NCBI GenBank assembly: GCA_021774625.1
Contig: JAJFIV010000008.1
Span: 175,392 to 239,391, forward strand
DNA: 64,000 bases
Direction: 5' to 3'
From: Alphaproteobacteria bacterium
GTDB taxonomy: Bacteria > Pseudomonadota > Alphaproteobacteria > Sphingomonadales > JAKSBY01
The first letter of the stretch is position 1. Every line of letters begins with the position of its first letter. The notes below the pieces were generated by a model. The model searched no databases. It worked only from the letters and a program-made list of their open reading frames with translations, and was not told the origin of the DNA. Below are positions 1 through 64,000 of this stretch, piece by piece. The position numbers were made by a program, and so were the translations under genes.

Positions 1-1
1 G

Positions 2-481
2 CTGCAACAGGAAGACGGCGCCAGATTTGTCACCTTGCTGAACCGGCTTCAGCTCAGCCGGGGTGGTCTTTCCGCTGCGCTCAAGGAACTGGAGAAACTG
101 GGACTGATCATGAAAAATCCCGGCTACGGCCATCCCATGCGGCCGGAATATATTCTGACCCCCGAAGGTGCGCTGGTGGCGCGGCGTTATCAGGCCTTTC
201 GCGATAATGTGGAATCAGCAGACCGCCCGCTTTTGCTAAAAAAATGGCCGCTGCCCATCGTGGCCGCCGCCGGGCTTGAGCCAGCGCGCTTTGTTGACCT
301 TGGAGCCCGTCTTCCAGGCATTACCCACCGGGCCCTCGCCCTGAATCTGAAGGATTTGCAGCGACATAAATGGATCGAACGCCGCCTGGTCGACAGTTAC
401 CCGCCGATCCCCTATTATTCACTTTCCCCGCATATAAGACCCATCTGGCCGCAGGTTCAAATTCTCGCGGGGCACGCCTGA
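2..481 (+). CDS. HxlR-like winged-helix regulator, 5' end outside window
   Basis: Reading frame is open to the left window edge, so the true start is upstream. About 159 residues remain. Two similar winged-helix modules are visible: one ending in the wing SRGGLSAALKELEKLGLI and a second beginning LPGITHRALALNLKDLQRHKWIERR and followed by PPIPYYSLS, which is the HxlR signature order (recognition helix, then the wing with PP and a Tyr-Ser-Leu). A tandem duplication of HxlR-type modules fits. It probably binds DNA in the cytoplasm as a repressor; no target can be inferred. It converges on the patatin gene, 106 bp away. Confidence 0.7.
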   Translation: MQQEDGARFVTLLNRLQLSRGGLSAALKELEKLGLIMKNPGYGHPMRPEYILTPEGALVARRYQAFRDNVESADRPLLLKKWPLPIVAAAGLEPARFVDLGARLPGITHRALALNLKDLQRHKWIERRLVDSYPPIPYYSLSPHIRPIWPQVQILAGHA

Positions 482-517
482 ATTATCGCGACTTTGACTT
501 TGATACCGGGACCGTTT

Positions 518-534
518 TTCTGTCAGTGACAGAA
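518..534. other. Perfect 8-bp-arm palindrome between convergent genes
   Basis: TTCTGTCAGTGACAGAA is a perfect inverted repeat (8-bp arms, 1-base centre) in the 106-bp gap between the ends of the HxlR-like and patatin genes. It has no following T-run on the plus strand, so it is not a textbook terminator; it could be a weak bidirectional terminator or a protein-binding site. Confidence 0.4.
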
Positions 535-587
535 TATTGCCTGCATTGGGAGCCTGTCCCGGCCCGGCGCGCGCATCCGTGCCATCT

Positions 588-1703
588 CTACTTCACGGAT
601 ACTTTCTTCTTGTGAGCATGCTGACCACGGGAATTTCCAAACATCTGATTGACGGAATTCAAAAATTGACCATGCAGGTCGACGGTGTCCCTGACGCCAA
701 TATGTTCAAAATTTTCGTCGAGCCACGCCGCCATGGTTTCACGGCCCATATCGCGCAGCTTGGTCAGGAATTCCCAATCGGAGTCAAACTTGCTGGTCAC
801 AGACAGCTCCGACATGACGTCATCCGTCAGGACGGAATGAATAAGGATATCCTTGAAATTATTCTTGTGCTCGTCTTTGAGCATATCATGCTCGATCAGT
901 TTTTTGACAAAAGCAATCGCCCGCAGTTCCTTGATCAGGGACGAATTAAAACTGATTTCATTGATGCGGTTCATAATCTGCGGGGCCGTTGTGGGGGTTT
1001 CCGGCCGGGTCATCGGATTGATATGGATAATGAGGATATCCCGGCTCTTCGTCTTGTAAAATAGCGGGAACAGCGCCGGATTGCCCACATAACCGCCGTC
1101 CCAGTAATCTTCCCCGTCAATCTCGACCGCCTTGAACAGGAAGGGCAGACAGGCCGATGCCATGGCGACGTCAAGGGTCACTTCCTCGGTCTCAAAGACG
1201 CGAACCTTGCCTGTATGGACATGCGTGGTGCTGATAAACAGGTCCGTGCACTCGCAACGCCGCAATTCCTCAAAGTCAACCGTTTGTTCAAGAACATTGC
1301 GCAATGGATTGAAATCAAATGGGTTTAATTGGTATGGAGAAAACATTCTCGTGATCGAATCAAACATGAAAAATGCCGAGGACGAATCCATGTTCCAGGA
1401 GAAATTCTTCTCCCATGGCAGCCGCTTGACTGGGCTGTATTTCTGTCCCGCCGTGTGGATATTCCACCAGAAGTCATGCAGGGTTTCGCGGGCTTTTTCC
1501 GGCCCGCCTCGCATTTTGCCATAGGCATAGGCGCAGGCATTCATCGTGCCGGCGGATGTGGCGCAAAAGCCCTCCACATCGAGACGTCCGTCTTCCAGAA
1601 GCTTGTCCAGCACGCCCCAGGCAAAGGCGCCATGCGCGCCGCCGCCCTGCAGGGCGAGATTAATCGTCTTTTTTTGCGGTGTTTTTTTTGACTTACGCGG
1701 CAT
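588..1703 (-). CDS. Patatin-like phospholipase family protein
   Basis: 371 residues. A basic N-terminus leads into the patatin oxyanion loop LQGGGAHGAFAWG (residues 19-30), the nucleophile elbow CATSAGTMNA with Ser50, and the catalytic Asp in DGG at residue 202, so both members of the Ser-Asp dyad are present. The elbow is A-T-S-A-G instead of the usual G-x-S-x-G. Expected activity is a lipid acyl hydrolase acting in the cytoplasm or at the inner membrane face. It is the last gene of the bdhA-adc-NADH dehydrogenase run and overlaps the preceding gene by 11 bp. Patatins beside bdhA are known from other proteobacteria, which suggests a role in storage-lipid or PHB turnover; that link is inference. 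Confidence 0.85.
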   Translation of the reverse strand: MPRKSKKTPQKKTINLALQGGGAHGAFAWGVLDKLLEDGRLDVEGFCATSAGTMNACAYAYGKMRGGPEKARETLHDFWWNIHTAGQKYSPVKRLPWEKNFSWNMDSSSAFFMFDSITRMFSPYQLNPFDFNPLRNVLEQTVDFEELRRCECTDLFISTTHVHTGKVRVFETEEVTLDVAMASACLPFLFKAVEIDGEDYWDGGYVGNPALFPLFYKTKSRDILIIHINPMTRPETPTTAPQIMNRINEISFNSSLIKELRAIAFVKKLIEHDMLKDEHKNNFKDILIHSVLTDDVMSELSVTSKFDSDWEFLTKLRDMGRETMAAWLDENFEHIGVRDTVDLHGQFLNSVNQMFGNSRGQHAHKKKVSVK

Positions 1704-3006
1704 TTTTTTGCTCCTGTTTGGTTGTTTTCGTCGTTGGCCTGATTCTGCCGGTAATGAGCCGGACCCCCCGCTCCCAGGTCAGATACGCCCAGGCCCAGTT
1801 TAGGGCAACTATGAGCCTGCTGCGGAATCCTATGAGAAAATAGACATGCGCCAGACTCCAGAGAATCCAGCCCGTAAAGCCGCTGGTCTTCCAGCCTTTG
1901 AAATCGGCAATGGCCTTATTGCGCCCGATCGTCGCCATTGAACCGTAATCCCGGTAGGAAAAGGCTGGTAATTTTCTGTTTCTTACCCTGGCCAATATGG
2001 ATCTGGCCGCATATTGGCCCATTTTTTTCGCCACCGGCGCAATGCCGGGCAAAGGGCGTTCCGCACCTTCAGGGGTAAAGGCCGCAGTATCCCCAACCGC
2101 ATAGATATCGGGCTGACCGGGCACTGTGAGGTCACTTTCGACAAAGATGCGCCCCGTACGGTCAGTTTCCGCGCTGATCCAATTCCCGGCAGGCGACGCC
2201 TGCACACCGGCAGCCCAGATGGCCGTGCGGCAGTCCGTCCTCTCATCGCCAAGCATCACATGGTCATCGCTTAAATGTTTGACCATTGTATTCAGGATGA
2301 CATTCACGCCTAAATCCTCCAGATGTTTTTGCGCCTTGGCAGAAAGGACTTCGTCAAAAGCCGCCAAAACACGCGCGCCGGAATCGACAAGGATAATGCG
2401 CGCGCATTTGGGCGTGATATTCCGGAAATCATGGGTCAGGGAATGGCGCGCAAGTTCCGCAATCGCGCCGGCAAGTTCAACGCCAGTCGGTCCAGCCCCG
2501 ATAATCACAAAATTCAGCCAGGCCTGACGCTTATCCTTATCCATCTCCATTTCCGCCTGTTCGAAGGCAGTGAGAATACGCTGGCGCAATTCAAAGGCGT
2601 CATCGATGGTTTTTAACCCCGGCGCAATACTTTCCCATTCGTCCCGGCCAAAATAACTGTGGCGGGCGCCGGTCGCCAGAATCAGGTAATCATAGCTGAT
2701 ACGCCGGTCCGCGTCGCACAGGACGGTTTTTTTAATGGTATCAATGTGGCTGACATTATCCATAAAAACCCGGATATTCTTGGCTTTGCGAACCACATGA
2801 CGGATCGGCGCGGCGATTTCCGCCGGCGTCAGAGCCGCAGTCGCCACCTGATATAAAAGCGGCTGGAACAGATGATAATTGTGCCGGTCAATCAGTGTGA
2901 CATCTACTGCGGTGCATGACAGAGCCTTGGCCGCTTCCAGCCCGCCAAATCCGGCGCCGACAATAACGACATGCGGTTTTTTCTGCGATGCTTGATCCTG
3001 TTTCAT
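1693..3006 (-). CDS. NAD(P)/FAD-dependent oxidoreductase, type II NADH dehydrogenase-like
   Basis: About 437 residues from the start chosen here (ATG at 3006, preceded by GGGA at 9 bases); an in-frame ATG at 3021 and a longer frame into adc also exist. Two dinucleotide folds are visible: VIVGAGFGGLEAAKAL at the N-terminus for FAD and FVIIGAGPTGVELAG in the middle for NAD(P)H. DIYAVGDTA near residue 310 is the conserved FAD-contacting ATG-like motif. The C-terminus has a hydrophobic, amphipathic stretch (GFTGWILWSLAHVYFLIGF) typical of membrane-attached NDH-2. Likely passes electrons from NADH to quinone without proton pumping. In this operon it could re-oxidise NADH made by 3-hydroxybutyrate dehydrogenase. 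Confidence 0.88.
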   Translation of the reverse strand: MKQDQASQKKPHVVIVGAGFGGLEAAKALSCTAVDVTLIDRHNYHLFQPLLYQVATAALTPAEIAAPIRHVVRKAKNIRVFMDNVSHIDTIKKTVLCDADRRISYDYLILATGARHSYFGRDEWESIAPGLKTIDDAFELRQRILTAFEQAEMEMDKDKRQAWLNFVIIGAGPTGVELAGAIAELARHSLTHDFRNITPKCARIILVDSGARVLAAFDEVLSAKAQKHLEDLGVNVILNTMVKHLSDDHVMLGDERTDCRTAIWAAGVQASPAGNWISAETDRTGRIFVESDLTVPGQPDIYAVGDTAAFTPEGAERPLPGIAPVAKKMGQYAARSILARVRNRKLPAFSYRDYGSMATIGRNKAIADFKGWKTSGFTGWILWSLAHVYFLIGFRSRLIVALNWAWAYLTWERGVRLITGRIRPTTKTTKQEQKNAA

Positions 3007-3034
3007 GGCGCTTGTTCCCATTCGTATTTCATTT

Positions 3035-3811
3035 TTATTTATTGAGATAGTCGAAAAGAACCCGGCCATATGGCAATGTGAGGTCGGCAATAAAATGCAT
3101 GCCGCCGATGACCTTTTTTACCGGCAAATCGGCCACCGGCGCATTGACGTGCGGCACCAGATGCAACCGGGCCGGGCCGGACCATGCGCCCTTGACGATA
3201 ATATCGCAAAGGTTATAGGCCACCAGCTGCGCGATGGCGGGGGTCCCGTCAACGTCGGGAATGAATTTCAGATTCACCTGGGTTTTGCTCATTTTTTTCG
3301 CCAAAGTTTCGACGCAGGCGGTGCAAACCGTTTCGCCTTTCAGGTCATAGGTGATCTGCTCCTGTTTATAGCGCATTGTTCCCATGGCCACTCGCTCGCC
3401 GGCATAGTAGAGCGTGCCGGTCAGCGTATCCTCTCTGATTGCGAGGGAGGGTTTCGCCAGTTTTTTGGGGAAGCCCCAAATTTCCCGCCCGCCGGCAATC
3501 GGCGGGTCGTCATCCAGATACATCTGTGAGGTGAAATTGACTCTCTGGTCTTTATATTTGGCGGGAATAACGATGCCGCTTTCCGTATAGTCGCCAAAAC
3601 CGGCGCTGTCCGGCATCCTGATGAACTCGTAAAGCACGGTGTTGGACCCGTCCGGCTCCAGAGGCTCCGGCAATTGCTCGCGGATGATATCGGGGTCCGA
3701 TTCGTATGCGACGATAAAATATTCCCGGTCGATAAAACGATAGGGCCCCTTGGGATAGCTCGGGCTCGCCAGCGGCATTGACGACAGTTGCAATATATCA
3801 GCTTTTTTCAT
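3035..3811 (-). CDS. adc: Acetoacetate decarboxylase
   Basis: 258 residues, close to the family norm. The motif GREIWGFPKKLAKP (residues 108-121) contains the two adjacent lysines (116/117), one of which forms the Schiff base with acetoacetate in the Clostridium enzyme; Glu/Arg residues around EFIRMPDSA match the active-site wall. Reaction: acetoacetate to acetone and CO2. It sits 20 bp downstream of bdhA, so product of BDH could be drained here. Many alphaproteobacterial members of this family are of uncertain physiological substrate, so an acetoacetate-related beta-keto acid is also possible. Confidence 0.88.
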   Translation of the reverse strand: MKKADILQLSSMPLASPSYPKGPYRFIDREYFIVAYESDPDIIREQLPEPLEPDGSNTVLYEFIRMPDSAGFGDYTESGIVIPAKYKDQRVNFTSQMYLDDDPPIAGGREIWGFPKKLAKPSLAIREDTLTGTLYYAGERVAMGTMRYKQEQITYDLKGETVCTACVETLAKKMSKTQVNLKFIPDVDGTPAIAQLVAYNLCDIIVKGAWSGPARLHLVPHVNAPVADLPVKKVIGGMHFIADLTLPYGRVLFDYLNK

Positions 3812-3831
3812 GACAATTCCGACTTTCCCGT

Positions 3832-4614
3832 TCAGGCTGCCGTCCAGCCGCCATCAACGGAGATATGCGTGCCTGTGATATTTTCCGCGGCATCGGAACA
3901 AAGGAACAGCGCGGTTCCGGCAAGCTGTTCAACCGTTACGAATTTTTTCGTCCATTGCGCCGCCAGCAGCACATCATTTTTAACCTGCTCTTCGCTCATG
4001 CCCCGCGCCCGGGCCGTATCCGGAATCTGTTTTTCTACCAGCGGGGTAAGCACATAACCAGGACAGATTGCATTGCAGGTGATGTTATTTTGTGCAACCT
4101 CCAAAGCAACCGTTTTCGTGAACCCCATGATACCGTGCTTGGCCGTGACATAGGCGCTTTTGAACGGGGACGCCACCAGGCCGTGGGCGCTGGCGATATT
4201 GATCACCCTGCCCCAGCCGGCTTTCTTCATGTAGGGGATGGCCGTGCGTACGGTGTGAAAAGCCGAGGACATGTTAATGGCGATAATCGCGTCCCACTTT
4301 TCGGGCGGGAACTCCTCGACCGGCTGCACATTCTGAATGCCGGCGTTATTGACGATAATATCGACGGAACCGAACTGTTCGCGCGCCTCCTCAACCATCG
4401 CGACAATTTCGCCCGGTTTGGTCATGTCCGCGCCGTTATAGACGGCCTTGACGCCCAACGCTTCGAGCCCGGCGCGCTCCTTCTCAATTTCATCCGCCGC
4501 GCCGAAGCCGTTCAGCACCACATTGATGCCTTCCTTGGCGAATCCCTGGGCAATGCCCAGACCAATGCCGCTGGTCGAGCCGGTAATGATCGCTGTTTTT
4601 CCTTTTAAAACCAT
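3832..4614 (-). CDS. bdhA: D-3-hydroxybutyrate dehydrogenase (SDR)
   Basis: 260 residues from ATG at 4614, which has AAGGA at the right distance; a longer frame to 4650 adds 12 residues that precede the Rossmann strand and is less likely. Short-chain dehydrogenase features: TGSTSGIGLGIA cofactor loop, NNAG, the catalytic Ser in INIASAHG and YVTAK. The SAHGLVASPFKSAYVTAKHG segment and the C-terminal DGGWTAA are those of 3-hydroxybutyrate dehydrogenases. Converts D-3-hydroxybutyrate to acetoacetate with NAD+, in PHB breakdown. First gene of the four-gene minus-strand operon. Confidence 0.92.
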   Translation of the reverse strand: MVLKGKTAIITGSTSGIGLGIAQGFAKEGINVVLNGFGAADEIEKERAGLEALGVKAVYNGADMTKPGEIVAMVEEAREQFGSVDIIVNNAGIQNVQPVEEFPPEKWDAIIAINMSSAFHTVRTAIPYMKKAGWGRVINIASAHGLVASPFKSAYVTAKHGIMGFTKTVALEVAQNNITCNAICPGYVLTPLVEKQIPDTARARGMSEEQVKNDVLLAAQWTKKFVTVEQLAGTALFLCSDAAENITGTHISVDGGWTAA

Positions 4615-4693
4615 TGTTTTTCCTTGGTCTCTTTCATAATCGGCGGTCAATTTATTAAGACAGTCAGACAGAAGGTGGTCGGCAATAGCGTAA

Positions 4694-4719
4694 AGACAAG
4701 CGAATATTTCGCCTGGTCT
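4694..4719. promoter_or_regulatory. Palindrome upstream of the bdhA operon
   Basis: AGAC-AA-GCGAA-TAT-TTCGC-CTG-GTCT: two nested pairs of complementary arms centred about 90 bp upstream of bdhA. Spacing and size suit a dimeric repressor site. The site could serve the bdhA operon or the divergent lipoprotein gene; the regulator is unknown. Confidence 0.4.
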
Positions 4720-4865
4720 TGCTTATCACGCACTTGTGTCCCCCTGCCGATTTCCCCGGTAGGAGATAGACGTCAGGCTATCATTCCGCCGCCGGATTTT
4801 ATTCATGCCCGGTTCATATGCCTTTCCGTAATGATGCTTCACCAACTTGCATAGGGATTAAGGAT

Positions 4866-5267
4866 ATGAAATCACATCTACCGCGCATGGGGCTTGTTTT
4901 CGTCTCATCTTTAGCGCTGTCAGCCTGCGCTGTCGCCATGGCGTCCAAACACAAAGGGGTTGATGCCAAACAAGTGCTCACCTGCCAGAGCAAGGCCTGT
5001 TTCCAGACCTTGCCCGACACGGAAATCACGGAAATTCTTGGCCATCCCGATGGCCGCGAGACGGTGACTTATCAGTCTTTGCAAAGCCGCGGGTCTACGT
5101 CCCGCGCCGTCATGCACGGTCTGCTTGATGTTGCGACGCTCGGCATATGGGAAATTGCCGGAACGCCCATCGAATCATCCAAGAAAAAACCGCGCTACTT
5201 TATCGTTGTGGCGGAGTTCGATTTGAACGGCGATGTGACACACGCGGCCATAAAATCCGCGAATTAG
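4866..5267 (+). CDS. Small predicted lipoprotein of unknown function
   Basis: 133 residues from ATG at 4866 (GGGA at 9 bases). A frame from 4818 would put 16 charged residues before the signal sequence, so the later start is preferred. Hydrophobic segment GLVFVSSLALSAC ends in a lipobox with Cys after LSA, predicting export and lipidation. The rest is soluble with two cysteines (CQSKACF) that may form a disulfide, and a segment ILGHPDGRETVTYQ that resembles the SmpA/BamE-type repeat found in small lipoproteins, though too weakly to assign. Stands alone, divergent from bdhA. Confidence 0.65.
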   Translation: MKSHLPRMGLVFVSSLALSACAVAMASKHKGVDAKQVLTCQSKACFQTLPDTEITEILGHPDGRETVTYQSLQSRGSTSRAVMHGLLDVATLGIWEIAGTPIESSKKKPRYFIVVAEFDLNGDVTHAAIKSAN

Positions 5268-5349
5268 GAGCTTTTAATTCAAAATCTGGTGTATTTCCCG
5301 AGAAATTTGTTATCGTGCATTCGTACAAACAAATCTCTCGGGAGACATC

Positions 5350-6348
5350 ATGAAACATTTACTCATCGCCCTGTCCGGCCTTTTGCTGCTGAATATCGGC
5401 GTGGCCGCTGAAGAAATCAATCCAGTGGATATTCAGGAATGGAAAGTTCCGTGGGAGGATACCCGGCCGCGGGATCCCTATGCTGTTTCTCAACAGGAGG
5501 TATGGTTTGTCGGCCAGGGGGACGATTATATCGCAAAACTTAATCCGGAGACCGGCGACTTCACGCGGGTGGAACTGCCCGATGGCGCCGGGCCCCATAA
5601 TCTGATTGTCGATACCGACGGCACGGTCTGGTATGCTGGCAATCGAATGGCGCATATTGGCCGTTATGATTCCAATGCCGGTGATGGGAAAATTCACCAG
5701 ATTGCCATGCCGGATGGCAAGCCCCGCGATCCTCATACGCTCGTCTTTGACGTGCATGACAATATATGGTTCACCGCCCAGGGGGGCAACACCATCGGCC
5801 GGCTGAACAAGAAAACCGAAAAGGTCGATATCATTGATGTTCCCACCCGCAGCGCCCGCCCTTATGGGATCGTGATGGACCGGGCCGGCGAACAGCCGTG
5901 GATCGTCCTGTTTGGCACCAACAGGCTCGCGACAGTCGATCCGGACAGTCTGGAACTGACCGAATACGAACTTCCCCGCGAGGACACCCGGCCCCGCCGC
6001 CTTGAAATCACCTCGGACGGCATGATCTGGTATGTGGATTATGCGGAGGGTTATCTTGGCCGCTTCAATCCGGAAAATCAGGAAGTCGAGGAATGGGAAA
6101 TGCCGGCTGGCAGCGACGCCCGGCCCTATGGCATGGTGGTCGACAATCGGGACCGCCTGTGGTTCGTGGAAACCGGTCCAGGCCCGAATCGTTTTGTCGG
6201 CTTTGACCCGAAGTTGGAAGAGTTTTTCAGCATCACGGATATTCCGAGCGGCGGCGGCGCGGTGCGCCATATGCATTATCATGAGCCGACGGGTTCAGTA
6301 TGGTTTGGCACTGATACTGACACCATCGGCCGTGCCAGGGTTGAATAA
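5350..6348 (+). CDS. Exported Vgb-like (streptogramin lyase family) beta-propeller
   Basis: 332 residues with a signal peptide ending near GVAAEE and an SD sequence GGGAG. Six or seven blade repeats of the form DGxxWyxxxxxxxIGRxxPxTGxxxxxxxP run through the protein (DTDGTVWYAGNRMAHIGRYD, VHDNIWFTAQGGNTIGRLN, SDGMIWYVDYAEGYLGRFN), the pattern of virginiamycin B lyases. A Glu in WFVETGPGPNR and His residues in VRHMHYHEP lie where Vgb has catalytic residues. In environmental bacteria most such exported proteins are not antibiotic enzymes, so substrate is unknown. Translationally coupled to the following CxxCH protein. Confidence 0.8.
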   Translation: MKHLLIALSGLLLLNIGVAAEEINPVDIQEWKVPWEDTRPRDPYAVSQQEVWFVGQGDDYIAKLNPETGDFTRVELPDGAGPHNLIVDTDGTVWYAGNRMAHIGRYDSNAGDGKIHQIAMPDGKPRDPHTLVFDVHDNIWFTAQGGNTIGRLNKKTEKVDIIDVPTRSARPYGIVMDRAGEQPWIVLFGTNRLATVDPDSLELTEYELPREDTRPRRLEITSDGMIWYVDYAEGYLGRFNPENQEVEEWEMPAGSDARPYGMVVDNRDRLWFVETGPGPNRFVGFDPKLEEFFSITDIPSGGGAVRHMHYHEPTGSVWFGTDTDTIGRARVE

Positions 6349-6874
6349 ATCAGGCCTCGCCGGCCTTTTTTGGCTGTTATTTCCGGGCGTGAGCGCCGTT
6401 GCCTTTCCAACGGGCGCTCCCCCCGGTTATACGGGTGGATTTGGCCGGCCTACCTGCTATGAATGCCATTTTGACGGTGAAGTACAATCCGGGCTGGCCG
6501 TGATTCAACTGGAAGGTGTCGGCCGGAACTATGTGCCGGAAAAGACCTACACCCTGATTCTCAGTCTCGACCGGCCCGGCGTGAAGCGTGCGGGCTTTCA
6601 GTTTGCTGTTTCCGACAGGGATGGGAATCCCGTCGGCACTCCCGCTGTTTCGACGGACAGTCTGGAGGTGATTGACGGTTATCTTCGCACGACAGATGCT
6701 TCCAGCCGCCAGAACGCATGGAGGTTTCTCTGGACCGCGCCTGAAGCGGCCACGGGCGAGCTTTTTGTCAATATCGCCGCCAATGCTGCTAATGATGATG
6801 ATTCACCGTTCGGCGATACCATTTATGTGCGGGAGATTGTTTTAAAAGTAGACGCGTCGGAAAGGAAAAAATAG
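6332..6874 (+). CDS. Exported choice-of-anchor-V / reeler-like domain protein with CxxCH motif
   Basis: About 180 residues. GTG at 6332 (or TTG at 6341) is the likely start, because it places a signal peptide (GLAGLFWLLFPGVSAVAFP) at the N-terminus; it overlaps the end of the Vgb-like gene. The mature part begins TGAPPGYTGGFGRPTCYECH, a haem-c-type CxxCH motif, followed by a beta-sandwich with YTLILSLDRPG, AGFQFAVSDRDGN and FVNIAANAANDDDSPFGDTIY, which I recognise as the reeler-like domain called choice-of-anchor V. Haem attachment is possible but unproven. Likely acts outside the cytoplasm together with its coupled propeller neighbour. Confidence 0.65.
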   Translation: MPGLNKSGLAGLFWLLFPGVSAVAFPTGAPPGYTGGFGRPTCYECHFDGEVQSGLAVIQLEGVGRNYVPEKTYTLILSLDRPGVKRAGFQFAVSDRDGNPVGTPAVSTDSLEVIDGYLRTTDASSRQNAWRFLWTAPEAATGELFVNIAANAANDDDSPFGDTIYVREIVLKVDASERKK

Positions 6875-6930
6875 CCATTACAACCATTACAGGTTATACT
6901 GATGGGCTAATATAGCGGGAGTGAATTTTT

Positions 6931-7944
6931 ATGAAATCGCCAGTATTGAAAACAGCGCTCAAGACGCTGACAGCCATTGTGTTTTCAACCTCAATTGCGC
7001 AGGCCGGCCCCATCACGTCAGTGGTCGGCTTTGGCGACAGTATTGTTGATTCCGGAAACACTCAAATCGCCGCCATTGATGCTTTTGGCCCGGCGGCGGA
7101 CCCGACGCCAGCAGCGTTGGGCTATTTTCAGGGCCGTTTTTCGAACGGACCAAACTATTTAGACATCGTCACCAGACAGGTTACCGGTTCTCTGGGAACC
7201 CCGGCTCTGGTGGGCGGTAATAATTTTTCGTTTGGCGGCGCCCGCGCGGCCGATAACGGCGACTTCCTTCCGGATTTAGCGGCGCAGGTTGGCCTCTATC
7301 TGCTTGGCGCGGGCGGCACAGCGGATCCCAACACACTCTATGTGATCAATGCGGGCGGCAACGATGTCCGCGATTTTGTCACAGGTGCGCTTGGCTCGCT
7401 GACAAAGGACCAATTCATTGCCGGTGTTGTGGCGGTGGTTACGGCGCAGACCGCATTGCTCGCCGCAACCGGTGCGGAAAATATCATGGTGGCTGATATT
7501 GCCAATGTCGGCATTATCCCCGAAATTCTGGCGCTGGATGGCGCAACTTTTCACAACAAGGCCATTGCCACTGACCTTGTCATGGAACTGAACGCGCTTT
7601 TATGGAGCAGTCTGGAAAGTCTGAATCTTGGTGTTAACCTTTTACACCTGCCGGTTTTTGATATCGGTCAGGCCATCCTGGACGATCCGGCCAAATTCGG
7701 TTTACCGGCCGGACTGATCACCAACCCCAGTTGTCTGGTGGCGACCGGCGGCGCGGGCGGCCCGAATGTGGATTGCAGCAATTTTGCCTTCTTTGACCAG
7801 GTGCACCCGACGGCAGCAATCCACCAGATCATTGGCACACAGGCGATACTGATTGCACGCATTCCGGAACCGGCGACGGGTTTGCTGCTGCTGACCGGGC
7901 TTGGCGGATTCATGCTGAGAAAGCGGCGGAAGATTACCCGCTGA
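6931..7944 (+). CDS. SGNH/GDSL esterase with PEP-CTERM sorting signal
   Basis: 337 residues. Signal peptide to about residue 25 (SIAQA), then block I GFGDSIVDSGN with nucleophile Ser37, FSNGPNYLD, block III GGNDVRDF and the C-terminal FFDQVHPT with catalytic Asp and His. The last 27 residues, PEPATGLLLLTGLGGFMLRKRRK, are a PEP-CTERM signal: PEP motif, membrane helix, basic end. This implies processing by an exosortase encoded elsewhere and display on the surface or in extracellular polymer. Acts on esters or lipids; substrate unknown. Its 3' end overlaps the convergent DUF427 gene by 11 bp. Confidence 0.87.
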   Translation: MKSPVLKTALKTLTAIVFSTSIAQAGPITSVVGFGDSIVDSGNTQIAAIDAFGPAADPTPAALGYFQGRFSNGPNYLDIVTRQVTGSLGTPALVGGNNFSFGGARAADNGDFLPDLAAQVGLYLLGAGGTADPNTLYVINAGGNDVRDFVTGALGSLTKDQFIAGVVAVVTAQTALLAATGAENIMVADIANVGIIPEILALDGATFHNKAIATDLVMELNALLWSSLESLNLGVNLLHLPVFDIGQAILDDPAKFGLPAGLITNPSCLVATGGAGGPNVDCSNFAFFDQVHPTAAIHQIIGTQAILIARIPEPATGLLLLTGLGGFMLRKRRKITR

Positions 7945-8215
7945 CCTCAACCCCGTTCCAGAATGCAACACGGTTTTTGACTTTTTTCGCAAACGGGAAC
8001 GGTTTCCGGTAGTACCAGGCCGCATCGGTGTTTTCAGCGCCGTCAACCACGATGCTGTAATAGCTCGCAATTCCCTTCCACGGGCAAAGACTTTTGGTTT
8101 TGCTCTCGGTAAAATAGTCCCGGTTAAGAGAGCTTGCGGGAAAATAATGGTTGCCTTCAACCACAATGGTATCATCGCTTTCCGCCAGCACTGCACCGTT
8201 CCATATAGCTTTCAT
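7934..8215 (-). CDS. DUF427 domain protein
   Basis: 93 residues from ATG at 8215, preceded by GAGG. MKAIWNGAVLAESDDTIVVEGNHYFP, TKSLCPWKGIASYYSI and DAAWYYRKPFPFA are the successive conserved blocks of DUF427, a small cytoplasmic beta-fold of unknown biochemical role; many members resemble a single-domain barrel with a conserved Cys-Pro-Trp-Lys-Gly loop. No functional partner is evident. It is divergent from argD. Confidence 0.85.
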   Translation of the reverse strand: MKAIWNGAVLAESDDTIVVEGNHYFPASSLNRDYFTESKTKSLCPWKGIASYYSIVVDGAENTDAAWYYRKPFPFAKKVKNRVAFWNGVEVSG

Positions 8216-8263
8216 GATATCCTCGCTTTCTTTTGCGCAGTCTATAACACAGGAAATTCTACC

Positions 8264-8277
8264 ACTTGATAACAAGT
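8264..8277. promoter_or_regulatory. Small inverted repeat in the DUF427/argD divergent region
   Basis: ACTTG-ATAA-CAAGT lies about 40 bp upstream of argD and 50 bp upstream of DUF427. Five-base arms are short, so this may be chance. Confidence 0.2.
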
Positions 8278-8317
8278 CCGTGTAAAAGGGTGAAAAGCCA
8301 ACAGAATGAGGTCATCC

Positions 8318-9499
8318 ATGCCCAGTATTCTTCCGACTTACGCTCCTCCCGATATCGATTTTGTGCGCGGCGAAGGGCCCTATCTGATGACGGAAAGCGG
8401 CGAACGCTATCTCGATTTCGGCGCAGGTATCGCGGTGGCTTCCCTTGGCCATTGCCATCCCAAACTGGTGGAGGCCCTGAAAAAGCAGGCGGACACGCTG
8501 TGGCACACCTCTAACATGTTCAGGATCAGGGGCCAGAAAACCCTTGCCGACCGGCTGGTGGAAAATAGTTTTGCCGATGGCGTCTTTTTCACCAATTCCG
8601 GGGCCGAGGCGGTCGAGGCCGGCCTGAAATTCGCCCGCCGTTTTCAGTGGGGGGAAGGCCGGCCGGAGCGTTACCGGATGATTACCTTTGAGGGTTGTTT
8701 TCATGGCCGCACCATCGCGACCATTTCCACCACCGGGGAAGAAAAACTCATCAAAGGCTTCGGCCCGCTGCTTGATGCCTATGATCAGGTGCCGTTCGGC
8801 GACCTTGAAGCCGTCGCGGCGGCCATCGGCCATGAAACCGCGGGCATTCTGATTGAACCGGTACAGGGCGAAGGCGGCATCCGGGTTGCATCACCGGAGT
8901 TTCTCCAGGGTCTCCGGAAAATCTGTGACGATCTCGATCTTGTGCTGATGTTCGATGAAGTGCAATGCGGCATTGGCCGGACGGGCAAACTGTTCGCCTA
9001 TGAATGGTCCGGGATCACGCCGGACATCATGGCCATCGCCAAGGGCATCGGCGGCGGTTTTCCCATGGGCGCCTGTCTGGTCAACGACAAGATCGGCAAG
9101 TATGTGACGCTCGGTTCCCACGGCACCACTTTCGGCGGCAACCCCATGGCTATGGCCGTCGGCAATGCGGTTCTCGATGTGGTTTTAGAGGATGGATTTT
9201 TAAATAATATCAATGAAATATCTCAATATCTTCATGTAAAACTTAATGAAGTGGTTAACAAATATCACAACAGCCTGCTGGAGGAAGTGATTGGCAAAGG
9301 GCTGATGATCGGCCTTCGCACCAAAATCGATAATAAGGATGTGCTGATGAAACTCAGAGACCACAAGCTCATCACGGTCGCCGCCCGTTCAAATGTCATC
9401 CGGCTGCTGCCGCCCCTGATCATCACCAAAGAGCATGCAGATGAGGCCGTCGCCAAAATCGATGCCGCCTGCGCCGAACTGAGCGGGGACGGGCAATGA
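8318..9499 (+). CDS. argD: Acetylornithine/succinyldiaminopimelate aminotransferase
   Basis: About 393 residues from ATG at 8318 (TGAGG at 6 bases); the frame also has an ATG at 8306. Class III aminotransferase features: FFTNSGAEAVE, FEGCFHGRT, LMFDEVQCGIGRTG, the PLP lysine in MAIAKGIGGGFP and GTTFGGNPMAMAVGNA. Transfers the amino group between glutamate and N-acetylornithine semialdehyde in arginine synthesis, and can serve lysine synthesis. A stretch at about 9181-9290 is strikingly AT-rich compared with the rest of the gene, although the frame is intact. The stop overlaps the next start (ATGA). Confidence 0.92.
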   Translation: MPSILPTYAPPDIDFVRGEGPYLMTESGERYLDFGAGIAVASLGHCHPKLVEALKKQADTLWHTSNMFRIRGQKTLADRLVENSFADGVFFTNSGAEAVEAGLKFARRFQWGEGRPERYRMITFEGCFHGRTIATISTTGEEKLIKGFGPLLDAYDQVPFGDLEAVAAAIGHETAGILIEPVQGEGGIRVASPEFLQGLRKICDDLDLVLMFDEVQCGIGRTGKLFAYEWSGITPDIMAIAKGIGGGFPMGACLVNDKIGKYVTLGSHGTTFGGNPMAMAVGNAVLDVVLEDGFLNNINEISQYLHVKLNEVVNKYHNSLLEEVIGKGLMIGLRTKIDNKDVLMKLRDHKLITVAARSNVIRLLPPLIITKEHADEAVAKIDAACAELSGDGQ

Positions 9500-10758
9500 T
9501 GCGTTTCACGCTTTCCCTGTTGTTTTGGCTGCTGGCTGCCCCGGTCTTTGCGCAAAGCTATCTGCTGCTGCCTGATGCTGTCTTTGACGGGGAAAGTGAC
9601 GGCCTGAAGACCGGATGGGCGGTCCTTGTGACCGACGGCAAGATTTCTGCAGTGGGCCCTGTACGCGGACTGGAAGCGGAAAATGCCGAGCGCATCGATC
9701 TTGCGGGCCTGACCCTGCTGCCCGGCCTGATCGAGGCTCACAGCCATATTCTGCTTCACCCTTATAATGAAACAAGCTGGAATGATCAGGTTCTGAAGGA
9801 ATCCGCAGCCGAGCGCGCCGCCCGCGCTGTCGTTCATCTCGAGAATACGCTGATGGCCGGTTTTACGACGCTGCGCGATCTCGGCAGCGAGGGCGCAGGC
9901 TATACGGATGTCGGCATCAAACAGGCGCTCGTCAAAGGCGTGATCCCCGGTCCCCGGCTCCTGGTGTCCGGTCCGGCGATAGTCGCGACCGGCAGTTACG
10001 GTCCCAAAGGCTTCGCGCCGCATGTAAAAGTTCCGCTTGGCGCCGAAGAAGCAGACGGCCACGATGATCTGATCCGCATTGTCCGCCGGCAGATCGGCGG
10101 CGGCGCCGACTGGGTCAAGGTCTATGCCGATTACCGCTGGGGTCCCAATGGCGAGGCGATGCCGACCTTTTCCCTGGATGAACTCAGGCTGATTGTTGAA
10201 ATCGCACGCTCCACAGGCCGTCCCACCGTCGCCCACGCGGCGACCGGGGAAGGCATGCGGCGCGCCATCCTCGCCGGGGTTGAAACCATCGAGCACGGTG
10301 ACGGCGGCTCCGCGGAAATTTTCCGGCTGATGAAGGAACATGATGTCGCTTTCTGCCCGACGCTGGCGGCCGGCGACGCCATTTTGCAGTATGGCGGCTG
10401 GCGAAAAGGCACAGACCCCGAACCGGCGCGCATCGCCGAAAAACGCAAATCCTTTAAAACCGCGCTGGAGAGCGGCGTCACCATCTGCATGGGCTCCGAT
10501 GTCGGCGTTTTTCCCCATGGCGACAGTGTGCGGGAAATGGAAATGATGGTGGATTACGGCATGACGCCTCTGGCGGTTCTGAAGTCCGCCACCTCGGTCA
10601 ACGCAAAAATTCTCCATCTGGACGGCGAAATCGGGCGCATAAAGGCAGGCCTGGTTGCCGATCTGATCGCGGTTTCCGGCGATCCGGTACGGGACATTTC
10701 GGCCCTGAAAAATGTCCGCTTCATCATGCAGAATGGCAAGCCGTTAGCAAAACCTTAA
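9496..10758 (+). CDS. Exported amidohydrolase (imidazolonepropionase-like metal-dependent hydrolase)
   Basis: 420 residues. Signal peptide RFTLSLLFWLLAAPVFAQS. Metal-binding pattern of the amidohydrolase superfamily: HxH in GLIEAHSHI, a candidate bridging Lys in ADWVKVYADY, His residues in TVAHAATGEG and ETIEHGDGG, and the catalytic Asp in MGSDVGVFPHGD. Such secreted enzymes include Xaa-Arg/Pro dipeptidases and related hydrolases; I would expect cleavage of a dipeptide or cyclic amide in the periplasm. Overlaps argD by 4 bp, but a joint pathway is not obvious. Confidence 0.87.
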   Translation: MMRFTLSLLFWLLAAPVFAQSYLLLPDAVFDGESDGLKTGWAVLVTDGKISAVGPVRGLEAENAERIDLAGLTLLPGLIEAHSHILLHPYNETSWNDQVLKESAAERAARAVVHLENTLMAGFTTLRDLGSEGAGYTDVGIKQALVKGVIPGPRLLVSGPAIVATGSYGPKGFAPHVKVPLGAEEADGHDDLIRIVRRQIGGGADWVKVYADYRWGPNGEAMPTFSLDELRLIVEIARSTGRPTVAHAATGEGMRRAILAGVETIEHGDGGSAEIFRLMKEHDVAFCPTLAAGDAILQYGGWRKGTDPEPARIAEKRKSFKTALESGVTICMGSDVGVFPHGDSVREMEMMVDYGMTPLAVLKSATSVNAKILHLDGEIGRIKAGLVADLIAVSGDPVRDISALKNVRFIMQNGKPLAKP

Positions 10759-10803
10759 CCGCGCCGCGCAATCATAAAGCATGTTGGTTGAATGAGGCGC
10801 GCT

Positions 10804-11403
10804 ATGTCGGTTCGATCCTTTGCTGCAACCATGTTGTTTTTCATTGCCGGTCCGGCTTTGGCCCAGTCCTACGGCGATGGAGTTGCCGCCTACAGTCTTG
10901 GCCGCTACGACAAGGCCGTTGAAATATGGCGGTCCCTGGCTGACAGCCATCCGGACGCCCAATTCCGGCTTGGCGATCTTTACGAACGCGGGATCGGCGT
11001 AGCCCGCAGTTTTGATCTTGCCGCCGAATGGTACCGAAAGGCAGCTGCCAACGGCCATGCAGACGCTCAATTCTCCTATGCCAGGCTTTATGACATGGGC
11101 CATGGCGTCGATAAAAGCCCGGAAGCGGCCTGGCAATGGTATCTCAAAGCGGCGGAAAGCGGCAGCGCCCCGGCACAATATCATGTGGCCAATGCCTATA
11201 TGAGCGGCAAGGGTGTGGAGCGTGATCTGGTACAGGCCTATGTCTGGTTCACCCGCGCCGCCGAAAGTTTCGGCCCCGGCCCGGAAGGCAATTTTTCCCT
11301 GACTGCGATTGAAACCATTGGCGCGGCCCTGCGTCCCGATGATCGCCAGCTGGCCGCACAGCTGTTATCTGCAAAACCGATAAAAAGTAATAAAAATCAG
11401 TAA
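10804..11403 (+). CDS. Exported Sel1-repeat protein
   Basis: 199 residues from ATG at 10804, which has GAGG upstream; an ATG at 10792 is less well placed. Signal peptide ends at GPALAQS. Four tandem Sel1-like helical repeats follow, e.g. AQFRLGDLYERGIGVARS, AQFSYARLYDMGHGVDKS and AQYHVANAYMSGKGVERD, each about 36 residues. These are protein-interaction solenoids, commonly periplasmic adaptors for envelope processes. Ends head-on with the methyltransferase-like gene with almost no gap. Confidence 0.85.
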   Translation: MSVRSFAATMLFFIAGPALAQSYGDGVAAYSLGRYDKAVEIWRSLADSHPDAQFRLGDLYERGIGVARSFDLAAEWYRKAAANGHADAQFSYARLYDMGHGVDKSPEAAWQWYLKAAESGSAPAQYHVANAYMSGKGVERDLVQAYVWFTRAAESFGPGPEGNFSLTAIETIGAALRPDDRQLAAQLLSAKPIKSNKNQ

Positions 11404-11404
11404 A

Positions 11405-12172
11405 TTAATCTGGTTTGTAATATTTTAAGGTGAACCGGTCGGATTCTCCGATTTCCTGGAATTTCGCCCGTAATTCCTCGTCATTACGGCTGCCCGACAG
11501 ACTGGGCGGCAGGGAATAGACGCCGCGGGGATGATCCCTGGTGTCCTTTGGATTGCGGTTCACTTCGCTCTCAGCCAAAAGCACAAAGCCCGCCTGTTCC
11601 GCCATCCTGCGGAAATGACTTTCATTGATATACCCGTTGCGGCCATTCGGATCCTGAGGGACTGATTCATCGCCGGCGTGATCGACAATGCCAAGAATGC
11701 CGCCCGGCTTCAGCATGGCATAGAGCGCATTGACATGATCCTGCGCCGGGGTCCGGTAAATCATGAAGCCATGGGCGCGGAAAACCAGCGCCATGTCCAC
11801 TTCTCCGTAAGGAACTCCCTCGGCCTCACCCTCGGGAAAATCGGAATTGTCATCGACCGGAATATAACGCCCGCCATTCTGCTTAAAAAAAGGTTCAATG
11901 ATTTTGCGGTACCAGCCGCCCTGCCCGCCTGGCCAGATTTCCACCACCGTCAGTCCGGGTTCCAGGCCAAAGAAAGTGAGCGTTTCAAGGGGATGCCTGT
12001 ATTGATCCCGCGCCCTGTGCCGGTCAGGCCGGTCGCTGCTGGCAATCAGCTGCCTGAGCTTCGCCCGGGTTTCCGGCGATGATATGTGATGTTCCGGCGC
12101 GGCCTGGGCCGTTACATGCCCTAAAAACAGTCCGGCAATAGCCACTGTCAGCCATAGTCTGAATAACTGCAT
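11405..12172 (-). CDS. Exported class I methyltransferase-like protein
   Basis: 255 residues. N-terminal hydrophobic signal (LWLTVAIAGLFLGHVTAQA) precedes a Rossmann-type region: VVEIWPGGQGGWY (motif I, about residues 76-88), PVDDNSDFPEG, DMALVFRAHGF and the post-motif MLKPGGILGIVDHAG. Sequences of this type are usually called SAM-dependent methyltransferases, although SAM is not known to be available in the periplasm, so an altered ligand or an uncleaved anchor has to be considered. ETRAKLRQLIASSDRPDRHRARDQYRHP after the signal is a conserved leader of this subgroup. Function unknown. Confidence 0.78.
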   Translation of the reverse strand: MQLFRLWLTVAIAGLFLGHVTAQAAPEHHISSPETRAKLRQLIASSDRPDRHRARDQYRHPLETLTFFGLEPGLTVVEIWPGGQGGWYRKIIEPFFKQNGGRYIPVDDNSDFPEGEAEGVPYGEVDMALVFRAHGFMIYRTPAQDHVNALYAMLKPGGILGIVDHAGDESVPQDPNGRNGYINESHFRRMAEQAGFVLLAESEVNRNPKDTRDHPRGVYSLPPSLSGSRNDEELRAKFQEIGESDRFTLKYYKPD

Positions 12173-12324
12173 CCTGACCTCATTTCATTCCGCCGCCGCC
12201 AATTTCCATAGCCACAGACGCACCAAAGGCCAATAATTTTGCGGCAAACCGTTCCGGACACTCGATAACAGGTGGGTTGCGTTGCCGGAAATCCTCCCCA
12301 TATCTCCCTGGAGGGAGGATTACC

Positions 12325-13029
12325 ATGGAGTGGAACGATCACATACTGGCGCTGATTCTTGCCGTCCTTTATCCATTATACGCCAAATTTTCCTACGACC
12401 GCTATAAGATCCGGTTCAAAAAAGAAGGGCCAGGCCGTAAAGTCAAAGGTTACATCCAGACGATGGCCTGGCTTTGGGCGTTGCTGGCGCTGGGAGCGCT
12501 GTTCTGGTTCATGAACGGACGATCCCTCGGAACGCTGCTGATTGCGCCGCAGGACGGCATTCTTTTCTATGCCGGATATGGCCTGGCTGCGCTGTTTACG
12601 GTTTTTACGTTTTACCAATATTATGGCGTCAAACACGCAAACAATGACCAGTTGGCCAAACTCCGGGCAAGCCTTGAATCCATTAAAGACTTTCTGCCAC
12701 TGACGCGCCGGGAACTGCGGCTGTTTTATGCCGTTTCGATAACCGCCGGCGTAACCGAGGAATTTCTCTACCGGGCCTTCCTGATCTGGTATCTGATACC
12801 CCTCGCCGGTTTAACCGGCGCGGTCATTGCCTCGTCGGCCATATTCGGCTTCGCTCATTTCTATCAAGGTCCGGCGGGCATGGTAAAAACCGGGCTGCTC
12901 GGCCTGGTTTTTGCCCTGCTTTACACCCTGACCGGGTCAATCCTGCTCGTCATCGCGCTCCATGCCGTCTTTGACATGATCAGCGGCCGGGTCGTGCATT
13001 ATGCCCTGAACAAGCGGCAAGCCGGCTAG
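12325..13029 (+). CDS. CPBP family intramembrane metalloprotease
   Basis: 234 residues from ATG at 12325 with a strong SD (GGAGG). Several membrane helices (about residues 6-22, 48-63, 78-98, 160-178, 190-212). The family motifs are complete: EEFLYR at 145-150, FGFAHFYQG with His178, and HAVFD with His213 and Asp217. These are Rce1/CAAX-type or bacteriocin-processing membrane proteases. No bacteriocin or prenyl-protein gene is next to it. Converges on the S9 peptidase gene with a 4-bp overlap. Confidence 0.88.
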   Translation: MEWNDHILALILAVLYPLYAKFSYDRYKIRFKKEGPGRKVKGYIQTMAWLWALLALGALFWFMNGRSLGTLLIAPQDGILFYAGYGLAALFTVFTFYQYYGVKHANNDQLAKLRASLESIKDFLPLTRRELRLFYAVSITAGVTEEFLYRAFLIWYLIPLAGLTGAVIASSAIFGFAHFYQGPAGMVKTGLLGLVFALLYTLTGSILLVIALHAVFDMISGRVVHYALNKRQAG

Positions 13030-15068
13030 CCGGCTTCCTTGTCCGTCCGGTACTTTTCGAACCAGGCAAGGATATGTTCGACCTTGGAAATCAGATTCGA
13101 TGGCCGCGATGCGATCCCGTGGAAAGAATTGGGAATGCGCACCATGACGGTTTCCACCTTCCTGAGTTTCAGGGCCTGATAATATTGCTCGGTCTCCGAT
13201 ATCGGCGTGCGGCGGTCGTCTTCGCCGGTCAGCAGCATGGTCGGCGTTGAAACATTCCCCACGAGGGACAAAGGCGAGCGGCGCCAATATTCCTCGACAT
13301 GCTCCCACGGCAGGCCGGGCAGCCAGTATTTATAATAAAAATTATAGCCGTCCGCGGTCAGGGCAAAGCTGATCCAGTTGATGACAGGCTTTGCCACGAC
13401 AGCGGCGCGGAACCGGTCCGTCTTGCCGACAATCCATGCGGTCAGCACGCCGCCCCCGGAGCCGCCGGTGACGAACAGATTCTCGGGATCAATATAGCCT
13501 TTTGCAATGATAGCGTCGACGCCCGACATCAGATCGTCATAATCCTCGCCCGGATAATTCTGGTCGATCAGATTGCCGAACTCCTCACCATAGCTGGTTG
13601 AGCCGCGCGGGTTGGTATAAAGCACCACATAACCGGCGGAGGCCATCAACTGGATTTCAGCGGCAAAATGCGGGCCATAGGCGGCAAAGGGGCCGCCATG
13701 AATTTCCAGAATCAGCGGGTATTTTTTTGCGGGATCGAAGTCCGGCGGGGTGACAATCCAGCCCTGAATCCGGCGGCCGTCATGGGACGACTCCCACCAT
13801 AATTCCTCGACCGCACCGGTCTTGCGGGCGGCGAACAGATCGTCATTCAAGGCTGTCAGGCTGCTGCTATTGCCCCGCCGGTCACGGACCCAGACATCGG
13901 CCGGGCTGTCGCCATTGTCACCCGTATAGGCAATCACGCCATTATCCGAAACCGAGTAGCTGCCTGCTGCGTAAGGCCGGCCGAGCGAGAGGCCGCCCAT
14001 ATTATCCACAAGATTTGTGACGCTGCCATCGCCGATCGAGATTGAAGCGACCTTGCCCTTGCCTTCATCGGTATAGGATATAAACAGGCTGCGGCCATTC
14101 TGCGCCCAGTTAAGATTACCGATGCTGCGGTCGAATTCTCCCGAAACCAGCCGCGGCTCGGAACCATCGCGGTTGGCGACATAAAGCCGGGTCACCTGAT
14201 AGCCCTGATAGCGGTCATCAAAGCCGACATAGGCGATCTGCGTGCCGTTCGGCGAGACTGCCGGGCTGCCATCCGGCCCCTGCCGGTCCGTCAGTTGGGT
14301 GATTGCGCCATCCGCGAGGGTGACTTCATAAAGTTCGGAATTTACCGGGTCATATTCATAATCATCATGCCGGTTAGCCGATATGATCAGCGCAGCGCCA
14401 TCCGCACTCCAGCTTGGCCGGCCGCCATGGTTGAAGTCCCCGGAAGTCAGCTGGCGCGGCGTACCGCCGTCAGCCGGCACCACAAACAGATGCGTAAAGC
14501 CGGGCTTCACAAAGCCCTGACCATCCGCCTGATAGATCAGACTGTCGATCACCCGCGCGGGTTCCGCCCATTTGGCGCCTTCCGGTTTCTTCGGCATGGT
14601 GATCATCGGCTTTTTATCCTGGGGCACATGCATGGTCAGCGCCAGCATGCGGCCATCGGGCGACCAGACCAGATTGCCGGGGCTCGAGGTGAGATTGGTA
14701 ACCCGCGCCGCCAGCCCGCTTCCCATCCAGCGCATATAAAGCTGGGCCGATCCGCCTTCGGTCGAGATATAGGCGATGCGATCCCCGTTCGGCGACCAGC
14801 GCGGCTGGGAATGATTGGCGCTGCCGGAGGTCAGCGGCTGATGCCCGCTGCCATCCGCATTGACGATCCAGAGGTTGGACCGCGGCCTGTCGGTCATAAT
14901 ATCCATAAAGGCGCGGACATAAACGATCCGGGCGCCATCCGGAGAGACCTGCGGGTCGTTGGCGACTTCCAGTTCAAACACGTCGCGCGCCGAAAAATCG
15001 TCGGCGGCCAGAACCGGCGCGGCAAAAAACAGGATTGCAATAGAAAGAATGGATTTAATATGAGTCAT
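13026..15068 (-). CDS. Exported S9 family peptidase (acylaminoacyl/dipeptidyl peptidase type)
   Basis: About 680 residues from ATG at 15068 (AAGGGG upstream); the frame extends further but without a signal sequence. Signal peptide SILSIAILFFAAPVLAADD. The N-terminal two-fifths is a beta-propeller with PD40-type repeats (QVSPDGARIVYVRA, RWSPNGDRIAYIS, SPNGTQIAYVGF). The C-terminal alpha/beta hydrolase has the Ser nucleophile in GGSGGGVLTAW, Asp in TGEDDRRTP and His in NSFHGIASRP. Cleaves short peptides in the periplasm. Confidence 0.92.
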   Translation of the reverse strand: MTHIKSILSIAILFFAAPVLAADDFSARDVFELEVANDPQVSPDGARIVYVRAFMDIMTDRPRSNLWIVNADGSGHQPLTSGSANHSQPRWSPNGDRIAYISTEGGSAQLYMRWMGSGLAARVTNLTSSPGNLVWSPDGRMLALTMHVPQDKKPMITMPKKPEGAKWAEPARVIDSLIYQADGQGFVKPGFTHLFVVPADGGTPRQLTSGDFNHGGRPSWSADGAALIISANRHDDYEYDPVNSELYEVTLADGAITQLTDRQGPDGSPAVSPNGTQIAYVGFDDRYQGYQVTRLYVANRDGSEPRLVSGEFDRSIGNLNWAQNGRSLFISYTDEGKGKVASISIGDGSVTNLVDNMGGLSLGRPYAAGSYSVSDNGVIAYTGDNGDSPADVWVRDRRGNSSSLTALNDDLFAARKTGAVEELWWESSHDGRRIQGWIVTPPDFDPAKKYPLILEIHGGPFAAYGPHFAAEIQLMASAGYVVLYTNPRGSTSYGEEFGNLIDQNYPGEDYDDLMSGVDAIIAKGYIDPENLFVTGGSGGGVLTAWIVGKTDRFRAAVVAKPVINWISFALTADGYNFYYKYWLPGLPWEHVEEYWRRSPLSLVGNVSTPTMLLTGEDDRRTPISETEQYYQALKLRKVETVMVRIPNSFHGIASRPSNLISKVEHILAWFEKYRTDKEAG

Positions 15069-15188
15069 GATCGTCCCCTTCTGCTGGGGGAAAGAATAAG
15101 GACGGAAGGGCCGGTTGTGCAAGGATAAATACTACTCACTGGCGGTCCATGATTTTATGGTTTATCGTCAGACAGGGAGGAGGAAAGC

Positions 15189-16898
15189 ATGAAATATTTC
15201 AAAACAGCCCTCATCGGCCTGCTGGCGCTGCTGGCGGCCTGTTCGGAAGCCAACCGCAGTGAAGAAACGGCGCCTGCCGCGTATGACCTGATTATCCGCA
15301 ACGGCATGATCTATGACGGATCCGGCGGGACGCCCTATGCGGGGGATGTAGCGATTGAAGGTGACCACATTGCCGCTCTCGGAGATCTCGGCGACGCCAG
15401 TGCGGACGATGAACTGGATGCGGGCGGCATGGCGGTCACGCCGGGGTTTATCAATATGCTGAGCTGGGCGACGGAATCGCTGCTGGTCGATGGCCGGGCC
15501 AATTCAGACATACGCCAGGGCGTGACGCTGGAAGTCTTTGGCGAAGGCTGGTCCATGGGACCGCTGACCGATGAAATGCGGCAGGGCCAGATTGCGCAGC
15601 AGGGCGACCTGAAATTCGACATCCCCTGGACGACGCTGGGCGAATATCTGGAGCATCTGGAAAATAGCGGCGTGTCACCCAATGTGGCGTCCTTCATCGG
15701 CGCGACCACGGTGCGGATCCATGAACTGGGGGCCGAGGACCGGCCGCCGACTTCCGAAGAACTGGACCGCATGCAGGCCCTGGTTCGCCACGCTATGGAG
15801 GAAGGCGCTTTGGGCGTCGGCTCCTCCCTCATCTACGCCCCCGCCTTTTATGCGGACACCGATGAACTGATCGCCCTGATGAAGGCGGCTTCCCCCTATG
15901 GCGGCATGTATATCAGTCATATGCGAAGCGAAGGGAACCGCTTTCTGGAAGCCATTGACGAACTGATCACTATTGCCCGCGAGGCGGATGTTCCGGCCGA
16001 AATTTATCACCTGAAAGCCGCCGGAAGCAAGAACTGGGACAAACTGGATGATGCTATCGCCAAGGTCGAAGCCGCGCGCGCCGAGGGCCTGAAAATCACC
16101 GCCGACATGTACACATACACAGCGGGAGCGACCGGACTGGATGCTTCCATGCCGCCCTGGGTGCAGGAAGGCGGCTACGAGGCCTGGGCCGGGCGCATGA
16201 ATGATCCCGCCATCCGCGCCCGCGTGATTGAGGAAATGCGGACGGAATCCGACGACTGGGAAAATCTCCTGCTGTCCGCCGGTTCAGCGGAAAAGGTTTT
16301 GCTTGTCGGCTTCAAATCCGCCGCCCTGAAGCCCCTGACCGGAAAAAGCCTTGCCGAGGTCGCCAAGATGCGCGGCGTTAGCCCGGAAGACGCCGCCATT
16401 GATCTGGTGATTGAGGATGGCAGCCGGGTGGGTACGGTCTATTTTCTGATGGATGAGGACAACGTCAAACGGCAGATTTCCATCCCCTGGCTGAGTTTCG
16501 GATCGGACGCGGAAGCGCCCACGAATGAAGACGTATTCCTGCTCTCCAACACGCACCCGCGGGCCTATGGCAATTTCGCCCGGGTGATCGGCAAATATGT
16601 GCGGGAGGAAAAAGTGATTCCTCTTGAGGAAGCCATCCGCAAACTGACATATCTTCCCGCCACCAACCTGAAAATCCGCGACCGGGGCCTGCTCAAGGAA
16701 GGCTATTTCGCCGATATCGCCATCTTTGACCCCGCCGCCGTCAAGGATCACGCCACTTTCGACATTCCGCATCAGTATGCCACCGGCATGAGCCATGTCT
16801 TCGTTAACGGTGAACAGGTGCTGAAAGACGGCGAGCATACGGGCGCTACGCCCGGCCGCGTCGTCAGGGGACCGGGCTGGATCGGTTGGGAGAAATAA
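15189..16898 (+). CDS. D-aminoacylase-like amidohydrolase lipoprotein, atypical metal site
   Basis: 569 residues. Lipoprotein signal GLLALLAAC with Cys18. Overall layout follows N-acyl-D-amino-acid deacylases: DLIIRNGMIYDGSG start, YISHMRSEG with His244, IYHLKAAGSKNW with His274, GSDAEAP, and the HPRAYGNFARVIGKYV block. The usual HxH after PGFI is replaced by PGFINMLSW (85-93), and the usual metal-bridging Cys of VGNCG is replaced by FGEGWS (118-122). Either the metal site is rebuilt (a Glu is available) or the substrate differs. Located after a good SD and divergent from the S9 peptidase. Confidence 0.82.
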   Translation: MKYFKTALIGLLALLAACSEANRSEETAPAAYDLIIRNGMIYDGSGGTPYAGDVAIEGDHIAALGDLGDASADDELDAGGMAVTPGFINMLSWATESLLVDGRANSDIRQGVTLEVFGEGWSMGPLTDEMRQGQIAQQGDLKFDIPWTTLGEYLEHLENSGVSPNVASFIGATTVRIHELGAEDRPPTSEELDRMQALVRHAMEEGALGVGSSLIYAPAFYADTDELIALMKAASPYGGMYISHMRSEGNRFLEAIDELITIAREADVPAEIYHLKAAGSKNWDKLDDAIAKVEAARAEGLKITADMYTYTAGATGLDASMPPWVQEGGYEAWAGRMNDPAIRARVIEEMRTESDDWENLLLSAGSAEKVLLVGFKSAALKPLTGKSLAEVAKMRGVSPEDAAIDLVIEDGSRVGTVYFLMDEDNVKRQISIPWLSFGSDAEAPTNEDVFLLSNTHPRAYGNFARVIGKYVREEKVIPLEEAIRKLTYLPATNLKIRDRGLLKEGYFADIAIFDPAAVKDHATFDIPHQYATGMSHVFVNGEQVLKDGEHTGATPGRVVRGPGWIGWEK

Positions 16899-16899
16899 A

Positions 16900-17106
16900 T
16901 TATCGGCTTGTGCTTTCGATGACCTGAAAAATCGCCTCCAGTGCAGGATCGCGGCCCGCGGCATAATCTTCGAACGTCATCTCCACCGGAATATCCATGG
17001 GGATCCAGAGACGATTATCCCAGGGCTGGGAATCCTGCCAATAGCGATTGGAAATCGACAGCATCAATCCGCGAACTGCAATTCTGTGTCGCAGAAAAAG
17101 TCTCAT
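16900..17106 (-). pseudogene. 3' remnant of an S41-like peptidase gene
   Basis: An intact 68-codon frame whose residues RGLMLSISNRYWQDSQ...LWIPMDIPVEMTFEDYAAGRDPALEAI look like the extreme C-terminus of bacterial tail-specific (S41-type) peptidases, which end with a strand, RYWQ, a D-x-P-I-P stretch and D-Y-x-A-G-R-D-P-x-L-E-A. No catalytic region remains: upstream is a terminator hairpin and an unrelated thioesterase gene. I read it as what is left after a deletion or gene replacement. It might still be a short expressed ORF. Confidence 0.5.
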
Positions 17107-17129
17107 GCCGTGCGGTTAAAACAGCACGG

Positions 17130-17163
17130 ACCAACCCGATCTCGGCTCTGAGATACGGTTGGT
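17130..17163 (-). terminator. Hairpin terminator of the thioesterase gene
   Basis: ACCAACC-cg-ATCTC-GGCTCT-GAGAT-ac-GGTTGGT forms a 14-position stem with one two-base mismatch. On the minus strand it begins 7 bases after the thioesterase stop codon and is followed, after CCGTGCTG, by TTTT. A second small hairpin (CCGTGC...GCACGG, 17108-17129) lies immediately beyond. Confidence 0.6.
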
Positions 17164-17170
17164 TCAGGTG

Positions 17171-17608
17171 CTATTTCTTGCTGCGATCCTCGGCATCCTT
17201 ATTCAGGAAATGACGGATGCGGCGCAGCAGGTCGGCAGGAATCGGTTTCGCCTTATTGGCCTTGGCATCGGTGAAGACGAGGATTTGCTTCACCCTTACC
17301 CTTTCCTCGCCACGGCAGGACACGGTGATTGCAAGGTGGCAGGATCGCTTGCCGAGCTCGACCACTTCCAGTGAAAAGGTCAGCCGGTCGCCCATCATGG
17401 ACGGGTTCGCGAAATCCACGGTGAAATGCACCGTCGGCGTCGCCAGATTGCGGTGATGCAAAAGCCCGGCGAAGCTGACCTCAAGCCCATCCTCGAACCA
17501 GTCTTCGACGACGCCGTTGATCATTTCAAAGTAACGGGCATGAAAAACAATACCCGCGGGATCACAATGGGCGAAGCGGACCAGCACCTCCCGTTGATAC
17601 GCACTCAT
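17171..17608 (-). CDS. 4-hydroxybenzoyl-CoA thioesterase-type acyl-CoA thioesterase
   Basis: 145 residues from ATG at 17608, preceded by GGAGG; the frame extends 19 residues further upstream without features. Hotdog fold of the 4HBT class: VRFAHCDPAGIVFHARYFEMI contains the catalytic Asp16, followed by the long helix GVVEDWFEDGL and the strands PTVHFTVDFANPSMMGDRL. Hydrolyses aromatic or branched acyl-CoAs in the cytoplasm. No catabolic operon around it indicates the substrate. Confidence 0.87.
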   Translation of the reverse strand: MSAYQREVLVRFAHCDPAGIVFHARYFEMINGVVEDWFEDGLEVSFAGLLHHRNLATPTVHFTVDFANPSMMGDRLTFSLEVVELGKRSCHLAITVSCRGEERVRVKQILVFTDAKANKAKPIPADLLRRIRHFLNKDAEDRSKK

Positions 17609-17726
17609 AAAACCTCCATACCGTTTTGCCGTAAATTTATTGCTGACCATTGCACGCTTTGGCAATCGAATCTAGCCAAACCCCCCTTTTGATTGTATAC
17701 TTGCCCCCAATTAGTCGGGAGGGCAC

Positions 17727-18263
17727 GTGAGCAAAGACCATGAGGATTTGCTGCTGGCGTTAAGGGAGTTCAGACATTCCCTTGACCGTGCAACACGGCA
17801 GCCTGGTAATGATCCTACGCTTCCACAAATCAGCAAGGATGCAATCGACTGGCTCGGCCGATATGAATATCGCCTGGCGGAAGCGGCAAGCGAAGCCGCT
17901 TCCGGTAGCGCTGTCCCTTTCTCGTTAATAACTCAACAGAAGAATCTGGCCCGGTCCGTCAGGACCATCGGCCAGCCCTTACAGGTGGCCGACGGGATCA
18001 ACGGCAGCGATGTCTGGTCGCTTTTTGAAATTATGCTCTCCGTTCTGCCGGGCAAGGAACACGTGCCCGGTATTCCGCCGCCACCGCCACCGCCGCAACT
18101 GGATGCGGGAAAGGGCCCGCTGCCGCCCGGTAACATCCGCACAATGATCGGCACGAAACAGATGAAATCCCTGCAAAGGACGGCCCGCGCCATGTCCGGC
18201 CGGTCGGTTGCCGGGACCTTCAATATTACCCCTGTGAACCCCGGCGTTAAGGACCTTCTCTGA
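17727..18263 (+). CDS. Unrecognised soluble protein with polyproline stretch, partner of the next gene
   Basis: 178 residues from GTG at 17727 with SD GGGAGG. No signal sequence or membrane helix, so probably cytoplasmic. Residues 1-70 are helical and charged, 110-125 contain seven consecutive prolines (GIPPPPPPPQLDAG), and the C-terminal part (IGTKQMKSLQRTARAMSGRS) is basic. The stop codon overlaps the start of the next gene (TGATG), so the pair is translated together. I recognise no family. The two proteins share polyproline segments, which suggests a common binding partner or a translation-speed control by EF-P; both are inference. Confidence 0.75.
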   Translation: MSKDHEDLLLALREFRHSLDRATRQPGNDPTLPQISKDAIDWLGRYEYRLAEAASEAASGSAVPFSLITQQKNLARSVRTIGQPLQVADGINGSDVWSLFEIMLSVLPGKEHVPGIPPPPPPPQLDAGKGPLPPGNIRTMIGTKQMKSLQRTARAMSGRSVAGTFNITPVNPGVKDLL

Positions 18264-19375
18264 TGCTTGGTCAGTTGACCAATCTGCTGGGAAAGCATTT
18301 TGCAATCGGCTATTTTCTCCCTGCAATCCTGCTGGCCTTTGGTTTTCTTGAGCTGGCACATTTATTCGACAAGCTTACGGATCTGCAGATAAACCTGATT
18401 TCCGGCGGATGGGTTGATAACATCTACCTCGCGCTTTTTATTGCGCTCTTTGCGGTTTTTCTGCTTGCCCTCAATTTTAATATCATCCGGTTTTTGGAGG
18501 GATATCACCGTTTCAATCCCTTTCGCCTGCTGTTCCTGATCCCTTTCGCCATAGGGAATGAGCGAAAGGAATATCTCGGAATGGTCAAAAACTATGATGC
18601 GGCCAACCGGAATTACTGGGCGGCGGTTGCCGCCGATCCCGAGAGCCCCGCGGTATTAAGCGCCCGGTATACCCTTGGTGATCAACAGATCGCCCTTGCT
18701 AAACGGTTTCCAGAACTGGAGGGGCAGCCCCATGAATTGGTCAAAGCCGCCGAGAACACCGATGATGCGGTCAAGGAGCGCATATTGCCGACTGCCTTCG
18801 GCAATACCATCCGCGCATTTGAGGATTATCCCGCCGTTGTTTATGGCTTTGACGCCATTCAGGGCTGGGTGCGGATCGAAGCCATTATGAATTCCACGCT
18901 TGGCAACGCAATCCAGGATGAAAAGTCCCGGGTTGATTTCTGGGCCAATCTGTGGGGCGGCAGTCTCTTTCTGGTGCTGGCCTATGCCGGGTTGGCCTTT
19001 GTGGAATATTGGCGGTTCGGTTTTTTTCTTTTCCCTTATCTCTGGTTTCCTTTCGGCATGATCGTGCTGTCGGTTATTTTTGCAAAAGCCGCGCAAAAGG
19101 CGGCCTACCAGTGGGGTGTTTCAATCCGGGCGGCGATAGATTTAACCCTGCCCAACCTGGCCAAGACCCTGGGGTATACCCTGCCCGCCAGCGCAGCGAA
19201 AAAGAAAGAGTTCTGGCAGAAAGTCAGCAAACTGTTTGTTCTGAGGAACCATGCGGCGCTTCAGGATCTGGACCCCTATGTTCCGGGTACCGCGGCCCCG
19301 CCTCCGCCGCCAAAAGCAGCAAAGCGGTCAAAGAAAGCGGCCATGCCGCCCCCACCCGCCGAGCTTGATCCTTAA
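18263..19375 (+). CDS. Unrecognised membrane protein with proline-rich cytoplasmic tail
   Basis: 370 residues. Predicted helices at about 14-32, 52-76, 86-98 (weak), 234-254 and 258-282. A soluble segment of about 130 residues lies between the second and third pair, with conserved-looking FGNTIRAFEDYPAVVYGFDAIQGWVRIEAIM. The tail after residue 290 is basic and ends in two proline clusters (APPPPPPK, MPPPPAE). I know of similar uncharacterised membrane proteins with an F-G-N-x-x-R-A-x-E-x-Y motif, but not of any assigned role. Overlaps the preceding gene by one base, indicating a two-component unit. Confidence 0.75.
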   Translation: MLGQLTNLLGKHFAIGYFLPAILLAFGFLELAHLFDKLTDLQINLISGGWVDNIYLALFIALFAVFLLALNFNIIRFLEGYHRFNPFRLLFLIPFAIGNERKEYLGMVKNYDAANRNYWAAVAADPESPAVLSARYTLGDQQIALAKRFPELEGQPHELVKAAENTDDAVKERILPTAFGNTIRAFEDYPAVVYGFDAIQGWVRIEAIMNSTLGNAIQDEKSRVDFWANLWGGSLFLVLAYAGLAFVEYWRFGFFLFPYLWFPFGMIVLSVIFAKAAQKAAYQWGVSIRAAIDLTLPNLAKTLGYTLPASAAKKKEFWQKVSKLFVLRNHAALQDLDPYVPGTAAPPPPPKAAKRSKKAAMPPPPAELDP

Positions 19376-19377
19376 AA

Positions 19378-20946
19378 TTACTGGAGCCGGCCGATCACTT
19401 TGGTTGCGATGGCAAGCAGGGCAGCCATGCCGGTGCGGCTGCGATATTCCGCGTCGCTCCCCAGGGCCCGGCGTTCTTCAGCTGTGCAATAACCGGCGCG
19501 GATCAGATTGGGCAGGTTGTTCCTCGCCGCGCCGGGGCGTAAAACCGCCGGCGTCGCCATTCGTCCGCTGACGGCGGAAACCGCCTCGCTCCAGATCCGG
19601 TCATCGGCGCCGCTAAACCGATAGGCAATCGCGGGAAACAGCTCGATTTCATAGCGTTCCATTTCCCCGCCGGCCGCCAAAGCGCCAATCATGGACTCGA
19701 CGGACTGAAGCAGGTTTTCGGCGTCCCCGTCCGGCGGATAGGGGAAGCGCTCGGTAAAATGAATTTCGTCATTCTGCTTGTCAATGGAGACGGGGTAGCC
19801 GGTAATCCGGCCGGCGTGGCCGCCCGACATGCGATCCAGCCAATAGCGGCCAACGGCCCGCTGGCTGTTTTCCTGGAACCGCAGGTTATTCGCCGCCTTT
19901 TCCATATAATCAAACAGATGCAGCAACGCGGTCGCCAGATCACCGCCTTCTGTTTCCGATACGGTCAGCAGAAGTTCGTCCTGCCGCCGGTCGGTCATGA
20001 TGGAAAATCCGCCGCCATTATTGGCTATATACGCACCGGCAAAGGCCGATAGCGCGGCTTCGGCCTGTTCGAGATTTTGTCCCCTCAATTCCGCTGTCGC
20101 CGATGGCCGTTCACTGCCGGGGGCGGCCAGCCCGATATTTTCAATATAAATCCCGCGGCGGCGGCGATTATTTTCATCATCGGCAAACATGACCGTCAAA
20201 TCCGCATAGCCTTCCGTACCGGTCACCACCGGTTCGCACCCGTCCAGCACAATAACCGATGCTCCGGCCTGAAAAAGGGACATAACGTGTTCCACCGCGC
20301 TGCCGTCAACATCAAGGATGAGGCTAACGGGAGCAGGACGGTGGATTTGAAGGGGCTGCAGGGATTCCATCGCCAAAATAAGCGGCGCGGCATAGGAAGC
20401 GGAAATCGCGCCAAGGCCGGCCACCGGTTCAGCGGTTCTTGCAGCCCAGGCGCTTTCGCTGATAGCGGGCTGGCTGTAAAAGACCATACCGCCCTCAAGT
20501 TCGCCATTGCTGGCCGGCAGCGTCACCTGAACGGCGCTGTCCCCCAGCAGCGAGAGATCAAGACCCGCGCCACCGGCAATGGGATCAAGCAATTGCAGGA
20601 TTCGCCCTGCGGCGCTTTGGGGCCCGCCCGCTTCGTGAATCGCCGTCATAAGGTCAGCGCTGCGTTCTATCGCAGCGTCAACCGCCATTGACTGATTATA
20701 GGCGCCGAGCAGCCTTAAAATTGCCTTTTTGTCAGTGCCGGCGAGAGACGCTCCCACCTGGTATCCGGTAATGGCGCGGGCGTTCACTGCGTCACCCTCG
20801 GGCCTTTCCCGATACGCGGCGATAAAATCGCCAAAATCGCGGTATCTTTCCGCAGCGCGCGGCTGATCGGGCACATTTTCCTGTGCCGCTAAAGAACCCT
20901 CCCCCGCAATCATCAAAGGGATCAATATGAAAAATGCCCGAATCAT
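19378..20946 (-). CDS. Secreted protein of unknown function
   Basis: 522 residues with a signal peptide (FFILIPLMIAGEGSLAAQE). No recognisable catalytic motif. The mature protein looks mixed alpha/beta, is acidic, and contains two cysteines (CEPVV near residue 240 and YCTAEE near 483), which could form a disulfide. It has no membrane anchor beyond the signal peptide. Convergent with the proline-rich membrane protein (2-bp gap) and divergent from queC, so it stands as a single transcription unit. I do not recognise a family. Confidence 0.7.
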   Translation of the reverse strand: MIRAFFILIPLMIAGEGSLAAQENVPDQPRAAERYRDFGDFIAAYRERPEGDAVNARAITGYQVGASLAGTDKKAILRLLGAYNQSMAVDAAIERSADLMTAIHEAGGPQSAAGRILQLLDPIAGGAGLDLSLLGDSAVQVTLPASNGELEGGMVFYSQPAISESAWAARTAEPVAGLGAISASYAAPLILAMESLQPLQIHRPAPVSLILDVDGSAVEHVMSLFQAGASVIVLDGCEPVVTGTEGYADLTVMFADDENNRRRRGIYIENIGLAAPGSERPSATAELRGQNLEQAEAALSAFAGAYIANNGGGFSIMTDRRQDELLLTVSETEGGDLATALLHLFDYMEKAANNLRFQENSQRAVGRYWLDRMSGGHAGRITGYPVSIDKQNDEIHFTERFPYPPDGDAENLLQSVESMIGALAAGGEMERYEIELFPAIAYRFSGADDRIWSEAVSAVSGRMATPAVLRPGAARNNLPNLIRAGYCTAEERRALGSDAEYRSRTGMAALLAIATKVIGRLQ

Positions 20947-21005
20947 GTTTTCTTCTTATAGCAGACGTTGCATAAGGCCGACAGCTTCCATTAGAAACGG
21001 TCATT

Positions 21006-21698
21006 ATGACGGAAAAATTAAAGAGCGCAGTGATACTGTTAAGCGGCGGACTGGATTCCGCAACCTGCCTGGCGATTGCCAGGGCGGCCGGCTATGACAA
21101 CCATGCCCTTTCCTTTCGTTACGGACAGCGCCATGCGGTGGAGCTCACCGCGGCCGAAGAAATTGCCGGGACCAGCGGCGCGGCCAGCCATAGGATCGTC
21201 AATATCGATCTCGGAACATTCGGCGGCAGCGCCCTGACGAGCGACATTCCCGTGCCCAAGGGCCGGTCCTGGGCGGCAATGGACGCGGAAATCCCTGTCA
21301 CCTACGTTCCCGCCCGCAATACAGTGTTTCTGTCTTACGCGCTCGGACTTGCGGAAGTGCTCGGCGCATCGAATATCTTCATCGGCGTCAATGCACTTGA
21401 TTATTCCGGTTATCCGGATTGCCGCCCCGCATTCATTGCGGCTTTTGAAAAACTCGCCAATCTTGCCACCAGAGCCGGGGCCGAGGGTGGAACGATGCGC
21501 ATCCAGGCTCCCCTGCTTCATATGACCAAGGCCGACATTATCCTGGAGGGAGCGCGCCTGGGCGTCGATTTCAGCCAGACAATCAGTTGTTATGACCCGG
21601 ATGATAAAGGCCGGGCCTGCGGCAGCTGCGATTCCTGTCTTTTGCGCAAAAGGGGTTTTGCTGAAGCCGGCATTCCAGATCCCACACTCTATAAATAA
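21006..21698 (+). CDS. queC: 7-cyano-7-deazaguanine synthase
   Basis: 230 residues. The ATP-PP loop [12 protein letters not shown] (residues 11-22) and the C-terminal zinc site [24 protein letters not shown] are both intact; [16 protein letters not shown] is the family signature. Converts 7-carboxy-7-deazaguanine to preQ0 with ammonia and ATP in queuosine synthesis. queE and queF lie 3-4 kb downstream, separated by a transporter, a ferredoxin-like protein and a MarR gene on other strands, so the que genes form a locus but not an operon. Confidence 0.96.
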
Positions 21699-21712
21699 CC
21701 CTGAACCAGGGC

Positions 21713-23089
21713 CTATCCGGTTACCGCATCGATCAGGACGATCAGAATGGCGATGGGCGCCAGATAGCGGACAATGATCTGCCAGTAACGATAGCCGCCC
21801 TCTTTGCGGAAAGTCAGGATTTCACGGGTCAGTTTGCTCTTTAATATCCAGCCGGCAAACAGTGTGATCAGCAGCGCGTTAAGCGGCAGAATGATGCTGG
21901 AGACAGCAAAATCCACGGTGCCGAAAATGGATTTATCGGCCAGGCCATCAATCAGGGCCATGGGCCGGACATCGTTCAGAATATTGAAGGAAAAAAGCGA
22001 CGGCAGCCCCAAAACTCCTGCGGCTCCTCCGGCAATGGCGGCAACGCCCAACCGGGGCATATCGGTCAGTTTTTCTTCCAGCCAGCTGACCACCGGCTCC
22101 AGCATCCCGATAGAGGATGTCAGCGCAGCAAAAAACAGCAGGATAAAAAACAGCGGCCCGATAATTTGCCCGCCGGGCATTTCACCAAAACCGATCGGCA
22201 GGGTGACAAAAATCAGCTCCGGCCCTTCCGCCGGGCTAAGGCCGGCGCTAAATACGATGGGGAAGATGGCAAGACCCGCCAGCACCGCGACAACCGTGTC
22301 CGCCGTGCAGATAAAGGCGGCCGCCCGCGGCAAGGAAGTCTTGGACTTCAGATAAGCCCCGTAGGTGATCATGGCGCCCACGCCGATGGCGACCGAGAAA
22401 AAGGCCTGCCCCATGGCCATCAGCACCCCTTTGGAATTTAGCTGGCTGAAATCCGGGTAAAACAGGAAATCCACCGCGCGGCCAAACCCTTCGGTGAATG
22501 CGCCGTAAACAACGAGTATCATCAGCAGTATAAATAACAGCGGCATCATCAGTTTGGTCGCCCATTCGATGCCGCCCTTTATGCCGCGCCCGACAATCCA
22601 CACCGTGATCGCGATAAAGGTGAAGTGGACCAGAGACATCAGGCCAATCCTGTTCTGGAATTCTCCGAACAGGGCGCCTGATGTCTCCGCCGTCAGGCCG
22701 GAAAATTGCCCGGACGCCCCGGCATAAATATAATAAAAGGACCAGCCGGCCACTATGGCGTAATAACTCAGCCCGACAAACGGCGCCAGCACGCTCATCC
22801 AGCCAATGGAACTCCAGAATTTGCTGACTTGCAGATCGCTGGTCAGCCGCCGCATGCTTTCAACGGCACTGGCGCCTCCCAGCTTGCCGATCACCAGCTC
22901 CCCGGCCATGATCGGGAAGGAAATCACCGCGACAAAAATAATATAGATCAGCACAAAGGCGCCGCCGCCATTTTCCCCGGCGATGAAAGGGAAGCGCCAC
23001 AGATTGCCAAGGCCGATGGCCACCCCGACGGCCGCCAGCATAAAGCCCCAGCGCGACGACCACTCCCTGTTTGCGACCTGCCCCGCCAT
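21713..23089 (-). CDS. Sodium-dependent transporter of the NSS (SNF) family
   Basis: 458 residues with about 11 membrane helices, short like the bacterial MhsT/LeuT members. The N-terminal first helix motif VGVAIGLGNLWRFPFIAGENGGGAF is the unwound TM1 that binds Na+ and substrate; SVAIGVGAMITYGAYL is TM6. Imports amino acids or related solutes with Na+, which suits a marine setting. Converges on queC with a 14-bp gap, and is read away from the reductase-like gene upstream (18-bp gap), with which it may be co-transcribed. Confidence 0.92.
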   Translation of the reverse strand: MAGQVANREWSSRWGFMLAAVGVAIGLGNLWRFPFIAGENGGGAFVLIYIIFVAVISFPIMAGELVIGKLGGASAVESMRRLTSDLQVSKFWSSIGWMSVLAPFVGLSYYAIVAGWSFYYIYAGASGQFSGLTAETSGALFGEFQNRIGLMSLVHFTFIAITVWIVGRGIKGGIEWATKLMMPLLFILLMILVVYGAFTEGFGRAVDFLFYPDFSQLNSKGVLMAMGQAFFSVAIGVGAMITYGAYLKSKTSLPRAAAFICTADTVVAVLAGLAIFPIVFSAGLSPAEGPELIFVTLPIGFGEMPGGQIIGPLFFILLFFAALTSSIGMLEPVVSWLEEKLTDMPRLGVAAIAGGAAGVLGLPSLFSFNILNDVRPMALIDGLADKSIFGTVDFAVSSIILPLNALLITLFAGWILKSKLTREILTFRKEGGYRYWQIIVRYLAPIAILIVLIDAVTG

Positions 23090-23107
23090 ATATCCCTCCC
23101 CTTACTG

Positions 23108-24346
23108 TTACTTTTGGATCAGGCCCTGCCACCAGTCTTTGGGCCTGACGCGTCCAGCATGACCTATTTTATCACTGAACCAAAGCCCTAATCGACGCAG
23201 GCTGGTGCCGAGCAGGAACCTGATCAGTTTGGAGGACAGTTTTTTATAGTCCCGGTTATAAGGACAGACGCGCAGGCAGATCGCGCAGTCCGACTTGAGC
23301 CTGATCCAGTAACCGAAGCATTTTTCGCAGTCCGCCGTCCATTTGACCACGCCTTTGATGCTGGACCGGTTATGGACCGTATCATCCGGCGCACCGAACG
23401 GCAGGGCCTTCGGCGGGCAGGCATCGGCACAGCGGGTGCAGATATCGCAGGTTTTGCGCACTCCGATGACTTTCGGCGCATCATGGCTCAGCGGCAGATC
23501 CGTGAAAATTTTTGAAAAACGCACCCTGGGGCCAAATTCTTTGGTGATCACCATCTGATTACGGCCATATTCCCCTAGCCCGGCCTTGATTGCATAGGGA
23601 ATGACCAGGGCGGTGTCATTGAGCGATCCCACCGCCTGATAGCCGAGGTTGCAGATATATTGCGAGAGCTGCGCGGCGAGCCCGGCTTCCCTGGAATAAC
23701 CGAGACCAACCGCTGATCCGGCCAGCGCCGACGGGTATGTCTGGACCAGGCTGTAATCCATGGCGCAGGCGAGAACGATGACGCTGGTCAGCCCGTCCGG
23801 CAGATCGTTGGGCTTTTCCTCCATGGTTTTCGCGTCGGCACGGAATTCATAAACCCAGCGCGGATCATAGGCCGTGATGCCGACCAGATCGGCGCCGAAC
23901 AGCCTGGCGATGCGTTTGATTTCCGCCGCCATTCGCGGCGGATCCGGCGGCTCGATTTTTTCCGGCGCCACCGGCATGGTCGGTTCCAGCGGGTCGAGAA
24001 ACCCTTCCCGCAGGCCGCGGCTTTCCGTATTTCGTGTGGAATAGGCATCCGACACGGCCCAGGCCGCATTGCGCAGGGCAAAATCCTTTTGGGTAAAGCC
24101 CTCTCCCTTGCGCGGGCTGGCTTCCATCCGATAGCTGTCGAAAAAGCCGCGGGCATGATCGGACTTCACGGCGTCATCCCACCAGGACCGGCAGAAGGCG
24201 TCATTGCGCTGGCTGAACCGCTCAAAATCCGCCGTCACGATAAATCCGGCCGCCGCATCCGATGCCGCCTGTTCCGCAGTTATCCCAGGATCAGCCGGCG
24301 GCTTATTGGCGGGCCAGCCCCGTGGCTTATGATTCTCTGTCGTCAT
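23108..24346 (-). CDS. Reductive-dehalogenase-like double [4Fe-4S] protein
   Basis: 412 residues. Residues 130-320 are a corrinoid-type reductase fold related to QueG and RdhA (LFGADLVGITAYDPRWVYE, NDTALVIPYAIKAGLGEYGRNQMVITKEFGPRVRFSKIFTDLPL). Two ferredoxin clusters follow: CDICTRCADACPPKALP and CEKCFGYWIRLKSDCAICLRVCPYNRD. There is no Tat signal and no predicted membrane anchor, unlike respiratory RdhA, so it should be soluble. Possible roles are organohalide reduction or an epoxyqueuosine-type reduction, since queE/queF are near. Divergent from a MarR gene with only 38 bp between starts. Confidence 0.82.
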   Translation of the reverse strand: MTTENHKPRGWPANKPPADPGITAEQAASDAAAGFIVTADFERFSQRNDAFCRSWWDDAVKSDHARGFFDSYRMEASPRKGEGFTQKDFALRNAAWAVSDAYSTRNTESRGLREGFLDPLEPTMPVAPEKIEPPDPPRMAAEIKRIARLFGADLVGITAYDPRWVYEFRADAKTMEEKPNDLPDGLTSVIVLACAMDYSLVQTYPSALAGSAVGLGYSREAGLAAQLSQYICNLGYQAVGSLNDTALVIPYAIKAGLGEYGRNQMVITKEFGPRVRFSKIFTDLPLSHDAPKVIGVRKTCDICTRCADACPPKALPFGAPDDTVHNRSSIKGVVKWTADCEKCFGYWIRLKSDCAICLRVCPYNRDYKKLSSKLIRFLLGTSLRRLGLWFSDKIGHAGRVRPKDWWQGLIQK

Positions 24347-24367
24347 GATTGATTGATAGCAAATTGT

Positions 24368-24381
24368 TTGATATCCATCAA
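24368..24381. promoter_or_regulatory. Probable MarR operator between divergent genes
   Basis: TTGAT-ATCC-ATCAA is a perfect inverted repeat in the 38-bp gap between the reductase-like gene and the MarR gene; a further TTGATTGAT lies 20 bases to the left. Position and symmetry suit autoregulation and joint control of the divergent reductase. Confidence 0.55.
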
Positions 24382-24384
24382 TAT

Positions 24385-24828
24385 ATGAAAAAAACTGCCG
24401 GGATATTAAAGAACGGGCCGCTGGCTGACATGATCGGCTTCCGGTTGCGGATTGCCCAGAGCGCGGCGGAGCGCGCCTTTATGGCGGCAGTGCAGGGCAC
24501 GGCGCCAACCGGTCACTTTACAATTCTCACACTGGTCCGGGAAAATCCTGGCAGCCGTCAGTCCGCGATTGCACGCGCCGCCCATCTTGACCGTTCGAGC
24601 CTCGTGCCGGTGCTGGATCAGTTGGAAAATCTTGGTCTGGTGGAACGCAGGAAGCATAAAACAGACCGCCGCGCCCATGCCCTCTATCTCACGGATGCCG
24701 GACAGGCGGCCCTGAAAAAGCTTGAAAGAGCCGTTATGAAGCTGGAAAAGCAGGTGCGCGAGGCACTGGGCGGAAATCGCACGGAAAGCCTGCTGCGCGA
24801 TCTGGAAGACTTCAGCGCGCTTTTCTGA
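24385..24828 (+). CDS. MarR family transcriptional regulator
   Basis: 147 residues from ATG at 24385; an in-frame TTG at 24349 would place the palindrome inside the gene and is less likely. No clear SD precedes the ATG. Winged helix: GHFTILTLVRENPGSRQSAIARAAHLDRSSLVPVLDQLENLGLVERRKHKTDRRAHALYLTDAG, with recognition helix and a DRR wing tip as in MarR/OhrR. Candidate controller of the divergent reductase-like gene. queE starts 11 bp downstream and may be co-transcribed. Confidence 0.87.
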   Translation: MKKTAGILKNGPLADMIGFRLRIAQSAAERAFMAAVQGTAPTGHFTILTLVRENPGSRQSAIARAAHLDRSSLVPVLDQLENLGLVERRKHKTDRRAHALYLTDAGQAALKKLERAVMKLEKQVREALGGNRTESLLRDLEDFSALF

Positions 24829-24839
24829 TACGGCAAGCT

Positions 24840-25481
24840 ATGACCTACAGCGTCAAATCTGTTTTCTATACCCTGCAGGGCGAAGGCGCGCAGACCGGAC
24901 GGCCTTCGGTCTTTCTGCGTTTTGCCGGCTGCAATCTGTGGTCCGGGCTGGAAAAGGACCGGACGGATGCGGTGTGTCAATTCTGCGATACGGATTTTGT
25001 CGGGACGGATGGCGAAGGCGGCGGCAAATTCAGGACGGCCGGCGAACTGGCGGACAAGGTTGCCGCAACCTGGCGGCAAAATGCCAGTGGGGATACCTTG
25101 CCCTATGTGGTCTGCACCGGCGGCGAACCGCTGCTTCAGCTAGACCGGCCGCTTATTGACGCGCTGCATGCACACCGCTTTGAAATCGCCATTGAAACCA
25201 ACGGCACCATCAAGGCCCCGGACGATATTGACTGGATCTGCGTCAGCCCCAAGGCGGACGCGCCGCTTTTACAAACATCCGGCCATGAGCTTAAACTGGT
25301 CTACCCGCAGGAAACAGCCCCGCCGGAGCGCTTCACCCCTCTCAATTTCCGCCATTTCTTCCTTCAGCCCATGGATGGCCCGCGGCGGACACAGAATATA
25401 TGTCTTACCGCCAGATATTGCCGGACCAACCCGCAATGGCGCATCAGCCTGCAAACCCACAAGATGATCGATATCGAATGA
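24840..25481 (+). CDS. queE: 7-carboxy-7-deazaguanine synthase
   Basis: 213 residues. Radical-SAM protein with the QueE substrate loop YTLQGEGAQTGRPSVFLRFAGCN and the atypical cluster motif CNLWSGLEK...VCQFCDTDF: one Cys, a 14-residue insert, then CxxC. VCTGGEPLLQ is the SAM-binding motif and LQPMDGP...NPQWRISLQTHKMIDIE the C-terminal signature. Makes CDG from carboxytetrahydropterin, with a [4Fe-4S] cluster and Mg2+. Confidence 0.95.
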   Translation: MTYSVKSVFYTLQGEGAQTGRPSVFLRFAGCNLWSGLEKDRTDAVCQFCDTDFVGTDGEGGGKFRTAGELADKVAATWRQNASGDTLPYVVCTGGEPLLQLDRPLIDALHAHRFEIAIETNGTIKAPDDIDWICVSPKADAPLLQTSGHELKLVYPQETAPPERFTPLNFRHFFLQPMDGPRRTQNICLTARYCRTNPQWRISLQTHKMIDIE

Positions 25482-25487
25482 TGGTTT

Positions 25488-25630
25488 GATTCGTTCGGCA
25501 GCCGCCCTGCGATACACCCTCACGCCGTTCGGGCACTCAGGGCGAGCGGTGCGCGTGTTTCTCCCATTCGGGCTGAGTGAGGCGAAGCCTCGTATCGAAG
25601 CCCGGGTGCCAAAGTGAACGGATCGAAGGA
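25488..25630. repeat. Palindromic dispersed-repeat-like element (REP type)
   Basis: A non-coding segment with nested complementary arms: GATAC (25511) with GTATC (25592), CACTCAG (25534) with CTGAGTG (25573), and outer arms around GGCAGCCG and CGGGTGCC. The text TTCGATACGAGGCTTCGCCTCACTCAG (read on the minus strand, in parts) resembles the repeats that are dispersed in hundreds of copies in some alphaproteobacterial genomes. It fills the queE-queF gap. Only one copy is in this window, so dispersal is inferred. Confidence 0.6.
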
Positions 25631-25640
25631 TGGAATTACC

Positions 25641-26105
25641 TTAACCCCGGCCGCGGTAATTTTCGACGCCGGGTTCCGGTATCCAGACGTCCTTCGGTGA
25701 CTCACCGGTCTGATAAAACACATCGATGGGAATGCCGCCCCTGGGATACCAGTAACCGGCAATGCGCAGCCATTTTGGTTTGATTTCCCGAGCAATACGG
25801 ACGGCGATGCCAACCGTGCAATCCTCATGGAAGGCCGCGTGGTTACGAAAGGCGCCCAGGAAAAGCTTCAGGGATTTGCTTTCCAGAATCAGTTGATCCG
25901 GCACATAGTCCAGCACCAGATGGGCAAAATCCGGCTGGCCGGTAACCGGACACAGCGATGTGAATTCGGGACAGGTGAAACGTACGCAATAATCCCGGTC
26001 CATGTGCGGGTTGGCAACGGCTTCCAGCCGCGACTGATCGGGACTGTCCGCAATGGCGGCGGGCCGGCCAAGCTGCGAGAGATTTTCGTTCAAATCCTTG
26101 CTCAT
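25641..26105 (-). CDS. queF: NADPH-dependent 7-cyano-7-deazaguanine reductase
   Basis: 154 residues, the short unimodular QueF. The active-site Cys52 is in [15 protein letters not shown] with the neighbouring Asp59, the QueF signature [20 protein letters not shown] follows, and the NADPH-binding region is intact. Reduces preQ0 to preQ1, the free base inserted into tRNA. Convergent with queE, with a palindromic repeat in the gap, and preceded by a small 57-residue gene on the same strand. Confidence 0.96.
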
Positions 26106-26136
26106 CCCGTCTTATTGTCCGGAATGAGCGAACTTG

Positions 26137-26310
26137 TCAAAGCCTTGCTGCCGCGTTTATGCGGAGTTTTCGCCTTTCTTCGTACCTTACCGATGGCCGC
26201 CCGCGCCTCAGTCTGAGCATACGGAGCGTCAATTCGCGGCGTTTTTTCATGATTTCGGCTTCGGCAAGTGTGTAATCGCGGGTTTTGTGTTCAAGATAGG
26301 GACTTACCAT
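26137..26310 (-). CDS. Small basic protein, 57 aa
   Basis: The frame runs from ATG at 26310, preceded by AGAGG at 5 bases, to TGA at 26137. The product begins MVSPYLEHKTRDYTLAEAEI and has a strongly basic second half (MKKRRELTLRMLRLRRGRPS, RYEERRKLR) with no signal sequence. I recall similar short alphaproteobacterial ORFs beginning MVSPYLE or MVSPFLE but none with a function. 31 bp upstream of queF and so probably in one transcript. Could bind nucleic acid by its charge; inference only. Confidence 0.6.
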   Translation of the reverse strand: MVSPYLEHKTRDYTLAEAEIMKKRRELTLRMLRLRRGRPSVRYEERRKLRINAAARL

Positions 26311-26362
26311 TTTTACCTCTCATGTTGCCTGATGGTGTTGCCCGCGTCCCTTTATATATATA

Positions 26363-26382
26363 GGAACCTGCAACAAGGTTCC
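26363..26382. promoter_or_regulatory. GGAACC/GGTTCC inverted repeat upstream of hspQ
   Basis: GGAACC-TGCAACAA-GGTTCC, perfect 6-bp arms, lies in the divergent region between the small basic gene and hspQ, next to the AT-rich TTTATATATATA. Could be an operator or the hairpin of a transcript leader. Confidence 0.35.
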
Positions 26383-26504
26383 AAGGCCTGCCACAAAATG
26401 ACCTTAATTCGGCGCTGTTCACATTCGGTTCAGCTTTGTACGATATTTTATTAAAGTCAGCCCAGGACAGAGCTTCTTGGAGCGATAACAAAAGGGAGCA
26501 ACCC

Positions 26505-26825
26505 ATGTCCCGGATCACCAATGCTCAATTCTCGATCGGCCAGATTGTCCGCCATCGCCTCTACGGCTATCGCGGGGTTATATTCGATGTCGATGCGGAA
26601 TTCTCCCAGGAAGAAGAATGGTATGAGAACATGGCGCAAAACCGCCCTCCTAAGGACGCCCCGTGGTATCATGTTCTGGTCGATGGCGCGGACTATACGA
26701 CCTATGTCGCCGAGCAGAATATGCACGCCGCCGATGAAATTGATCCCATCGACCACCCGCTGCTGACCGAGCTGTTCACCCTGGCCGATACCGGTGAATA
26801 TGTCGCCCGCGAAATGTTTAATTAA
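26505..26825 (+). CDS. hspQ: Heat shock protein HspQ
   Basis: 106 residues from ATG at 26505 (GGGAG at 7 bases). The family blocks are all present: FSIGQIVRHRLYGYRGVIFDVDAEF, PWYHVLVDGADYTTYVAEQN and DPIDHPLLTELFT. HspQ (YccV) binds hemimethylated DNA in E. coli and acts as a specificity factor of Lon. In alphaproteobacteria it is part of the heat-stress response. The 3' ends of hspQ and the convergent ABC permease share the sequence TTAATTAA. Confidence 0.93.
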   Translation: MSRITNAQFSIGQIVRHRLYGYRGVIFDVDAEFSQEEEWYENMAQNRPPKDAPWYHVLVDGADYTTYVAEQNMHAADEIDPIDHPLLTELFTLADTGEYVAREMFN

Positions 26826-28006
26826 ACATTCCGGAAAGCGTCCACCACCGGCAGACGGGCGGCCCGCAGTGCCGGGAAAAAACCACCGATCAGGCCGATG
26901 GCAAGCGCCAGAACCCCCGCTTGCACAACCAGTTCCGGCGTGACGCTGAAATCAAACACAATCTGTGTAAAAGTCTGCCCCAGGGTCGAAGCCGTCAGCC
27001 CGTCGAAAAAGATATAAGTGACCATCACTCCCAGCAGGGTTCCGGCAAACGCCAATACGAGGGCTTCCACCATAATTCCGACAAAGGTCGAGAAGCCGCC
27101 AAAGCCGATGGCGCGAAGCGTGACGATTTCCCGCTGTCTGGCGGCGACCGATGTATACATGGCGTTCAACGCGCCGGCCAGAGCGCCCAACGCCATGACA
27201 ATTGCAAGGGGATAGCCGACGCCATTGATAAAGCTCACCAGCGGTTTCGAAAGCTGCGAAAAATAATCCGCCTCGGTCTGGACAGATATATTCAGCCGCG
27301 GGTCATTTCCCGCATAGGCTTCAATCTTCTGGATCGCGTCGGGTCCATCCAGCAGCGCTCGGACAGACTGATAGCTATTGCCCCGGTTATAGAGGCTTTG
27401 GACAACTTTAGCGTCCGCCCAAAGTTCGGATTCGAAAACCGAGCCGCCAGCTTCAAAAATACCGACAACCTGCCAGGTGGTTTTACCGAACTGCACAGTC
27501 GAGCCCGGATCGAATCCTGCAAATTGCTGCCGCGCGGCACGGCCGACAACAAGCTCATTTTTGCCGGTTTCAAACATGCGCCCCTCGCTGATAACCACAT
27601 CTTTACGCAGCTCAACACCAATGGGGTTCATGCCGCGCAGCGGGAGATTAACGCTCAGGCCCGTCGATTTTTTTATGCCATCAACAATCACATAAAGCTC
27701 CGGCGATGCCTGAGGCTGATTACCAACGCGGACAATACCCGGCGCTTCCGCCAGCAGATTTATCTGTTCCGACGACAGGCCGCTGTTCAATTCCGCCTGC
27801 GATCCGGCCCGCATGATAATGGCTGTGTCAACGCCGCCCGCCCCGGCGACAGTCTTGTCAAAACCTGCAGCCATGGCGAGAACCGCCATCATAACCGTAA
27901 CAACAATGGCGATCGCGATCAGGGTCACAATAGCCACCCAAATCCGTTGCGGCAGGCTTTTGACGGTCATGGCGGTGACGGCAACCGTCTCATTCCAGAT
28001 GGCCAT
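26822..28006 (-). CDS. ABC transporter permease, MacB/FtsX type (second permease)
   Basis: 394 residues. One helix near residue 25-48, a periplasmic domain of about 220 residues (MacB-PCD-like), then three C-terminal helices: the FtsX-type layout. AARQREIVTLRAIGFGGFSTFVGIMVEALVLAFAG is the typical coupling-helix region. Last gene of the export operon, 3 bp after the first permease. Confidence 0.9.
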   Translation of the reverse strand: MAIWNETVAVTAMTVKSLPQRIWVAIVTLIAIAIVVTVMMAVLAMAAGFDKTVAGAGGVDTAIIMRAGSQAELNSGLSSEQINLLAEAPGIVRVGNQPQASPELYVIVDGIKKSTGLSVNLPLRGMNPIGVELRKDVVISEGRMFETGKNELVVGRAARQQFAGFDPGSTVQFGKTTWQVVGIFEAGGSVFESELWADAKVVQSLYNRGNSYQSVRALLDGPDAIQKIEAYAGNDPRLNISVQTEADYFSQLSKPLVSFINGVGYPLAIVMALGALAGALNAMYTSVAARQREIVTLRAIGFGGFSTFVGIMVEALVLAFAGTLLGVMVTYIFFDGLTASTLGQTFTQIVFDFSVTPELVVQAGVLALAIGLIGGFFPALRAARLPVVDAFRNV

Positions 28007-28009
28007 GGC

Positions 28010-29170
28010 TTATCTCCTCCCGAGTGCAGTTACGACGTTGATATTCATAGCTTTCCAGGCCGGAATAATCCCGGTAACAAGCGCCAGCAGAAGCATAATG
28101 CCCGCAGATTTTACCAGCATCCCCGTATTGATGAACATCGCCGGAAGTATGCCCGCCATAGCCGCCGAAGCGCCTTTCAAAAACAATCCGGCAAGCGCCA
28201 TTGCCGGAACCGCGCCCAGCAGTGTGACCAACACCGATTCCAGAATGACCTGGGTAAAAATCTTCCCGTTGCCGAAGCCGAGGGTTTTCAGGACCGCAAT
28301 CTCGCTGGTGCGCTCCCGGATTGCCAGCATCATGGTATTGCCGGCGATCAGCAGGATGGTGAAAAAGGCCGCACCGGTTACGGATGCCACAATCAGGCCG
28401 ATATCGCCAAATTGCTCAATGAAAGCCTGGTTGAAGGCTTTTTCCGTATCCGTCTTGGTCTGGGTGGAAGCGTTGGCAAATTCAAGATCAATAGCGTCAG
28501 CAACCTGCGTGTTGATATCCGGCGATTCGGTTCCGACAACCAGCCAGCCTACGCTATCCTGCCCGAACTGGCGGCCCTCGTTGAGATATTCATAAGGAAA
28601 CAATAGATAGCTGGTGTCGATTTTCGGATCATTGGCCTCGAAAATCCCGGCCACGGTAAATTCCCAGGTCTGGCTGCCCTCCTGATTGGTCCAGATGTTG
28701 GACTGAATGGGGACCTGCTGGCCCTTTTCCCACCCGAACCGGTCCGCCATTTTTTTACCCACCAGCAGTGCGCGGCGGTCGCTGAAGAAAGTCTTTCGGG
28801 CATCCTCCGGAATCACCAGCTCGGAATATAGCCGCAGGTAGGATTCAGGATCGACCGCGAACACGGCCAAAATCTGCTGGGGATTCTGGTAATAACCGCC
28901 AAACCAGACGGCATAGGTAACATCCGCCACACCATCCATGCTTCGAACCTTATTCACATAGGAATAGGGGAGCGGCTGGATAAAGCTGACTTTGTGGACC
29001 GTCACCAGCCGGTTTGCACCGGACGCAATGTCTATCCCTTCATCCAGGGAGCTTTGAAATCCGCCGAGCACGCCATAAATCAAAAAGGCCGTGAAAATTG
29101 AAAAGACGGTCAGAAACAGCCGCAGCTTTTTACGGGCCGCATTTTTCCAGATCAGCTTGAGGTTGTTCAT
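28010..29170 (-). CDS. ABC transporter permease, MacB/FtsX type (first permease)
   Basis: 386 residues with the same topology: a first helix (RLFLTVFSIFTAFLIYGVLGGF), a large periplasmic domain, and a C-terminal set of three helices with REXTSEIAVLKTLGFGNGKIF as the cytoplasmic coupling stretch (AIRERTSEIAVLKTLGFG). Two non-identical permeases imply a heteromeric transporter, unlike MacB itself. Overlaps the ATPase gene by 4 bp (ATGA). Confidence 0.9.
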   Translation of the reverse strand: MNNLKLIWKNAARKKLRLFLTVFSIFTAFLIYGVLGGFQSSLDEGIDIASGANRLVTVHKVSFIQPLPYSYVNKVRSMDGVADVTYAVWFGGYYQNPQQILAVFAVDPESYLRLYSELVIPEDARKTFFSDRRALLVGKKMADRFGWEKGQQVPIQSNIWTNQEGSQTWEFTVAGIFEANDPKIDTSYLLFPYEYLNEGRQFGQDSVGWLVVGTESPDINTQVADAIDLEFANASTQTKTDTEKAFNQAFIEQFGDIGLIVASVTGAAFFTILLIAGNTMMLAIRERTSEIAVLKTLGFGNGKIFTQVILESVLVTLLGAVPAMALAGLFLKGASAAMAGILPAMFINTGMLVKSAGIMLLLALVTGIIPAWKAMNINVVTALGRR

Positions 29171-29859
29171 TCCGCCGCCTCCTGGACAAAATGGCCTTTA
29201 TCGAGATGCAGGGTCCGGCTGGCAAAACGGGCGGCTTCCGGATCATGGGTGACCATAATGATGGTCTTGCCGAATTCCTTGTTCAGTAATTGCAGCATTT
29301 CGAGAATTTCAACGGCGGTGGTGCGGTCGAGATCACCGGTCGGCTCATCGGCCAGCATCAGTTTGGGATCCGACACAATCGCCCGGGCGATGGCAACACG
29401 CTGCTGCTGACCGCCGGACAGCTCGCTCGGCTTATGTTTGGCGCGATCCGCAATGCCAACCACATTGAGCGCCGTTTTCACATGCTCCGCCCGCCTGGAG
29501 CGGCCAAGATCGGTCAGCAACAGCGGCAATTCCACATTCTGTGCAGCTGTCAGCATCGGCATCAGATTATAAAACTGGAAAATAAATCCCACATTAGCGG
29601 CCCGCCATTTGGAAAGCGCGCCCTCGCTCATATTATCGATGCGCTGGCCGCCGACCGTCACCGAACCCGATGTCGGGCTGTCGATCCCACCGAGGATATT
29701 CAAAAGCGTGGTCTTGCCGGAACCGGACGGCCCCATAATCGCCAGGAACGCGCCTTCTTCAATGCCCATGGTCAGCTCATCGAAAATCTCGATTGTATCG
29801 CGGCCCCTGGTATAGCGCTTGGTCACATGATCCAGCTCGATCAAGGTTTTTTCAGTCAT
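29167..29859 (-). CDS. ABC transporter ATP-binding protein, LolD/MacB type
   Basis: 230 residues. Walker A GPSGSGKTTLLNILGG, Q-loop FQFYNLMPMLTA, signature LSGGQQQRVAIARA, Walker B MLADEPTGDLD and H-loop VTHDPEA are complete. The short single domain and the GGIDSPTSGSVTV start put it with the LolD/MacB ATPases. Drives the two permeases downstream; cargo not identified. Confidence 0.95.
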   Translation of the reverse strand: MTEKTLIELDHVTKRYTRGRDTIEIFDELTMGIEEGAFLAIMGPSGSGKTTLLNILGGIDSPTSGSVTVGGQRIDNMSEGALSKWRAANVGFIFQFYNLMPMLTAAQNVELPLLLTDLGRSRRAEHVKTALNVVGIADRAKHKPSELSGGQQQRVAIARAIVSDPKLMLADEPTGDLDRTTAVEILEMLQLLNKEFGKTIIMVTHDPEAARFASRTLHLDKGHFVQEAAE

Positions 29860-29880
29860 ATTGCTCCCCTGTTTATGCGG

Positions 29881-30936
29881 TTATCGACTGCTGCCTGTGT
29901 CTCCGGCCCCGGTATATTGTTCATCCAGAAAAGTGACTTTTACGCCCATTTCCGGCAAAATGCGCTGATCCTTCACATGCAGGCCGATCCGGACTCTGAC
30001 GGTCGCCTTGCTGCGGTCCGCTGTCGGCACAATGGCAATGACCGAGGCCGGGATCTGCCAGTCGGAATAGGCATCGAGATACGCCTCCACCGCCTGCCCG
30101 GCCCGAACCCGGCCGATGAAACTTTCATTAACATCCACTTCGATTTCGAGTGAATCCATATCCACCACGGTGCAGACCCCGGTGCGGGTAAAGCCGCCGC
30201 CTGCGGAAACCGGCGAAATAATTTCGCCGGGCTGGGCATTTTTCTGTACGACAACGCCGGAAAAGGGGGCCCGCACCAGATGCTTGTCGACATTTTCAAT
30301 CCGCCGCGCCACTTCCTCGTGGGCCACTTCCGCCTGCGCACGCGCCTGGGCAAGCCCGGCCACCGCCGTTTCCAAACGGGCCTGGGAACTGGTCAGCACC
30401 GCTTCGCTCACATTTTTCTGTTCAGCCAGGCTTTGGTTGCGGGCCAGCACCCGGCGGGCTTCGGCCAGTTCCGCTTCCGCACTCTGGATGCCCGCCCTGG
30501 CGGCGGCCTCCTGCGCTTCGGCCAACCGCAATTCCGTCGCGGCAAGGGTATTATCCAGCTTTGCTACGATCTGCCCTTCCTCAACCGCCATGCCTTCTTC
30601 AACCAGCACTTCCAGAATGCGGCCGGTGATTTCCGATGAAACGGTGGCGACCCGGCGGGCGGTCACATAACCGGACGCCGTCAATACCTGGCGGGAAGAG
30701 GATGCGCTGGCGGGTTCCGCCTTTTCGGCTGCTACCGGTTGACTGGCTATTCTGGCAGCCTGAACCGGACCCTGACGGTCCTTCTGCTGAAACAGAAAAT
30801 AGCCGGCGCCCAGACCAATCAGAATGCCGGCGAATATACCGAGAAAGACGGCTGCTGGCGCGAAGCGGCCGGAGGACCCGGACTCATTTTTCCGCTCAAT
30901 GCGCAAATTCTGCAGCTGGCTTCGCTTATCGTCCAC
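29881..30936 (-). CDS. Periplasmic adaptor (HlyD/MacA family) of the ABC exporter
   Basis: About 351 residues from GTG at 30936, which has GGAGG at 5 bases; GTG at 30948 lies on top of that SD and is not used. A single N-terminal membrane helix (AVFLGIFAGILIGLGAGYFLF, 31-51). A long coiled-coil-forming helical pair (ATELRLAEAQEAAARAGIQSAEAELAEARRVL, residues 130-230, partly) flanked by barrel-sandwich half-motifs (GYVTARRVATVSSEITGRI, APFSGVVVQKNAQPGEIISP) gives the HlyD/RND adaptor fold. First gene of the four-gene operon with ATPase and two permeases; would connect these to an outer membrane channel encoded elsewhere. Confidence 0.9.
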   Translation of the reverse strand: MDDKRSQLQNLRIERKNESGSSGRFAPAAVFLGIFAGILIGLGAGYFLFQQKDRQGPVQAARIASQPVAAEKAEPASASSSRQVLTASGYVTARRVATVSSEITGRILEVLVEEGMAVEEGQIVAKLDNTLAATELRLAEAQEAAARAGIQSAEAELAEARRVLARNQSLAEQKNVSEAVLTSSQARLETAVAGLAQARAQAEVAHEEVARRIENVDKHLVRAPFSGVVVQKNAQPGEIISPVSAGGGFTRTGVCTVVDMDSLEIEVDVNESFIGRVRAGQAVEAYLDAYSDWQIPASVIAIVPTADRSKATVRVRIGLHVKDQRILPEMGVKVTFLDEQYTGAGDTGSSR

Positions 30937-31069
30937 ATTCCCCTCCACACATGCATTGATGTAATCACGAATATGTTATCTGTCCAGTGACGGGAAGAAA
31001 AAAGCGCAGAAAAGTTTAACTGACGTCCTTTGACAAGAGCGGAACCATTCGGGCCGAGCAAGCCGGAAC

Positions 31070-31125
31070 CCGGCATTTGCTCCTGCCCTTCGGCCGTTCT
31101 GCGCGAAAGATTAGCCAAATGCCGG
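31070..31125. repeat. Inverted repeat after the flagellar TPR gene
   Basis: CCGGCATTTG (31070) and CAAATGCCGG (31116) are a perfect 10-bp inverted pair with a 36-base loop, in the 194-bp gap between the TPR gene and the export operon. May stop transcription from the flagellar run before the exporter; no T-run follows on the minus strand. Confidence 0.35.
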
Positions 31126-31130
31126 AAGCA

Positions 31131-34058
31131 TTAATTCCGTTGCTGCGCGATGGAATCGGCGGAAATGAATTCCGACCGGTAGGCGGCCATAAAGGATTGC
31201 AGACTGTCGACACTGGCAATATTGCTGGCGATCACGCTGATTTCCCCGCCTGCACTGTCTTCCTGGCTGGTGATCAGTTCAAAAGCATTGGCGAAATTAC
31301 CGCCGGTCATCAGCCCGGAATAGCGGTCATGCAGCCGGTTGAGGCCGGTGCGGTCTTCCTGGAGCGCATAGGCAATGGCCTGGCGGAGAATATAGCGCCG
31401 GTCATCAGCGGTCAGCGCCTTCCCGGTATTCTGCCAGCGATTTTCTCCCAGCAGAGTATCGGTGGTGCGGATTACTCCGTCCCAGTCCTGCGCCCCCCAT
31501 TCGATGTCGGCGCGCAGGATACCCGCTTCCCGACCGGCATCGCCCTCGATCAAAACACCCGCTTCCTCGTAACGCTCCAGTTCGATCAGGGTGCGGGCTT
31601 CCACCATACGGCGATTGTCGGCGATTTCATCCGGCAAACGATCCTGCCGGGTGGCGCGGATAATTTCCAGGGCCATATCAGGTTTACCGTCGAGCAGATA
31701 GATTTTGGCGAGCCGTGCGGCGATTTGCGCCTGGGCCGCGCCCTCCAGCCGGAAACGAACCTGATGGTCCAACAGCTCGGACGCCCGGTCAAGGAGATCA
31801 ACCTCCACCAGACGGTCGGCAAGACGGCGGATCATCTGATCACCGGCGGAACCCAGCGGCGTCAATTCCTGAAAATCATAATAAAGCGCCAGCGCGGTTA
31901 CCGGCGGCATGCGCTCCGCCACGCCATCGACAAACAGCGTTTTGAAAACGCCGGACATGCGATTGGCGAGCTGTTTGGTCTGCTCATCCTTCGGGAAATG
32001 CGCGACTGCCTGACGCAGGGTTTCAAGCCCGAGCCGGTACTCATCTTTATTCAGATAAAGATCGCCGAGCATTTTCAGGAGCTGCAATTCAAAATCATCG
32101 CCGCGCCAGGAAAAACGCAGCCGCTCCAGGCTGTCTATTGCTTCGTCCGCGCCAATGGCCTCATCGGCCATATCCATTTCAATGCGGGCAAGTTTTGCCC
32201 GGGCCGACGCCATGCGGTTGCCAAGCGTCGTCACCAGCGCATAGGTCGCCCGCGCCGTTTCATCGTCCCCCAGATCTTCATACATTTCCGCCCGCAAATA
32301 TTTTGCTTCGGCCGTCTGTGCCGCCGTCAGCGGATAAAGCTCGATAATCGCCAGTTGGCTGTGCAGAAAATCAATATCCTGCAAGGCGAGACCGGCCCGC
32401 GCCGCCGCCAGCTGAAAATCGGCCCGTTCCCGCGTCTCATAGGTAGGCAGAGCCGCAATGCCCTGGCGGAAATACGCCTGCGCCTTCTTATACTGGCCGA
32501 GGGATTCCGCCACCAGGGAGCGCCACAGAAAGGCGTCCGGCTCCGCATCAAGATCTTTGTGGGAAAGATCTTTTAGCGCTTCCTCATCGCGGCCCAGCAT
32601 ATGATAGGCGACGCCGCGCACCGCCAAGAACTGCGGATTTGCCGGCAGCGACTCATCTTCTTCCGCCATCAGGGTGAGTGCGGCCAGTCCTTCGCTGGCA
32701 AGACCGTGCGCCATATCGAAGCGGGCCAGGTCCCAGCGCGCGGCGTTACGTTTGTCCGCTTTGGCCATGCTGAGCAGGTAAAGCAGCTGCTTTCGGATCT
32801 TGGAATACTCTTCCGGGGCATCGCCCGCCCATTTTTTGAAGTCAATAAGGCGTTCCGGGCCAGCGTTTTCCTGGCCAAGAACTGAAGATACCCGCGCAGC
32901 GACAGTTGACTCGGACAGCACCAGTCCGCCGTCTGAGCGAATGGTGACCCCCGTCAGGCTTGCCTCCACCGCAATGGCATCGGAAATACGTTTGACGGCT
33001 ATGCCCTGGCTTGTCGCCAGAATCTGGAATTCCGGAAAAGTCTGGGCCAGCGGAATCCCCCGCACTTCGCCGCCCACCGGGAAGACTTCTATTTCATCGC
33101 CGATAGCGGGATCGATCAGGCTGACGGCCCTGCCGACTTTTTCGGTTGCGAGAAAAATCCTGGCGCCATCAGCGCCGGTGGTCTGCCTGGCGGTCTGAAC
33201 AGGATTGACGGGAAGCGGAACATTGTCCCGGATATTCACCGTCCAGACAGAACCGGACAGAGAGGCGAAAACCCGCTGATCCTTTTCCAGATGATAGCGG
33301 AAAATGCTCGCCTTGCGGTCGGGCAGTTGCTCCCAGCGGGTAAGCCGGGTCTGGGTAAGACCGTCAAGCGCCTCGTGTGAGGCATTTACATGGGCATCAA
33401 AAACCACCCAAAGTACGCCGGAACGGACGAAGACAGATGCCGCTACCGGTTTTTGCCAGGGATAGTCCAATGCCAGCCCCTCTGCTTCAACCCGCGCAGC
33501 AATCCTGAAATCACCCGCCTGCACCGCTTTATCATCAGTGTTCTGCCAGGGTGCCGGTGAGGTTTCCACGGCCGGTTTCGCAACGGCCGGCGGCGCGGGT
33601 TCGGGATCAGAAGCTTCGGCAACGGATGTCTGGCGGGGCGCAGGCGCAGCAACGACCGTTTGCTGCCCCGCCTCACCGACAATATCGACCACCACCCGGG
33701 TGCCATCATTAAAGGAGCGGATCTGCGCGCCTTCCTGCACCGTCAGGCTGACCACGGTTTCATTCTCCGTATGGGAAATGACCGGGCCGGAGGCCAGCGC
33801 CAGCCCCTGATTTTGCAGACGGCCCAAGGCCGGCGTGAAAACCCCTTCGAAACGGATGCTGAGGGTCGTTCCGGCAATATCGGCCCGGTAAGGCAGATCG
33901 CGGCGAAAATCGAAAACCAGCCGGCTGAAACCGGGATGATCGGCGCTTCTGACGGCGACCGGTTCTGATACTTGCGCCCTTGCCGCACTGCCCGCCGCAA
34001 AGCCGAGCACTGCCGCCAGGGCAATTACAAGACGCTTCAATGACCGATTAAAGACCAT
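31131..34058 (-). CDS. Exported TPR protein of the flagellar cluster
   Basis: 975 residues. Signal peptide VIALAAVLGFAAGSAARAQ. N-terminal about 40-130 is an AMIN-like beta domain (SRLVFDFRRDLPYRADIAGTTLSIRF...RVVVDIVG), such as in proteins tethered to peptidoglycan. From about 430 on there are many degenerate tetratricopeptide repeats (LAVRGVAYHMLGRDEEALKDLS, LRAEMYEDLGDDETARATYALV, LLKMLGDLYLNKDEYRLGLETL, IAARLAKIYLLDGKPDMALEII). Likely a periplasmic scaffold next to the stators. Overlaps the second MotB-like gene by 11 bp; part of the fliL-to-TPR run. Confidence 0.82.
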   Translation of the reverse strand: MVFNRSLKRLVIALAAVLGFAAGSAARAQVSEPVAVRSADHPGFSRLVFDFRRDLPYRADIAGTTLSIRFEGVFTPALGRLQNQGLALASGPVISHTENETVVSLTVQEGAQIRSFNDGTRVVVDIVGEAGQQTVVAAPAPRQTSVAEASDPEPAPPAVAKPAVETSPAPWQNTDDKAVQAGDFRIAARVEAEGLALDYPWQKPVAASVFVRSGVLWVVFDAHVNASHEALDGLTQTRLTRWEQLPDRKASIFRYHLEKDQRVFASLSGSVWTVNIRDNVPLPVNPVQTARQTTGADGARIFLATEKVGRAVSLIDPAIGDEIEVFPVGGEVRGIPLAQTFPEFQILATSQGIAVKRISDAIAVEASLTGVTIRSDGGLVLSESTVAARVSSVLGQENAGPERLIDFKKWAGDAPEEYSKIRKQLLYLLSMAKADKRNAARWDLARFDMAHGLASEGLAALTLMAEEDESLPANPQFLAVRGVAYHMLGRDEEALKDLSHKDLDAEPDAFLWRSLVAESLGQYKKAQAYFRQGIAALPTYETRERADFQLAAARAGLALQDIDFLHSQLAIIELYPLTAAQTAEAKYLRAEMYEDLGDDETARATYALVTTLGNRMASARAKLARIEMDMADEAIGADEAIDSLERLRFSWRGDDFELQLLKMLGDLYLNKDEYRLGLETLRQAVAHFPKDEQTKQLANRMSGVFKTLFVDGVAERMPPVTALALYYDFQELTPLGSAGDQMIRRLADRLVEVDLLDRASELLDHQVRFRLEGAAQAQIAARLAKIYLLDGKPDMALEIIRATRQDRLPDEIADNRRMVEARTLIELERYEEAGVLIEGDAGREAGILRADIEWGAQDWDGVIRTTDTLLGENRWQNTGKALTADDRRYILRQAIAYALQEDRTGLNRLHDRYSGLMTGGNFANAFELITSQEDSAGGEISVIASNIASVDSLQSFMAAYRSEFISADSIAQQRN

Positions 34059-34779
34059 TGTCTGTCAATTCCTCTCTTCTTGTTTCGCGGACGATAATAT
34101 CGATCCGCCGCGCTAACCCGTAGCGCACGCCCAGTTCAATCGCCGGGTCCAGTTCGTTAAACCGCGAGGCGCCATAACCCAGCGTTTCAATAGGCTGGGG
34201 ATAGCCGGCCCGCGCCAGGACGCTCGACACCGCAATGGAACGCCTCAGTGTAAGCTCCCATTTATTAAGATATTGTGCGCCCTGAAGCGGCCCGATATCG
34301 GTATGCGCGGCAACGGTGATCTTGTTTTTGAGAAATCGCAGATTACCGCCAATACGCATAATGGACGCCAGTCCGTCAGCCGACAATATGGCGCTGCCCG
34401 GTTCAAATAAAATATCCGACGGCAGGGAAAGGATCAGCCGTTCATCCAGACGGTGAATGACGCCCTGTTTCAAGACCGGGTCACCCGAGATTTTATCTTC
34501 GATCACCGTATTGAGATAATCGAGGCCGATGGCATAGGGCACATGAATTTTGGTGGCGTCCGGCCCTTCCCATTTTTCCGTGCTGACCTCGGCGCGGGTC
34601 GGGTTAAGCTGATCGGACAAAGCGTCCACAATGGCTTTCCAGTCTTCATATTGTACGGCATTCATGGAAAACATCAGGACAAAAAAGGTCAGCAGTAGGG
34701 AAAGCAGATCCGCGAAAGTCAGGATCCACACGTCCCTGGGCGTATCCGCTTTGCGGGGCTGGTCCGCCGGCATCGTCAC
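34048..34779 (-). CDS. MotB/OmpA-family stator-like protein with conserved Asp
   Basis: 243 residues. One N-terminal membrane helix DVWILTFADLLSLLLTFFVLMFSMN in which Asp24 aligns with the proton-carrying Asp of MotB. The C-terminal OmpA-like peptidoglycan-binding domain contains ILFEPGSAIL, VAAHTDIG and WELTLRRSIAVSSVLARAGYP. It would couple ion flow with rotation. Overlaps the preceding MotB-like gene by 4 bp. MotA is not in the window. Confidence 0.87.
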   Translation of the reverse strand: MTMPADQPRKADTPRDVWILTFADLLSLLLTFFVLMFSMNAVQYEDWKAIVDALSDQLNPTRAEVSTEKWEGPDATKIHVPYAIGLDYLNTVIEDKISGDPVLKQGVIHRLDERLILSLPSDILFEPGSAILSADGLASIMRIGGNLRFLKNKITVAAHTDIGPLQGAQYLNKWELTLRRSIAVSSVLARAGYPQPIETLGYGASRFNELDPAIELGVRYGLARRIDIIVRETRREELTDNGL

Positions 34780-35489
34780 TCTGCCCTCCCGTCTGAGGCG
34801 TCTTTGAAAGTGACCGCACCGGCATTTTGCACACGTGAGCGGAAAACAACGCGAATTGTTTCAGCCGCACCCGGCACAATACCGGTGCTGAGGCCGGCAA
34901 CAGGAAACCCTTCCAAAATCAGACTGTCTGCAAGCAGCGAGGCCCGCCGTACGGCGAGGGTCTGTTCCGGCTGCGGCGTGACTGACAATGACCGGGCGCC
35001 AATTTCAAAAATGAATTCCACTTCCCGGTGTTCGCCCGGTTTTTCGCGCAGAACCATATCCGTCAGCTGAGCAATAAAGGCGTCGCGGTCCGGTCTCAGG
35101 GCCGCCGTTCCGGTCTCGAAAATGGCGCTCACCGGCAGATTGACCTGAAGAAGATTGCCGCCATCGGTGGGAAAACGGCCTTCGAGGCCAAGTACGCTGG
35201 CGAGAAAGCCCCGCACGTCATCGACAAATTCGTCATTGGGGGCAATGGCGTCGGGTTTGGTCAGAAGATCAATAAAATTGGCCTTGGGGGCGAACTGTTT
35301 CTTAAAAGCGCTGTTGACGCTTTCCATTACCGCCCCGGCCCGCGACTGTTCCTGATTGGAGATGGAGTTGAGGACCACAAAAAATGCCAGCAGCAAAAGA
35401 TAGAGCGAGACGAAAATGCCCATAGAACTGTCGCCCGCATTTTGCGTGGGCGTTTTACCGTCGCTGTGGGACATGCCCGGGTCGGCCAT
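34776..35489 (-). CDS. Second MotB-like protein, proton-binding Asp absent
   Basis: 237 residues. A membrane helix SSMGIFVSLYLLLLAFFVVLNSIS aligns with its neighbour's, with Ser28 where the ion-carrying Asp should be. The periplasmic part (FETGTAALRPDRDAF, VEFIFEIGARSL, LAVRRASLLADSLILEGFPVAGLSTGIVPG) follows the OmpA/MotB pattern more loosely. It may be a structural partner of the real MotB or a peptidoglycan anchor. Starts within the stop of cheZ (TAATG). Confidence 0.75.
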   Translation of the reverse strand: MADPGMSHSDGKTPTQNAGDSSMGIFVSLYLLLLAFFVVLNSISNQEQSRAGAVMESVNSAFKKQFAPKANFIDLLTKPDAIAPNDEFVDDVRGFLASVLGLEGRFPTDGGNLLQVNLPVSAIFETGTAALRPDRDAFIAQLTDMVLREKPGEHREVEFIFEIGARSLSVTPQPEQTLAVRRASLLADSLILEGFPVAGLSTGIVPGAAETIRVVFRSRVQNAGAVTFKDASDGRAE

Positions 35490-36142
35490 TAATCAAAACT
35501 GGCTAACAGCGCGTCAATATCATCCTGGCTATTGCCATCCCCTTCAAGTTGCGGACCATGCAGCAAAGCCTTGTCATCGATGATATCGCCCTCTTTCGTA
35601 TATTCGATATCGGTCTTTGCATCGACTTCGGTATCGCCAATGGTATCGGCGAGCGCTGCGAGTTTTTCTTCCAGAAGACGCAGGACCGTTACGACCTTGT
35701 TGACCCGCTGGCCGGTGATATCCTGAAAGCTGGAGGCCTCGAATATTCTGGTTGACAAATCCATCAGTTTTTCTGCGATCTTGTCATCAGCTTTCTCGGC
35801 GATGACATTCAGTTCATCCGCCGCATCCATGATTTTTCCGGCGGCCTCCTCCGTCGCGTCAACCACGGCATCCAGTTCATCGGTGGCGCCGGGAATATCC
35901 CGCGCGCTCAGTGTCTTGGGGCGGATAGAAACAATCCCTTCCTTGGCCTTTTCGATATAATCAACAAGGTTTTTAAGTTCCGCCTTGACGTGATTTTGCT
36001 CGCTTGTAAACTCACTGGACATTCCGTCTACCAGATTCTCAACAATGTCCCCGACATCATCAATAGAAACCCGGTCGCCGTAACTTTCCTTCAACAAGAC
36101 TATCCGTTCGGAAATCTTCTCTGCAGCCAGTGCATTATTCAT
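35489..36142 (-). CDS. cheZ: Protein phosphatase CheZ
   Basis: 217 residues from ATG at 36142, where GAGGAG precedes. Almost entirely helical with acidic segments. SSFQDITGQRVNKV near residues 137-150 contains the Asp and Gln that act on CheY-P in E. coli CheZ (D143/Q147 region), and the C-terminal SQDDIDALLASFD is the amphipathic CheY-binding peptide. Removes phosphate from CheY to reset the motor. Located in the motor operon, not with che genes. Confidence 0.88.
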   Translation of the reverse strand: MNNALAAEKISERIVLLKESYGDRVSIDDVGDIVENLVDGMSSEFTSEQNHVKAELKNLVDYIEKAKEGIVSIRPKTLSARDIPGATDELDAVVDATEEAAGKIMDAADELNVIAEKADDKIAEKLMDLSTRIFEASSFQDITGQRVNKVVTVLRLLEEKLAALADTIGDTEVDAKTDIEYTKEGDIIDDKALLHGPQLEGDGNSQDDIDALLASFD

Positions 36143-36164
36143 AATGTCGACTCCTCGATCTTGC

Positions 36165-36180
36165 CAGGCTTTCAAGCCTG
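36165..36180. promoter_or_regulatory. Palindrome upstream of cheZ
   Basis: CAGGCTT-TC-AAGCCTG, perfect 7-bp arms, is 22 bases before the cheZ start, in the 110-bp gap after the MotE-like gene. It could be an operator for a promoter inside the operon, or a hairpin in the transcript that sets cheZ levels. Confidence 0.35.
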
Positions 36181-36252
36181 ACAATTCCCCTATCAAAGTT
36201 TTACGATTTGAGCGTTAAGGGCCGGTTAAGCCTGGCATATTTTCTTCAGCTT

Positions 36253-36912
36253 CTATCCGTCTATTTTTGGCATCCGCGCCCGTGTCGCCAGTTCGACCGT
36301 TAGGGCTTTCGCCCCTTCCTCCGACATAGCGGCCAGGATGGGCGCCATTTTCGATTCCTTCATACGGGTCGCCACTTCCAGCTGGATGCGCATATCCAGG
36401 CGCTCCAAAATCGGCGCGGCGCTTTTGGGCTTCATGGTTTCATAGACTTTGACGATGCTTTGCAGCTGAGCGTTTTCGCCCTCCTCATGCACGGCGACCA
36501 GCGCCTTGATTCGGCTTTCAATGGATTCCAGCCGGGCTATTTTTTCATCAAGCCGCTGTTCCGTTGCTTCCAGCAGTTTTTCCCGCATCTGGATTTGCCC
36601 CGACCGGCGTTCCAGCTCTTCCCGTCTGGCCGAAAGTTCCTGTAAAAGTTCCAGTTCCGACCGGTTCATCAGCAATGGATCCGTCAGCGGGATATTGGCG
36701 GCGGGCGGGCTGTTTTGCGCTTCCGCCCGCCCGGCATCGCCGGCTTGCGGACTGGCGGGATTGGCCGGTTCCGCCGCTTCCGAACTCACCTGGTGATCTT
36801 CAGTGGAACTTTGCGCAAAAGCACGGACATCAAAGACAAACAGGCCAGCCTTCAGTGCAAAAATGACGGCGGCGCCGGCGATAGTCACCGGCAGAATGCG
36901 AAATTTCATCAT
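36253..36912 (-). CDS. MotE-like flagellar motor protein
   Basis: 219 residues. Signal anchor at 9-33, a Ser/Pro/Ala-rich spacer (SSEAAEPANPASPQAG), then a long coiled coil (residues 85-145: SELELLQELSARREELERRSGQIQMREKLLEATEQRLDEKIARL) and a C-terminal MgtE-N-like helical domain (ALVAVHEEGENAQLQSIVKVYETMKPKSAAPILERLD). This is the organisation of MotE, which chaperones MotC in rhizobia. The start could also be the ATG one codon later. Confidence 0.8.
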   Translation of the reverse strand: MMKFRILPVTIAGAAVIFALKAGLFVFDVRAFAQSSTEDHQVSSEAAEPANPASPQAGDAGRAEAQNSPPAANIPLTDPLLMNRSELELLQELSARREELERRSGQIQMREKLLEATEQRLDEKIARLESIESRIKALVAVHEEGENAQLQSIVKVYETMKPKSAAPILERLDMRIQLEVATRMKESKMAPILAAMSEEGAKALTVELATRARMPKIDG

Positions 36913-36924
36913 TGCCTCACCTCA

Positions 36925-37332
36925 TCACCTGGCGTTTTTTATTGCGCCAAAAATTTCCGGGTCCGGCTCTTCCACCATCCGTTTCAGCGGGATGATGCTG
37001 CCCGATGCTTTACCGGGCCGCTCGGAAAACTGCTGTTCCAGACGGTTGGCGAGATTATCGCCGGCTTCGGTGATCATCGCCAATTCGTCCGACAGGGATT
37101 TGGCGCCGGCGATAGAGGATTTCAGCCCGTCTTCGGCCTCGGCAGCGGCGGCCTTGAGCGCAAAAATACTGTTCTGCGCCTGCTCTGTCGCCCTGGTCAG
37201 CTTGCCGATAAGAGACGCCATTTCCGACTGCGCGCTGCGCAGGGCCGAAATACGCCGATTCAGCACGAAAAAACTGCCGATTGCCACGGACAGAAGAAGA
37301 AGCAAAACGCCATCAATGATCAGTTGGTTCAT
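36925..37332 (-). CDS. DUF6468 domain protein, flagellar cluster
   Basis: 135 residues: one N-terminal helix (IIDGVLLLLLSVAIGSFFVLN) followed by a coiled-coil region and a basic C-terminus ending PDPEIFGAIKNAR. I recognise the pattern as DUF6468, found in alphaproteobacterial flagellar operons between fliM and motE-like genes. Bitopic membrane protein, probably in the motor; biochemical role unknown. Confidence 0.75.
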   Translation of the reverse strand: MNQLIIDGVLLLLLSVAIGSFFVLNRRISALRSAQSEMASLIGKLTRATEQAQNSIFALKAAAAEAEDGLKSSIAGAKSLSDELAMITEAGDNLANRLEQQFSERPGKASGSIIPLKRMVEEPDPEIFGAIKNAR

Positions 37333-37347
37333 CGCTATATTCCCTTC

Positions 37348-38502
37348 CTATAAGACATGCTCGATCAGTTTTTTTGCGACCCGCTGGATCTGGATGGCGA
37401 CATTATGACCGGAGCGGCCTATTTTCCCGTGCACCATGGGGATTTCTCCGCAGCGCATGTCGAGTTCGCCATTGGGCGTTGTATTCAGAATAATGGTTTG
37501 CCCTACTTTGAAATTCATTACGTCGCGCAGGCTCATGGTCTGTTCATCCAGAACCGCTTTGAGAGGTACTTTAGTTGACCAGAGTTCCGTCGCCAAATGG
37601 CTTTCCCAGATCGAATCCCGGCCAAATTTCTCGCCCATAAAACGTTGCAGCAGCAATTCGCGGATCGGCTCCAGGGTTGCGTAGGGGAAAAGCATTTCCA
37701 GCCGTCCGCCGCGATCTTCCATATCAACCCGTAATTTGATCAGAATGGCGGCATTCGGCGGCCGTGCAATGGTGGCGAAGCGCGGATTGGTCTCCAGGCG
37801 GTCAAAAGTGAAATGCACGGGACTGAGGGGTTCGAATGCCGCGCACATATCCTTGAGCACGACGGAAATCATCCGTTCCACCAGTGTCTGCTCGATGGTG
37901 GTATAGGGCCTGCCTTCAATGCGCATGGCCGCCGTTCCCCGCCGGCCGCCCAGCAGAACATCGACGATGGAGTAAATCAGGTTGGAATCAATGGTCAGAA
38001 GACCGTAATTATCCCACTCTTCCGCCCGGAAAACCGCCAGCATGGCCGGCAACGGGATTGAATTCAGATAATCGCCGAAACGAACCGAATTGATATTGTC
38101 AAGGGAGACCTCAATATTGTCGGAAGTGAAATTACGCAGCGACGTTGACATCATCCGGACCATACGGTCAAAGATGACATCCAGCATGGGAAGGCGTTCA
38201 TAAGAAACCAGCGCACTGTTTATCAGCGCGTGAATGCCATGGGTTTCACCGCTCTCACCATCGCCGTCAAAACCTAAAAGGCTGTCAATTTCATCCTGAT
38301 CAAGAACACGGCCAGGAGCCTGTTCGGTATATTCTTCTCCGTCTTCACTATCTTCGCCGCCAGCCATGGCTTCCCATTCAGCAGCGACGGCATCATCATC
38401 GACACCACCCTCTTCGGTCCCTTCGTCAGCCGCCGCCATAGCTTCCCATTCGGCGGCAACCGCGTCATCATCCGGAGCTTCATTTTCAGTTTCATCGCTC
38501 AT
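37348..38502 (-). CDS. fliM: Flagellar motor switch protein FliM, with a duplicated N-terminal motif
   Basis: 384 residues, longer than the usual 320-335. Residues 1-60 are an acidic extension containing DDDAVAAEWEAMA twice (11-23 and 35-47). The CheY-binding peptide LDQDEIDSLLGFD is at 68-79. The middle CheC-like domain (SMRNFT-like STSLRNFTSDNIEVSLDNI, GGRRGTAAM) and the C-terminal SpoA region (LDEQTMSLRDVMNFKVGQTIILNTTPNGELDMRCGEIPMVHGKIG) are canonical. Forms the C-ring and transmits CheY-P to rotation. Upstream neighbour is fliL, 42 bp away. Confidence 0.95.
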   Translation of the reverse strand: MSDETENEAPDDDAVAAEWEAMAAADEGTEEGGVDDDAVAAEWEAMAGGEDSEDGEEYTEQAPGRVLDQDEIDSLLGFDGDGESGETHGIHALINSALVSYERLPMLDVIFDRMVRMMSTSLRNFTSDNIEVSLDNINSVRFGDYLNSIPLPAMLAVFRAEEWDNYGLLTIDSNLIYSIVDVLLGGRRGTAAMRIEGRPYTTIEQTLVERMISVVLKDMCAAFEPLSPVHFTFDRLETNPRFATIARPPNAAILIKLRVDMEDRGGRLEMLFPYATLEPIRELLLQRFMGEKFGRDSIWESHLATELWSTKVPLKAVLDEQTMSLRDVMNFKVGQTIILNTTPNGELDMRCGEIPMVHGKIGRSGHNVAIQIQRVAKKLIEHVL

Positions 38503-38544
38503 TAGTCAGCTACCCTATATTTTTATTATTTGTTTTTTGCGCCC

Positions 38545-39072
38545 TTACTGGACCAGCATTTCCTTAAACAGAACGTCATTGACGCGGATTGGCGCCAGGG
38601 CCGTATTCACCCGGGCCAGCAGTTCCTCTTTCAGGCGAAACATGCCGGCGGAACCGTTCAGATCCTCCAGACGCAATTCGCGCAGATAAATCTGGAAATT
38701 GTCAATGATCCGCGGCAACTGATCCTCCAGTTCGGCGATGGTCTTCTTGCCTTCCACTTCAAGCGCGACGCGGATCTTCAAATAACTGGCCTTGCCGCCT
38801 CCGGTATTCAGATTGACCAGCATTTCCGGCAGGTCGTAAAAGACGACGTCAGGGGGGGCGGCGTCCGCTTCTTCCGCGTGGCCCGCAGTTTCTTCACCGC
38901 CGCCGGAAAAAAAGGCGAAATAAACACCGCCCGCGATCAGCAGCAGAACCACCGGGGCTGCAATCATAAGAATTTTTTTACCGCTGAACCGTTTTTTCTC
39001 AAGACCTTCGGTTAACTCGTCGTCTTCGAGTTCACCGTCTTCATTCGGCTCGGCATCATTGTCTTTCGCCAT
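38545..39072 (-). CDS. fliL: Flagellar basal body-associated protein FliL
   Basis: 175 residues from ATG at 39072. Cytoplasmic acidic N-terminus, a single helix (MIAAPVVLLLIAGGVYFAFFSGG), and a periplasmic domain VFYDLPEMLVNLNTGGGKASYLKIRVALEVEGKKTIAELEDQLPRIIDNFQIYLRELRLEDLNGSAGMFRLKEELLARVN, which is the FliL stomatin-like core. Supports stator function. Divergent from flgF, first gene of the minus-strand motor run. A paralogue is at 54.7 kb. Confidence 0.93.
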   Translation of the reverse strand: MAKDNDAEPNEDGELEDDELTEGLEKKRFSGKKILMIAAPVVLLLIAGGVYFAFFSGGGEETAGHAEEADAAPPDVVFYDLPEMLVNLNTGGGKASYLKIRVALEVEGKKTIAELEDQLPRIIDNFQIYLRELRLEDLNGSAGMFRLKEELLARVNTALAPIRVNDVLFKEMLVQ

Positions 39073-39210
39073 CACTCAACCACTCTTGCTGCGCCGTACT
39101 GGGCTTTTGACATCCCGGAAAACCGGTGTTTTTTTGCGTTAAAGCAACCCGCAAAGAGTAGTTTTTGATCGTTAACAAGTGATGAAATAACCGTCAGCTT
39201 TTTAATTTTT

Positions 39211-39222
39211 CTAAAATTTTAG
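39211..39222. promoter_or_regulatory. AT palindrome in the fliL/flgF divergent region
   Basis: CTAAAATTTTAG is a perfect 12-bp palindrome in an AT-rich stretch about 140 bp from fliL and 150 bp upstream of the sigma-54 element. It is a plausible site for an enhancer-type or AT-binding regulator; the strand composition also makes it possible by chance. Confidence 0.3.
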
Positions 39223-39364
39223 TGAATTTCCCGGCGCCAGCTTCCCCCGGCCATCCCGCGAAAAGGGAAAAGCCTGCCGCATTGGCGGTCTTTTTTGCCC
39301 ACCAAACAGCAAAGCCATGAAAAAAAATTCTCATAGGCATTTGAAAATATTGCATTTTTTATTT

Positions 39365-39380
39365 TGGCACAGTCTTTGCT
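39365..39380 (+). promoter_or_regulatory. Sigma-54 promoter of flgF-flgG-flgA-flgH
   Basis: TGGCAC-AGTCT-TTGCT matches the -24/-12 consensus TGGCAC-N5-TTGCW exactly, with the GG and GC dinucleotides 12 bases apart. It is 39-58 bases before flgF, giving a start near 39391. Needs RpoN and an enhancer-binding activator (FlbD/FleQ-like). Confidence 0.85.
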
Positions 39381-39421
39381 TATTACTGATCATCGATCGC
39401 GACCCAAAAAGGAGTCTGATG

Positions 39422-40159
39422 ATGGATACCACGCTGTATGTCGCATTATCACACCAAACGGCCATGCGCCGTCACATTGATGTTGTTGCCAATAATCTGG
39501 CAAATATGAATACCACCGCCTTCCGCAAGGAAAGCGTCATGTTCCAGGAATTCCTGATGGATATGACAGAAACCCCGGGCCGGGGCGGAAAAAATGTTGC
39601 CTATGTCCAGGATTACGGTCTCGCCAGGCACCTGACCAACGGGCAGCTGATACCCACCAGCAACCCGCTTGATCTCGCCTTAAGCGGACCCGGTTATTTT
39701 GCCGTCGAGACTGACGATGGCGAAGTTCTCTACAGCCGCAATGGTCACATGAAAATGAGTGACGACGGCTTTCTGATCAGTGACAGCGGCGGGCGATTCC
39801 TTGATGTCGACGGCAATCCGGTTGCCATCGGCGCAGAAGACACCGACCTGACCATTGCCAGTGACGGGACGATTACATCAAAGGCCCGCCAGATTGGCCG
39901 GATCAATATTGTTGAATTCGAAAATGCCCAGTCCATGAAAAAAGTGGGCGACAGTATGTACCGTACGGACGAGGAAGCCCTGCCCGCTGAAAAGACCAGT
40001 CTTATTCAGGGCATGATTGAAGGCTCAAACGTCAATCCCATTGAGGAAATGACCACCATGATCAATATCATGCGGAGCTATCAGGCCGTCTCGAAAGCAA
40101 TGGACGATTATCAGGAACTGCGCAATCGGGCCATCAACCGGCTTGGCCGAATTCAATAG
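39422..40159 (+). CDS. flgF: Flagellar basal-body rod protein FlgF
   Basis: About 245 residues from ATG at 39422 (GGAG at 7 bases; ATG at 39419 also possible). N-terminal rod motif HIDVVANNLANMNTTAFRKE and C-terminal SNVNPIEEMTTMINIMRSYQAVSKAMDDY are the conserved helices of rod/hook proteins. Rod component built outside the inner membrane. Begins the flg operon after a sigma-54 promoter, 42 bp before flgG. Confidence 0.93.
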   Translation: MDTTLYVALSHQTAMRRHIDVVANNLANMNTTAFRKESVMFQEFLMDMTETPGRGGKNVAYVQDYGLARHLTNGQLIPTSNPLDLALSGPGYFAVETDDGEVLYSRNGHMKMSDDGFLISDSGGRFLDVDGNPVAIGAEDTDLTIASDGTITSKARQIGRINIVEFENAQSMKKVGDSMYRTDEEALPAEKTSLIQGMIEGSNVNPIEEMTTMINIMRSYQAVSKAMDDYQELRNRAINRLGRIQ

Positions 40160-40201
40160 AATTTTCCCGCCTTTGAGGCGGATTTGAGAAAGGATAGAAC
40201 A

Positions 40202-40987
40202 ATGAAAGCATTAAGCATCGCATCAACCGGTATGCTGGCCCAGCAGATGAATGTGGAGGTTATCTCCAATAACATCGCCAATCTGAACACTACCGGTTAT
40301 AAACGCCAGCGCGCCGAATTTCAGGATCTCTTATACCAGAATGTGGAACGGGTCGGGGCCAATTCCTCGGACACAGGGACCGTCGCCCCGTCCGGCATCC
40401 AGATCGGCGTCGGCGTCAAGGCGGGTGCGGTTTACCGGATCACCGAACAGGGTAACCTGGTTTCTACTGATAATACTTATGATTTAGCCGTCAATGGCCG
40501 CGGGTTTTTCCGGGTGCAACTGCCAAGTGGTGAAGATGCCTTTACCCGGGCCGGGTCCTTTCAACTAAGCCCCACCGGCCAGATCGTCACCCCGGAAGGC
40601 TTTATTGTGCAGCCGAATATCACGGTGCCGGAAGATGCCGTTGATGTCGCCATCAACACCCAGGGCGAGGTTCAGGTCAAAATAGCCAATCAGGTGGACC
40701 CCCAGATCGTAGGCCGGTTTGAACTGAGCATATTCCCCAATGATGCGGGCCTTGAAGGCATTGGCGAAAATCTGTTTCTGGAAACGCCTGCCTCCGGCGG
40801 CGCCAATATTGGCGTTCCCGAGGATCCCGGGTTTGGCGGCATTGTTCAGGGTTTCCTGGAAACCTCCAATGTGAACGCGGTTACCGAGATCACCAGCCTG
40901 ATTACGGCGCAGCGCGCCTATGAAATGAATTCCAAGGTCATTTCCACTGCCGACGAAATGATGAATGTTACAAATAATCTGCGTTAG
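40202..40987 (+). CDS. flgG: Flagellar distal rod protein FlgG
   Basis: 261 residues from ATG at 40202 (AAAGGA). Signature MKALSIASTGMLAQQMNVEVISNNIANLNTTGYKRQRAEFQDLLYQ and the C-terminal EITSLITAQRAYEMNSKVISTADEMMNVTNNLR are complete. Forms the distal rod across the periplasm. Second gene of the operon. Confidence 0.97.
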   Translation: MKALSIASTGMLAQQMNVEVISNNIANLNTTGYKRQRAEFQDLLYQNVERVGANSSDTGTVAPSGIQIGVGVKAGAVYRITEQGNLVSTDNTYDLAVNGRGFFRVQLPSGEDAFTRAGSFQLSPTGQIVTPEGFIVQPNITVPEDAVDVAINTQGEVQVKIANQVDPQIVGRFELSIFPNDAGLEGIGENLFLETPASGGANIGVPEDPGFGGIVQGFLETSNVNAVTEITSLITAQRAYEMNSKVISTADEMMNVTNNLR

Positions 40988-40996
40988 GAACGGACA

Positions 40997-41758
40997 ATGC
41001 CAGGCTTTATTAAATACTCATTCATTGGAATCATCGCCGGGTTATCGCTTGCCGGCATGGGTTTTCTTGCGGCCCATGCGGAAACGCCAGCCGCACTCAC
41101 GGTGGGTGAAGGGGACTTTAAGGATATTCTTCGTTCGGCCCTTGCGGATGAGGGCTACAGCCGCGACGCCTATATCCGCTTTTTCACGCTCAAAAGCGAA
41201 TACACCCTTGCGGACCATGCCAGCACCGCCGATGTCCGCATCAGCCGGCTTGACATTGACCCCCGCACCGACCGTTTCACCGTTGATTTTGCCTTTCCGG
41301 GTTCCGGTAATGATGGATCTGCCAGGCTGAGCGGACAGATCGAAAATGTGAAAAACATTCCCGTTTTAGCGCGGCAGGTTGCGCCGGGAGACGTCATCAC
41401 AAAAAGCCATATCAATTGGACGCAGGTGCCGGTGAAACGTATCGGGCAGAATATTATTCAGTCTTCCTCCGCCTTGATTGGCATGACGCCGCGGCGGCCC
41501 CTGCGGACCGATACGCCGGTCCGGCTGACCGATATCGAGCGGCCCGTTCTTGTGAAAAAAGGAACCCTTGTCACCATGCTGATTGAAAGCGGCGCTCTCA
41601 GTCTTTCCGCCATCGGCCGGGCGTTACAGAACGGTGCTGACGGCGATGTCATTCAGGTGATGAACACAACCACCCACCGCACGATCGAAGGCACGGTCAT
41701 GAAATCCGGCCAGATCAGGATCCAGACCCGCAGCAGTATTTTGGCTTCGGTACAATAA
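40997..41758 (+). CDS. flgA: Flagellar P-ring assembly chaperone FlgA
   Basis: 253 residues, with a signal peptide ending near AAHAETP. An SAF domain (about 115-175) is visible in LARQVAPGDVITKSHINWTQVPVKR, and the C-terminal beta region MLIESGALSLSAIGRALQNGADGDVIQVMNTTTHRTIEGTVMKSGQI is the FlgA core. Periplasmic helper for P-ring (FlgI) formation. Confidence 0.93.
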   Translation: MPGFIKYSFIGIIAGLSLAGMGFLAAHAETPAALTVGEGDFKDILRSALADEGYSRDAYIRFFTLKSEYTLADHASTADVRISRLDIDPRTDRFTVDFAFPGSGNDGSARLSGQIENVKNIPVLARQVAPGDVITKSHINWTQVPVKRIGQNIIQSSSALIGMTPRRPLRTDTPVRLTDIERPVLVKKGTLVTMLIESGALSLSAIGRALQNGADGDVIQVMNTTTHRTIEGTVMKSGQIRIQTRSSILASVQ

Positions 41759-41777
41759 TAAAGGGAAGGGAAATATC

Positions 41778-42539
41778 ATGCGCAGCACTCACATAAAACC
41801 GGCACTGAAACCGATAGTGACTCTGGCACTCTCCCTCAGCCTTGGCGCCTGCGCCGTGGGCGAGCGGATCAAGAATATCGGCAAGGCCCCCGATCTGACA
41901 CCCATCGAAAATGTGGTGGCGCCTATGCAGCAGCGCTCCCTCAGCCTGCCGATGCCTGAACAGCCGCAGGTCCGCACCGAACATAATTCACTGTGGCGGA
42001 CCGGGGCGCGGTCCTTCTTCAAGGATCAACGGGCCGCCAGGATCGGTGATATTCTGACCGTGATGATCGAAATTGAGGACGAAGCCAAGGTCGATAATTC
42101 GACAACCCGTTCCCGTAATTCAAGCGAGCAGGCCGACCTTTCCCGCCTGTTGGGCCTGGAAAGCCAGTTGAGCAAGATCCTTCCTAACGCCGTTGACCCG
42201 TCGCAACTGACCCAGTTCGGCTCCACCTCGTCGACCCAGGGCTCCGGTCAGGTCGACCGTTCGGAAGATATAAAACTGACCGTCGCCGCCATCGTCACCC
42301 ACATCCTGCCCAACGGCAATATGATCATTCAGGGCCGTCAGGAAGTGCGGGTGAATTTCGAGGTGCGTGAATTGCAGGTCGCCGGAGTCGTCCGGCCCGA
42401 GGATATCTCAAAATCCAACACCATTCGCCACAGCCAGATTGCCGAAGCCCGGATTTCCTATGGCGGGCGCGGCCAGCTGACCGATATGCAGCAGGCGCGC
42501 TACGGCCAGCAGCTCTATGAAATCCTGTTCCCGTTTTAG
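41778..42539 (+). CDS. flgH: Flagellar L-ring protein FlgH, lipoprotein
   Basis: 253 residues. Lipobox LSLGAC with Cys at about residue 25. Conserved blocks LWRTGARSFFKDQRAARIGDILTVMIEIEDEAKVDN, NGNMIIQGRQEVRVNFEVRELQVAGVVRPEDIS and the C-terminal tail GGRGQLTDMQQARYGQQLYEILFPF are typical. Outer-membrane ring of the basal body. Last gene of the flg operon, followed by a terminator. Confidence 0.96.
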   Translation: MRSTHIKPALKPIVTLALSLSLGACAVGERIKNIGKAPDLTPIENVVAPMQQRSLSLPMPEQPQVRTEHNSLWRTGARSFFKDQRAARIGDILTVMIEIEDEAKVDNSTTRSRNSSEQADLSRLLGLESQLSKILPNAVDPSQLTQFGSTSSTQGSGQVDRSEDIKLTVAAIVTHILPNGNMIIQGRQEVRVNFEVRELQVAGVVRPEDISKSNTIRHSQIAEARISYGGRGQLTDMQQARYGQQLYEILFPF

Positions 42540-42602
42540 GGCCGGGCCCCATTAAATCAACGCGCAGGTTTCTCCCCCGCCCCCACACGGGGCCACAGCG
42601 TG

Positions 42603-42637
42603 AAAAAGGCCGGAAGCAAAATGCTCCCGGCCTTTTT
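42603..42637. terminator. Strong bidirectional terminator
   Basis: AAAAAGGCCGG ... CCGGCCTTTTT, 11-bp perfect arms with an AAGC/GCT inner pair and a run of T. It stops flgH on the plus strand and, being A/T symmetric, also the convergent S9 peptidase. Confidence 0.9.
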
Positions 42638-42667
42638 ACATACGCTGTCTGCCAATCGGAAAAGGCT

Positions 42668-44650
42668 CTAGCCTTCGCCGCCTTCGCCTTTCAGATACTG
42701 ATCAAGGAATTTGACATAGGCTTCGGACGCCGTGATGCGGTTTTCCCGCTTGCGGAAACCGTGGCCTTCATCAGGAAACACCACATATTCCACGGGAACG
42801 CCGTTTTCCCGGACCGCCGCAACGATCTCATCGCTTTCCACCTGCAGCACGCGGGGATCGTTGGCGCCCTGCACCACCAGCATCGGCTTGACAATATTGC
42901 CGGCATGGAACAGCGGTGAAATAGCGCGCAGGCGTTCCTCGTCAGTCGCCGGATCGCCCATTTCGTCATAAAGGCTTTCGCGGAAGGATTCCCACCAGGG
43001 CGGGATGCTTGTCAGCGTCCGCGGCCAGTTCATGACACCGAAGATATTGACGCCGACGTCAAAAACCTCGGGCCGGAAAGCGAGCGCGGCGCCGACCATA
43101 TAGCCGCCGTAGGAGCCGCCGATTATACCGACTTTTTCGCCGTCAATCCAGTCAAGCCCTTCCAGATAGCTGCGCGCTTCGACAATATCGTCGAGGTCGG
43201 CTTCGCCATGCTGTTTGTCATCCATATGGAAGAAGGTCTTGCCATAGCCGGATGAGCCGCGATTGTTAGCCGCCAGAACCGCATAGCCGTGATTGACCAG
43301 ATGCTGGATCGTTGGATTATAGCTGGTGCGGCTCTGACCGCCCGGACCGCCATGCACCCAGACCAGCGCCGGCACTTTTTTGCCGGCCGAAGCCTGGTGC
43401 GGTTTATAAAGAATGCCGGGCACTTCGACGCCGTCATAGCTTTTATAGCGGACCACTTCCGCATTCACCAGAGCCGCCGGCAGGATATCCGGGTTCAGGG
43501 CTTCCGTCAGTTGCTTATGGCCGCCGGCGGCCAGATCGGCCACATGAATGTTGGACGGCGACGTCGAGCCGTTGACCAGGAAGGCGAGCCTGGTTTCGTC
43601 GCGGTTGAACTGCACATTGACGATATCGCCATCAGGCAGGTCGGATATTTCAACCGGTTCAGCGGAATCGACCGACGTAATGCTCGCCATGGTGCGGGCG
43701 TCATTGTTTGCGCTGACAACGCGGTATTTGCCCGACGGCGAATAAGACACATTGGAGATATCCCAGTCATCACGCACCACCAGCGCGCTTTCTCCGGAGG
43801 CAATGTCATAGCCCCAGGCCTGATTATATTCGCCATGTTCATCGGTTGAATAAACCAGTGTGGCGGAATCCGGCGTGAAAGTATAAACCCCGTGGCTGAT
43901 ATTTCCTTCGTGCCCGGTGATCAGGGTCGCCTCCTTGCCATCCGAGGCGAGGTCGATCAGATAGACGTCGGAATCCTTGGATGTATTGGATTTGACCGCT
44001 GCCAGATAGCGGTCGTCCCGGCTGATCGCATTCAGACTGAGCGCTTCGTCATTCTGATAAACCAGTTCGCGCGTATAATCTGCGGTATTGTAACGGTAAA
44101 GATCAAACGCCTGCGCATCGCGTTCATTGCTGAGAATCCAGAAGTGCGAGCCGTCAGCGGACCAGCCGGAAAAACTGGCTTTAAGTTTTTCGCCCGGCGT
44201 CAGGTCCGTGGCCGCGCCGCCTTCACTCAGGACATAGATATGATTCAGCTCATCCCCGCCGCCATCCTGGGTATAAAGGATGCGCCGGTCCCCGGGGAAC
44301 CACGAAACCCCATAAATCGGGCTGCCGTCCGACCCGGTCAAAGCTGTTGTTTCCCCGGTCGCCGCCGACAGCGCATAGGCGTTGAACACGCCGGATGTAT
44401 CGGAACTGACCAGCAAATCACCGCCATCCGGTGAAAAGACGTGGCTGCTGTCCGAAAATGGCATCGTATAACTGGTGGTCTGATAAAAGGCCGCCGCATC
44501 ATAGGTCGGAACACTTGTTTCCGCCTGTGTGGTTGCTTCCGCAGCGACATTTTCGTTTTCGGCAACGCTGGTCTCCTGACCATTGTCGCAGCCTGCGAGC
44601 CCCATAGATAATACAAGACCCGGAATTAAAATTGATTGCCTGGCTTTCAT
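42668..44650 (-). CDS. S9 family peptidase, predicted lipoprotein
   Basis: 660 residues. Lipobox VLSMGLAGC near residue 21, then a low-complexity linker ([15 protein letters not shown]). The propeller has repeats such as [20 protein letters not shown] and [20 protein letters not shown]. The catalytic domain carries [18 protein letters not shown] (Ser nucleophile), [15 protein letters not shown] (Asp) and [12 protein letters not shown] (His). A dipeptidyl/acylaminoacyl peptidase, anchored to a membrane. A second S9 enzyme is at 13-15 kb. Confidence 0.92.
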
Positions 44651-44759
44651 CCCTTTGCTCCTTCGCCCTCATAGCTGTCATATGTTGGAAAGACGGTATT
44701 CTGCGCCTGTTTTAACAGCAATGCAAGGGGGCCGAAGCGGATAGGGAAAGATAAGAAAA

Positions 44760-44836
<77 letters not shown>

Positions 44837-44902
44837 ATCACAGGATCGTATGGTTTGTAGCGATTTTGCCGGATGGCGCAAGGGGAAAGTGGCGCCGCCC
44901 TT

Positions 44903-46477
44903 CTATTTGCCGCCGATAAAATCCACGGCCTGACTTGCGGTGCGCAGCACATGCTTTTGCTTCATCGGGTTCGAAAGATAACGCTGCAACGCCGCCAGCA
45001 GCAGCGGCCGCGCGGTATCGGAGGCGGCAGGCGCCTCACGGCGGACGGCCATCAATGTCTTAACCCGGTGTGCGGCATAAATATAGGCCGGTTCGCCATG
45101 GTCGATCAGACCGCCGATCTGCTCCGCAAAAAACATGTCCTCATCCTCCACGCGCCATTTTTCCAGATTTGTCGTCTGTTTCAGAAAGGCCGCATTACGT
45201 CCGACAAAACACGCCATTTGCAGTAATCCCGCAGGCCACAATTGCGGATATTTTTCGCAGATAAACCGAACGGCGCTGCCGAAGGTGATGGCATGAGTGA
45301 AATCCAGCCAGCTCACATTACGGGAAATGGGCTGATCGGTCCGTATCATCAAACCAGGATCGAACCGCAGCATATTGAGCGCTGCGGCGCCCAGAAGACT
45401 ATCCATAAGCGCTGCGGGGTTGCGGGACCCCTCAACGGTCATGGACAGGCATTTGCCAACCGATTGGCCGGAAAAGTCACTCGCCGTATAGCGTTTCTCG
45501 CCGCTGCCATTCCAGGATTCAAGGGCTGCGGCATAGGCGCGGAATTCCGGGATGAGATCTTCACGGCTTGCGTTGATCAGCGAGCGGACATACGCCCGCA
45601 GCAAAGCTGGAGCCACCTCAGCCCCAAGGCGGTCAATGAGCGCGGCGGTTTTTGTCAGATAAATCAGGGAATGGCCAAAGCTGTGATAGTGGCGAAAGGC
45701 GGCGCGGGCGAGCACAGGTTCCAAATCAAAAAAAGACAAGCCATCCGCCAGTGCCCCATTCAGCAGAGCAATCGCCCTGTTTTCATTCTGTGCTTCCAAA
45801 GCGGTTAAGAAATCCGCCTCTCTGAATTTTTCAACATGGTCGGGAAAAGGGAAATGCCGTCCGCCCTGCCCGGCATCGGCAAAATAACTGATGGCTTCCA
45901 GATAGGCGGCCAGCTTTTGCTTCCGGCCCGGCAAAGCGCCGCCCTCAGCCAGTTCAAGCCAGTCCGCGGCCACGGCATGGGCGTGGTTGAAACCATATTC
46001 GAACCGGCCGCGGGACCAGTTCAGGGTGTGCTGCATGGCCTCTCGCGGGTCTCCGCCGGCCGCCATCAGCCGCGCAAGACTGCGCGCAATCCAGCTGTAA
46101 TCATTGACATCCAGGGCGTCTTCAAGGCCTTTCATTGCCTGAGCGATCTGGCTTTCCCGTGGCGGATCAGTAAGATCAATCCAGACCCCGGACGAATCCT
46201 CCCGGATCGCATATGTGCGGACCGGATCACGGCCCGCCAGCGCCGCGCCGCTTTTCAGATCGAATGTCCAGGAATGCCAGTTGCAGGTAAGACGGCATCC
46301 CTTGCCGATCGTCCCTTCAATCAGCGGATAGCCTTCATGAGGGCAGCGGTTGTCACAGGCAAACAGGCCGCCCTCTGTCTGAAAAACCGCAATCTTGCGC
46401 CCCTCAATTTTGACGAGGACGCGGCCGTTTTCCGAAATGGCGTCCGATAGCGGCAAAGGCGCCCAGTTTTGCGTCAT
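44903..46477 (-). CDS. Rieske [2Fe-2S] domain protein with large helical C-terminus
   Basis: 524 residues from ATG at 46477 with GGAGG at 9 bases; the frame extends another 42 residues but without domain sense. Rieske centre: CPHEGYPLIEG (Cys45, His47) and CNWHSWTFDL (Cys65, His68), 17 residues apart, in an N-terminal domain of about 100 residues. The rest (about 420 residues) is helix-rich with no family I can name. A catalytic ring-hydroxylating domain (His-His-Asp non-haem iron) is not apparent. Divergent from a cysteine-rich regulator, so expression may depend on iron or redox state. Confidence 0.83.
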   Translation of the reverse strand: MTQNWAPLPLSDAISENGRVLVKIEGRKIAVFQTEGGLFACDNRCPHEGYPLIEGTIGKGCRLTCNWHSWTFDLKSGAALAGRDPVRTYAIREDSSGVWIDLTDPPRESQIAQAMKGLEDALDVNDYSWIARSLARLMAAGGDPREAMQHTLNWSRGRFEYGFNHAHAVAADWLELAEGGALPGRKQKLAAYLEAISYFADAGQGGRHFPFPDHVEKFREADFLTALEAQNENRAIALLNGALADGLSFFDLEPVLARAAFRHYHSFGHSLIYLTKTAALIDRLGAEVAPALLRAYVRSLINASREDLIPEFRAYAAALESWNGSGEKRYTASDFSGQSVGKCLSMTVEGSRNPAALMDSLLGAAALNMLRFDPGLMIRTDQPISRNVSWLDFTHAITFGSAVRFICEKYPQLWPAGLLQMACFVGRNAAFLKQTTNLEKWRVEDEDMFFAEQIGGLIDHGEPAYIYAAHRVKTLMAVRREAPAASDTARPLLLAALQRYLSNPMKQKHVLRTASQAVDFIGGK

Positions 46478-46574
46478 CTTTTCCGCCCTCCTGTTTTCGT
46501 ATGCGGGTATCCGCTTTGATTTTGGCATATTCGATCCAGTCGCGATCCGAGCCCATGGCGTCACCTTTTCTAAA

Positions 46575-46600
46575 GATTTAACTTTATATATTTGTAAATC
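46575..46600. promoter_or_regulatory. Inverted repeat GATTTA/TAAATC between Rieske and regulator genes
   Basis: GATTTA and TAAATC with a 14-base AT-rich spacer, in the divergent region. One of two candidate operators for the neighbouring regulator. Confidence 0.4.
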
Positions 46601-46605
46601 CATCT

Positions 46606-46620
46606 CTTGATTAATTCAAG
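46606..46620. promoter_or_regulatory. Inverted repeat CTTGA/TCAAG upstream of regulator
   Basis: CTTGA-TTAAT-TCAAG, 5-bp arms and AT centre, 22 bases before the regulator's ATG. With the repeat at 46575 it is placed to repress both genes. Confidence 0.45.
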
Positions 46621-46641
46621 TTTTTTCTTTATAAAATAAAA

Positions 46642-47295
46642 ATGTCCAGCCCCGGCAAAAGCAAATCCGATATTCGCACCCGTAAAGCCATTCTGCATGC
46701 GCTCAAAACGGAGGGCCCGGCCGACGCGAAGACACTGGCGGAACGGCAGGGCGTTACCGCAATGGCTGTCCGCCAGCATCTTTATCAGCTTCATGACGAA
46801 AAGCTGGTCACCTATAGTGAACAACCCCAGACTCGCGGACGGCCGGCAAAAATGTGGCGGCTGACCGGCAATGCGGACCAGTATTTCCCTGATGCGCATG
46901 CGGAACTGACCAGCAGTCTGATTGACGCCATGCGTGCGGCTTTCGGAAATGACGGCCTGGAGCGCATCATCGCCAGTCGAACAGCCAGCCAGATCGAGGC
47001 GTACCAAAAGCAGCTTGCAGGCGCACGCTCCTTACCGGCGCGGATCAAAAAACTAGCCCGGATCCGCACCCGGGAAGGCTACATGGCGGAATCTGTCCGA
47101 CAGGCGGACGGCAGTTACCACCTGATCGAAAATCACTGCCCTGTTTGTACGGCGGCAAAATCCTGCCGCGGGCTTTGCGCGGCTGAATTAACGCTTTTCC
47201 AGTCTATTCTGGGGGAGGATGTCGGCATTTCCCGGGCCGATCATATCATCGAGGGCGCCAGACGCTGCGTCTATGTGGTGAGGCGGGAAAACTAA
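46642..47295 (+). CDS. Winged-helix regulator with C-terminal cysteine cluster (SufR-like, probable Fe-S sensor)
   Basis: 217 residues from ATG at 46642, with no SD sequence (upstream is AAATAAAA), so translation may be weak or leaderless. N-terminal [49 protein letters not shown], followed by [11 protein letters not shown]. The C-terminus has four close cysteines (166, 169, 175, 179: [20 protein letters not shown]) plus Cys209 in RRCVYVV, the arrangement of SufR-type [Fe-S] repressors. Likely senses iron-sulfur status or oxidants and controls the Rieske gene. Confidence 0.83.
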
Positions 47296-47765
47296 TCCTG
47301 CGGCCCATGGGGATTGTTTAAAAGAACCCGGATCTTTTTCAGTTCTTCAACGATACCCTTAAGATCGCTGCCGTCTCCCTGTCGCATCGCCGCCTGCGCC
47401 GAGGCGCCGTTAGACTCCTTCGCCGCCGCTTCCGGAGCCTCCGCCCCGGCATCGCCGGACATCACTCCGTCAATGGTCGCCCGTACACCGTGTTCACGCA
47501 GCTGTTTCTGAACGCCGCGGATGGTATAGCCGTCGGTATAGAGGAGGTACTGGATGGCTTTGAGCAGGGCGACATCTTCCGGCCGGTAATAGCGGCGGTT
47601 GCCGCCCCGCTTCAACGGCTTGATATGACTGAATTTGCTTTCCCAGAAGCGCAAGACATGAGCAGGCACGTCAAGCAAGTCCGCGACTTCGCTGATGGTG
47701 CGAAAGGCATTCTTTGACTTTTTGCCGCCGGATACAGACCCGGCGCTGGCAGGTTGAAGCGCCAT
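47292..47765 (-). CDS. MerR family transcriptional regulator
   Basis: 157 residues. [69 protein letters not shown] is a MerR winged helix. The C-terminal third is low-complexity ([22 protein letters not shown]) with no effector-binding domain, so it is the short MerR kind usually found downstream of ihfA. Ends over the end of the SufR-like gene. Confidence 0.9.
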
Positions 47766-47814
47766 GCCGACTATTACCCTCCCCCGCTAGAAGAAACGGA
47801 CGGATTACCGCCGG

Positions 47815-48120
47815 TTACTTCGAGCGCATTCCATTATTGATTCGTTCTTTCAACACATGACTGGGCCTGAAAACCAGAACCCGTCTTGGTTCGATCGGAA
47901 CTTCCTCCCCGGTCTTAGGATTACGGCCAATGCGCCCGCCCTTTTGTCTTACCAGGAAGCTTCCAAAAGAAGAAATCTTTACATTGCTAGCACTTACCAG
48001 ACTATCTGAAACCTCTTTCAGAACAGACTCGACCAAATCCGCAGATTCATTGCGGGAAAGTCCGACTTCCTGGTACACGGCTTCACTCAGGTCTGCACGT
48101 GTTAATGTTTTATCGCTCAT
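47815..48120 (-). CDS. ihfA: Integration host factor subunit alpha
   Basis: 101 residues. DNABII signature [47 protein letters not shown] with the IHF-alpha-type [12 protein letters not shown] arm and Arg-Arg at the end; N-terminal [33 protein letters not shown]. Bends DNA as a dimer with IhfB; also needed by sigma-54 promoters such as the one of flgF. Follows fabH, which is common in alphaproteobacteria. Confidence 0.93.
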
Positions 48121-48204
48121 TTGCTATCCCCTCATGATAACGCCTGAACCTAGATCACAGGAAGAAGTCAGTCAATATCAAAGGGATAAAAAGCGACGTT
48201 TAAG

Positions 48205-48223
48205 TTATATGCGAGTCATATAA
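48205..48223. promoter_or_regulatory. Palindrome upstream of ihfA
   Basis: TTATATG-CGAGT-CATATAA, perfect 7-bp arms, about 90 bp before ihfA. A second imperfect inverted pair (CCCGG...CCGGG) is 20 bases away, nearer fabH. Could be an operator for ihfA. Confidence 0.4.
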
Positions 48224-48289
48224 ATGTCTCTGAATGCCCGGAAGGCTGCCGGGTGAGAGGGCAGGTGATGCGCATTTCAGTGCATAAAT

Positions 48290-49267
48290 TCACCAGCGCG
48301 CGAGACAGGCGCCCCAGGTAAAGCCGCCGCCCATGGCTTCCATTAAAACCAGATCGCCCTTTTTGATCCGGCCGTCCTCCACCCCGGCGGCGAGGGCCAG
48401 CGGGACGGACGCCGCCGAGGTATTGGCGTGCCGGTCGACGGTGATGATGATTTTATCCGTGCCAAGTCCCAGCTTGCGCCCGGTTCCTTCAATAATCCGC
48501 CGGTTGGCCTGATGGGGAACAATCCAGTCAATATCCGACGCTTCAAGCCCCAGCTTATCGAGAGATTCGTGAACCACTGCCGCCAGATTAACCACGGCAT
48601 GACGAAACACCTCCCGCCCGCGCATGCGCAAGTGCCCGACAGTTTTTGTCGAAGACGGCCCGCCGTCCACATATAACAGGTCGTGATGACGGCCATCAGA
48701 ATGCAGATGCGTGGTCAGTATTCCGCGGTCGGTATTATCCCCCTTCCCTTCCTGCGCCTCCAGTATCACGGCGCCGGCGCCGTCACCAAACAGCACGCAG
48801 GTTGCGCGGTCGGTCCAGTCCAGGATTCGCGAAAAGGTCTCCGCGCCAATCACAATAATCCGTTTTGCCTGCCCGCAGCGGATAAAATTGTCGGCAACCG
48901 TCATCGCATAGATGAAACCGGAACAGACCGCCTGCACGTCGAAAGCCGCGCCGTGATACATGCCGAGCCCGGCCTGTACCGCCGTGGCGGTGGCGGGGAA
49001 AGTTTCATCGGGCGTGGCGGTTGCCAGCACAATCATATCGATATCATCAATACCAAGCCCGGCAGCCAAGAGTGCCTTTTCAGCGGCCCTCATCGCCAAA
49101 TCGGAGGTCTTTTCCCCTTCTGCCGCAATATGCCGCTGGCGGATGCCCGTCCGTTCCACGATCCATTCGTCACTGGTGTCAACGCTCTTCGCCAGTTCTT
49201 CGTTGTGCAGGATTTTTTCGGGCAGGTACGAACCACACCCTTTAATAACTGACCGGATAATATTCAT
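48290..49267 (-). CDS. fabH: Beta-ketoacyl-ACP synthase III
   Basis: 325 residues. Catalytic Cys115 in [12 protein letters not shown]; His and Asn in [12 protein letters not shown] and [23 protein letters not shown] is the N-terminal signature. Starts fatty acid synthesis with acetyl-CoA and malonyl-ACP. Overlaps plsX by 4 bp (ATGA). Confidence 0.96.
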
Positions 49268-50316
49268 GAAAGATTGACTGCCTCAGAAATAACATCCTCG
49301 CTCACCCCGACATTACTCAAATCCTCGGAAATGAGCCGTGTGAGGTCATGCCGCGCCATATCGGCCGCCGTCCCGATGGCGGTCGCGAAACCGGAGGCGG
49401 TCGCTCCGCCATGGCTTTTTACAACAAGACCATTCAGGCCGAGAAAAACACCGCCATTGTGATTGTTGGGGTCCAGATGGTGCGCCAGGCCGCGCAGGCC
49501 GCGCCGGCTTAAAAAATATCCCAGCCTGGAAAGAGCGGATGCCCGAAAGGCATCGCCGAGCAGGCTGGTGACCAGCTTTGCCGTCCCTTCCGCGGTTTTA
49601 AGAGCGACATTGCCGGTAAAACCATCGGTCACAATAACATCAACCGTCCCGGCGCCGATGCTGTCGCCTTCAATAAAACCGGCAAATTCCATGGGCAGCG
49701 GCGCTCCCTTTAAAATCTGGCCGGCATTTTTGACGGCTTCATTGCCCTTCAGTTCTTCGACACCAACATTCAGCAGGCCCACAGTGGGCCTGCTGAGGCC
49801 GAGAACCGTCCGCGCGAAGGCTGCGCCCATAACGGCAAACTGGGCAAGATTTTCTTCATTGCATTCGATGTTGGCCCCGAGGTCAAGCATGACGCTTTCA
49901 CCGCGCAGGGTGGGAAGCAGCGATGCCAGGGCCGGGCGGTCAATCCCCGGCATGGTGCGCAGGGTAAATTTGGACAGCGCCATCAGTGCGCCGGTGTTTC
50001 CGGCGGAAAGCGCCACCTTTGCCTGCCCTTCTTTCACCGCCTGAATGGCAAGCCCCATGCTGGAATTCTGTCCCCGCCGCAGGGCATGGGACGGTTTGTG
50101 TTCCCCCAGAATGACATCTTCCGTGTGAACCACCGTCGCGGATGCTTTCAACGCCGGGTAATGACCGATAATCGGCTCAATCATCGGGTTGCGGCCAAAA
50201 AAGAGAAAATGTACATCGGGGTAGCGTTCACGCGCAATGCTTGCGCCCTGGATCACCATATCCGGTGCACAATCACCGCCCATTGCATCTATTGCAATCG
50301 TCAAGCTTTTGCTCAA
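49264..50316 (-). CDS. plsX: Phosphate acyltransferase PlsX
   Basis: 350 residues from TTG at 50316 (CAGGA at 8 bases); a GTG at 50352 has its SD too close. Start [19 protein letters not shown], then [13 protein letters not shown]-like [29 protein letters not shown] and [18 protein letters not shown]. Makes acyl phosphate from acyl-ACP for phospholipid synthesis. Order DUF177-plsX-fabH on the minus strand. Confidence 0.95.
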
Positions 50317-50447
50317 AACGATAATCCTGTTATTGGGAAACCGGCAACCCACGCTCCTGTCTATATTGCAGAAAGCCCGTCATCACCACCTTTCCGGTTC
50401 CATCCTATGCAGAATGCCGGCAAAACATAGCGGTTTTTGCGGCCTTA

Positions 50448-50969
50448 TCAAGCCTGATCCTGCAACTTCTTCAGAATAGCGAATGGATTGCGCCGTCCTC
50501 TCCCCGCCTCATCCGCTGCCGCTTCGCCGCCGGGAGACAAGAATTCCTCACCCGGATTACGCGGATAAGGATCAAGCGCTATACCCAGGCACTGGGCAAG
50601 GACTTCGCCGATATCCAGCGGGTCGGTCAATTCTTCCACATCCTCTTCGGTTTGCGGATCTGGCGGTTCCTTTGTAAAAAGCACCGACAGCGGAAAATTC
50701 AGCTCAGATATTACCGGCTCCATCGTTACGACGCTGGATTGGCTGAGCGTGGCCGTGGCTGACCCGGTCAATTCCAGTTCACCGGAATGAAGGGGAACCA
50801 GACGGATATCAGCCGAAAATTCTGACAGAGAAAGCAAATCAAAGCGGCTGGACAAAGTCTCTTTTTCCGTCTCATCGGCTTGAAATACCCCGGCAAAGCC
50901 CTGCGGGGGAATATCGCAAAGCGCAACAAGGCGGCTGAATTCCGGCTTATCAGTCTGAGGTGGCTGCAT
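50448..50969 (-). CDS. DUF177 (YceD-like) protein
   Basis: 173 residues. Residues FSADIRLVPLHSGELELTGSATATLSQSSVVTMEPV and DPLDIGEVLAQCLGIALDPYPRNPGEE are the conserved YceD blocks. Members influence 23S rRNA maturation in plants and bacteria and usually precede rpmF; here no rpmF lies between it and plsX (95 bp gap). Overlaps the chaperone gene by 20 bp. Confidence 0.9.
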   Translation of the reverse strand: MQPPQTDKPEFSRLVALCDIPPQGFAGVFQADETEKETLSSRFDLLSLSEFSADIRLVPLHSGELELTGSATATLSQSSVVTMEPVISELNFPLSVLFTKEPPDPQTEEDVEELTDPLDIGEVLAQCLGIALDPYPRNPGEEFLSPGGEAAADEAGRGRRNPFAILKKLQDQA

Positions 50970-51549
50970 CGTCAGGCGCCTTGAAGTTCGCAGTTCCCGT
51001 CAAAATATCCTGCAGGGCGAAAGAATTTAAATGCGCGGCCTGCCCGGCGACATAAGCCGCCAGATTTTTCAGGGCCGGGCCATCCGGCCTCTGCTCCCGA
51101 TAAATATTCCGCTGCAGCACCTTTTCCCTTTGTATTTTATCACCAGCATCAAGCGCTGCCTCATAAGCGCTAAGCCGTCCGAAATAGGCGTTGGCCATTT
51201 TCTTGATATGTTTGCCGACGCTCATATCGCCAACCCCCATTTCGCGAAGCGACCGGTCCATATCGGCAAACAGGACTTCCTGCAGATATTGCTGGACGGT
51301 CGACGCCTGCGGCCCCTCATCTTTTAGACGGCGGATCATAAGAAAGACATGCAGAACGATCAGATCGAAGCGGCCATCCACATCATCAGCCACGCCCCAG
51401 TCCCGGTAGAAGACCGGTTGCCTGGCGGCCGCCACTGATTCGCGGTAGAGCGCCTCTGCGGTCTCCCATTCAGTGCTCTTGCGAAAAAGTTTTGCGAACA
51501 ATATACGTGTCCCGTAGATGAGGTTGACAGCCGGCATTGCTGCTGCCAT
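50950..51549 (-). CDS. Ubiquinol-cytochrome c chaperone (CBP3-like)
   Basis: About 199 residues from ATG at 51549; the frame goes on to a TTG at 51606 that is less credible, and ATG at 51537 is another option. TAEALYRESVAAARQPVFYRDWGVADDVDGRFDLIVLHVFLMIRRLKDEG and SVGKHIKKMANAYFGRLSAYEAAL are the CBP3/UQCC1 conserved regions. Helps assembly of cytochrome b of the bc1 complex. Divergent from bamE by 56 bp. Confidence 0.88.
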   Translation of the reverse strand: MAAAMPAVNLIYGTRILFAKLFRKSTEWETAEALYRESVAAARQPVFYRDWGVADDVDGRFDLIVLHVFLMIRRLKDEGPQASTVQQYLQEVLFADMDRSLREMGVGDMSVGKHIKKMANAYFGRLSAYEAALDAGDKIQREKVLQRNIYREQRPDGPALKNLAAYVAGQAAHLNSFALQDILTGTANFKAPDDAATSD

Positions 51550-51605
51550 CTTGGCGCCAAATTTGCCCTCTATCGTTATATTCAGCTTGAATGTCGGATT
51601 GATCA

Positions 51606-52073
51606 ATGGTTAGCAAGAAAAATTTTCTCCTCCTGACGGCTGCGGCGTCACTTCTGACCCTTGAGGCCTGCTCCCCCGCCCGCCAGACATATGGCTATAT
51701 TGCGGATGAAGAACTGATCAGCGCCATCCAGCCCGGGGTCGACAACCGTGACTCGGTGGTCGCAACGCTCGGCAATCCTTCCGTGCAAGGTACGTTCAAC
51801 CAGAAAACCTGGTACTATATTTCCACGTCAACAACCAAACAGGCCTTTTTTCTGGCAAAGCCGGTAAAGCGCGATATTCTCGCTGTCCATTTTGATGACG
51901 GCGGCGTTGTCGCCGATGTCATCCGTTACGACCTGGCGGATGCCCGGGAGGTCAATCCGCGCAATGCCAGCACGCCAACCCGCGGTAAGGAACTCGGCTT
52001 CTTCGAACAGATTTTCGGTAATATCGGCCGCTTTTCCGGTGTACCCGGCGGCGGGGCGGGGCCGGGCCAATAA
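51606..52073 (+). CDS. bamE: Outer membrane assembly factor BamE
   Basis: 155 residues. Lipobox-like LLTLEAC at 16-22, then YGYIADEELISAIQPGVDNRDSVVATLGNPSVQGTFNQKTWYYIST, the SmpA/OmlA fold signature (G-V-D/T-x-x-x-V-x-x-x-L-G-x-P). Anchored to the outer membrane as part of the BAM complex. Followed directly by the MITE-like element. Confidence 0.9.
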   Translation: MVSKKNFLLLTAAASLLTLEACSPARQTYGYIADEELISAIQPGVDNRDSVVATLGNPSVQGTFNQKTWYYISTSTTKQAFFLAKPVKRDILAVHFDDGGVVADVIRYDLADAREVNPRNASTPTRGKELGFFEQIFGNIGRFSGVPGGGAGPGQ

Positions 52074-52078
52074 AGCGG

Positions 52079-52347
52079 TTTAGAGTTTTTTCGGAATAGA
52101 TTGACCCATTTGACCGGGATGATTTTGGACTGTGGCAAGGCGTCTTTCCGAAACCGATGCGGCGCATCGGCGAGGGAAGGCAACGCAGCCACAGCCCAAA
52201 AGCACCCGGCCCCGGGTGACCGGAGAGGGCTGCCCGGCTGCGTTGCGGCCTTTGCCCGATGCGCCGCATCGCGCTGCAGGCCGCGTCTGACCGAACAGCC
52301 CTCTCCAGCCATCAAATTGCGTCAATCTATTCCGAAAAGACTCTAAA
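52079..52347. mobile_element. MITE-like, fully palindromic 269-bp element
   Basis: Terminal inverted repeats of 27 bp (52079-52105 and 52321-52347; ends TTTAGAGT...ATAGATTGAC) with one mismatch. Two inner pairs are also complementary: CGATGCGGCGCATCG (52155) with CGATGCGCCGCATCG (52257), and GCAACGCAGCC (52180) with GGCTGCGTTGC (52236). All three pairs share the same centre at 52213, so the whole element folds back on itself. Frames inside have no protein-like features. No clear target-site duplication could be seen. Confidence 0.8.
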
Positions 52348-52363
52348 ATGAGAAGGCGGCAAA

Positions 52364-52389
52364 AAAGCCCCGGTCGAAACCGGGGCTTT
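52364..52389. terminator. Terminator for bamE and hppA
   Basis: AAAGCCCCGG-TCGAAA-CCGGGGCTTT, 10-bp perfect arms followed by ATTATTT, between the MITE-like element and the hppA stop. A-run and T-run on the two sides allow use in both directions. Confidence 0.85.
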
Positions 52390-52413
52390 ATTATTTCTGC
52401 ATTTTGCTCCCGC

Positions 52414-54495
52414 TCAGTGAGCCAGAATCGCCAGCAGCAGCAGAGCGACGATATTGGTGATCTTGATCATCGGATTAATGGCGGGACCCGCAGTATCCTT
52501 GTAGGGATCCCCAACCGTATCACCGGTGATGGCTGCCTTATGCGCCTCGGAGCCTTTGCCGCCGAAATGGCCGTCTTCGATATATTTCTTGGCGTTGTCC
52601 CAGGCGCCGCCGCCGGCCGTCATCGAAATGGCAATGAACAGGCCGCCGACAATCACGCCAACCAGAAGCGCGCCCAGCGCAGCGAAAGCCGCGGCCTGAC
52701 CGGCAATCAGATTGATCAGGAAATAAATCACGATCGGCGCCAGAACCGGCAGCAATGACGGCACAATCATTTCCTTGATCGCCACTTTTGTCAGAAGATC
52801 AACCGAACGCGCATAATCGGGCTTTTGGGTGCCTTCCATGATGCCGGGATTTTCCCGGAACTGACGGCGGACTTCTTCCACGACCTGTCCCCCAGCACGG
52901 CCAACCGCCATCATGCCCATCGCACCGAACAGATAGGGGAGCAGCGCACCGATCAACAGACCGACCAACACATAAGGATTGGACAGGGCAAAATCGACCG
53001 ACACATCCGCGAAATAGATGTTAAGGTCTTCCGTATAGGCAGCAAACAGCACCAGCGCCGCCAGACCGGCAGAACCGATGGCATAGCCTTTGGTCACGGC
53101 TTTGGTGGTGTTACCGACCGCATCCAGCGCGTCCGTCCGCTGGCGTACTTCCTCATCCATATTGGACATTTCAGCGATGCCGCCCGCATTGTCGGTGACC
53201 GGGCCATAGGCGTCAAGGGCGACCACCATACCGGCCAGCGCCAGCATGGTTGTGGCTGCAAAGCCAAGGCCGAGAAGGCCGGCAAGCATATAGGCGCCAA
53301 TAATACCGGCGCAGATGACAATGGCGGGAAGCGCCGTTGCTTCCAATGACATCGCCAGGCCCTGGATGATGTTGGTGGCGTGGCCGGTTTGCGATGCGGC
53401 GGCAATGGACCTCACCGGACGATATTGGGTGCCGGTATAATATTCCGTAATCCAGAACAGCGCCATGGTCACGGCAAGTCCGATCAGACCACAATAATAA
53501 AGGTAACGGCCGGTAAAGTCGCGGCCGGGGATCACGCCTTCAATGCCGCCCGGCAGCGCCCAGTCAATGGCCGGATAAAGCGCAATAACGGACAGAATGC
53601 CGGTAACGATCGTCCCTTTGTAAAGCGCCCCCATGATATTCTGCTTCTTGCCCAGTTTGACAAAAAAGGTGCCGATGATAGAGGTGACGATACACACACC
53701 GCCGATCAGTAGCGGCAGCCCCATGACAGCCGCGCCGGCCTGACCCAGATAAAGCGCCGTCAACACCATGGTCGCGGTGATGGTGACGACATAGGTTTCA
53801 AAAAGATCCGCCGCCATACCGGCGCAGTCGCCGACATTGTCGCCCACATTATCGGCGATCACCGCCGGGTTGCGGGGATCGTCCTCCGGAATGCCGGCTT
53901 CGATCTTGCCGACCAAATCAGCGCCGACATCGGCGCCCTTGGTGAAGATACCGCCGCCAAGCCGGGCAAAAATGGAAATCAGCGAGCCGCCGAAACCAAG
54001 GGCAACCAGCGAATTGATGACAATCCGGTCCGTCACGTTATAGCCCATGAATTCCGTCAGGAAATAAAAATAGACCGCGACCGAGAGAAGTGCGAGACCG
54101 GCAACCAGCATGCCGGTCACGGCGCCGGACCGGAAGGCCATACTGAGACCCGCCTGCAGGCTGTTTCTGGCGGCCTCGGCGGTGCGCACATTGGCTTTCA
54201 CGGAAATAAGCATGCCGATATATCCGGCGGCCCCGGACAATAACGCCCCGATGAAAAAGCCGAGCGCCGATTGCCAGCCTAAGGTAAAGGCCAGAACCGC
54301 AGTCACGACAGCGCCGACAAGGGCGATGGTGCGATATTGACGGTTAAGGTATGCGCGGGCGCCTTCCTGGATGGCAGCCGCAATTTCCTGCATTTTTTCG
54401 GTGCCGGCACTGGCGCGCAGAATAGAACTGCGGGTCAAAATACCATAAAGCACTGCAATCAAGCCGCACGCTATTGCGACAGTAACACTGGTCAT
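52414..54495 (-). CDS. hppA: H+-translocating inorganic pyrophosphatase
   Basis: 693 residues with about 16 helices. [21 protein letters not shown] is the substrate-binding core. The motif GNTTKA (461-466, Lys465) replaces GNTTAA, which marks the K+-independent class in which this Lys takes the K+ position. Pumps protons with PPi as fuel. The intergenic region upstream has two perfect palindromes. Confidence 0.96.
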
Positions 54496-54526
54496 GGGTC
54501 GTTTCCCCTTCGTTAGCCCACAGGCT

Positions 54527-54541
54527 TTACCGGTCCGGTAA
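54527..54541. promoter_or_regulatory. Palindrome upstream of hppA
   Basis: TTACCGG-T-CCGGTAA, 7-bp perfect arms, 32 bases upstream of the hppA start codon. Symmetric operator-like site. Confidence 0.4.
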
Positions 54542-54569
54542 GCTGCTGTTTTGGGACATATTCGGTCTA

Positions 54570-54586
54570 CCGCCCGTCACGGGCGG
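54570..54586. repeat. Inverted repeat between fliL2 and hppA
   Basis: CCGCCCG-TCA-CGGGCGG, 7-bp GC-rich arms with a 3-base loop. In the minus direction it lies after the FliL-like gene and before hppA; a weak terminator or an attenuating hairpin. Confidence 0.4.
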
Positions 54587-54691
54587 ATTTAGCGGCGCAC
54601 TTTATGCAAATTGCTGCGCAAAGTGCAAGGAAAGCTTGATAAAAAAAGAAAGAAAATTTCAACCGCTGCGGCTGGCGGGTTTCCGGCGGCT

Positions 54692-55231
54692 CTATTGGGA
54701 AAACTGCGTGGCGCCGCGGATCAGGACCGAGCGGACGATGTTGCGGCCCAGCGTCTTATTGGCCATGGTGAGAAACCGGCTGCGCAAACGGTCATAGTCG
54801 ACCACACCGGGCTGGCCGGGTTTGCTGATCCTGGTTTTGGAAATCTCTCGGAGGAACGCATCCTGCAGGCGCGGCAGACGGTCATAAATAAATTTCTGAT
54901 TTTCGCCGCCATCGGTTTCCAGCGACAGGTCCAAAAACATATAGCCCAGCACCTTGCCGTCTTCATCCAGCACAGGCGCCGGAAGGCGGTTTATGTCCAC
55001 GTAAAAAAGTTCTATATTTTCTTCCGCTTCAACCGCTTCGGTTTCCTCCTGTTCCTCCATGGCAGTTTCGTCATCGCCGCCCATGGATGCCAGAAAAAAA
55101 GCGGTACCGCCGCCAATGGCAAGACCCCCGACAAGACCGATGATCAGCAGCAGCTTGCCGCCCAGCTTTTTCTTCGGCTTTTCTTCTTCGCCCTCGCCGT
55201 CTTTTTCGTCTTTTTGATCTTTGTCCGCCAT
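54692..55231 (-). CDS. FliL-like protein (second paralogue)
   Basis: 179 residues. Charged N-terminus (MADKDQKDEKDGEGEEEKPKKKLGG), helix LLLIIGLVGGLAIGGGTAFFLA, and a FliL-type periplasmic region VLGYMFLDLSLETDGGENQKFIYDRLPRLQDAFLREIS...RSRFLTMANKTLGRNIVRSVLI. It is not in the flagellar cluster but between thiL and hppA. It may take part in a non-motor membrane task or be a second stator-associated protein. Shares only general layout with the copy at 38.5 kb. Confidence 0.8.
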   Translation of the reverse strand: MADKDQKDEKDGEGEEEKPKKKLGGKLLLIIGLVGGLAIGGGTAFFLASMGGDDETAMEEQEETEAVEAEENIELFYVDINRLPAPVLDEDGKVLGYMFLDLSLETDGGENQKFIYDRLPRLQDAFLREISKTRISKPGQPGVVDYDRLRSRFLTMANKTLGRNIVRSVLIRGATQFSQ

Positions 55232-55249
55232 GCCGATAACCGCCTGATG

Positions 55250-56206
55250 TTAAAAATGCCGATAGCCCGTGCCGGCCAAATGAACCGGATGGCCATCCAC
55301 ACCAACAACCTTAACCCCCAAATCGGGCGCCATCGTGCCCACTTTGCTGATTCTAGCGCCCAAGTCTTTGGAAAGTGCTAAAATTTCAGCGTGACGTTCT
55401 GGGGCTGCGGTGAAAACCAGTTCATAATCGTCGCCCCCGGCCAGGATATCCTGCCAAAGGGCGGGTTTGGCCGTCACCATCGCCGCCGCTGCGGGGGAAA
55501 GCGGGATATCGGCCTGAGATAAAACGGCCCCCAGGCCCGAGGCGGCGCAAATATGGCCAAGGTCGGCAATCAGGCCGTCCGAAATATCGGCGGCGGTCGT
55601 GGCGAGCCCGCGCAGCGCCTTACCAACAGACAATCGGGGTACCGGAAACCGATAGCGCTCAATCAGGGTGGCATCAGGCGCGATTTCCCCCTGAAGCGCC
55701 TTCAGCCCCAATGCCGCATCGCCAATGGTGCCGGTGACATAGACCTGATCTCGCCTCCCCGCACCCTTGCGGCGCAGCGCCTTTCCTTCGGGAACCGTGC
55801 CGATTGCCGTCAGCGAAAAAACTGCCGCTCCCTCCGTTGCCGTTGTGTCGCCGCCCCAAAGTGCGCAGCCATAGCGGTGTTGATCGCGCCGCAGGCCGGC
55901 AGCGAACGACTTCAGCCACCGTGCATCGGTTTCCCGGGGCAGAGTCAGGCCAAGCAGATACCCGGCCGGGTCCGCGCCCATGGCTGCCAGGTCCGATAAA
56001 TTCACCCGCAATAATTTGGCGGCAATGCGGTCCGGCAACTCCCCTGCCGGAAAATGCACCCCTTCGACCATGACATCTTTTGTCAGAACAGTCTCAACGC
56101 CAGGCGGCGCCTGCCATACTGCCGCATCGTCCGTCAGGCCGAAAGCCGGAGCGCCGTTTGGCGACAAGGGCGTCAGAATTTCACGGATCAGATCAAATTC
56201 GTCCAA
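55250..56206 (-). CDS. thiL: Thiamine-monophosphate kinase
   Basis: 318 residues from TTG at 56206. AIR-synthase-like kinase: DDAAVWQAPPGVETVLTKDVMVEGVHF (metal-binding Asps), KLLRVNLSDLAAMGADP, WGGDTTATEG and AADISDGLIADLGHIC. Phosphorylates thiamine monophosphate to the diphosphate cofactor. Directly after nusB, as in many alphaproteobacteria. Confidence 0.95.
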   Translation of the reverse strand: MDEFDLIREILTPLSPNGAPAFGLTDDAAVWQAPPGVETVLTKDVMVEGVHFPAGELPDRIAAKLLRVNLSDLAAMGADPAGYLLGLTLPRETDARWLKSFAAGLRRDQHRYGCALWGGDTTATEGAAVFSLTAIGTVPEGKALRRKGAGRRDQVYVTGTIGDAALGLKALQGEIAPDATLIERYRFPVPRLSVGKALRGLATTAADISDGLIADLGHICAASGLGAVLSQADIPLSPAAAAMVTAKPALWQDILAGGDDYELVFTAAPERHAEILALSKDLGARISKVGTMAPDLGVKVVGVDGHPVHLAGTGYRHF

Positions 56207-56209
56207 TGG

Positions 56210-56686
56210 CTATGAACCTGTCCGCACCGCGCCGGAAACTTTGTCAAGCAGGCCGTTGACAAAGGCCTTTTCCTGTTTGTTGTAAAAGGCATCGGCAATA
56301 TCGAGATATTCATTGATGATCACTGCATGGGGAACATCAATGCGCGCGGTCAGTTCGTAAATGCCGGCGCGCAGAATGGCGTGCAAAAGCGGGTCGAGAC
56401 GTTCAAGGGTCCAGTCATCGCTCAGGGCTTCATCGATATGGCAATCGATATCGCTGCGGTTTTCCCAGGTGCTTTTGACTATATCGCTGAAAAAGGCGTC
56501 ATCCGCCCGGCCAAAGGTCGCCCCCTCAATTTCGCGCCCGAAGCGGAATTTGCGGAATTCCTCCACTACGGCGTCGCCATCAGGGTTGTCGGATTTGGCA
56601 AGCTGAAACAGGGCCTGCACAGCGCTGAGGCGTGAAACACTGCGCGCTCTGGGCGTTTTATCTGATTTTTCTGCCGGTATTGTCAT
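56210..56686 (-). CDS. nusB: Transcription antitermination factor NusB
   Basis: 158 residues. RSVSRLSAVQALFQL at the N-terminus and LLHAILRAGIYELTARIDVPHAVIINEYLDIADAFYNKQEKAFVNGLLDKV at the C-terminus are the family blocks. Binds boxA RNA in rRNA transcription. In a minus-strand run nrdR-ribD-ribE-ribB-ribH-nusB-thiL, the usual alphaproteobacterial order. Confidence 0.95.
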   Translation of the reverse strand: MTIPAEKSDKTPRARSVSRLSAVQALFQLAKSDNPDGDAVVEEFRKFRFGREIEGATFGRADDAFFSDIVKSTWENRSDIDCHIDEALSDDWTLERLDPLLHAILRAGIYELTARIDVPHAVIINEYLDIADAFYNKQEKAFVNGLLDKVSGAVRTGS

Positions 56687-56687
56687 G

Positions 56688-57137
56688 TCATTTCAATCCG
56701 AACTGACGCTTCACTTCTATCATCCTGAGACAGGCATTCGCCACGTCCCGTCCTTTGTTCTTTTTACCGACCGCCGCCCGCACCCAGGCCTGATCGCGGT
56801 TTTCCACCGTGATAATGCCATAGCCGATTGCGAGATTCTTTTGCAGCGCCAAATCCTGAAGGCCTCTGGCGCTTTCGCTACAGACATAATCATAATGGCT
56901 GGTTTCGCCGCGGATGACACAGCCGAGGGCGATGTAACCATCATGGGAATCGTTGGCTGCGGCTTGTGCGGCAAAATTGATCGCGGCAGGAATTTCAAAA
57001 GCGCCGGGAACGGCGACGCGCTCATAAACCGCCCCTGCGGCGTCCAGCGCCGCCACGGCGCCCCTGGCCAGTTCATCGGCAATGTCCTGATAAAACCGGG
57101 CTTCGATAATGAGAATTTTCACGGGCCGGTCCGTCAT
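56688..57137 (-). CDS. ribH: 6,7-dimethyl-8-ribityllumazine synthase
   Basis: 149 residues. ARFYQDIADELARGAVAALDAAG, PGAFEIPAAI, CVIRGETSHYDYVCSESARGLQDLAL and ENRDQAW are the active-site blocks; the catalytic His is in SHYDYV. Condenses the RibB product with the pyrimidine to lumazine. Overlaps ribB by 4 bp. Confidence 0.96.
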   Translation of the reverse strand: MTDRPVKILIIEARFYQDIADELARGAVAALDAAGAVYERVAVPGAFEIPAAINFAAQAAANDSHDGYIALGCVIRGETSHYDYVCSESARGLQDLALQKNLAIGYGIITVENRDQAWVRAAVGKKNKGRDVANACLRMIEVKRQFGLK

Positions 57138-58267
57138 GATGATTTTCCGTCGGGAATTGGTCGCTGGCCGGATATGGTCATGCCATAGCCTTCCAGGCCA
57201 ATCACTGTCTGTTTGGTATTGGACAACAGAATCATATCACGAATGCCCAGATCGTAAAGAATTTGCGCGCCGATGCCATATTCCCGAACCAGTTGCGATT
57301 CACTTGGTTTGGCGGCGGGTTTTTCCTGCTTGCCAAATTTTTGCGCCATCAGCCGGGTCAGCATGTTCGGGCTCGAATCGAGAATGATCAGAACAACTCC
57401 GGTCCCCTCCTCGCCGATAATATCCATGGCGCGGTAAAGCTGGCCGGTTCGGGAAGTGGCTTCCTCAAGAATATCATCGAACATATTCAACACATGGACC
57501 CGCACCAGAACAGGCGACACATTTTCGATATTGCCTTTCACCAAAACGATATGTTCCGCATAATCCGCTTTATTATTATAGACCTTGATCTGCCAGTCAC
57601 CGCCGTGGATGCTTTCAAACCGTTCTGTGCTGACGCATTCCACCAGGTGATCGTGACGGCGGCGATAGGCAATCAGATCGCGGATGGCCGCCACTTTCAA
57701 TCCATGGAACTGGGCAAAGGCGATCAGATCCGGCAGCCGCGCCATGGTGCCGTCATCATTCATTACTTCGCAGATCACGCCCGCCGGATTAAGCCCGGCA
57801 AGCCGCGCGATATCAACCGCGGATTCCGTATGACCGGCGCGGGCCAGAACCCCGCCGTCACGGGCAATCAGCGGAAAGACATGGCCGGGGGTGGCCAGAT
57901 CGTCGCGGCCCCTGGAATGATCGATGGCGACGGCGACCGTCCGCGCCCGGTCCGCCGCTGAAATTCCGGTGGTGATGCCGTCCCGCGCTTCAATGGAAAC
58001 GGTGAAGGCGGTCTGATGACGGCTTTGATTTTCCTTGCTCATCAGCGTCAGGCCAAGCTCTTCCACCCGCTCCGAGGTCAGGGCCAGGCAAATCAGGCCG
58101 CGGCCGTATTTCGCCATGAAATTGATGGCGTCCGGCGTCGCCATCTGCGCCGGAATGACCAGATCGCCCTCATTCTCCCGGTCTTCGTCATCAATCAGAA
58201 TAAACATCCGCCCGTTGCGGGCGTCTTCGATGATCTCTTCAATAGAGGAAAGAAATTCCGCTGACAT
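57134..58267 (-). CDS. ribB: 3,4-dihydroxy-2-butanone 4-phosphate synthase fused to a degenerate GTP cyclohydrolase II domain
   Basis: 377 residues. N-terminal Rib[18 protein letters not shown] (25-41), [28 protein letters not shown] and NDDGTMAR intact. The C-terminal half has the RibA fold, but the zinc ligands (H-S-E-C-x-T-G-D...R-C-D-C-G) read [18 protein letters not shown], with no cysteine left, and the GTP/Arg motif R-Q-E-G-R-G-I-G-L is replaced by [13 protein letters not shown]. RibA activity is thus not expected; another ribA should exist. The C-terminal part may be kept for structure. Confidence 0.92.
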
Positions 58268-58268
58268 A

Positions 58269-58862
58269 TCAGCTCCTTAAACGGTCGATATAGCGGGAAA
58301 GAATATCAACCTCCACATTCACTTGATCGCCGGGCCTTGCATCGCAAAAGGCGGTCAACTGCAAAGTATGCGGGATGATATTGACCGTAAACAGGCTTTC
58401 AGCCGCTTCATCCCGGATGTCATTGACGGTCAGCGATACGCCGTTCAGGCAGATGCTGCCCTTCACGGCCACATAGCGGGCCAGTCTTTCCGGAATGCCG
58501 AAGGTAAATCTGTGGGAATCACCCTCCGGAATGATCTCTTCAATAACCACGACACCATCAACATGCCCGCTGACGATATGTCCGCCCAGCTCCTCTCCCA
58601 CCTTCAGGGACTTTTCAAGATTGATCCGTGTCCCCACCTGCCAATCGCCGATATTGGTGCAGGCAAGGCTTTCGGCGGAAACATCCGCCGCGAATCCGCC
58701 GTTATGTTTCGCAACCACCGTCAGGCAAACCCCCGAACAGGCGATGGATGCCCCAATGGCCGTCGCCGCCAAATCCATATCGGTTTCTATGGTCAGCCGC
58801 AGATCGCCCCGCTTCTCCAGCGAGGCAACGCGGCCGGTATGGGTAACAATACCAGTAAACAT
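58269..58862 (-). CDS. ribE: Riboflavin synthase (alpha chain)
   Basis: 197 residues with two lumazine-binding repeats: [21 protein letters not shown]...CSGVCLTV and [17 protein letters not shown]...[13 protein letters not shown]. Dismutates two lumazines to riboflavin. Directly followed by the ribB fusion gene on the minus strand. Confidence 0.96.
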
Positions 58863-58871
58863 GGGGCCTTC

Positions 58872-59975
58872 TTAGTCCAAGCGTTCGTAGGTTTCCAGCA
58901 CATCTTCATCCAGCGGCAAAATATTGCGCCGTCTGAAGCGCGGACTTTGCGTCAGACTTTTAATGTCGAGGCTGTCTGTGACACTTTTCCCGTCGCCGCC
59001 AATCAGGCTCGCGGAGCGGAACCAGGCGATGCGGTCGGCAAGACCGGCTTTCAGGAAACTGGTGTGAACCTTGCCGCCGCCTTCCACCAGAAGCCGTGTC
59101 AGCCCCTTGTCTGCCAGGATTTTCATCACCGCGGGCAGATCATCCAGATCCGGCACCCGGATTGGCTCTATCCCGTTTTCGTTGATTTTTCCGAGGTTCT
59201 TATCCGTTTCGGTCACGATCCATAAAGGGATACGGCCCGCCGTCCGGGCAAGTTTCGAATCGAGTGGAAGCCGTAATTTTCGGTCAAGCACAATGCGGAT
59301 GGGAGACCGGTCTGCAAGCCCGTCCAGCCGGCAATCAAGGGCCGGGTCGTCCGCCAGAACCGTGCCGATGCCAATCAGGATGGCGTCCGTTTCCGCCCGC
59401 ATCAGATGCCCCCGGCGGCGCGCCGCCTCACCGGTTATCCACTGACTTTCCCCGCTTGCCGTCGCTATCCTGCCGTCAAGAGAAGTGGCAAATTTCAAGG
59501 TGACAAGGGGGCGGCCTTTTTCCATACGGGAAAAGAAGCCGGCATTCAGCGCCCGCGCCTCTTCTTCGAGAATGCCTACCGTGACATCACACCCCGCCGC
59601 TTTCAATCTGGCAAGGCCTGCGCCATCCACCCGCGGGTCCGGGTCATCCGCCGCAACGACCACCCGTGAAATGCCCGCGCCAATCAAGGCGTCTGCGCAG
59701 GGTGCTGTTTTCCCGTGATGGGAACAGGGTTCCAGGGTGACATAGGCCGCCGCCCCCTTCGCCCTGTCACCGGCCATACTCAAAGCAACAGTTTCCGCAT
59801 GAGGACGCCCGCCGGGCTGCGTCCAGCCCCGGCCCACAATGATTCCCTCTTTTACGATGAGACAGCCCACAGCCGGATTCGGGAAAACGCGGCCTAAACC
59901 ACGGCGGGCCAGGGTCAGCGCGGCGCGCATCCAGACATGATCCTGGCCGGGTTCACTGGTTGTCTTCGCTGTCAC
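58872..59975 (-). CDS. ribD: Bifunctional pyrimidine deaminase/reductase RibD
   Basis: 367 residues from GTG at 59975, overlapping nrdR by 23 bp. Deaminase zinc site HAETVAL and [11 protein letters not shown]; reductase domain [25 protein letters not shown] and [11 protein letters not shown]. Two steps of riboflavin synthesis in one chain. Confidence 0.95.
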
Positions 59976-60417
59976 TCAATTTGCCTACAAAGGCTTCGAA
60001 ATCCGCCGCTTCCCGGAAATTTTTATAGACCGAGGCAAAGCGCACATAGGCCACCTGATCCAGATTGGAAAGAGCGTCCATCACGATCTTGCCGACGGTT
60101 TCCGAAGGGATTTCCGATTCGCCGAGGCTTTCCAATTGGCGGACAATGCCGTTGATCATACGTTCCACCCGTTCCGGCTCCACCGGCCGTTTGCGCAGGG
60201 CAATATTGATGGATCGCTCCAGTTTATCGCGGTCGAAAATGGTCCGCCGGTTATTTTTCTTTAAAATTGTCAGTTCGCGTAACTGCACCCGCTCGAAGGT
60301 GGTGAACCGGGCGCCGCAGGAGGCGCAGAAGCGGCGGCGGCGGATGGCGGAACGGTCCTCGGTCGGCCGCGAGTCCTTCACCTGGGTATCCTCGTTACTG
60401 CAAAACGGACAACGCAT
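59953..60417 (-). CDS. nrdR: Transcriptional repressor NrdR
   Basis: 154 residues from ATG at 60417 (frame runs to 60441). Zinc ribbon [17 protein letters not shown] and [15 protein letters not shown], then the ATP-cone [37 protein letters not shown]. Controls ribonucleotide reductase genes by (d)ATP. Upstream lies a short palindrome. Confidence 0.95.
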
Positions 60418-60441
60418 GACTTCCCCTATAGACCCCGTCAT

Positions 60442-60457
60442 TCCCGCGAAGGCGGGA
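60442..60457. repeat. Short REP-like palindrome
   Basis: TCCCGC-GAAG-GCGGGA, flanked by GTCAT, corresponds to a widespread proteobacterial repeat (CGTCATTCCCGCGAAGGCGGGA). Lies in the 130-bp gap between nrdR and glyA. Only one copy seen here. Confidence 0.5.
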
Positions 60458-60547
60458 CTATGTGACCAATTTTTTTCTGCGCAAAATGCACTCCCGTCTT
60501 GGTGGAAGCGACGCCGTTATCTTTTAGCAAACTTCAAATTCATTCGG

Positions 60548-61858
60548 CTAGTCCAAATCCGGATAAATCGGAAACCGGGCGCATAATGCTTCCACTTTCT
60601 GCCTGACGGCCTGCTCCGCCGCGCTGTTATCGCCGGGATTCGCGACAAGACCATCGAGAACTTCTGTGATCCAGTCGCCAATCTGCTGAAATTCGGCCAC
60701 GCCAAAGCCGCGGGTCGTCCCCGCCGGCGTACCGAGCCGGATACCGGATGTAATAAACGGTTTTTCCGGATCGAACGGCACCCCATTTTTATTGCAGGTG
60801 ATATGCGCCCGTTCCAGTGCCTCGTCCGCGGCTTTGCCGGTCAGGCCCTTGGGACGCAAATCCACCAGAAGCACATGGGTGTCCGTCCCGCCGGAAACCA
60901 CATCAAAGCCGTTCTTCAGCATGTTTTCCGACAGCGCCCTGGCATTTTCCGCAACCGCGCGGGCATAAAATTTAAAAGACGGCTGCAAGGCTTCACCAAA
61001 AGCCACGGCCTTGGCCGCAATCACATGCATCAACGGTCCGCCTTGCAATCCCGGAAACACGGCGGAATTAATCTTCTTGGCGATAGCTTCGTCGTTGGTC
61101 AGAACCATTCCGCCGCGCGGTCCGCGCAACGTCTTGTGGGTTGTCGTCGTCACCACATGGGCATGGGGCAGCGGAGACGGATGTACCCCGCCCGCAACAA
61201 GACCGGCGAAATGCGCCATATCCACCAGAAAATATGCGCCAACCGCGTCGGCAATTTCCCGGAACCGGGCAAAATCAATAAAGCGCGGATAGGCGGAGCC
61301 GCCAGCAATGATCATTTTCGGTTTGTGTTCCTTCGCCAGGGCCTCGACCTCGGAAAAATCGATCCGGCTGTCTTCCCGGCCAACGCCATATTGCACCGCA
61401 TTGAACCACTTGCCGGACTGGGCGGGCGGCGCGCCATGGGTCAGATGGCCGCCGGCCGCAAGCGACATGCCCATAATGGTATCGCCGGGCTGCAAGAGCG
61501 CCATCATGACGGCGCCATTGGCCTGAGCGCCGGAATGGGGCTGGACATTGGCGAAGGCGCAGCCGAAGAGTTTTTTCGCCCGTTCAATCGCCAGGGTCTC
61601 GACCACATCGACATGCTCACAGCCCTGATAATAGCGGCGGCCGGGATAGCCTTCGGCATATTTATTGGTCAGGACAGTGCCCTGGGCTTCGAGGACCGCT
61701 TGGCTGACGATATTTTCGGACGCGATAAGCTCGATCTGGCTCTGCTGACGGCGCAATTCACCCATCACGGCCTTTTTGACATCCGGATCACTGTCGGCGA
61801 GCCCGCTGCCGAAAAACTGATCCGTCACCGACAAGGACTGTTCTGCTTCACTATCCAT
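60548..61858 (-). CDS. glyA: Serine hydroxymethyltransferase
   Basis: 436 residues. PLP lysine in [48 protein letters not shown] at the front. Makes glycine and methylene-tetrahydrofolate from serine. Follows rpiB by 18 bp. Confidence 0.97.
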
Positions 61859-61876
61859 AATTGATTAGCCTCTTAA

Positions 61877-62326
61877 CTACCCGGCGCGCATCCGGTTTAT
61901 TTTCTCGATTCTGGCGGCATGATGCCCCCCCTCAAATTCTGTCGTCAAAAATGCGTCCAGACAGTCCTTCGCAGCTTCCAGCCCGATGATGCGGGACCCT
62001 AAAACCAGCACATTTGCATCATTATGCTGCCGCGACAGTCTTGCCATGGTCGCATTACAACAGAGCGCGGCTCTGACACCCGGGTGGCGGTTTGCGGCAA
62101 TACTGATTCCGATACCGGTGCCGCAAATCAGAACGCCCCGGGTCACTTTATCCGCGTCAATCGCCTCCGCCATCGCATGGGCAAAGTCCGGGTAATCAAC
62201 CGACGCCGGACCGTTGGCGCCCAAATCAAGGACATTGATCGACAATTCCATCAGCCTTTCCTTCAGACTGTCCTTTAAATCAATGCCGGCGTGATCGCTG
62301 GCTATCGCAATCATATGGTCGGACAT
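61877..62326 (-). CDS. rpiB: Ribose-5-phosphate isomerase B
   Basis: 149 residues. ASDHAGIDLKDSLKE, DYPDFAHAMAEAI and ILICGTGIGISIAANRHPGVRAALC with the catalytic Cys, then RQHNDANVLVLGSRIIG. Interconverts ribose-5-P and ribulose-5-P. Divergent from the mucR-like gene. Confidence 0.95.
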   Translation of the reverse strand: MSDHMIAIASDHAGIDLKDSLKERLMELSINVLDLGANGPASVDYPDFAHAMAEAIDADKVTRGVLICGTGIGISIAANRHPGVRAALCCNATMARLSRQHNDANVLVLGSRIIGLEAAKDCLDAFLTTEFEGGHHAARIEKINRMRAG

Positions 62327-62640
62327 AAGGAAAGCACCTCGAAATTAAGCCTCGGAGAAGGCAGATCTCACAATTGCCGCTCTCTTATCATATATTTTAA
62401 GGATAGGCTATGGCAGCACAAGACCGTGACTGCATATTTCAAAGAAAGTAAAATGAGCAGTGCACCTGCAACAACTTATTCCATTTTACATAGAATTAAC
62501 ACGATACCGGGTTGGTATAGTTGTGATATTGCAATAACATTAACCATATAAGCATAAAAAAATTTACTTTTTCTTGAAATCATATTTAACACCTGCAATA
62601 AACCCATCTTACACATGGTCTATTTACGCGGGGGGACTTC
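62327..62640. other. AT-rich divergent region of rpiB and mucR-like gene
   Basis: 314 bp with no credible gene. It is much richer in A+T than its surroundings, with isolated motifs TTAACCAT (about 62537) and TTTAACA that recall CtrA half-sites, none of them a full TTAA-N7-TTAA. Since Ros/MucR proteins bind AT-rich DNA, self-regulation is likely. Confidence 0.5.
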
Positions 62641-63072
62641 ATGACACAAGAAAACAATCATTCCTCAAGAGAATGGATTCTTCAATTAGCGGCCGATATC
62701 GTTTCTTCATATGTTGCAAATAACTCGGTGCCAACCAATTCCCTGCCCGACTTAATTGCCGCCGTTTATACGACGATGGCGTCACTTGCCGAGGGCAGTG
62801 AAGTTCATGGCAAACCGCTCAATCCGGCGGTTCCGATAAAAAAATCAATCACCGACGATTATATTATCTGTCTTGAAGACGGCAAAAAACTGAAAATGCT
62901 CAAGCGCTATCTCAGGTCGCAATATAATCTGACACCGGAGGAATACCGCGCCAAATGGGGCCTGCCGCCGGACTATCCGATGGTTGCGCCCAATTATGCG
63001 GCAAGACGGTCGGAATTCGCAAAGCAGATCGGTCTTGGAAAAACCTCCGGCAAACGAAAAGCCAGAAAATAG
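62641..63072 (+). CDS. mucR: MucR/Ros family transcriptional regulator lacking zinc ligands
   Basis: 143 residues. The MucR fold is clear: DLIAAVYTTMASL, DYIICLEDGKKLKMLKRYLRSQYNLTPEEYRAKWGLPPDYPMVAPNYAARRSEFAKQIGLG (in parts). In Ros the four zinc ligands are Cys, Cys, His, His; here they are Cys77, Asp80, Tyr90 and Gln94 (next Tyr95), so three of four are replaced. Zinc-free members of this family are known to fold and bind DNA. A global regulator of envelope and motility genes in alphaproteobacteria. Confidence 0.88.
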   Translation: MTQENNHSSREWILQLAADIVSSYVANNSVPTNSLPDLIAAVYTTMASLAEGSEVHGKPLNPAVPIKKSITDDYIICLEDGKKLKMLKRYLRSQYNLTPEEYRAKWGLPPDYPMVAPNYAARRSEFAKQIGLGKTSGKRKARK

Positions 63073-63255
63073 TTACGGCTGTTCCTTGCGCAGGACATAT
63101 TCCAGCTTTTGAACGGCGAGTCGGGTCAGGTCGTGCCTTGCGGCATTAGCGGGGCCGGTGATGGAAACTTCTTTGCCGCTGGCGGGATCGACGGCGGAAA
63201 CCTTCATGGAATTTCCGATCTGCCGGAATTCAATCAGATAGCCTTCACCGGCCAT
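63073..63255 (-). CDS. Small DUF6898-like protein
   Basis: 60 residues: [57 protein letters not shown]. Recognised as the short protein (DUF6898) that lies after hemA in alphaproteobacteria and is sometimes mislabelled serine hydroxymethyltransferase. Cytoplasmic, role unknown. Its stop abuts the mucR-like stop, and it is 11 bp after hemA. Confidence 0.8.
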   Translation of the reverse strand: MAGEGYLIEFRQIGNSMKVSAVDPASGKEVSITGPANAARHDLTRLAVQKLEYVLRKEQP

Positions 63256-63266
63256 ATTGCATCCAA

Positions 63267-64000
63267 TCAGGCTGCGCGGCGGACATCCAGACGGACCCAG
63301 ACCGCGTTCAGCGCCGCCACCAGATCATCCATCATCGCATCGGTATGAAGCGGATTGGGCGTAAGCCGCAGCCGCTCGCTCCCTTTGGGGACAGTGGGAT
63401 AGTTGATCGGCTGGACATAAACGCCATAATCGTCGAGCAGAGTATCCGACACCTGCTTGCATAAAACCGGATCGCCGACCAGCAGCGGGACAATGTGGCT
63501 GGCTGACGGCATAACCGGCAGGCCCTGCGCTTTCAAAAGCCCCTTGAGCTTGGCGGCCCGCTCTTGCTGAGCGTCGCGTTCCGCATTGCTTTTCTTCAAA
63601 TGACGAACGCTGGCCAGCGCCCCGGCGGCCAGAACCGGCGATAACGACGTCGTAAAAATAAAACCGGAGGCATAACTGCGCACCACATCCACCAACAGTC
63701 TGGAACTGGTGATATAGCCGCCCATAACGCCGAAAGCCTTGCCGAGGGTTCCCTCAATCACTGTGACCCGGTCCATGACGCCTTCGCGTTCCGCGACCCC
63801 GCCGCCGCGCGGGCCATACATACCGACCGCATGAACCTCATCAAGATAGGTCAGGGCATTATATTTATCGGCAAGGTCGCAGATGGCGCTGATCGGCGCA
63901 ATATCGCCATCCATGGAATAAACCGATTCGAAGGCAATGATTTTTGGCGTGCCGGGATTGGAAGACTGCAAAAGCTGTTCAAGATGAGCCATGTCATTAT
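63267..64000 (-). CDS. hemA: 5-aminolevulinate synthase, 5' end outside window
   Basis: About 244 C-terminal residues; the frame runs off the right edge (upstream codons Asn-Asp precede MAHLEQLL). [33 protein letters not shown], the PLP lysine in [30 protein letters not shown] and the C-terminal [17 protein letters not shown] are the ALAS signatures. Makes aminolevulinate from glycine and succinyl-CoA, the alphaproteobacterial haem route; glyA is nearby. Confidence 0.96.

Follow-up and report, generated by a model that had tools for sequence, protein, structure and literature searches.

Respiratory reductive dehalogenases (RdhAs), such as PceA and the enzyme of structure 8q4h, possess a Tat signal and are accompanied by an RdhB gene. 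NpRdhA, BhbA and JtRdhA are built on a cytosolic RdhA core with no Tat signal. Catabolic RdhAs of the NpRdhA/BhbA type carry a vestigial core domain at the N-terminus and in some cases a C-terminal reductase as well, and the characterised ones are described in the accessible part of the source as specific for ortho-halophenols (PMC10463259). A further Tat-less enzyme, Ros_A3X954 from Roseobacter sp. MED193, possesses the motifs CDICTKCADACP at 283 and CAICMRVCP at 337, converts 2,6-dibromophenol to 2-bromophenol and is inactivated by oxygen, while the likewise Tat-less A0A2T7UTL8 from Pararhodobacter aggregans, 72.2% identical to it, reduces 2,4,6-triiodophenol (PMC13101508, available sections). 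According to the same sections, Ros_A3X954 was assayed on six organohalides with no amino acid included, and the substrates assayed for both proteins are halophenols (PMC13101508). A text search of that paper returned no terms on gene neighbourhoods. Marine Alphaproteobacteria commonly carry RdhAs of this cytosolic single-core kind, and halophenol activities are the only ones reported for the two described members in the available text. The epoxyqueuosine reductase QueG, of a B12-dependent family, belongs to the same superfamily.

The locus described here lies in a stretch of alphaproteobacterial DNA of 64,000 nucleotides, referred to as the window. From the letters of this DNA, the initial annotation had proposed a Tat-less protein of the RdhA/QueG type with two [4Fe-4S] motifs, a divergent MarR gene and queuosine genes nearby, and all three were recovered: both motifs are present in the rdhA reading frame, the MarR protein matches PF01047 with 50.1 bits (cut-off 24.6), and queC, queE and queF-II flank the locus. 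A third gene of the locus, encoding a Na+-dependent symporter, had been missed. The arrangement of rdhA with a symporter gene is new here, as is the occurrence of rdhA beside genes for kynureninase and tryptophan 2,3-dioxygenase in relatives.

Table 1. Features of the rdhA locus, in window coordinates.
Feature	Position	Strand	Remarks
queC	21006-21698		flanks rdhA
SNF/NSS-family Na+-dependent symporter gene	21713..23089	(-)	18 bp downstream of rdhA, same strand
rdhA-like gene, cytosolic single-core reductive dehalogenase	23108..24346	(-)	412 aa, ATG start; identified by TIGR02486, phmmer and model
Second cluster motif CAICLRVCP	23261..23287	(-)	residues 354-362; C343 upstream
First 4Fe-4S motif CDICTRCADACP	23414..23449	(-)	residues 300-311
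Arg276	23519..23521	(-)	aligned to PceA chain position 305; invariant in both alignments (18 and 81 rows)
Asn243	23618..23620	(-)	aligned to PceA chain position 272; invariant in 18 rows, at least 90% of 81 rows
Tyr217	23696..23698	(-)	aligned to PceA chain position 246; invariant in both alignments (18 and 81 rows)
Probable MarR operator TTGTTTGATATCCATCAA	24364..24381	(.)	18-bp imperfect palindrome containing TTGAT-N4-ATCAA; 2 mismatches to the palindrome of locus L037
Divergent MarR-family regulator gene	24385..24828	(+)	first ATG 24385; 144 aa counted from 24394 in profile searches
queE	24840-25481		flanks rdhA on the side of the MarR gene
queF-II	25641-26105		next after queE

The window protein very probably belongs to the reductive dehalogenase class, since RdhAs outrank QueG by both sequence and fold and since the Tyr/Asn/Arg set and the cluster cysteines are kept. 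In the profile search it matched TIGR02486 with an E value of 5.6e-46 and 157.8 bits, 2.6 bits below the curated cut-off of 160.35, and PF13486 with 5e-5 and 23.1 bits, just below the curated cut-off of 24.3; the QueG profile TIGR00276 gave 56.1 bits and did not reach its cut-off of 200. The phmmer search of PDB ranked 8q4h (3.2e-48) and PceA 4uqu (1e-41) ahead of NpRdhA (3.5e-26) and QueG (1.2e-9). Tyr217, Asn243 and Arg276 were matched within the ungapped part of the phmmer alignment to the PceA residues that we take to be catalytic, and the 18 rows in which all three are invariant are orthologues. All four cysteines of the first Fe-S motif, together with C343, C354, C357 and C361, are invariant in the alignment of 81 rows, making eight invariant cluster cysteines altogether. 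Both Fe-S patterns are matched by 107 of the 109 homologues, with a spacing of 54 in 94 of these 107.

A structure model calculated from the 81-row alignment (pLDDT 92.2, pTM 0.91) replaced an earlier poor one from 18 sequences (pLDDT 63.6), which was set aside. The check by structure prediction that had been suggested for a corrinoid-binding motif came out in favour of an RdhA: the fold of the model matches the RdhA of 8q4h with a Z of 42.9, PceA with 40.2 and NpRdhA with 34.1, and only part of the core aligns to QueG (15.8). The window protein is thus modelled with the B12-binding RdhA fold and with the catalytic Tyr and Arg. MMACHC, CblD and nitroreductases gave structure-alignment Z values of at most 7, which were not taken as kinship. 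A cobalamin adenosyltransferase is encoded in the host genome, as is QueG.

The window protein is an RdhA of the already known cytosolic kind. A simple twin-arginine pattern is absent from the first 60 residues of this protein and of the other 108 homologues, and a transmembrane segment is not expected in the window protein, where hydropathy over 19 residues peaks at 1.3. It shares the fold and the catalytic Tyr/Asn/Arg with the respiratory enzymes, but is not respiratory itself, because it shows neither a twin-arginine pattern nor a hydrophobic segment and there is no room for an adjacent rdhB; symporter and MarR genes adjoin instead. Its Tat-less cytosolic core is that of NpRdhA, BhbA and JtRdhA, but, unlike the NpRdhA/BhbA type, it possesses neither the N-terminal vestigial core nor a reductase domain, and it aligns only to NpRdhA 268-615 (336 residues in the fold comparison). 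It resembles Ros_A3X954, which is likewise cytosolic and Tat-less and whose motifs, as quoted in the available sections of PMC13101508, agree nearly letter for letter with CDICTRCADACP and CAICLRVCP at the same spacing of 54. Judged by motifs and spacing, the window protein looks like a member of the single-core Tat-less RdhA clade of Ros_A3X954.

The initial annotation had left the choice between an inducible dehalogenase and a reductase tied to queuosine chemistry. A corrinoid reductase of the latter kind, QueG-like or a QueG paralogue, is suggested by the position of the gene, which has queC on one side and queE followed by queF on the other, and by the weak similarity to the QueG profile. 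It is nevertheless very improbable, and fails because a separate queG exists and because queC, queE and queF are missing from the visible flanks of all other rdhA loci compared. The search for a separate queG, which had been recommended, found the true queG on another contig of the host genome, with 452.6 bits (cut-off 200) against the 56.1 bits of the window protein, and the fold match of the latter to QueG is far lower than that to the RdhAs. No homologues of QueC, QueE or QueF were detected in the visible flanks of the other 108 rdhA loci (blastp with the window proteins, E 1e-8); the queC/queE/queF neighbourhood of rdhA is local to the host genome.

The rdhA and MarR genes are separated by 38 bp (24347-24384). 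The initial annotation had pointed to a perfect TTGAT-N4-ATCAA site in this gap, which is indeed present at 24368-24381. As an operator the repeat alone is weak, because inverted repeats with 5-bp arms occur in 37% of mononucleotide shuffles of the gap at spacers of up to 8 and in 6.8% at a spacer of exactly 4. It was replaced as the candidate by the overlapping 18-mer of Table 1, on account of the rarity of the latter in the window and its recurrence upstream of rdhA in relatives. The pattern came from the relative L037, not from blind discovery: the gap between rdhA and MarR genes of that locus contains the perfect palindrome TTGTTTGATATCAAACAA, and the 18-mer derived from it gives one match in the window at up to 3 mismatches, against 0.02 expected. 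Upstream of rdhA the palindrome is found with 0 mismatches in L037, 2 in the window and 3 each in L038, L049, L050, L058 and L039. The carrier L039 belongs to a different family, and within the order the site is shared with two other genera, where it likewise lies upstream of rdhA. At up to 4 mismatches the palindrome is absent in 11 of the 18 scanned loci, including L048 and L098; in L048, which comes from the same genome as L193, the MarR gene is missing as well. A close MarR homologue is divergent from rdhA in L037, L038, L191 and L192, all of genus g23 of the same order, and a weaker one (54.8 bits) is found in L098. The genome-wide scan returned one further site, with 3 mismatches, equal to the number obtained with the reversed control pattern; no site at up to 2 mismatches other than that in the rdhA-MarR gap, and hence no wider MarR regulon, was found in the genome. 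MarR thus probably controls rdhA via the site predicted at 24364-24381. The proposal of an inducible MarR-controlled dehalogenase is supported as to the enzyme, by sequence, catalytic residues, fold and Fe-S motifs, and as to an operator-like site shared with relatives, which is a different palindrome from the one named.

The symporter matches PF00209 (1.1e-48, 166.8 bits, gathering score 27) and NF037979 (103.2 bits, cut-off 50). Its nearest solved structure is 4us3 (1.8e-90, 307.5 bits, 452 residues aligned; next best 141.6), which we take to be MhsT, a bacterial NSS transporter of hydrophobic amino acids that was solved with tryptophan and carries it among other amino acids. SNF genes number four in the host genome and occur near rdhA in eight of the 109 loci, namely the window, five loci of genus g19, L122 and L125; the g19 symporter sits within a cluster of other amino-acid genes. 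The rdhA and symporter genes likely form a two-gene operon. Taken alone, the symporter is a weak link to the substrate of rdhA.

Relatives of the window RdhA number 364 across the scanned species genomes. Among 72,556 plasmid records, a single relative was found at E 1e-30, a Sulfurospirillum RdhA (28%). The 109 loci compared comprise 80 named ones (the best 80 of the 364 relatives), 10 from the order, the window, 13 from a draw over the class and 5 more; the even class draw consisted of 17 loci, of which 13 were added after removal of four duplicates. Of the 109 loci, 8 show a gene for tryptophan 2,3-dioxygenase, 7 one for kynureninase and 9 at least one of the two; the remaining 100 show neither, although in 24 loci the visible flank on one side is shorter than three genes. 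The gene order is rdhA-kynU-kynA in L061, L062, L063 and L081 and rdhA-kynU in L060, while kynA-kynU is divergent from rdhA in L174 and L189. In the gammaproteobacterial loci L122 and L125 a symporter and a dioxygenase are found near rdhA, which is followed by penicillin-acylase-like, esterase-like and ornithine-cyclodeaminase-family genes, the symporter, a hydrolase with HGGYW, a motif characteristic of kynurenine formamidases, and a dioxygenase truncated at the end of the locus. Locus L061, from a Rhodospirillaceae MAG and identical to that of G673, exceeds the cut-offs for kynureninase (322.1 bits, cut-off 246.4) and dioxygenase (421.2, cut-off 390.7), as do L174 (315.4 and 404.8) and the dioxygenase of L189 (393.1). 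The host belongs to the same class as G673 and is by this link alphaproteobacterial. The dioxygenase of L122 (237.6) falls below, and in both L122 and L125 this gene reaches the locus edge. Weak matches to the kynureninase HMM in L099 and L107 (83.0 and 81.4 bits, against at least 684 in the seven others) were left out of the count.

In a tree of 110 rows the nine kyn-linked rows fall in three clades. The labels must change at least four times over this tree, and one of these changes is due to L190, where the contig breaks off within rdhA. The five rows nearest to the window protein by path are all kyn-linked; the window row itself has a long branch and joins at a fork that lacks support, and a sister group is accordingly not shown. 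If each genome of 3,000-4,000 genes is assumed to hold one dioxygenase, 0.05-0.07 kyn-linked loci are expected among the 17 of the class sample, against 2 observed (rough P 0.001-0.002), and 0.3-0.4 among all 109 loci, against the three clades seen (rough P 0.004-0.009). These P values are rough, since the named loci were not drawn at random, the data that suggested the hypothesis also served to test it, and the flanks of 24 loci are short. Beside the window rdhA itself no tryptophan gene is found. Elsewhere in the host genome the kynureninase is just over the cut-off (259.5 against 246.4), and a dioxygenase-family protein is divergent, with 123.4 bits (cut-off 390.7).

A mechanism can be proposed in which rdhA would be held off by the MarR repressor until a halogenated aromatic compound is imported, for which the symporter is the candidate. 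A ligand would detach MarR from the intergenic 18-bp palindrome, after which symporter and RdhA would be produced. With base-off B12 and two 4Fe-4S clusters, RdhA would swap the aromatic halogen for hydrogen. Electrons would come from a general ferredoxin or flavodoxin, as no dedicated reductase is fused to RdhA, and the dehalogenated product would enter ordinary catabolism. Enzyme class, MarR regulation and import of an aromatic substrate, taken together and not for tryptophan as such, appear moderately likely.

As to the substrate, the gene context points to a compound of amino-acid/kynurenine type at least as much as to a phenolic one. The leading candidate, though at somewhat less than an even chance, is an aromatic amino acid bearing a halogen, or a compound formed early from it, of amino-acid/kynurenine type, and by gene context tryptophan/kynurenine is favoured over tyrosine as the substrate class. 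More specifically, halogenated tryptophans, or the kynurenine/anthranilate compounds formed from them, are tentatively proposed as the natural substrates; the enzyme would make tryptophan that is brominated or chlorinated accessible to the kynurenine pathway of aerobic marine bacteria, and would at this locus be paired with a Na+ symporter and a MarR sensor of its own. Bromotryptophan is plausible as a marine substrate, 5-bromotryptophan having been identified in marine plankton exometabolomes according to the available part of the report (PMC12954841). No literature joining reductive dehalogenase, kynureninase and tryptophan was found in the library searched; reductive dehalogenases were absent from the bromotryptophan and bromoindole literature among the matches listed, and such a dehalogenase is not described in the titles or abstract openings of the matches listed. 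By title, no paper on bacterial halotyrosine catabolism was found, and a paper on macroalgal halogens does not mention reductive dehalogenase. From the neighbourhoods a concrete class of substrates emerges that could be tested at low cost, namely halogenated tryptophan with its catabolites, and, if the proposal is true, natural organobromine turnover would be tied to amino-acid catabolism and RdhAs of this kind would have a physiological role.

The halophenols assayed with the described members suggest another substrate. The window protein may be a catabolic or detoxifying dehalogenase of halophenols, for example bromophenol, with a MarR that senses the halophenol, an unrelated symporter, and tryptophan neighbours that belong to other branches of the family. 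Its Fe-S motifs and spacing equal those of Ros_A3X954, active in vitro on 2,6-dibromophenol, and the Pararhodobacter relative accepts a triiodophenol (PMC13101508, available sections); the ortho-halophenol specificity ascribed to catabolic RdhAs is in line with this (PMC10463259, accessible part). The same may be said of an MFS gene located after rdhA in L037, L038, L191 and L193, four of the five g23 loci read, which resembles a 3-phenylpropionate transporter (234 bits, below the cut-off of 259). However, no phenol-degradation gene was recognised beside the window rdhA, whose sole same-strand partner is a symporter of amino-acid type; tryptophan genes are linked in three clades; and the assays of Ros_A3X954 given in the available sections of PMC13101508 extend to just six organohalides, none an amino acid. 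A halophenol dehalogenase is considered rather doubtful, though far from negligible. The very wide spread of the family over 364 relatives in varied amino-acid contexts, including the agmatinase and ThDP decarboxylase neighbours given below, would also suit a B12/Fe-S reductase of RdhA fold acting on a bond other than carbon-halogen, for example in amino-acid or indole catabolism. This is improbable in view of the retained PceA-type Tyr/Asn/Arg and of Ros_A3X954, a protein of the same type that is a proven debrominase (PMC13101508, available sections).

Several further neighbours of rdhA were noted. An agmatinase-like gene adjoins rdhA in 12 of 91 loci, and a ThDP decarboxylase gene is coupled with it in L068; these and the zwf-pgl-pgi neighbours lie outside the best explanation. 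The zwf, pgl, pgi and cobalamin-like neighbours in Rhodobacteraceae, named by eye, were rejected as a functional clue and look like shared chromosomal order. As a point of chemistry, 7-halotryptophan would yield 3-haloanthranilate, in which the halogen is ortho to the amino group, comparable to the ortho-halophenols accepted by known enzymes.

The genes queC, queE and queF-II are found together in the window, where they are split by the group made up of the divergent MarR gene, rdhA and the SNF-family symporter gene; this group has the appearance of an insertion between queC and queE. The genome itself encodes a second, shorter RdhA-like protein outside the window, which shares 36% identity with the window RdhA over its core. 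In the alignment, this protein keeps the residues corresponding to window Tyr217 and Arg276, and Asn243 is not kept.

Features discussed, with their locations
Feature	Location	Strand	Length	Remark
queC, queE, queF-II	window 21006-26105			
Two-subunit ThDP decarboxylase, sulfopyruvate decarboxylase-like	L068:6926-9221			adjoins rdhA
Shorter RdhA-like protein	L046:8173-9153, contig C23	-	326 aa	TIGR02486, 97.8 bits
Divergent tryptophan-dioxygenase-family protein	L179:7332-8087, contig C28 of the same genome		252 aa	

Several genes recur beside rdhA homologues. The ThDP decarboxylase of locus L068, whose beta subunit scores 229.2 bits, over the cut-off of 221.5, overlaps rdhA start with stop, and the same gene pair is encountered inside the operons that carry rdhA beside kynureninase and/or tryptophan dioxygenase genes (L060-L063 and L081, positions +4 to +6). 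An agmatinase/arginase-family gene directly adjoins rdhA in 12 of 91 loci (L085, L092, L095, L101, L111, L112, L113, L119, L128, L133, L134 and L139), that of L111 lying just over the agmatinase cut-off (175.3 against 174.3 bits). All six loci of genus g19 (L040-L045) have directly after rdhA a gene that clusters with a CvfB-like S1-domain RNA-binding protein, an assignment made by profile check on L041 and by clustering for the others. Downstream of the tryptophan-dioxygenase-family gene in the window's own genome are short-chain-reductase-like and folB-like genes, named by eye, and not kynurenine genes.

Among relatives, the 2.4-Mb genome G008 from the same order yields 17 hits with the window RdhA; many of these are frames of about 350 aa in tandem runs on contigs C3 and C11. 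The rdhA homologues G780:C487 and G787:C150 each carry one in-frame TGA, which may reflect gene decay or an error in the assembly.
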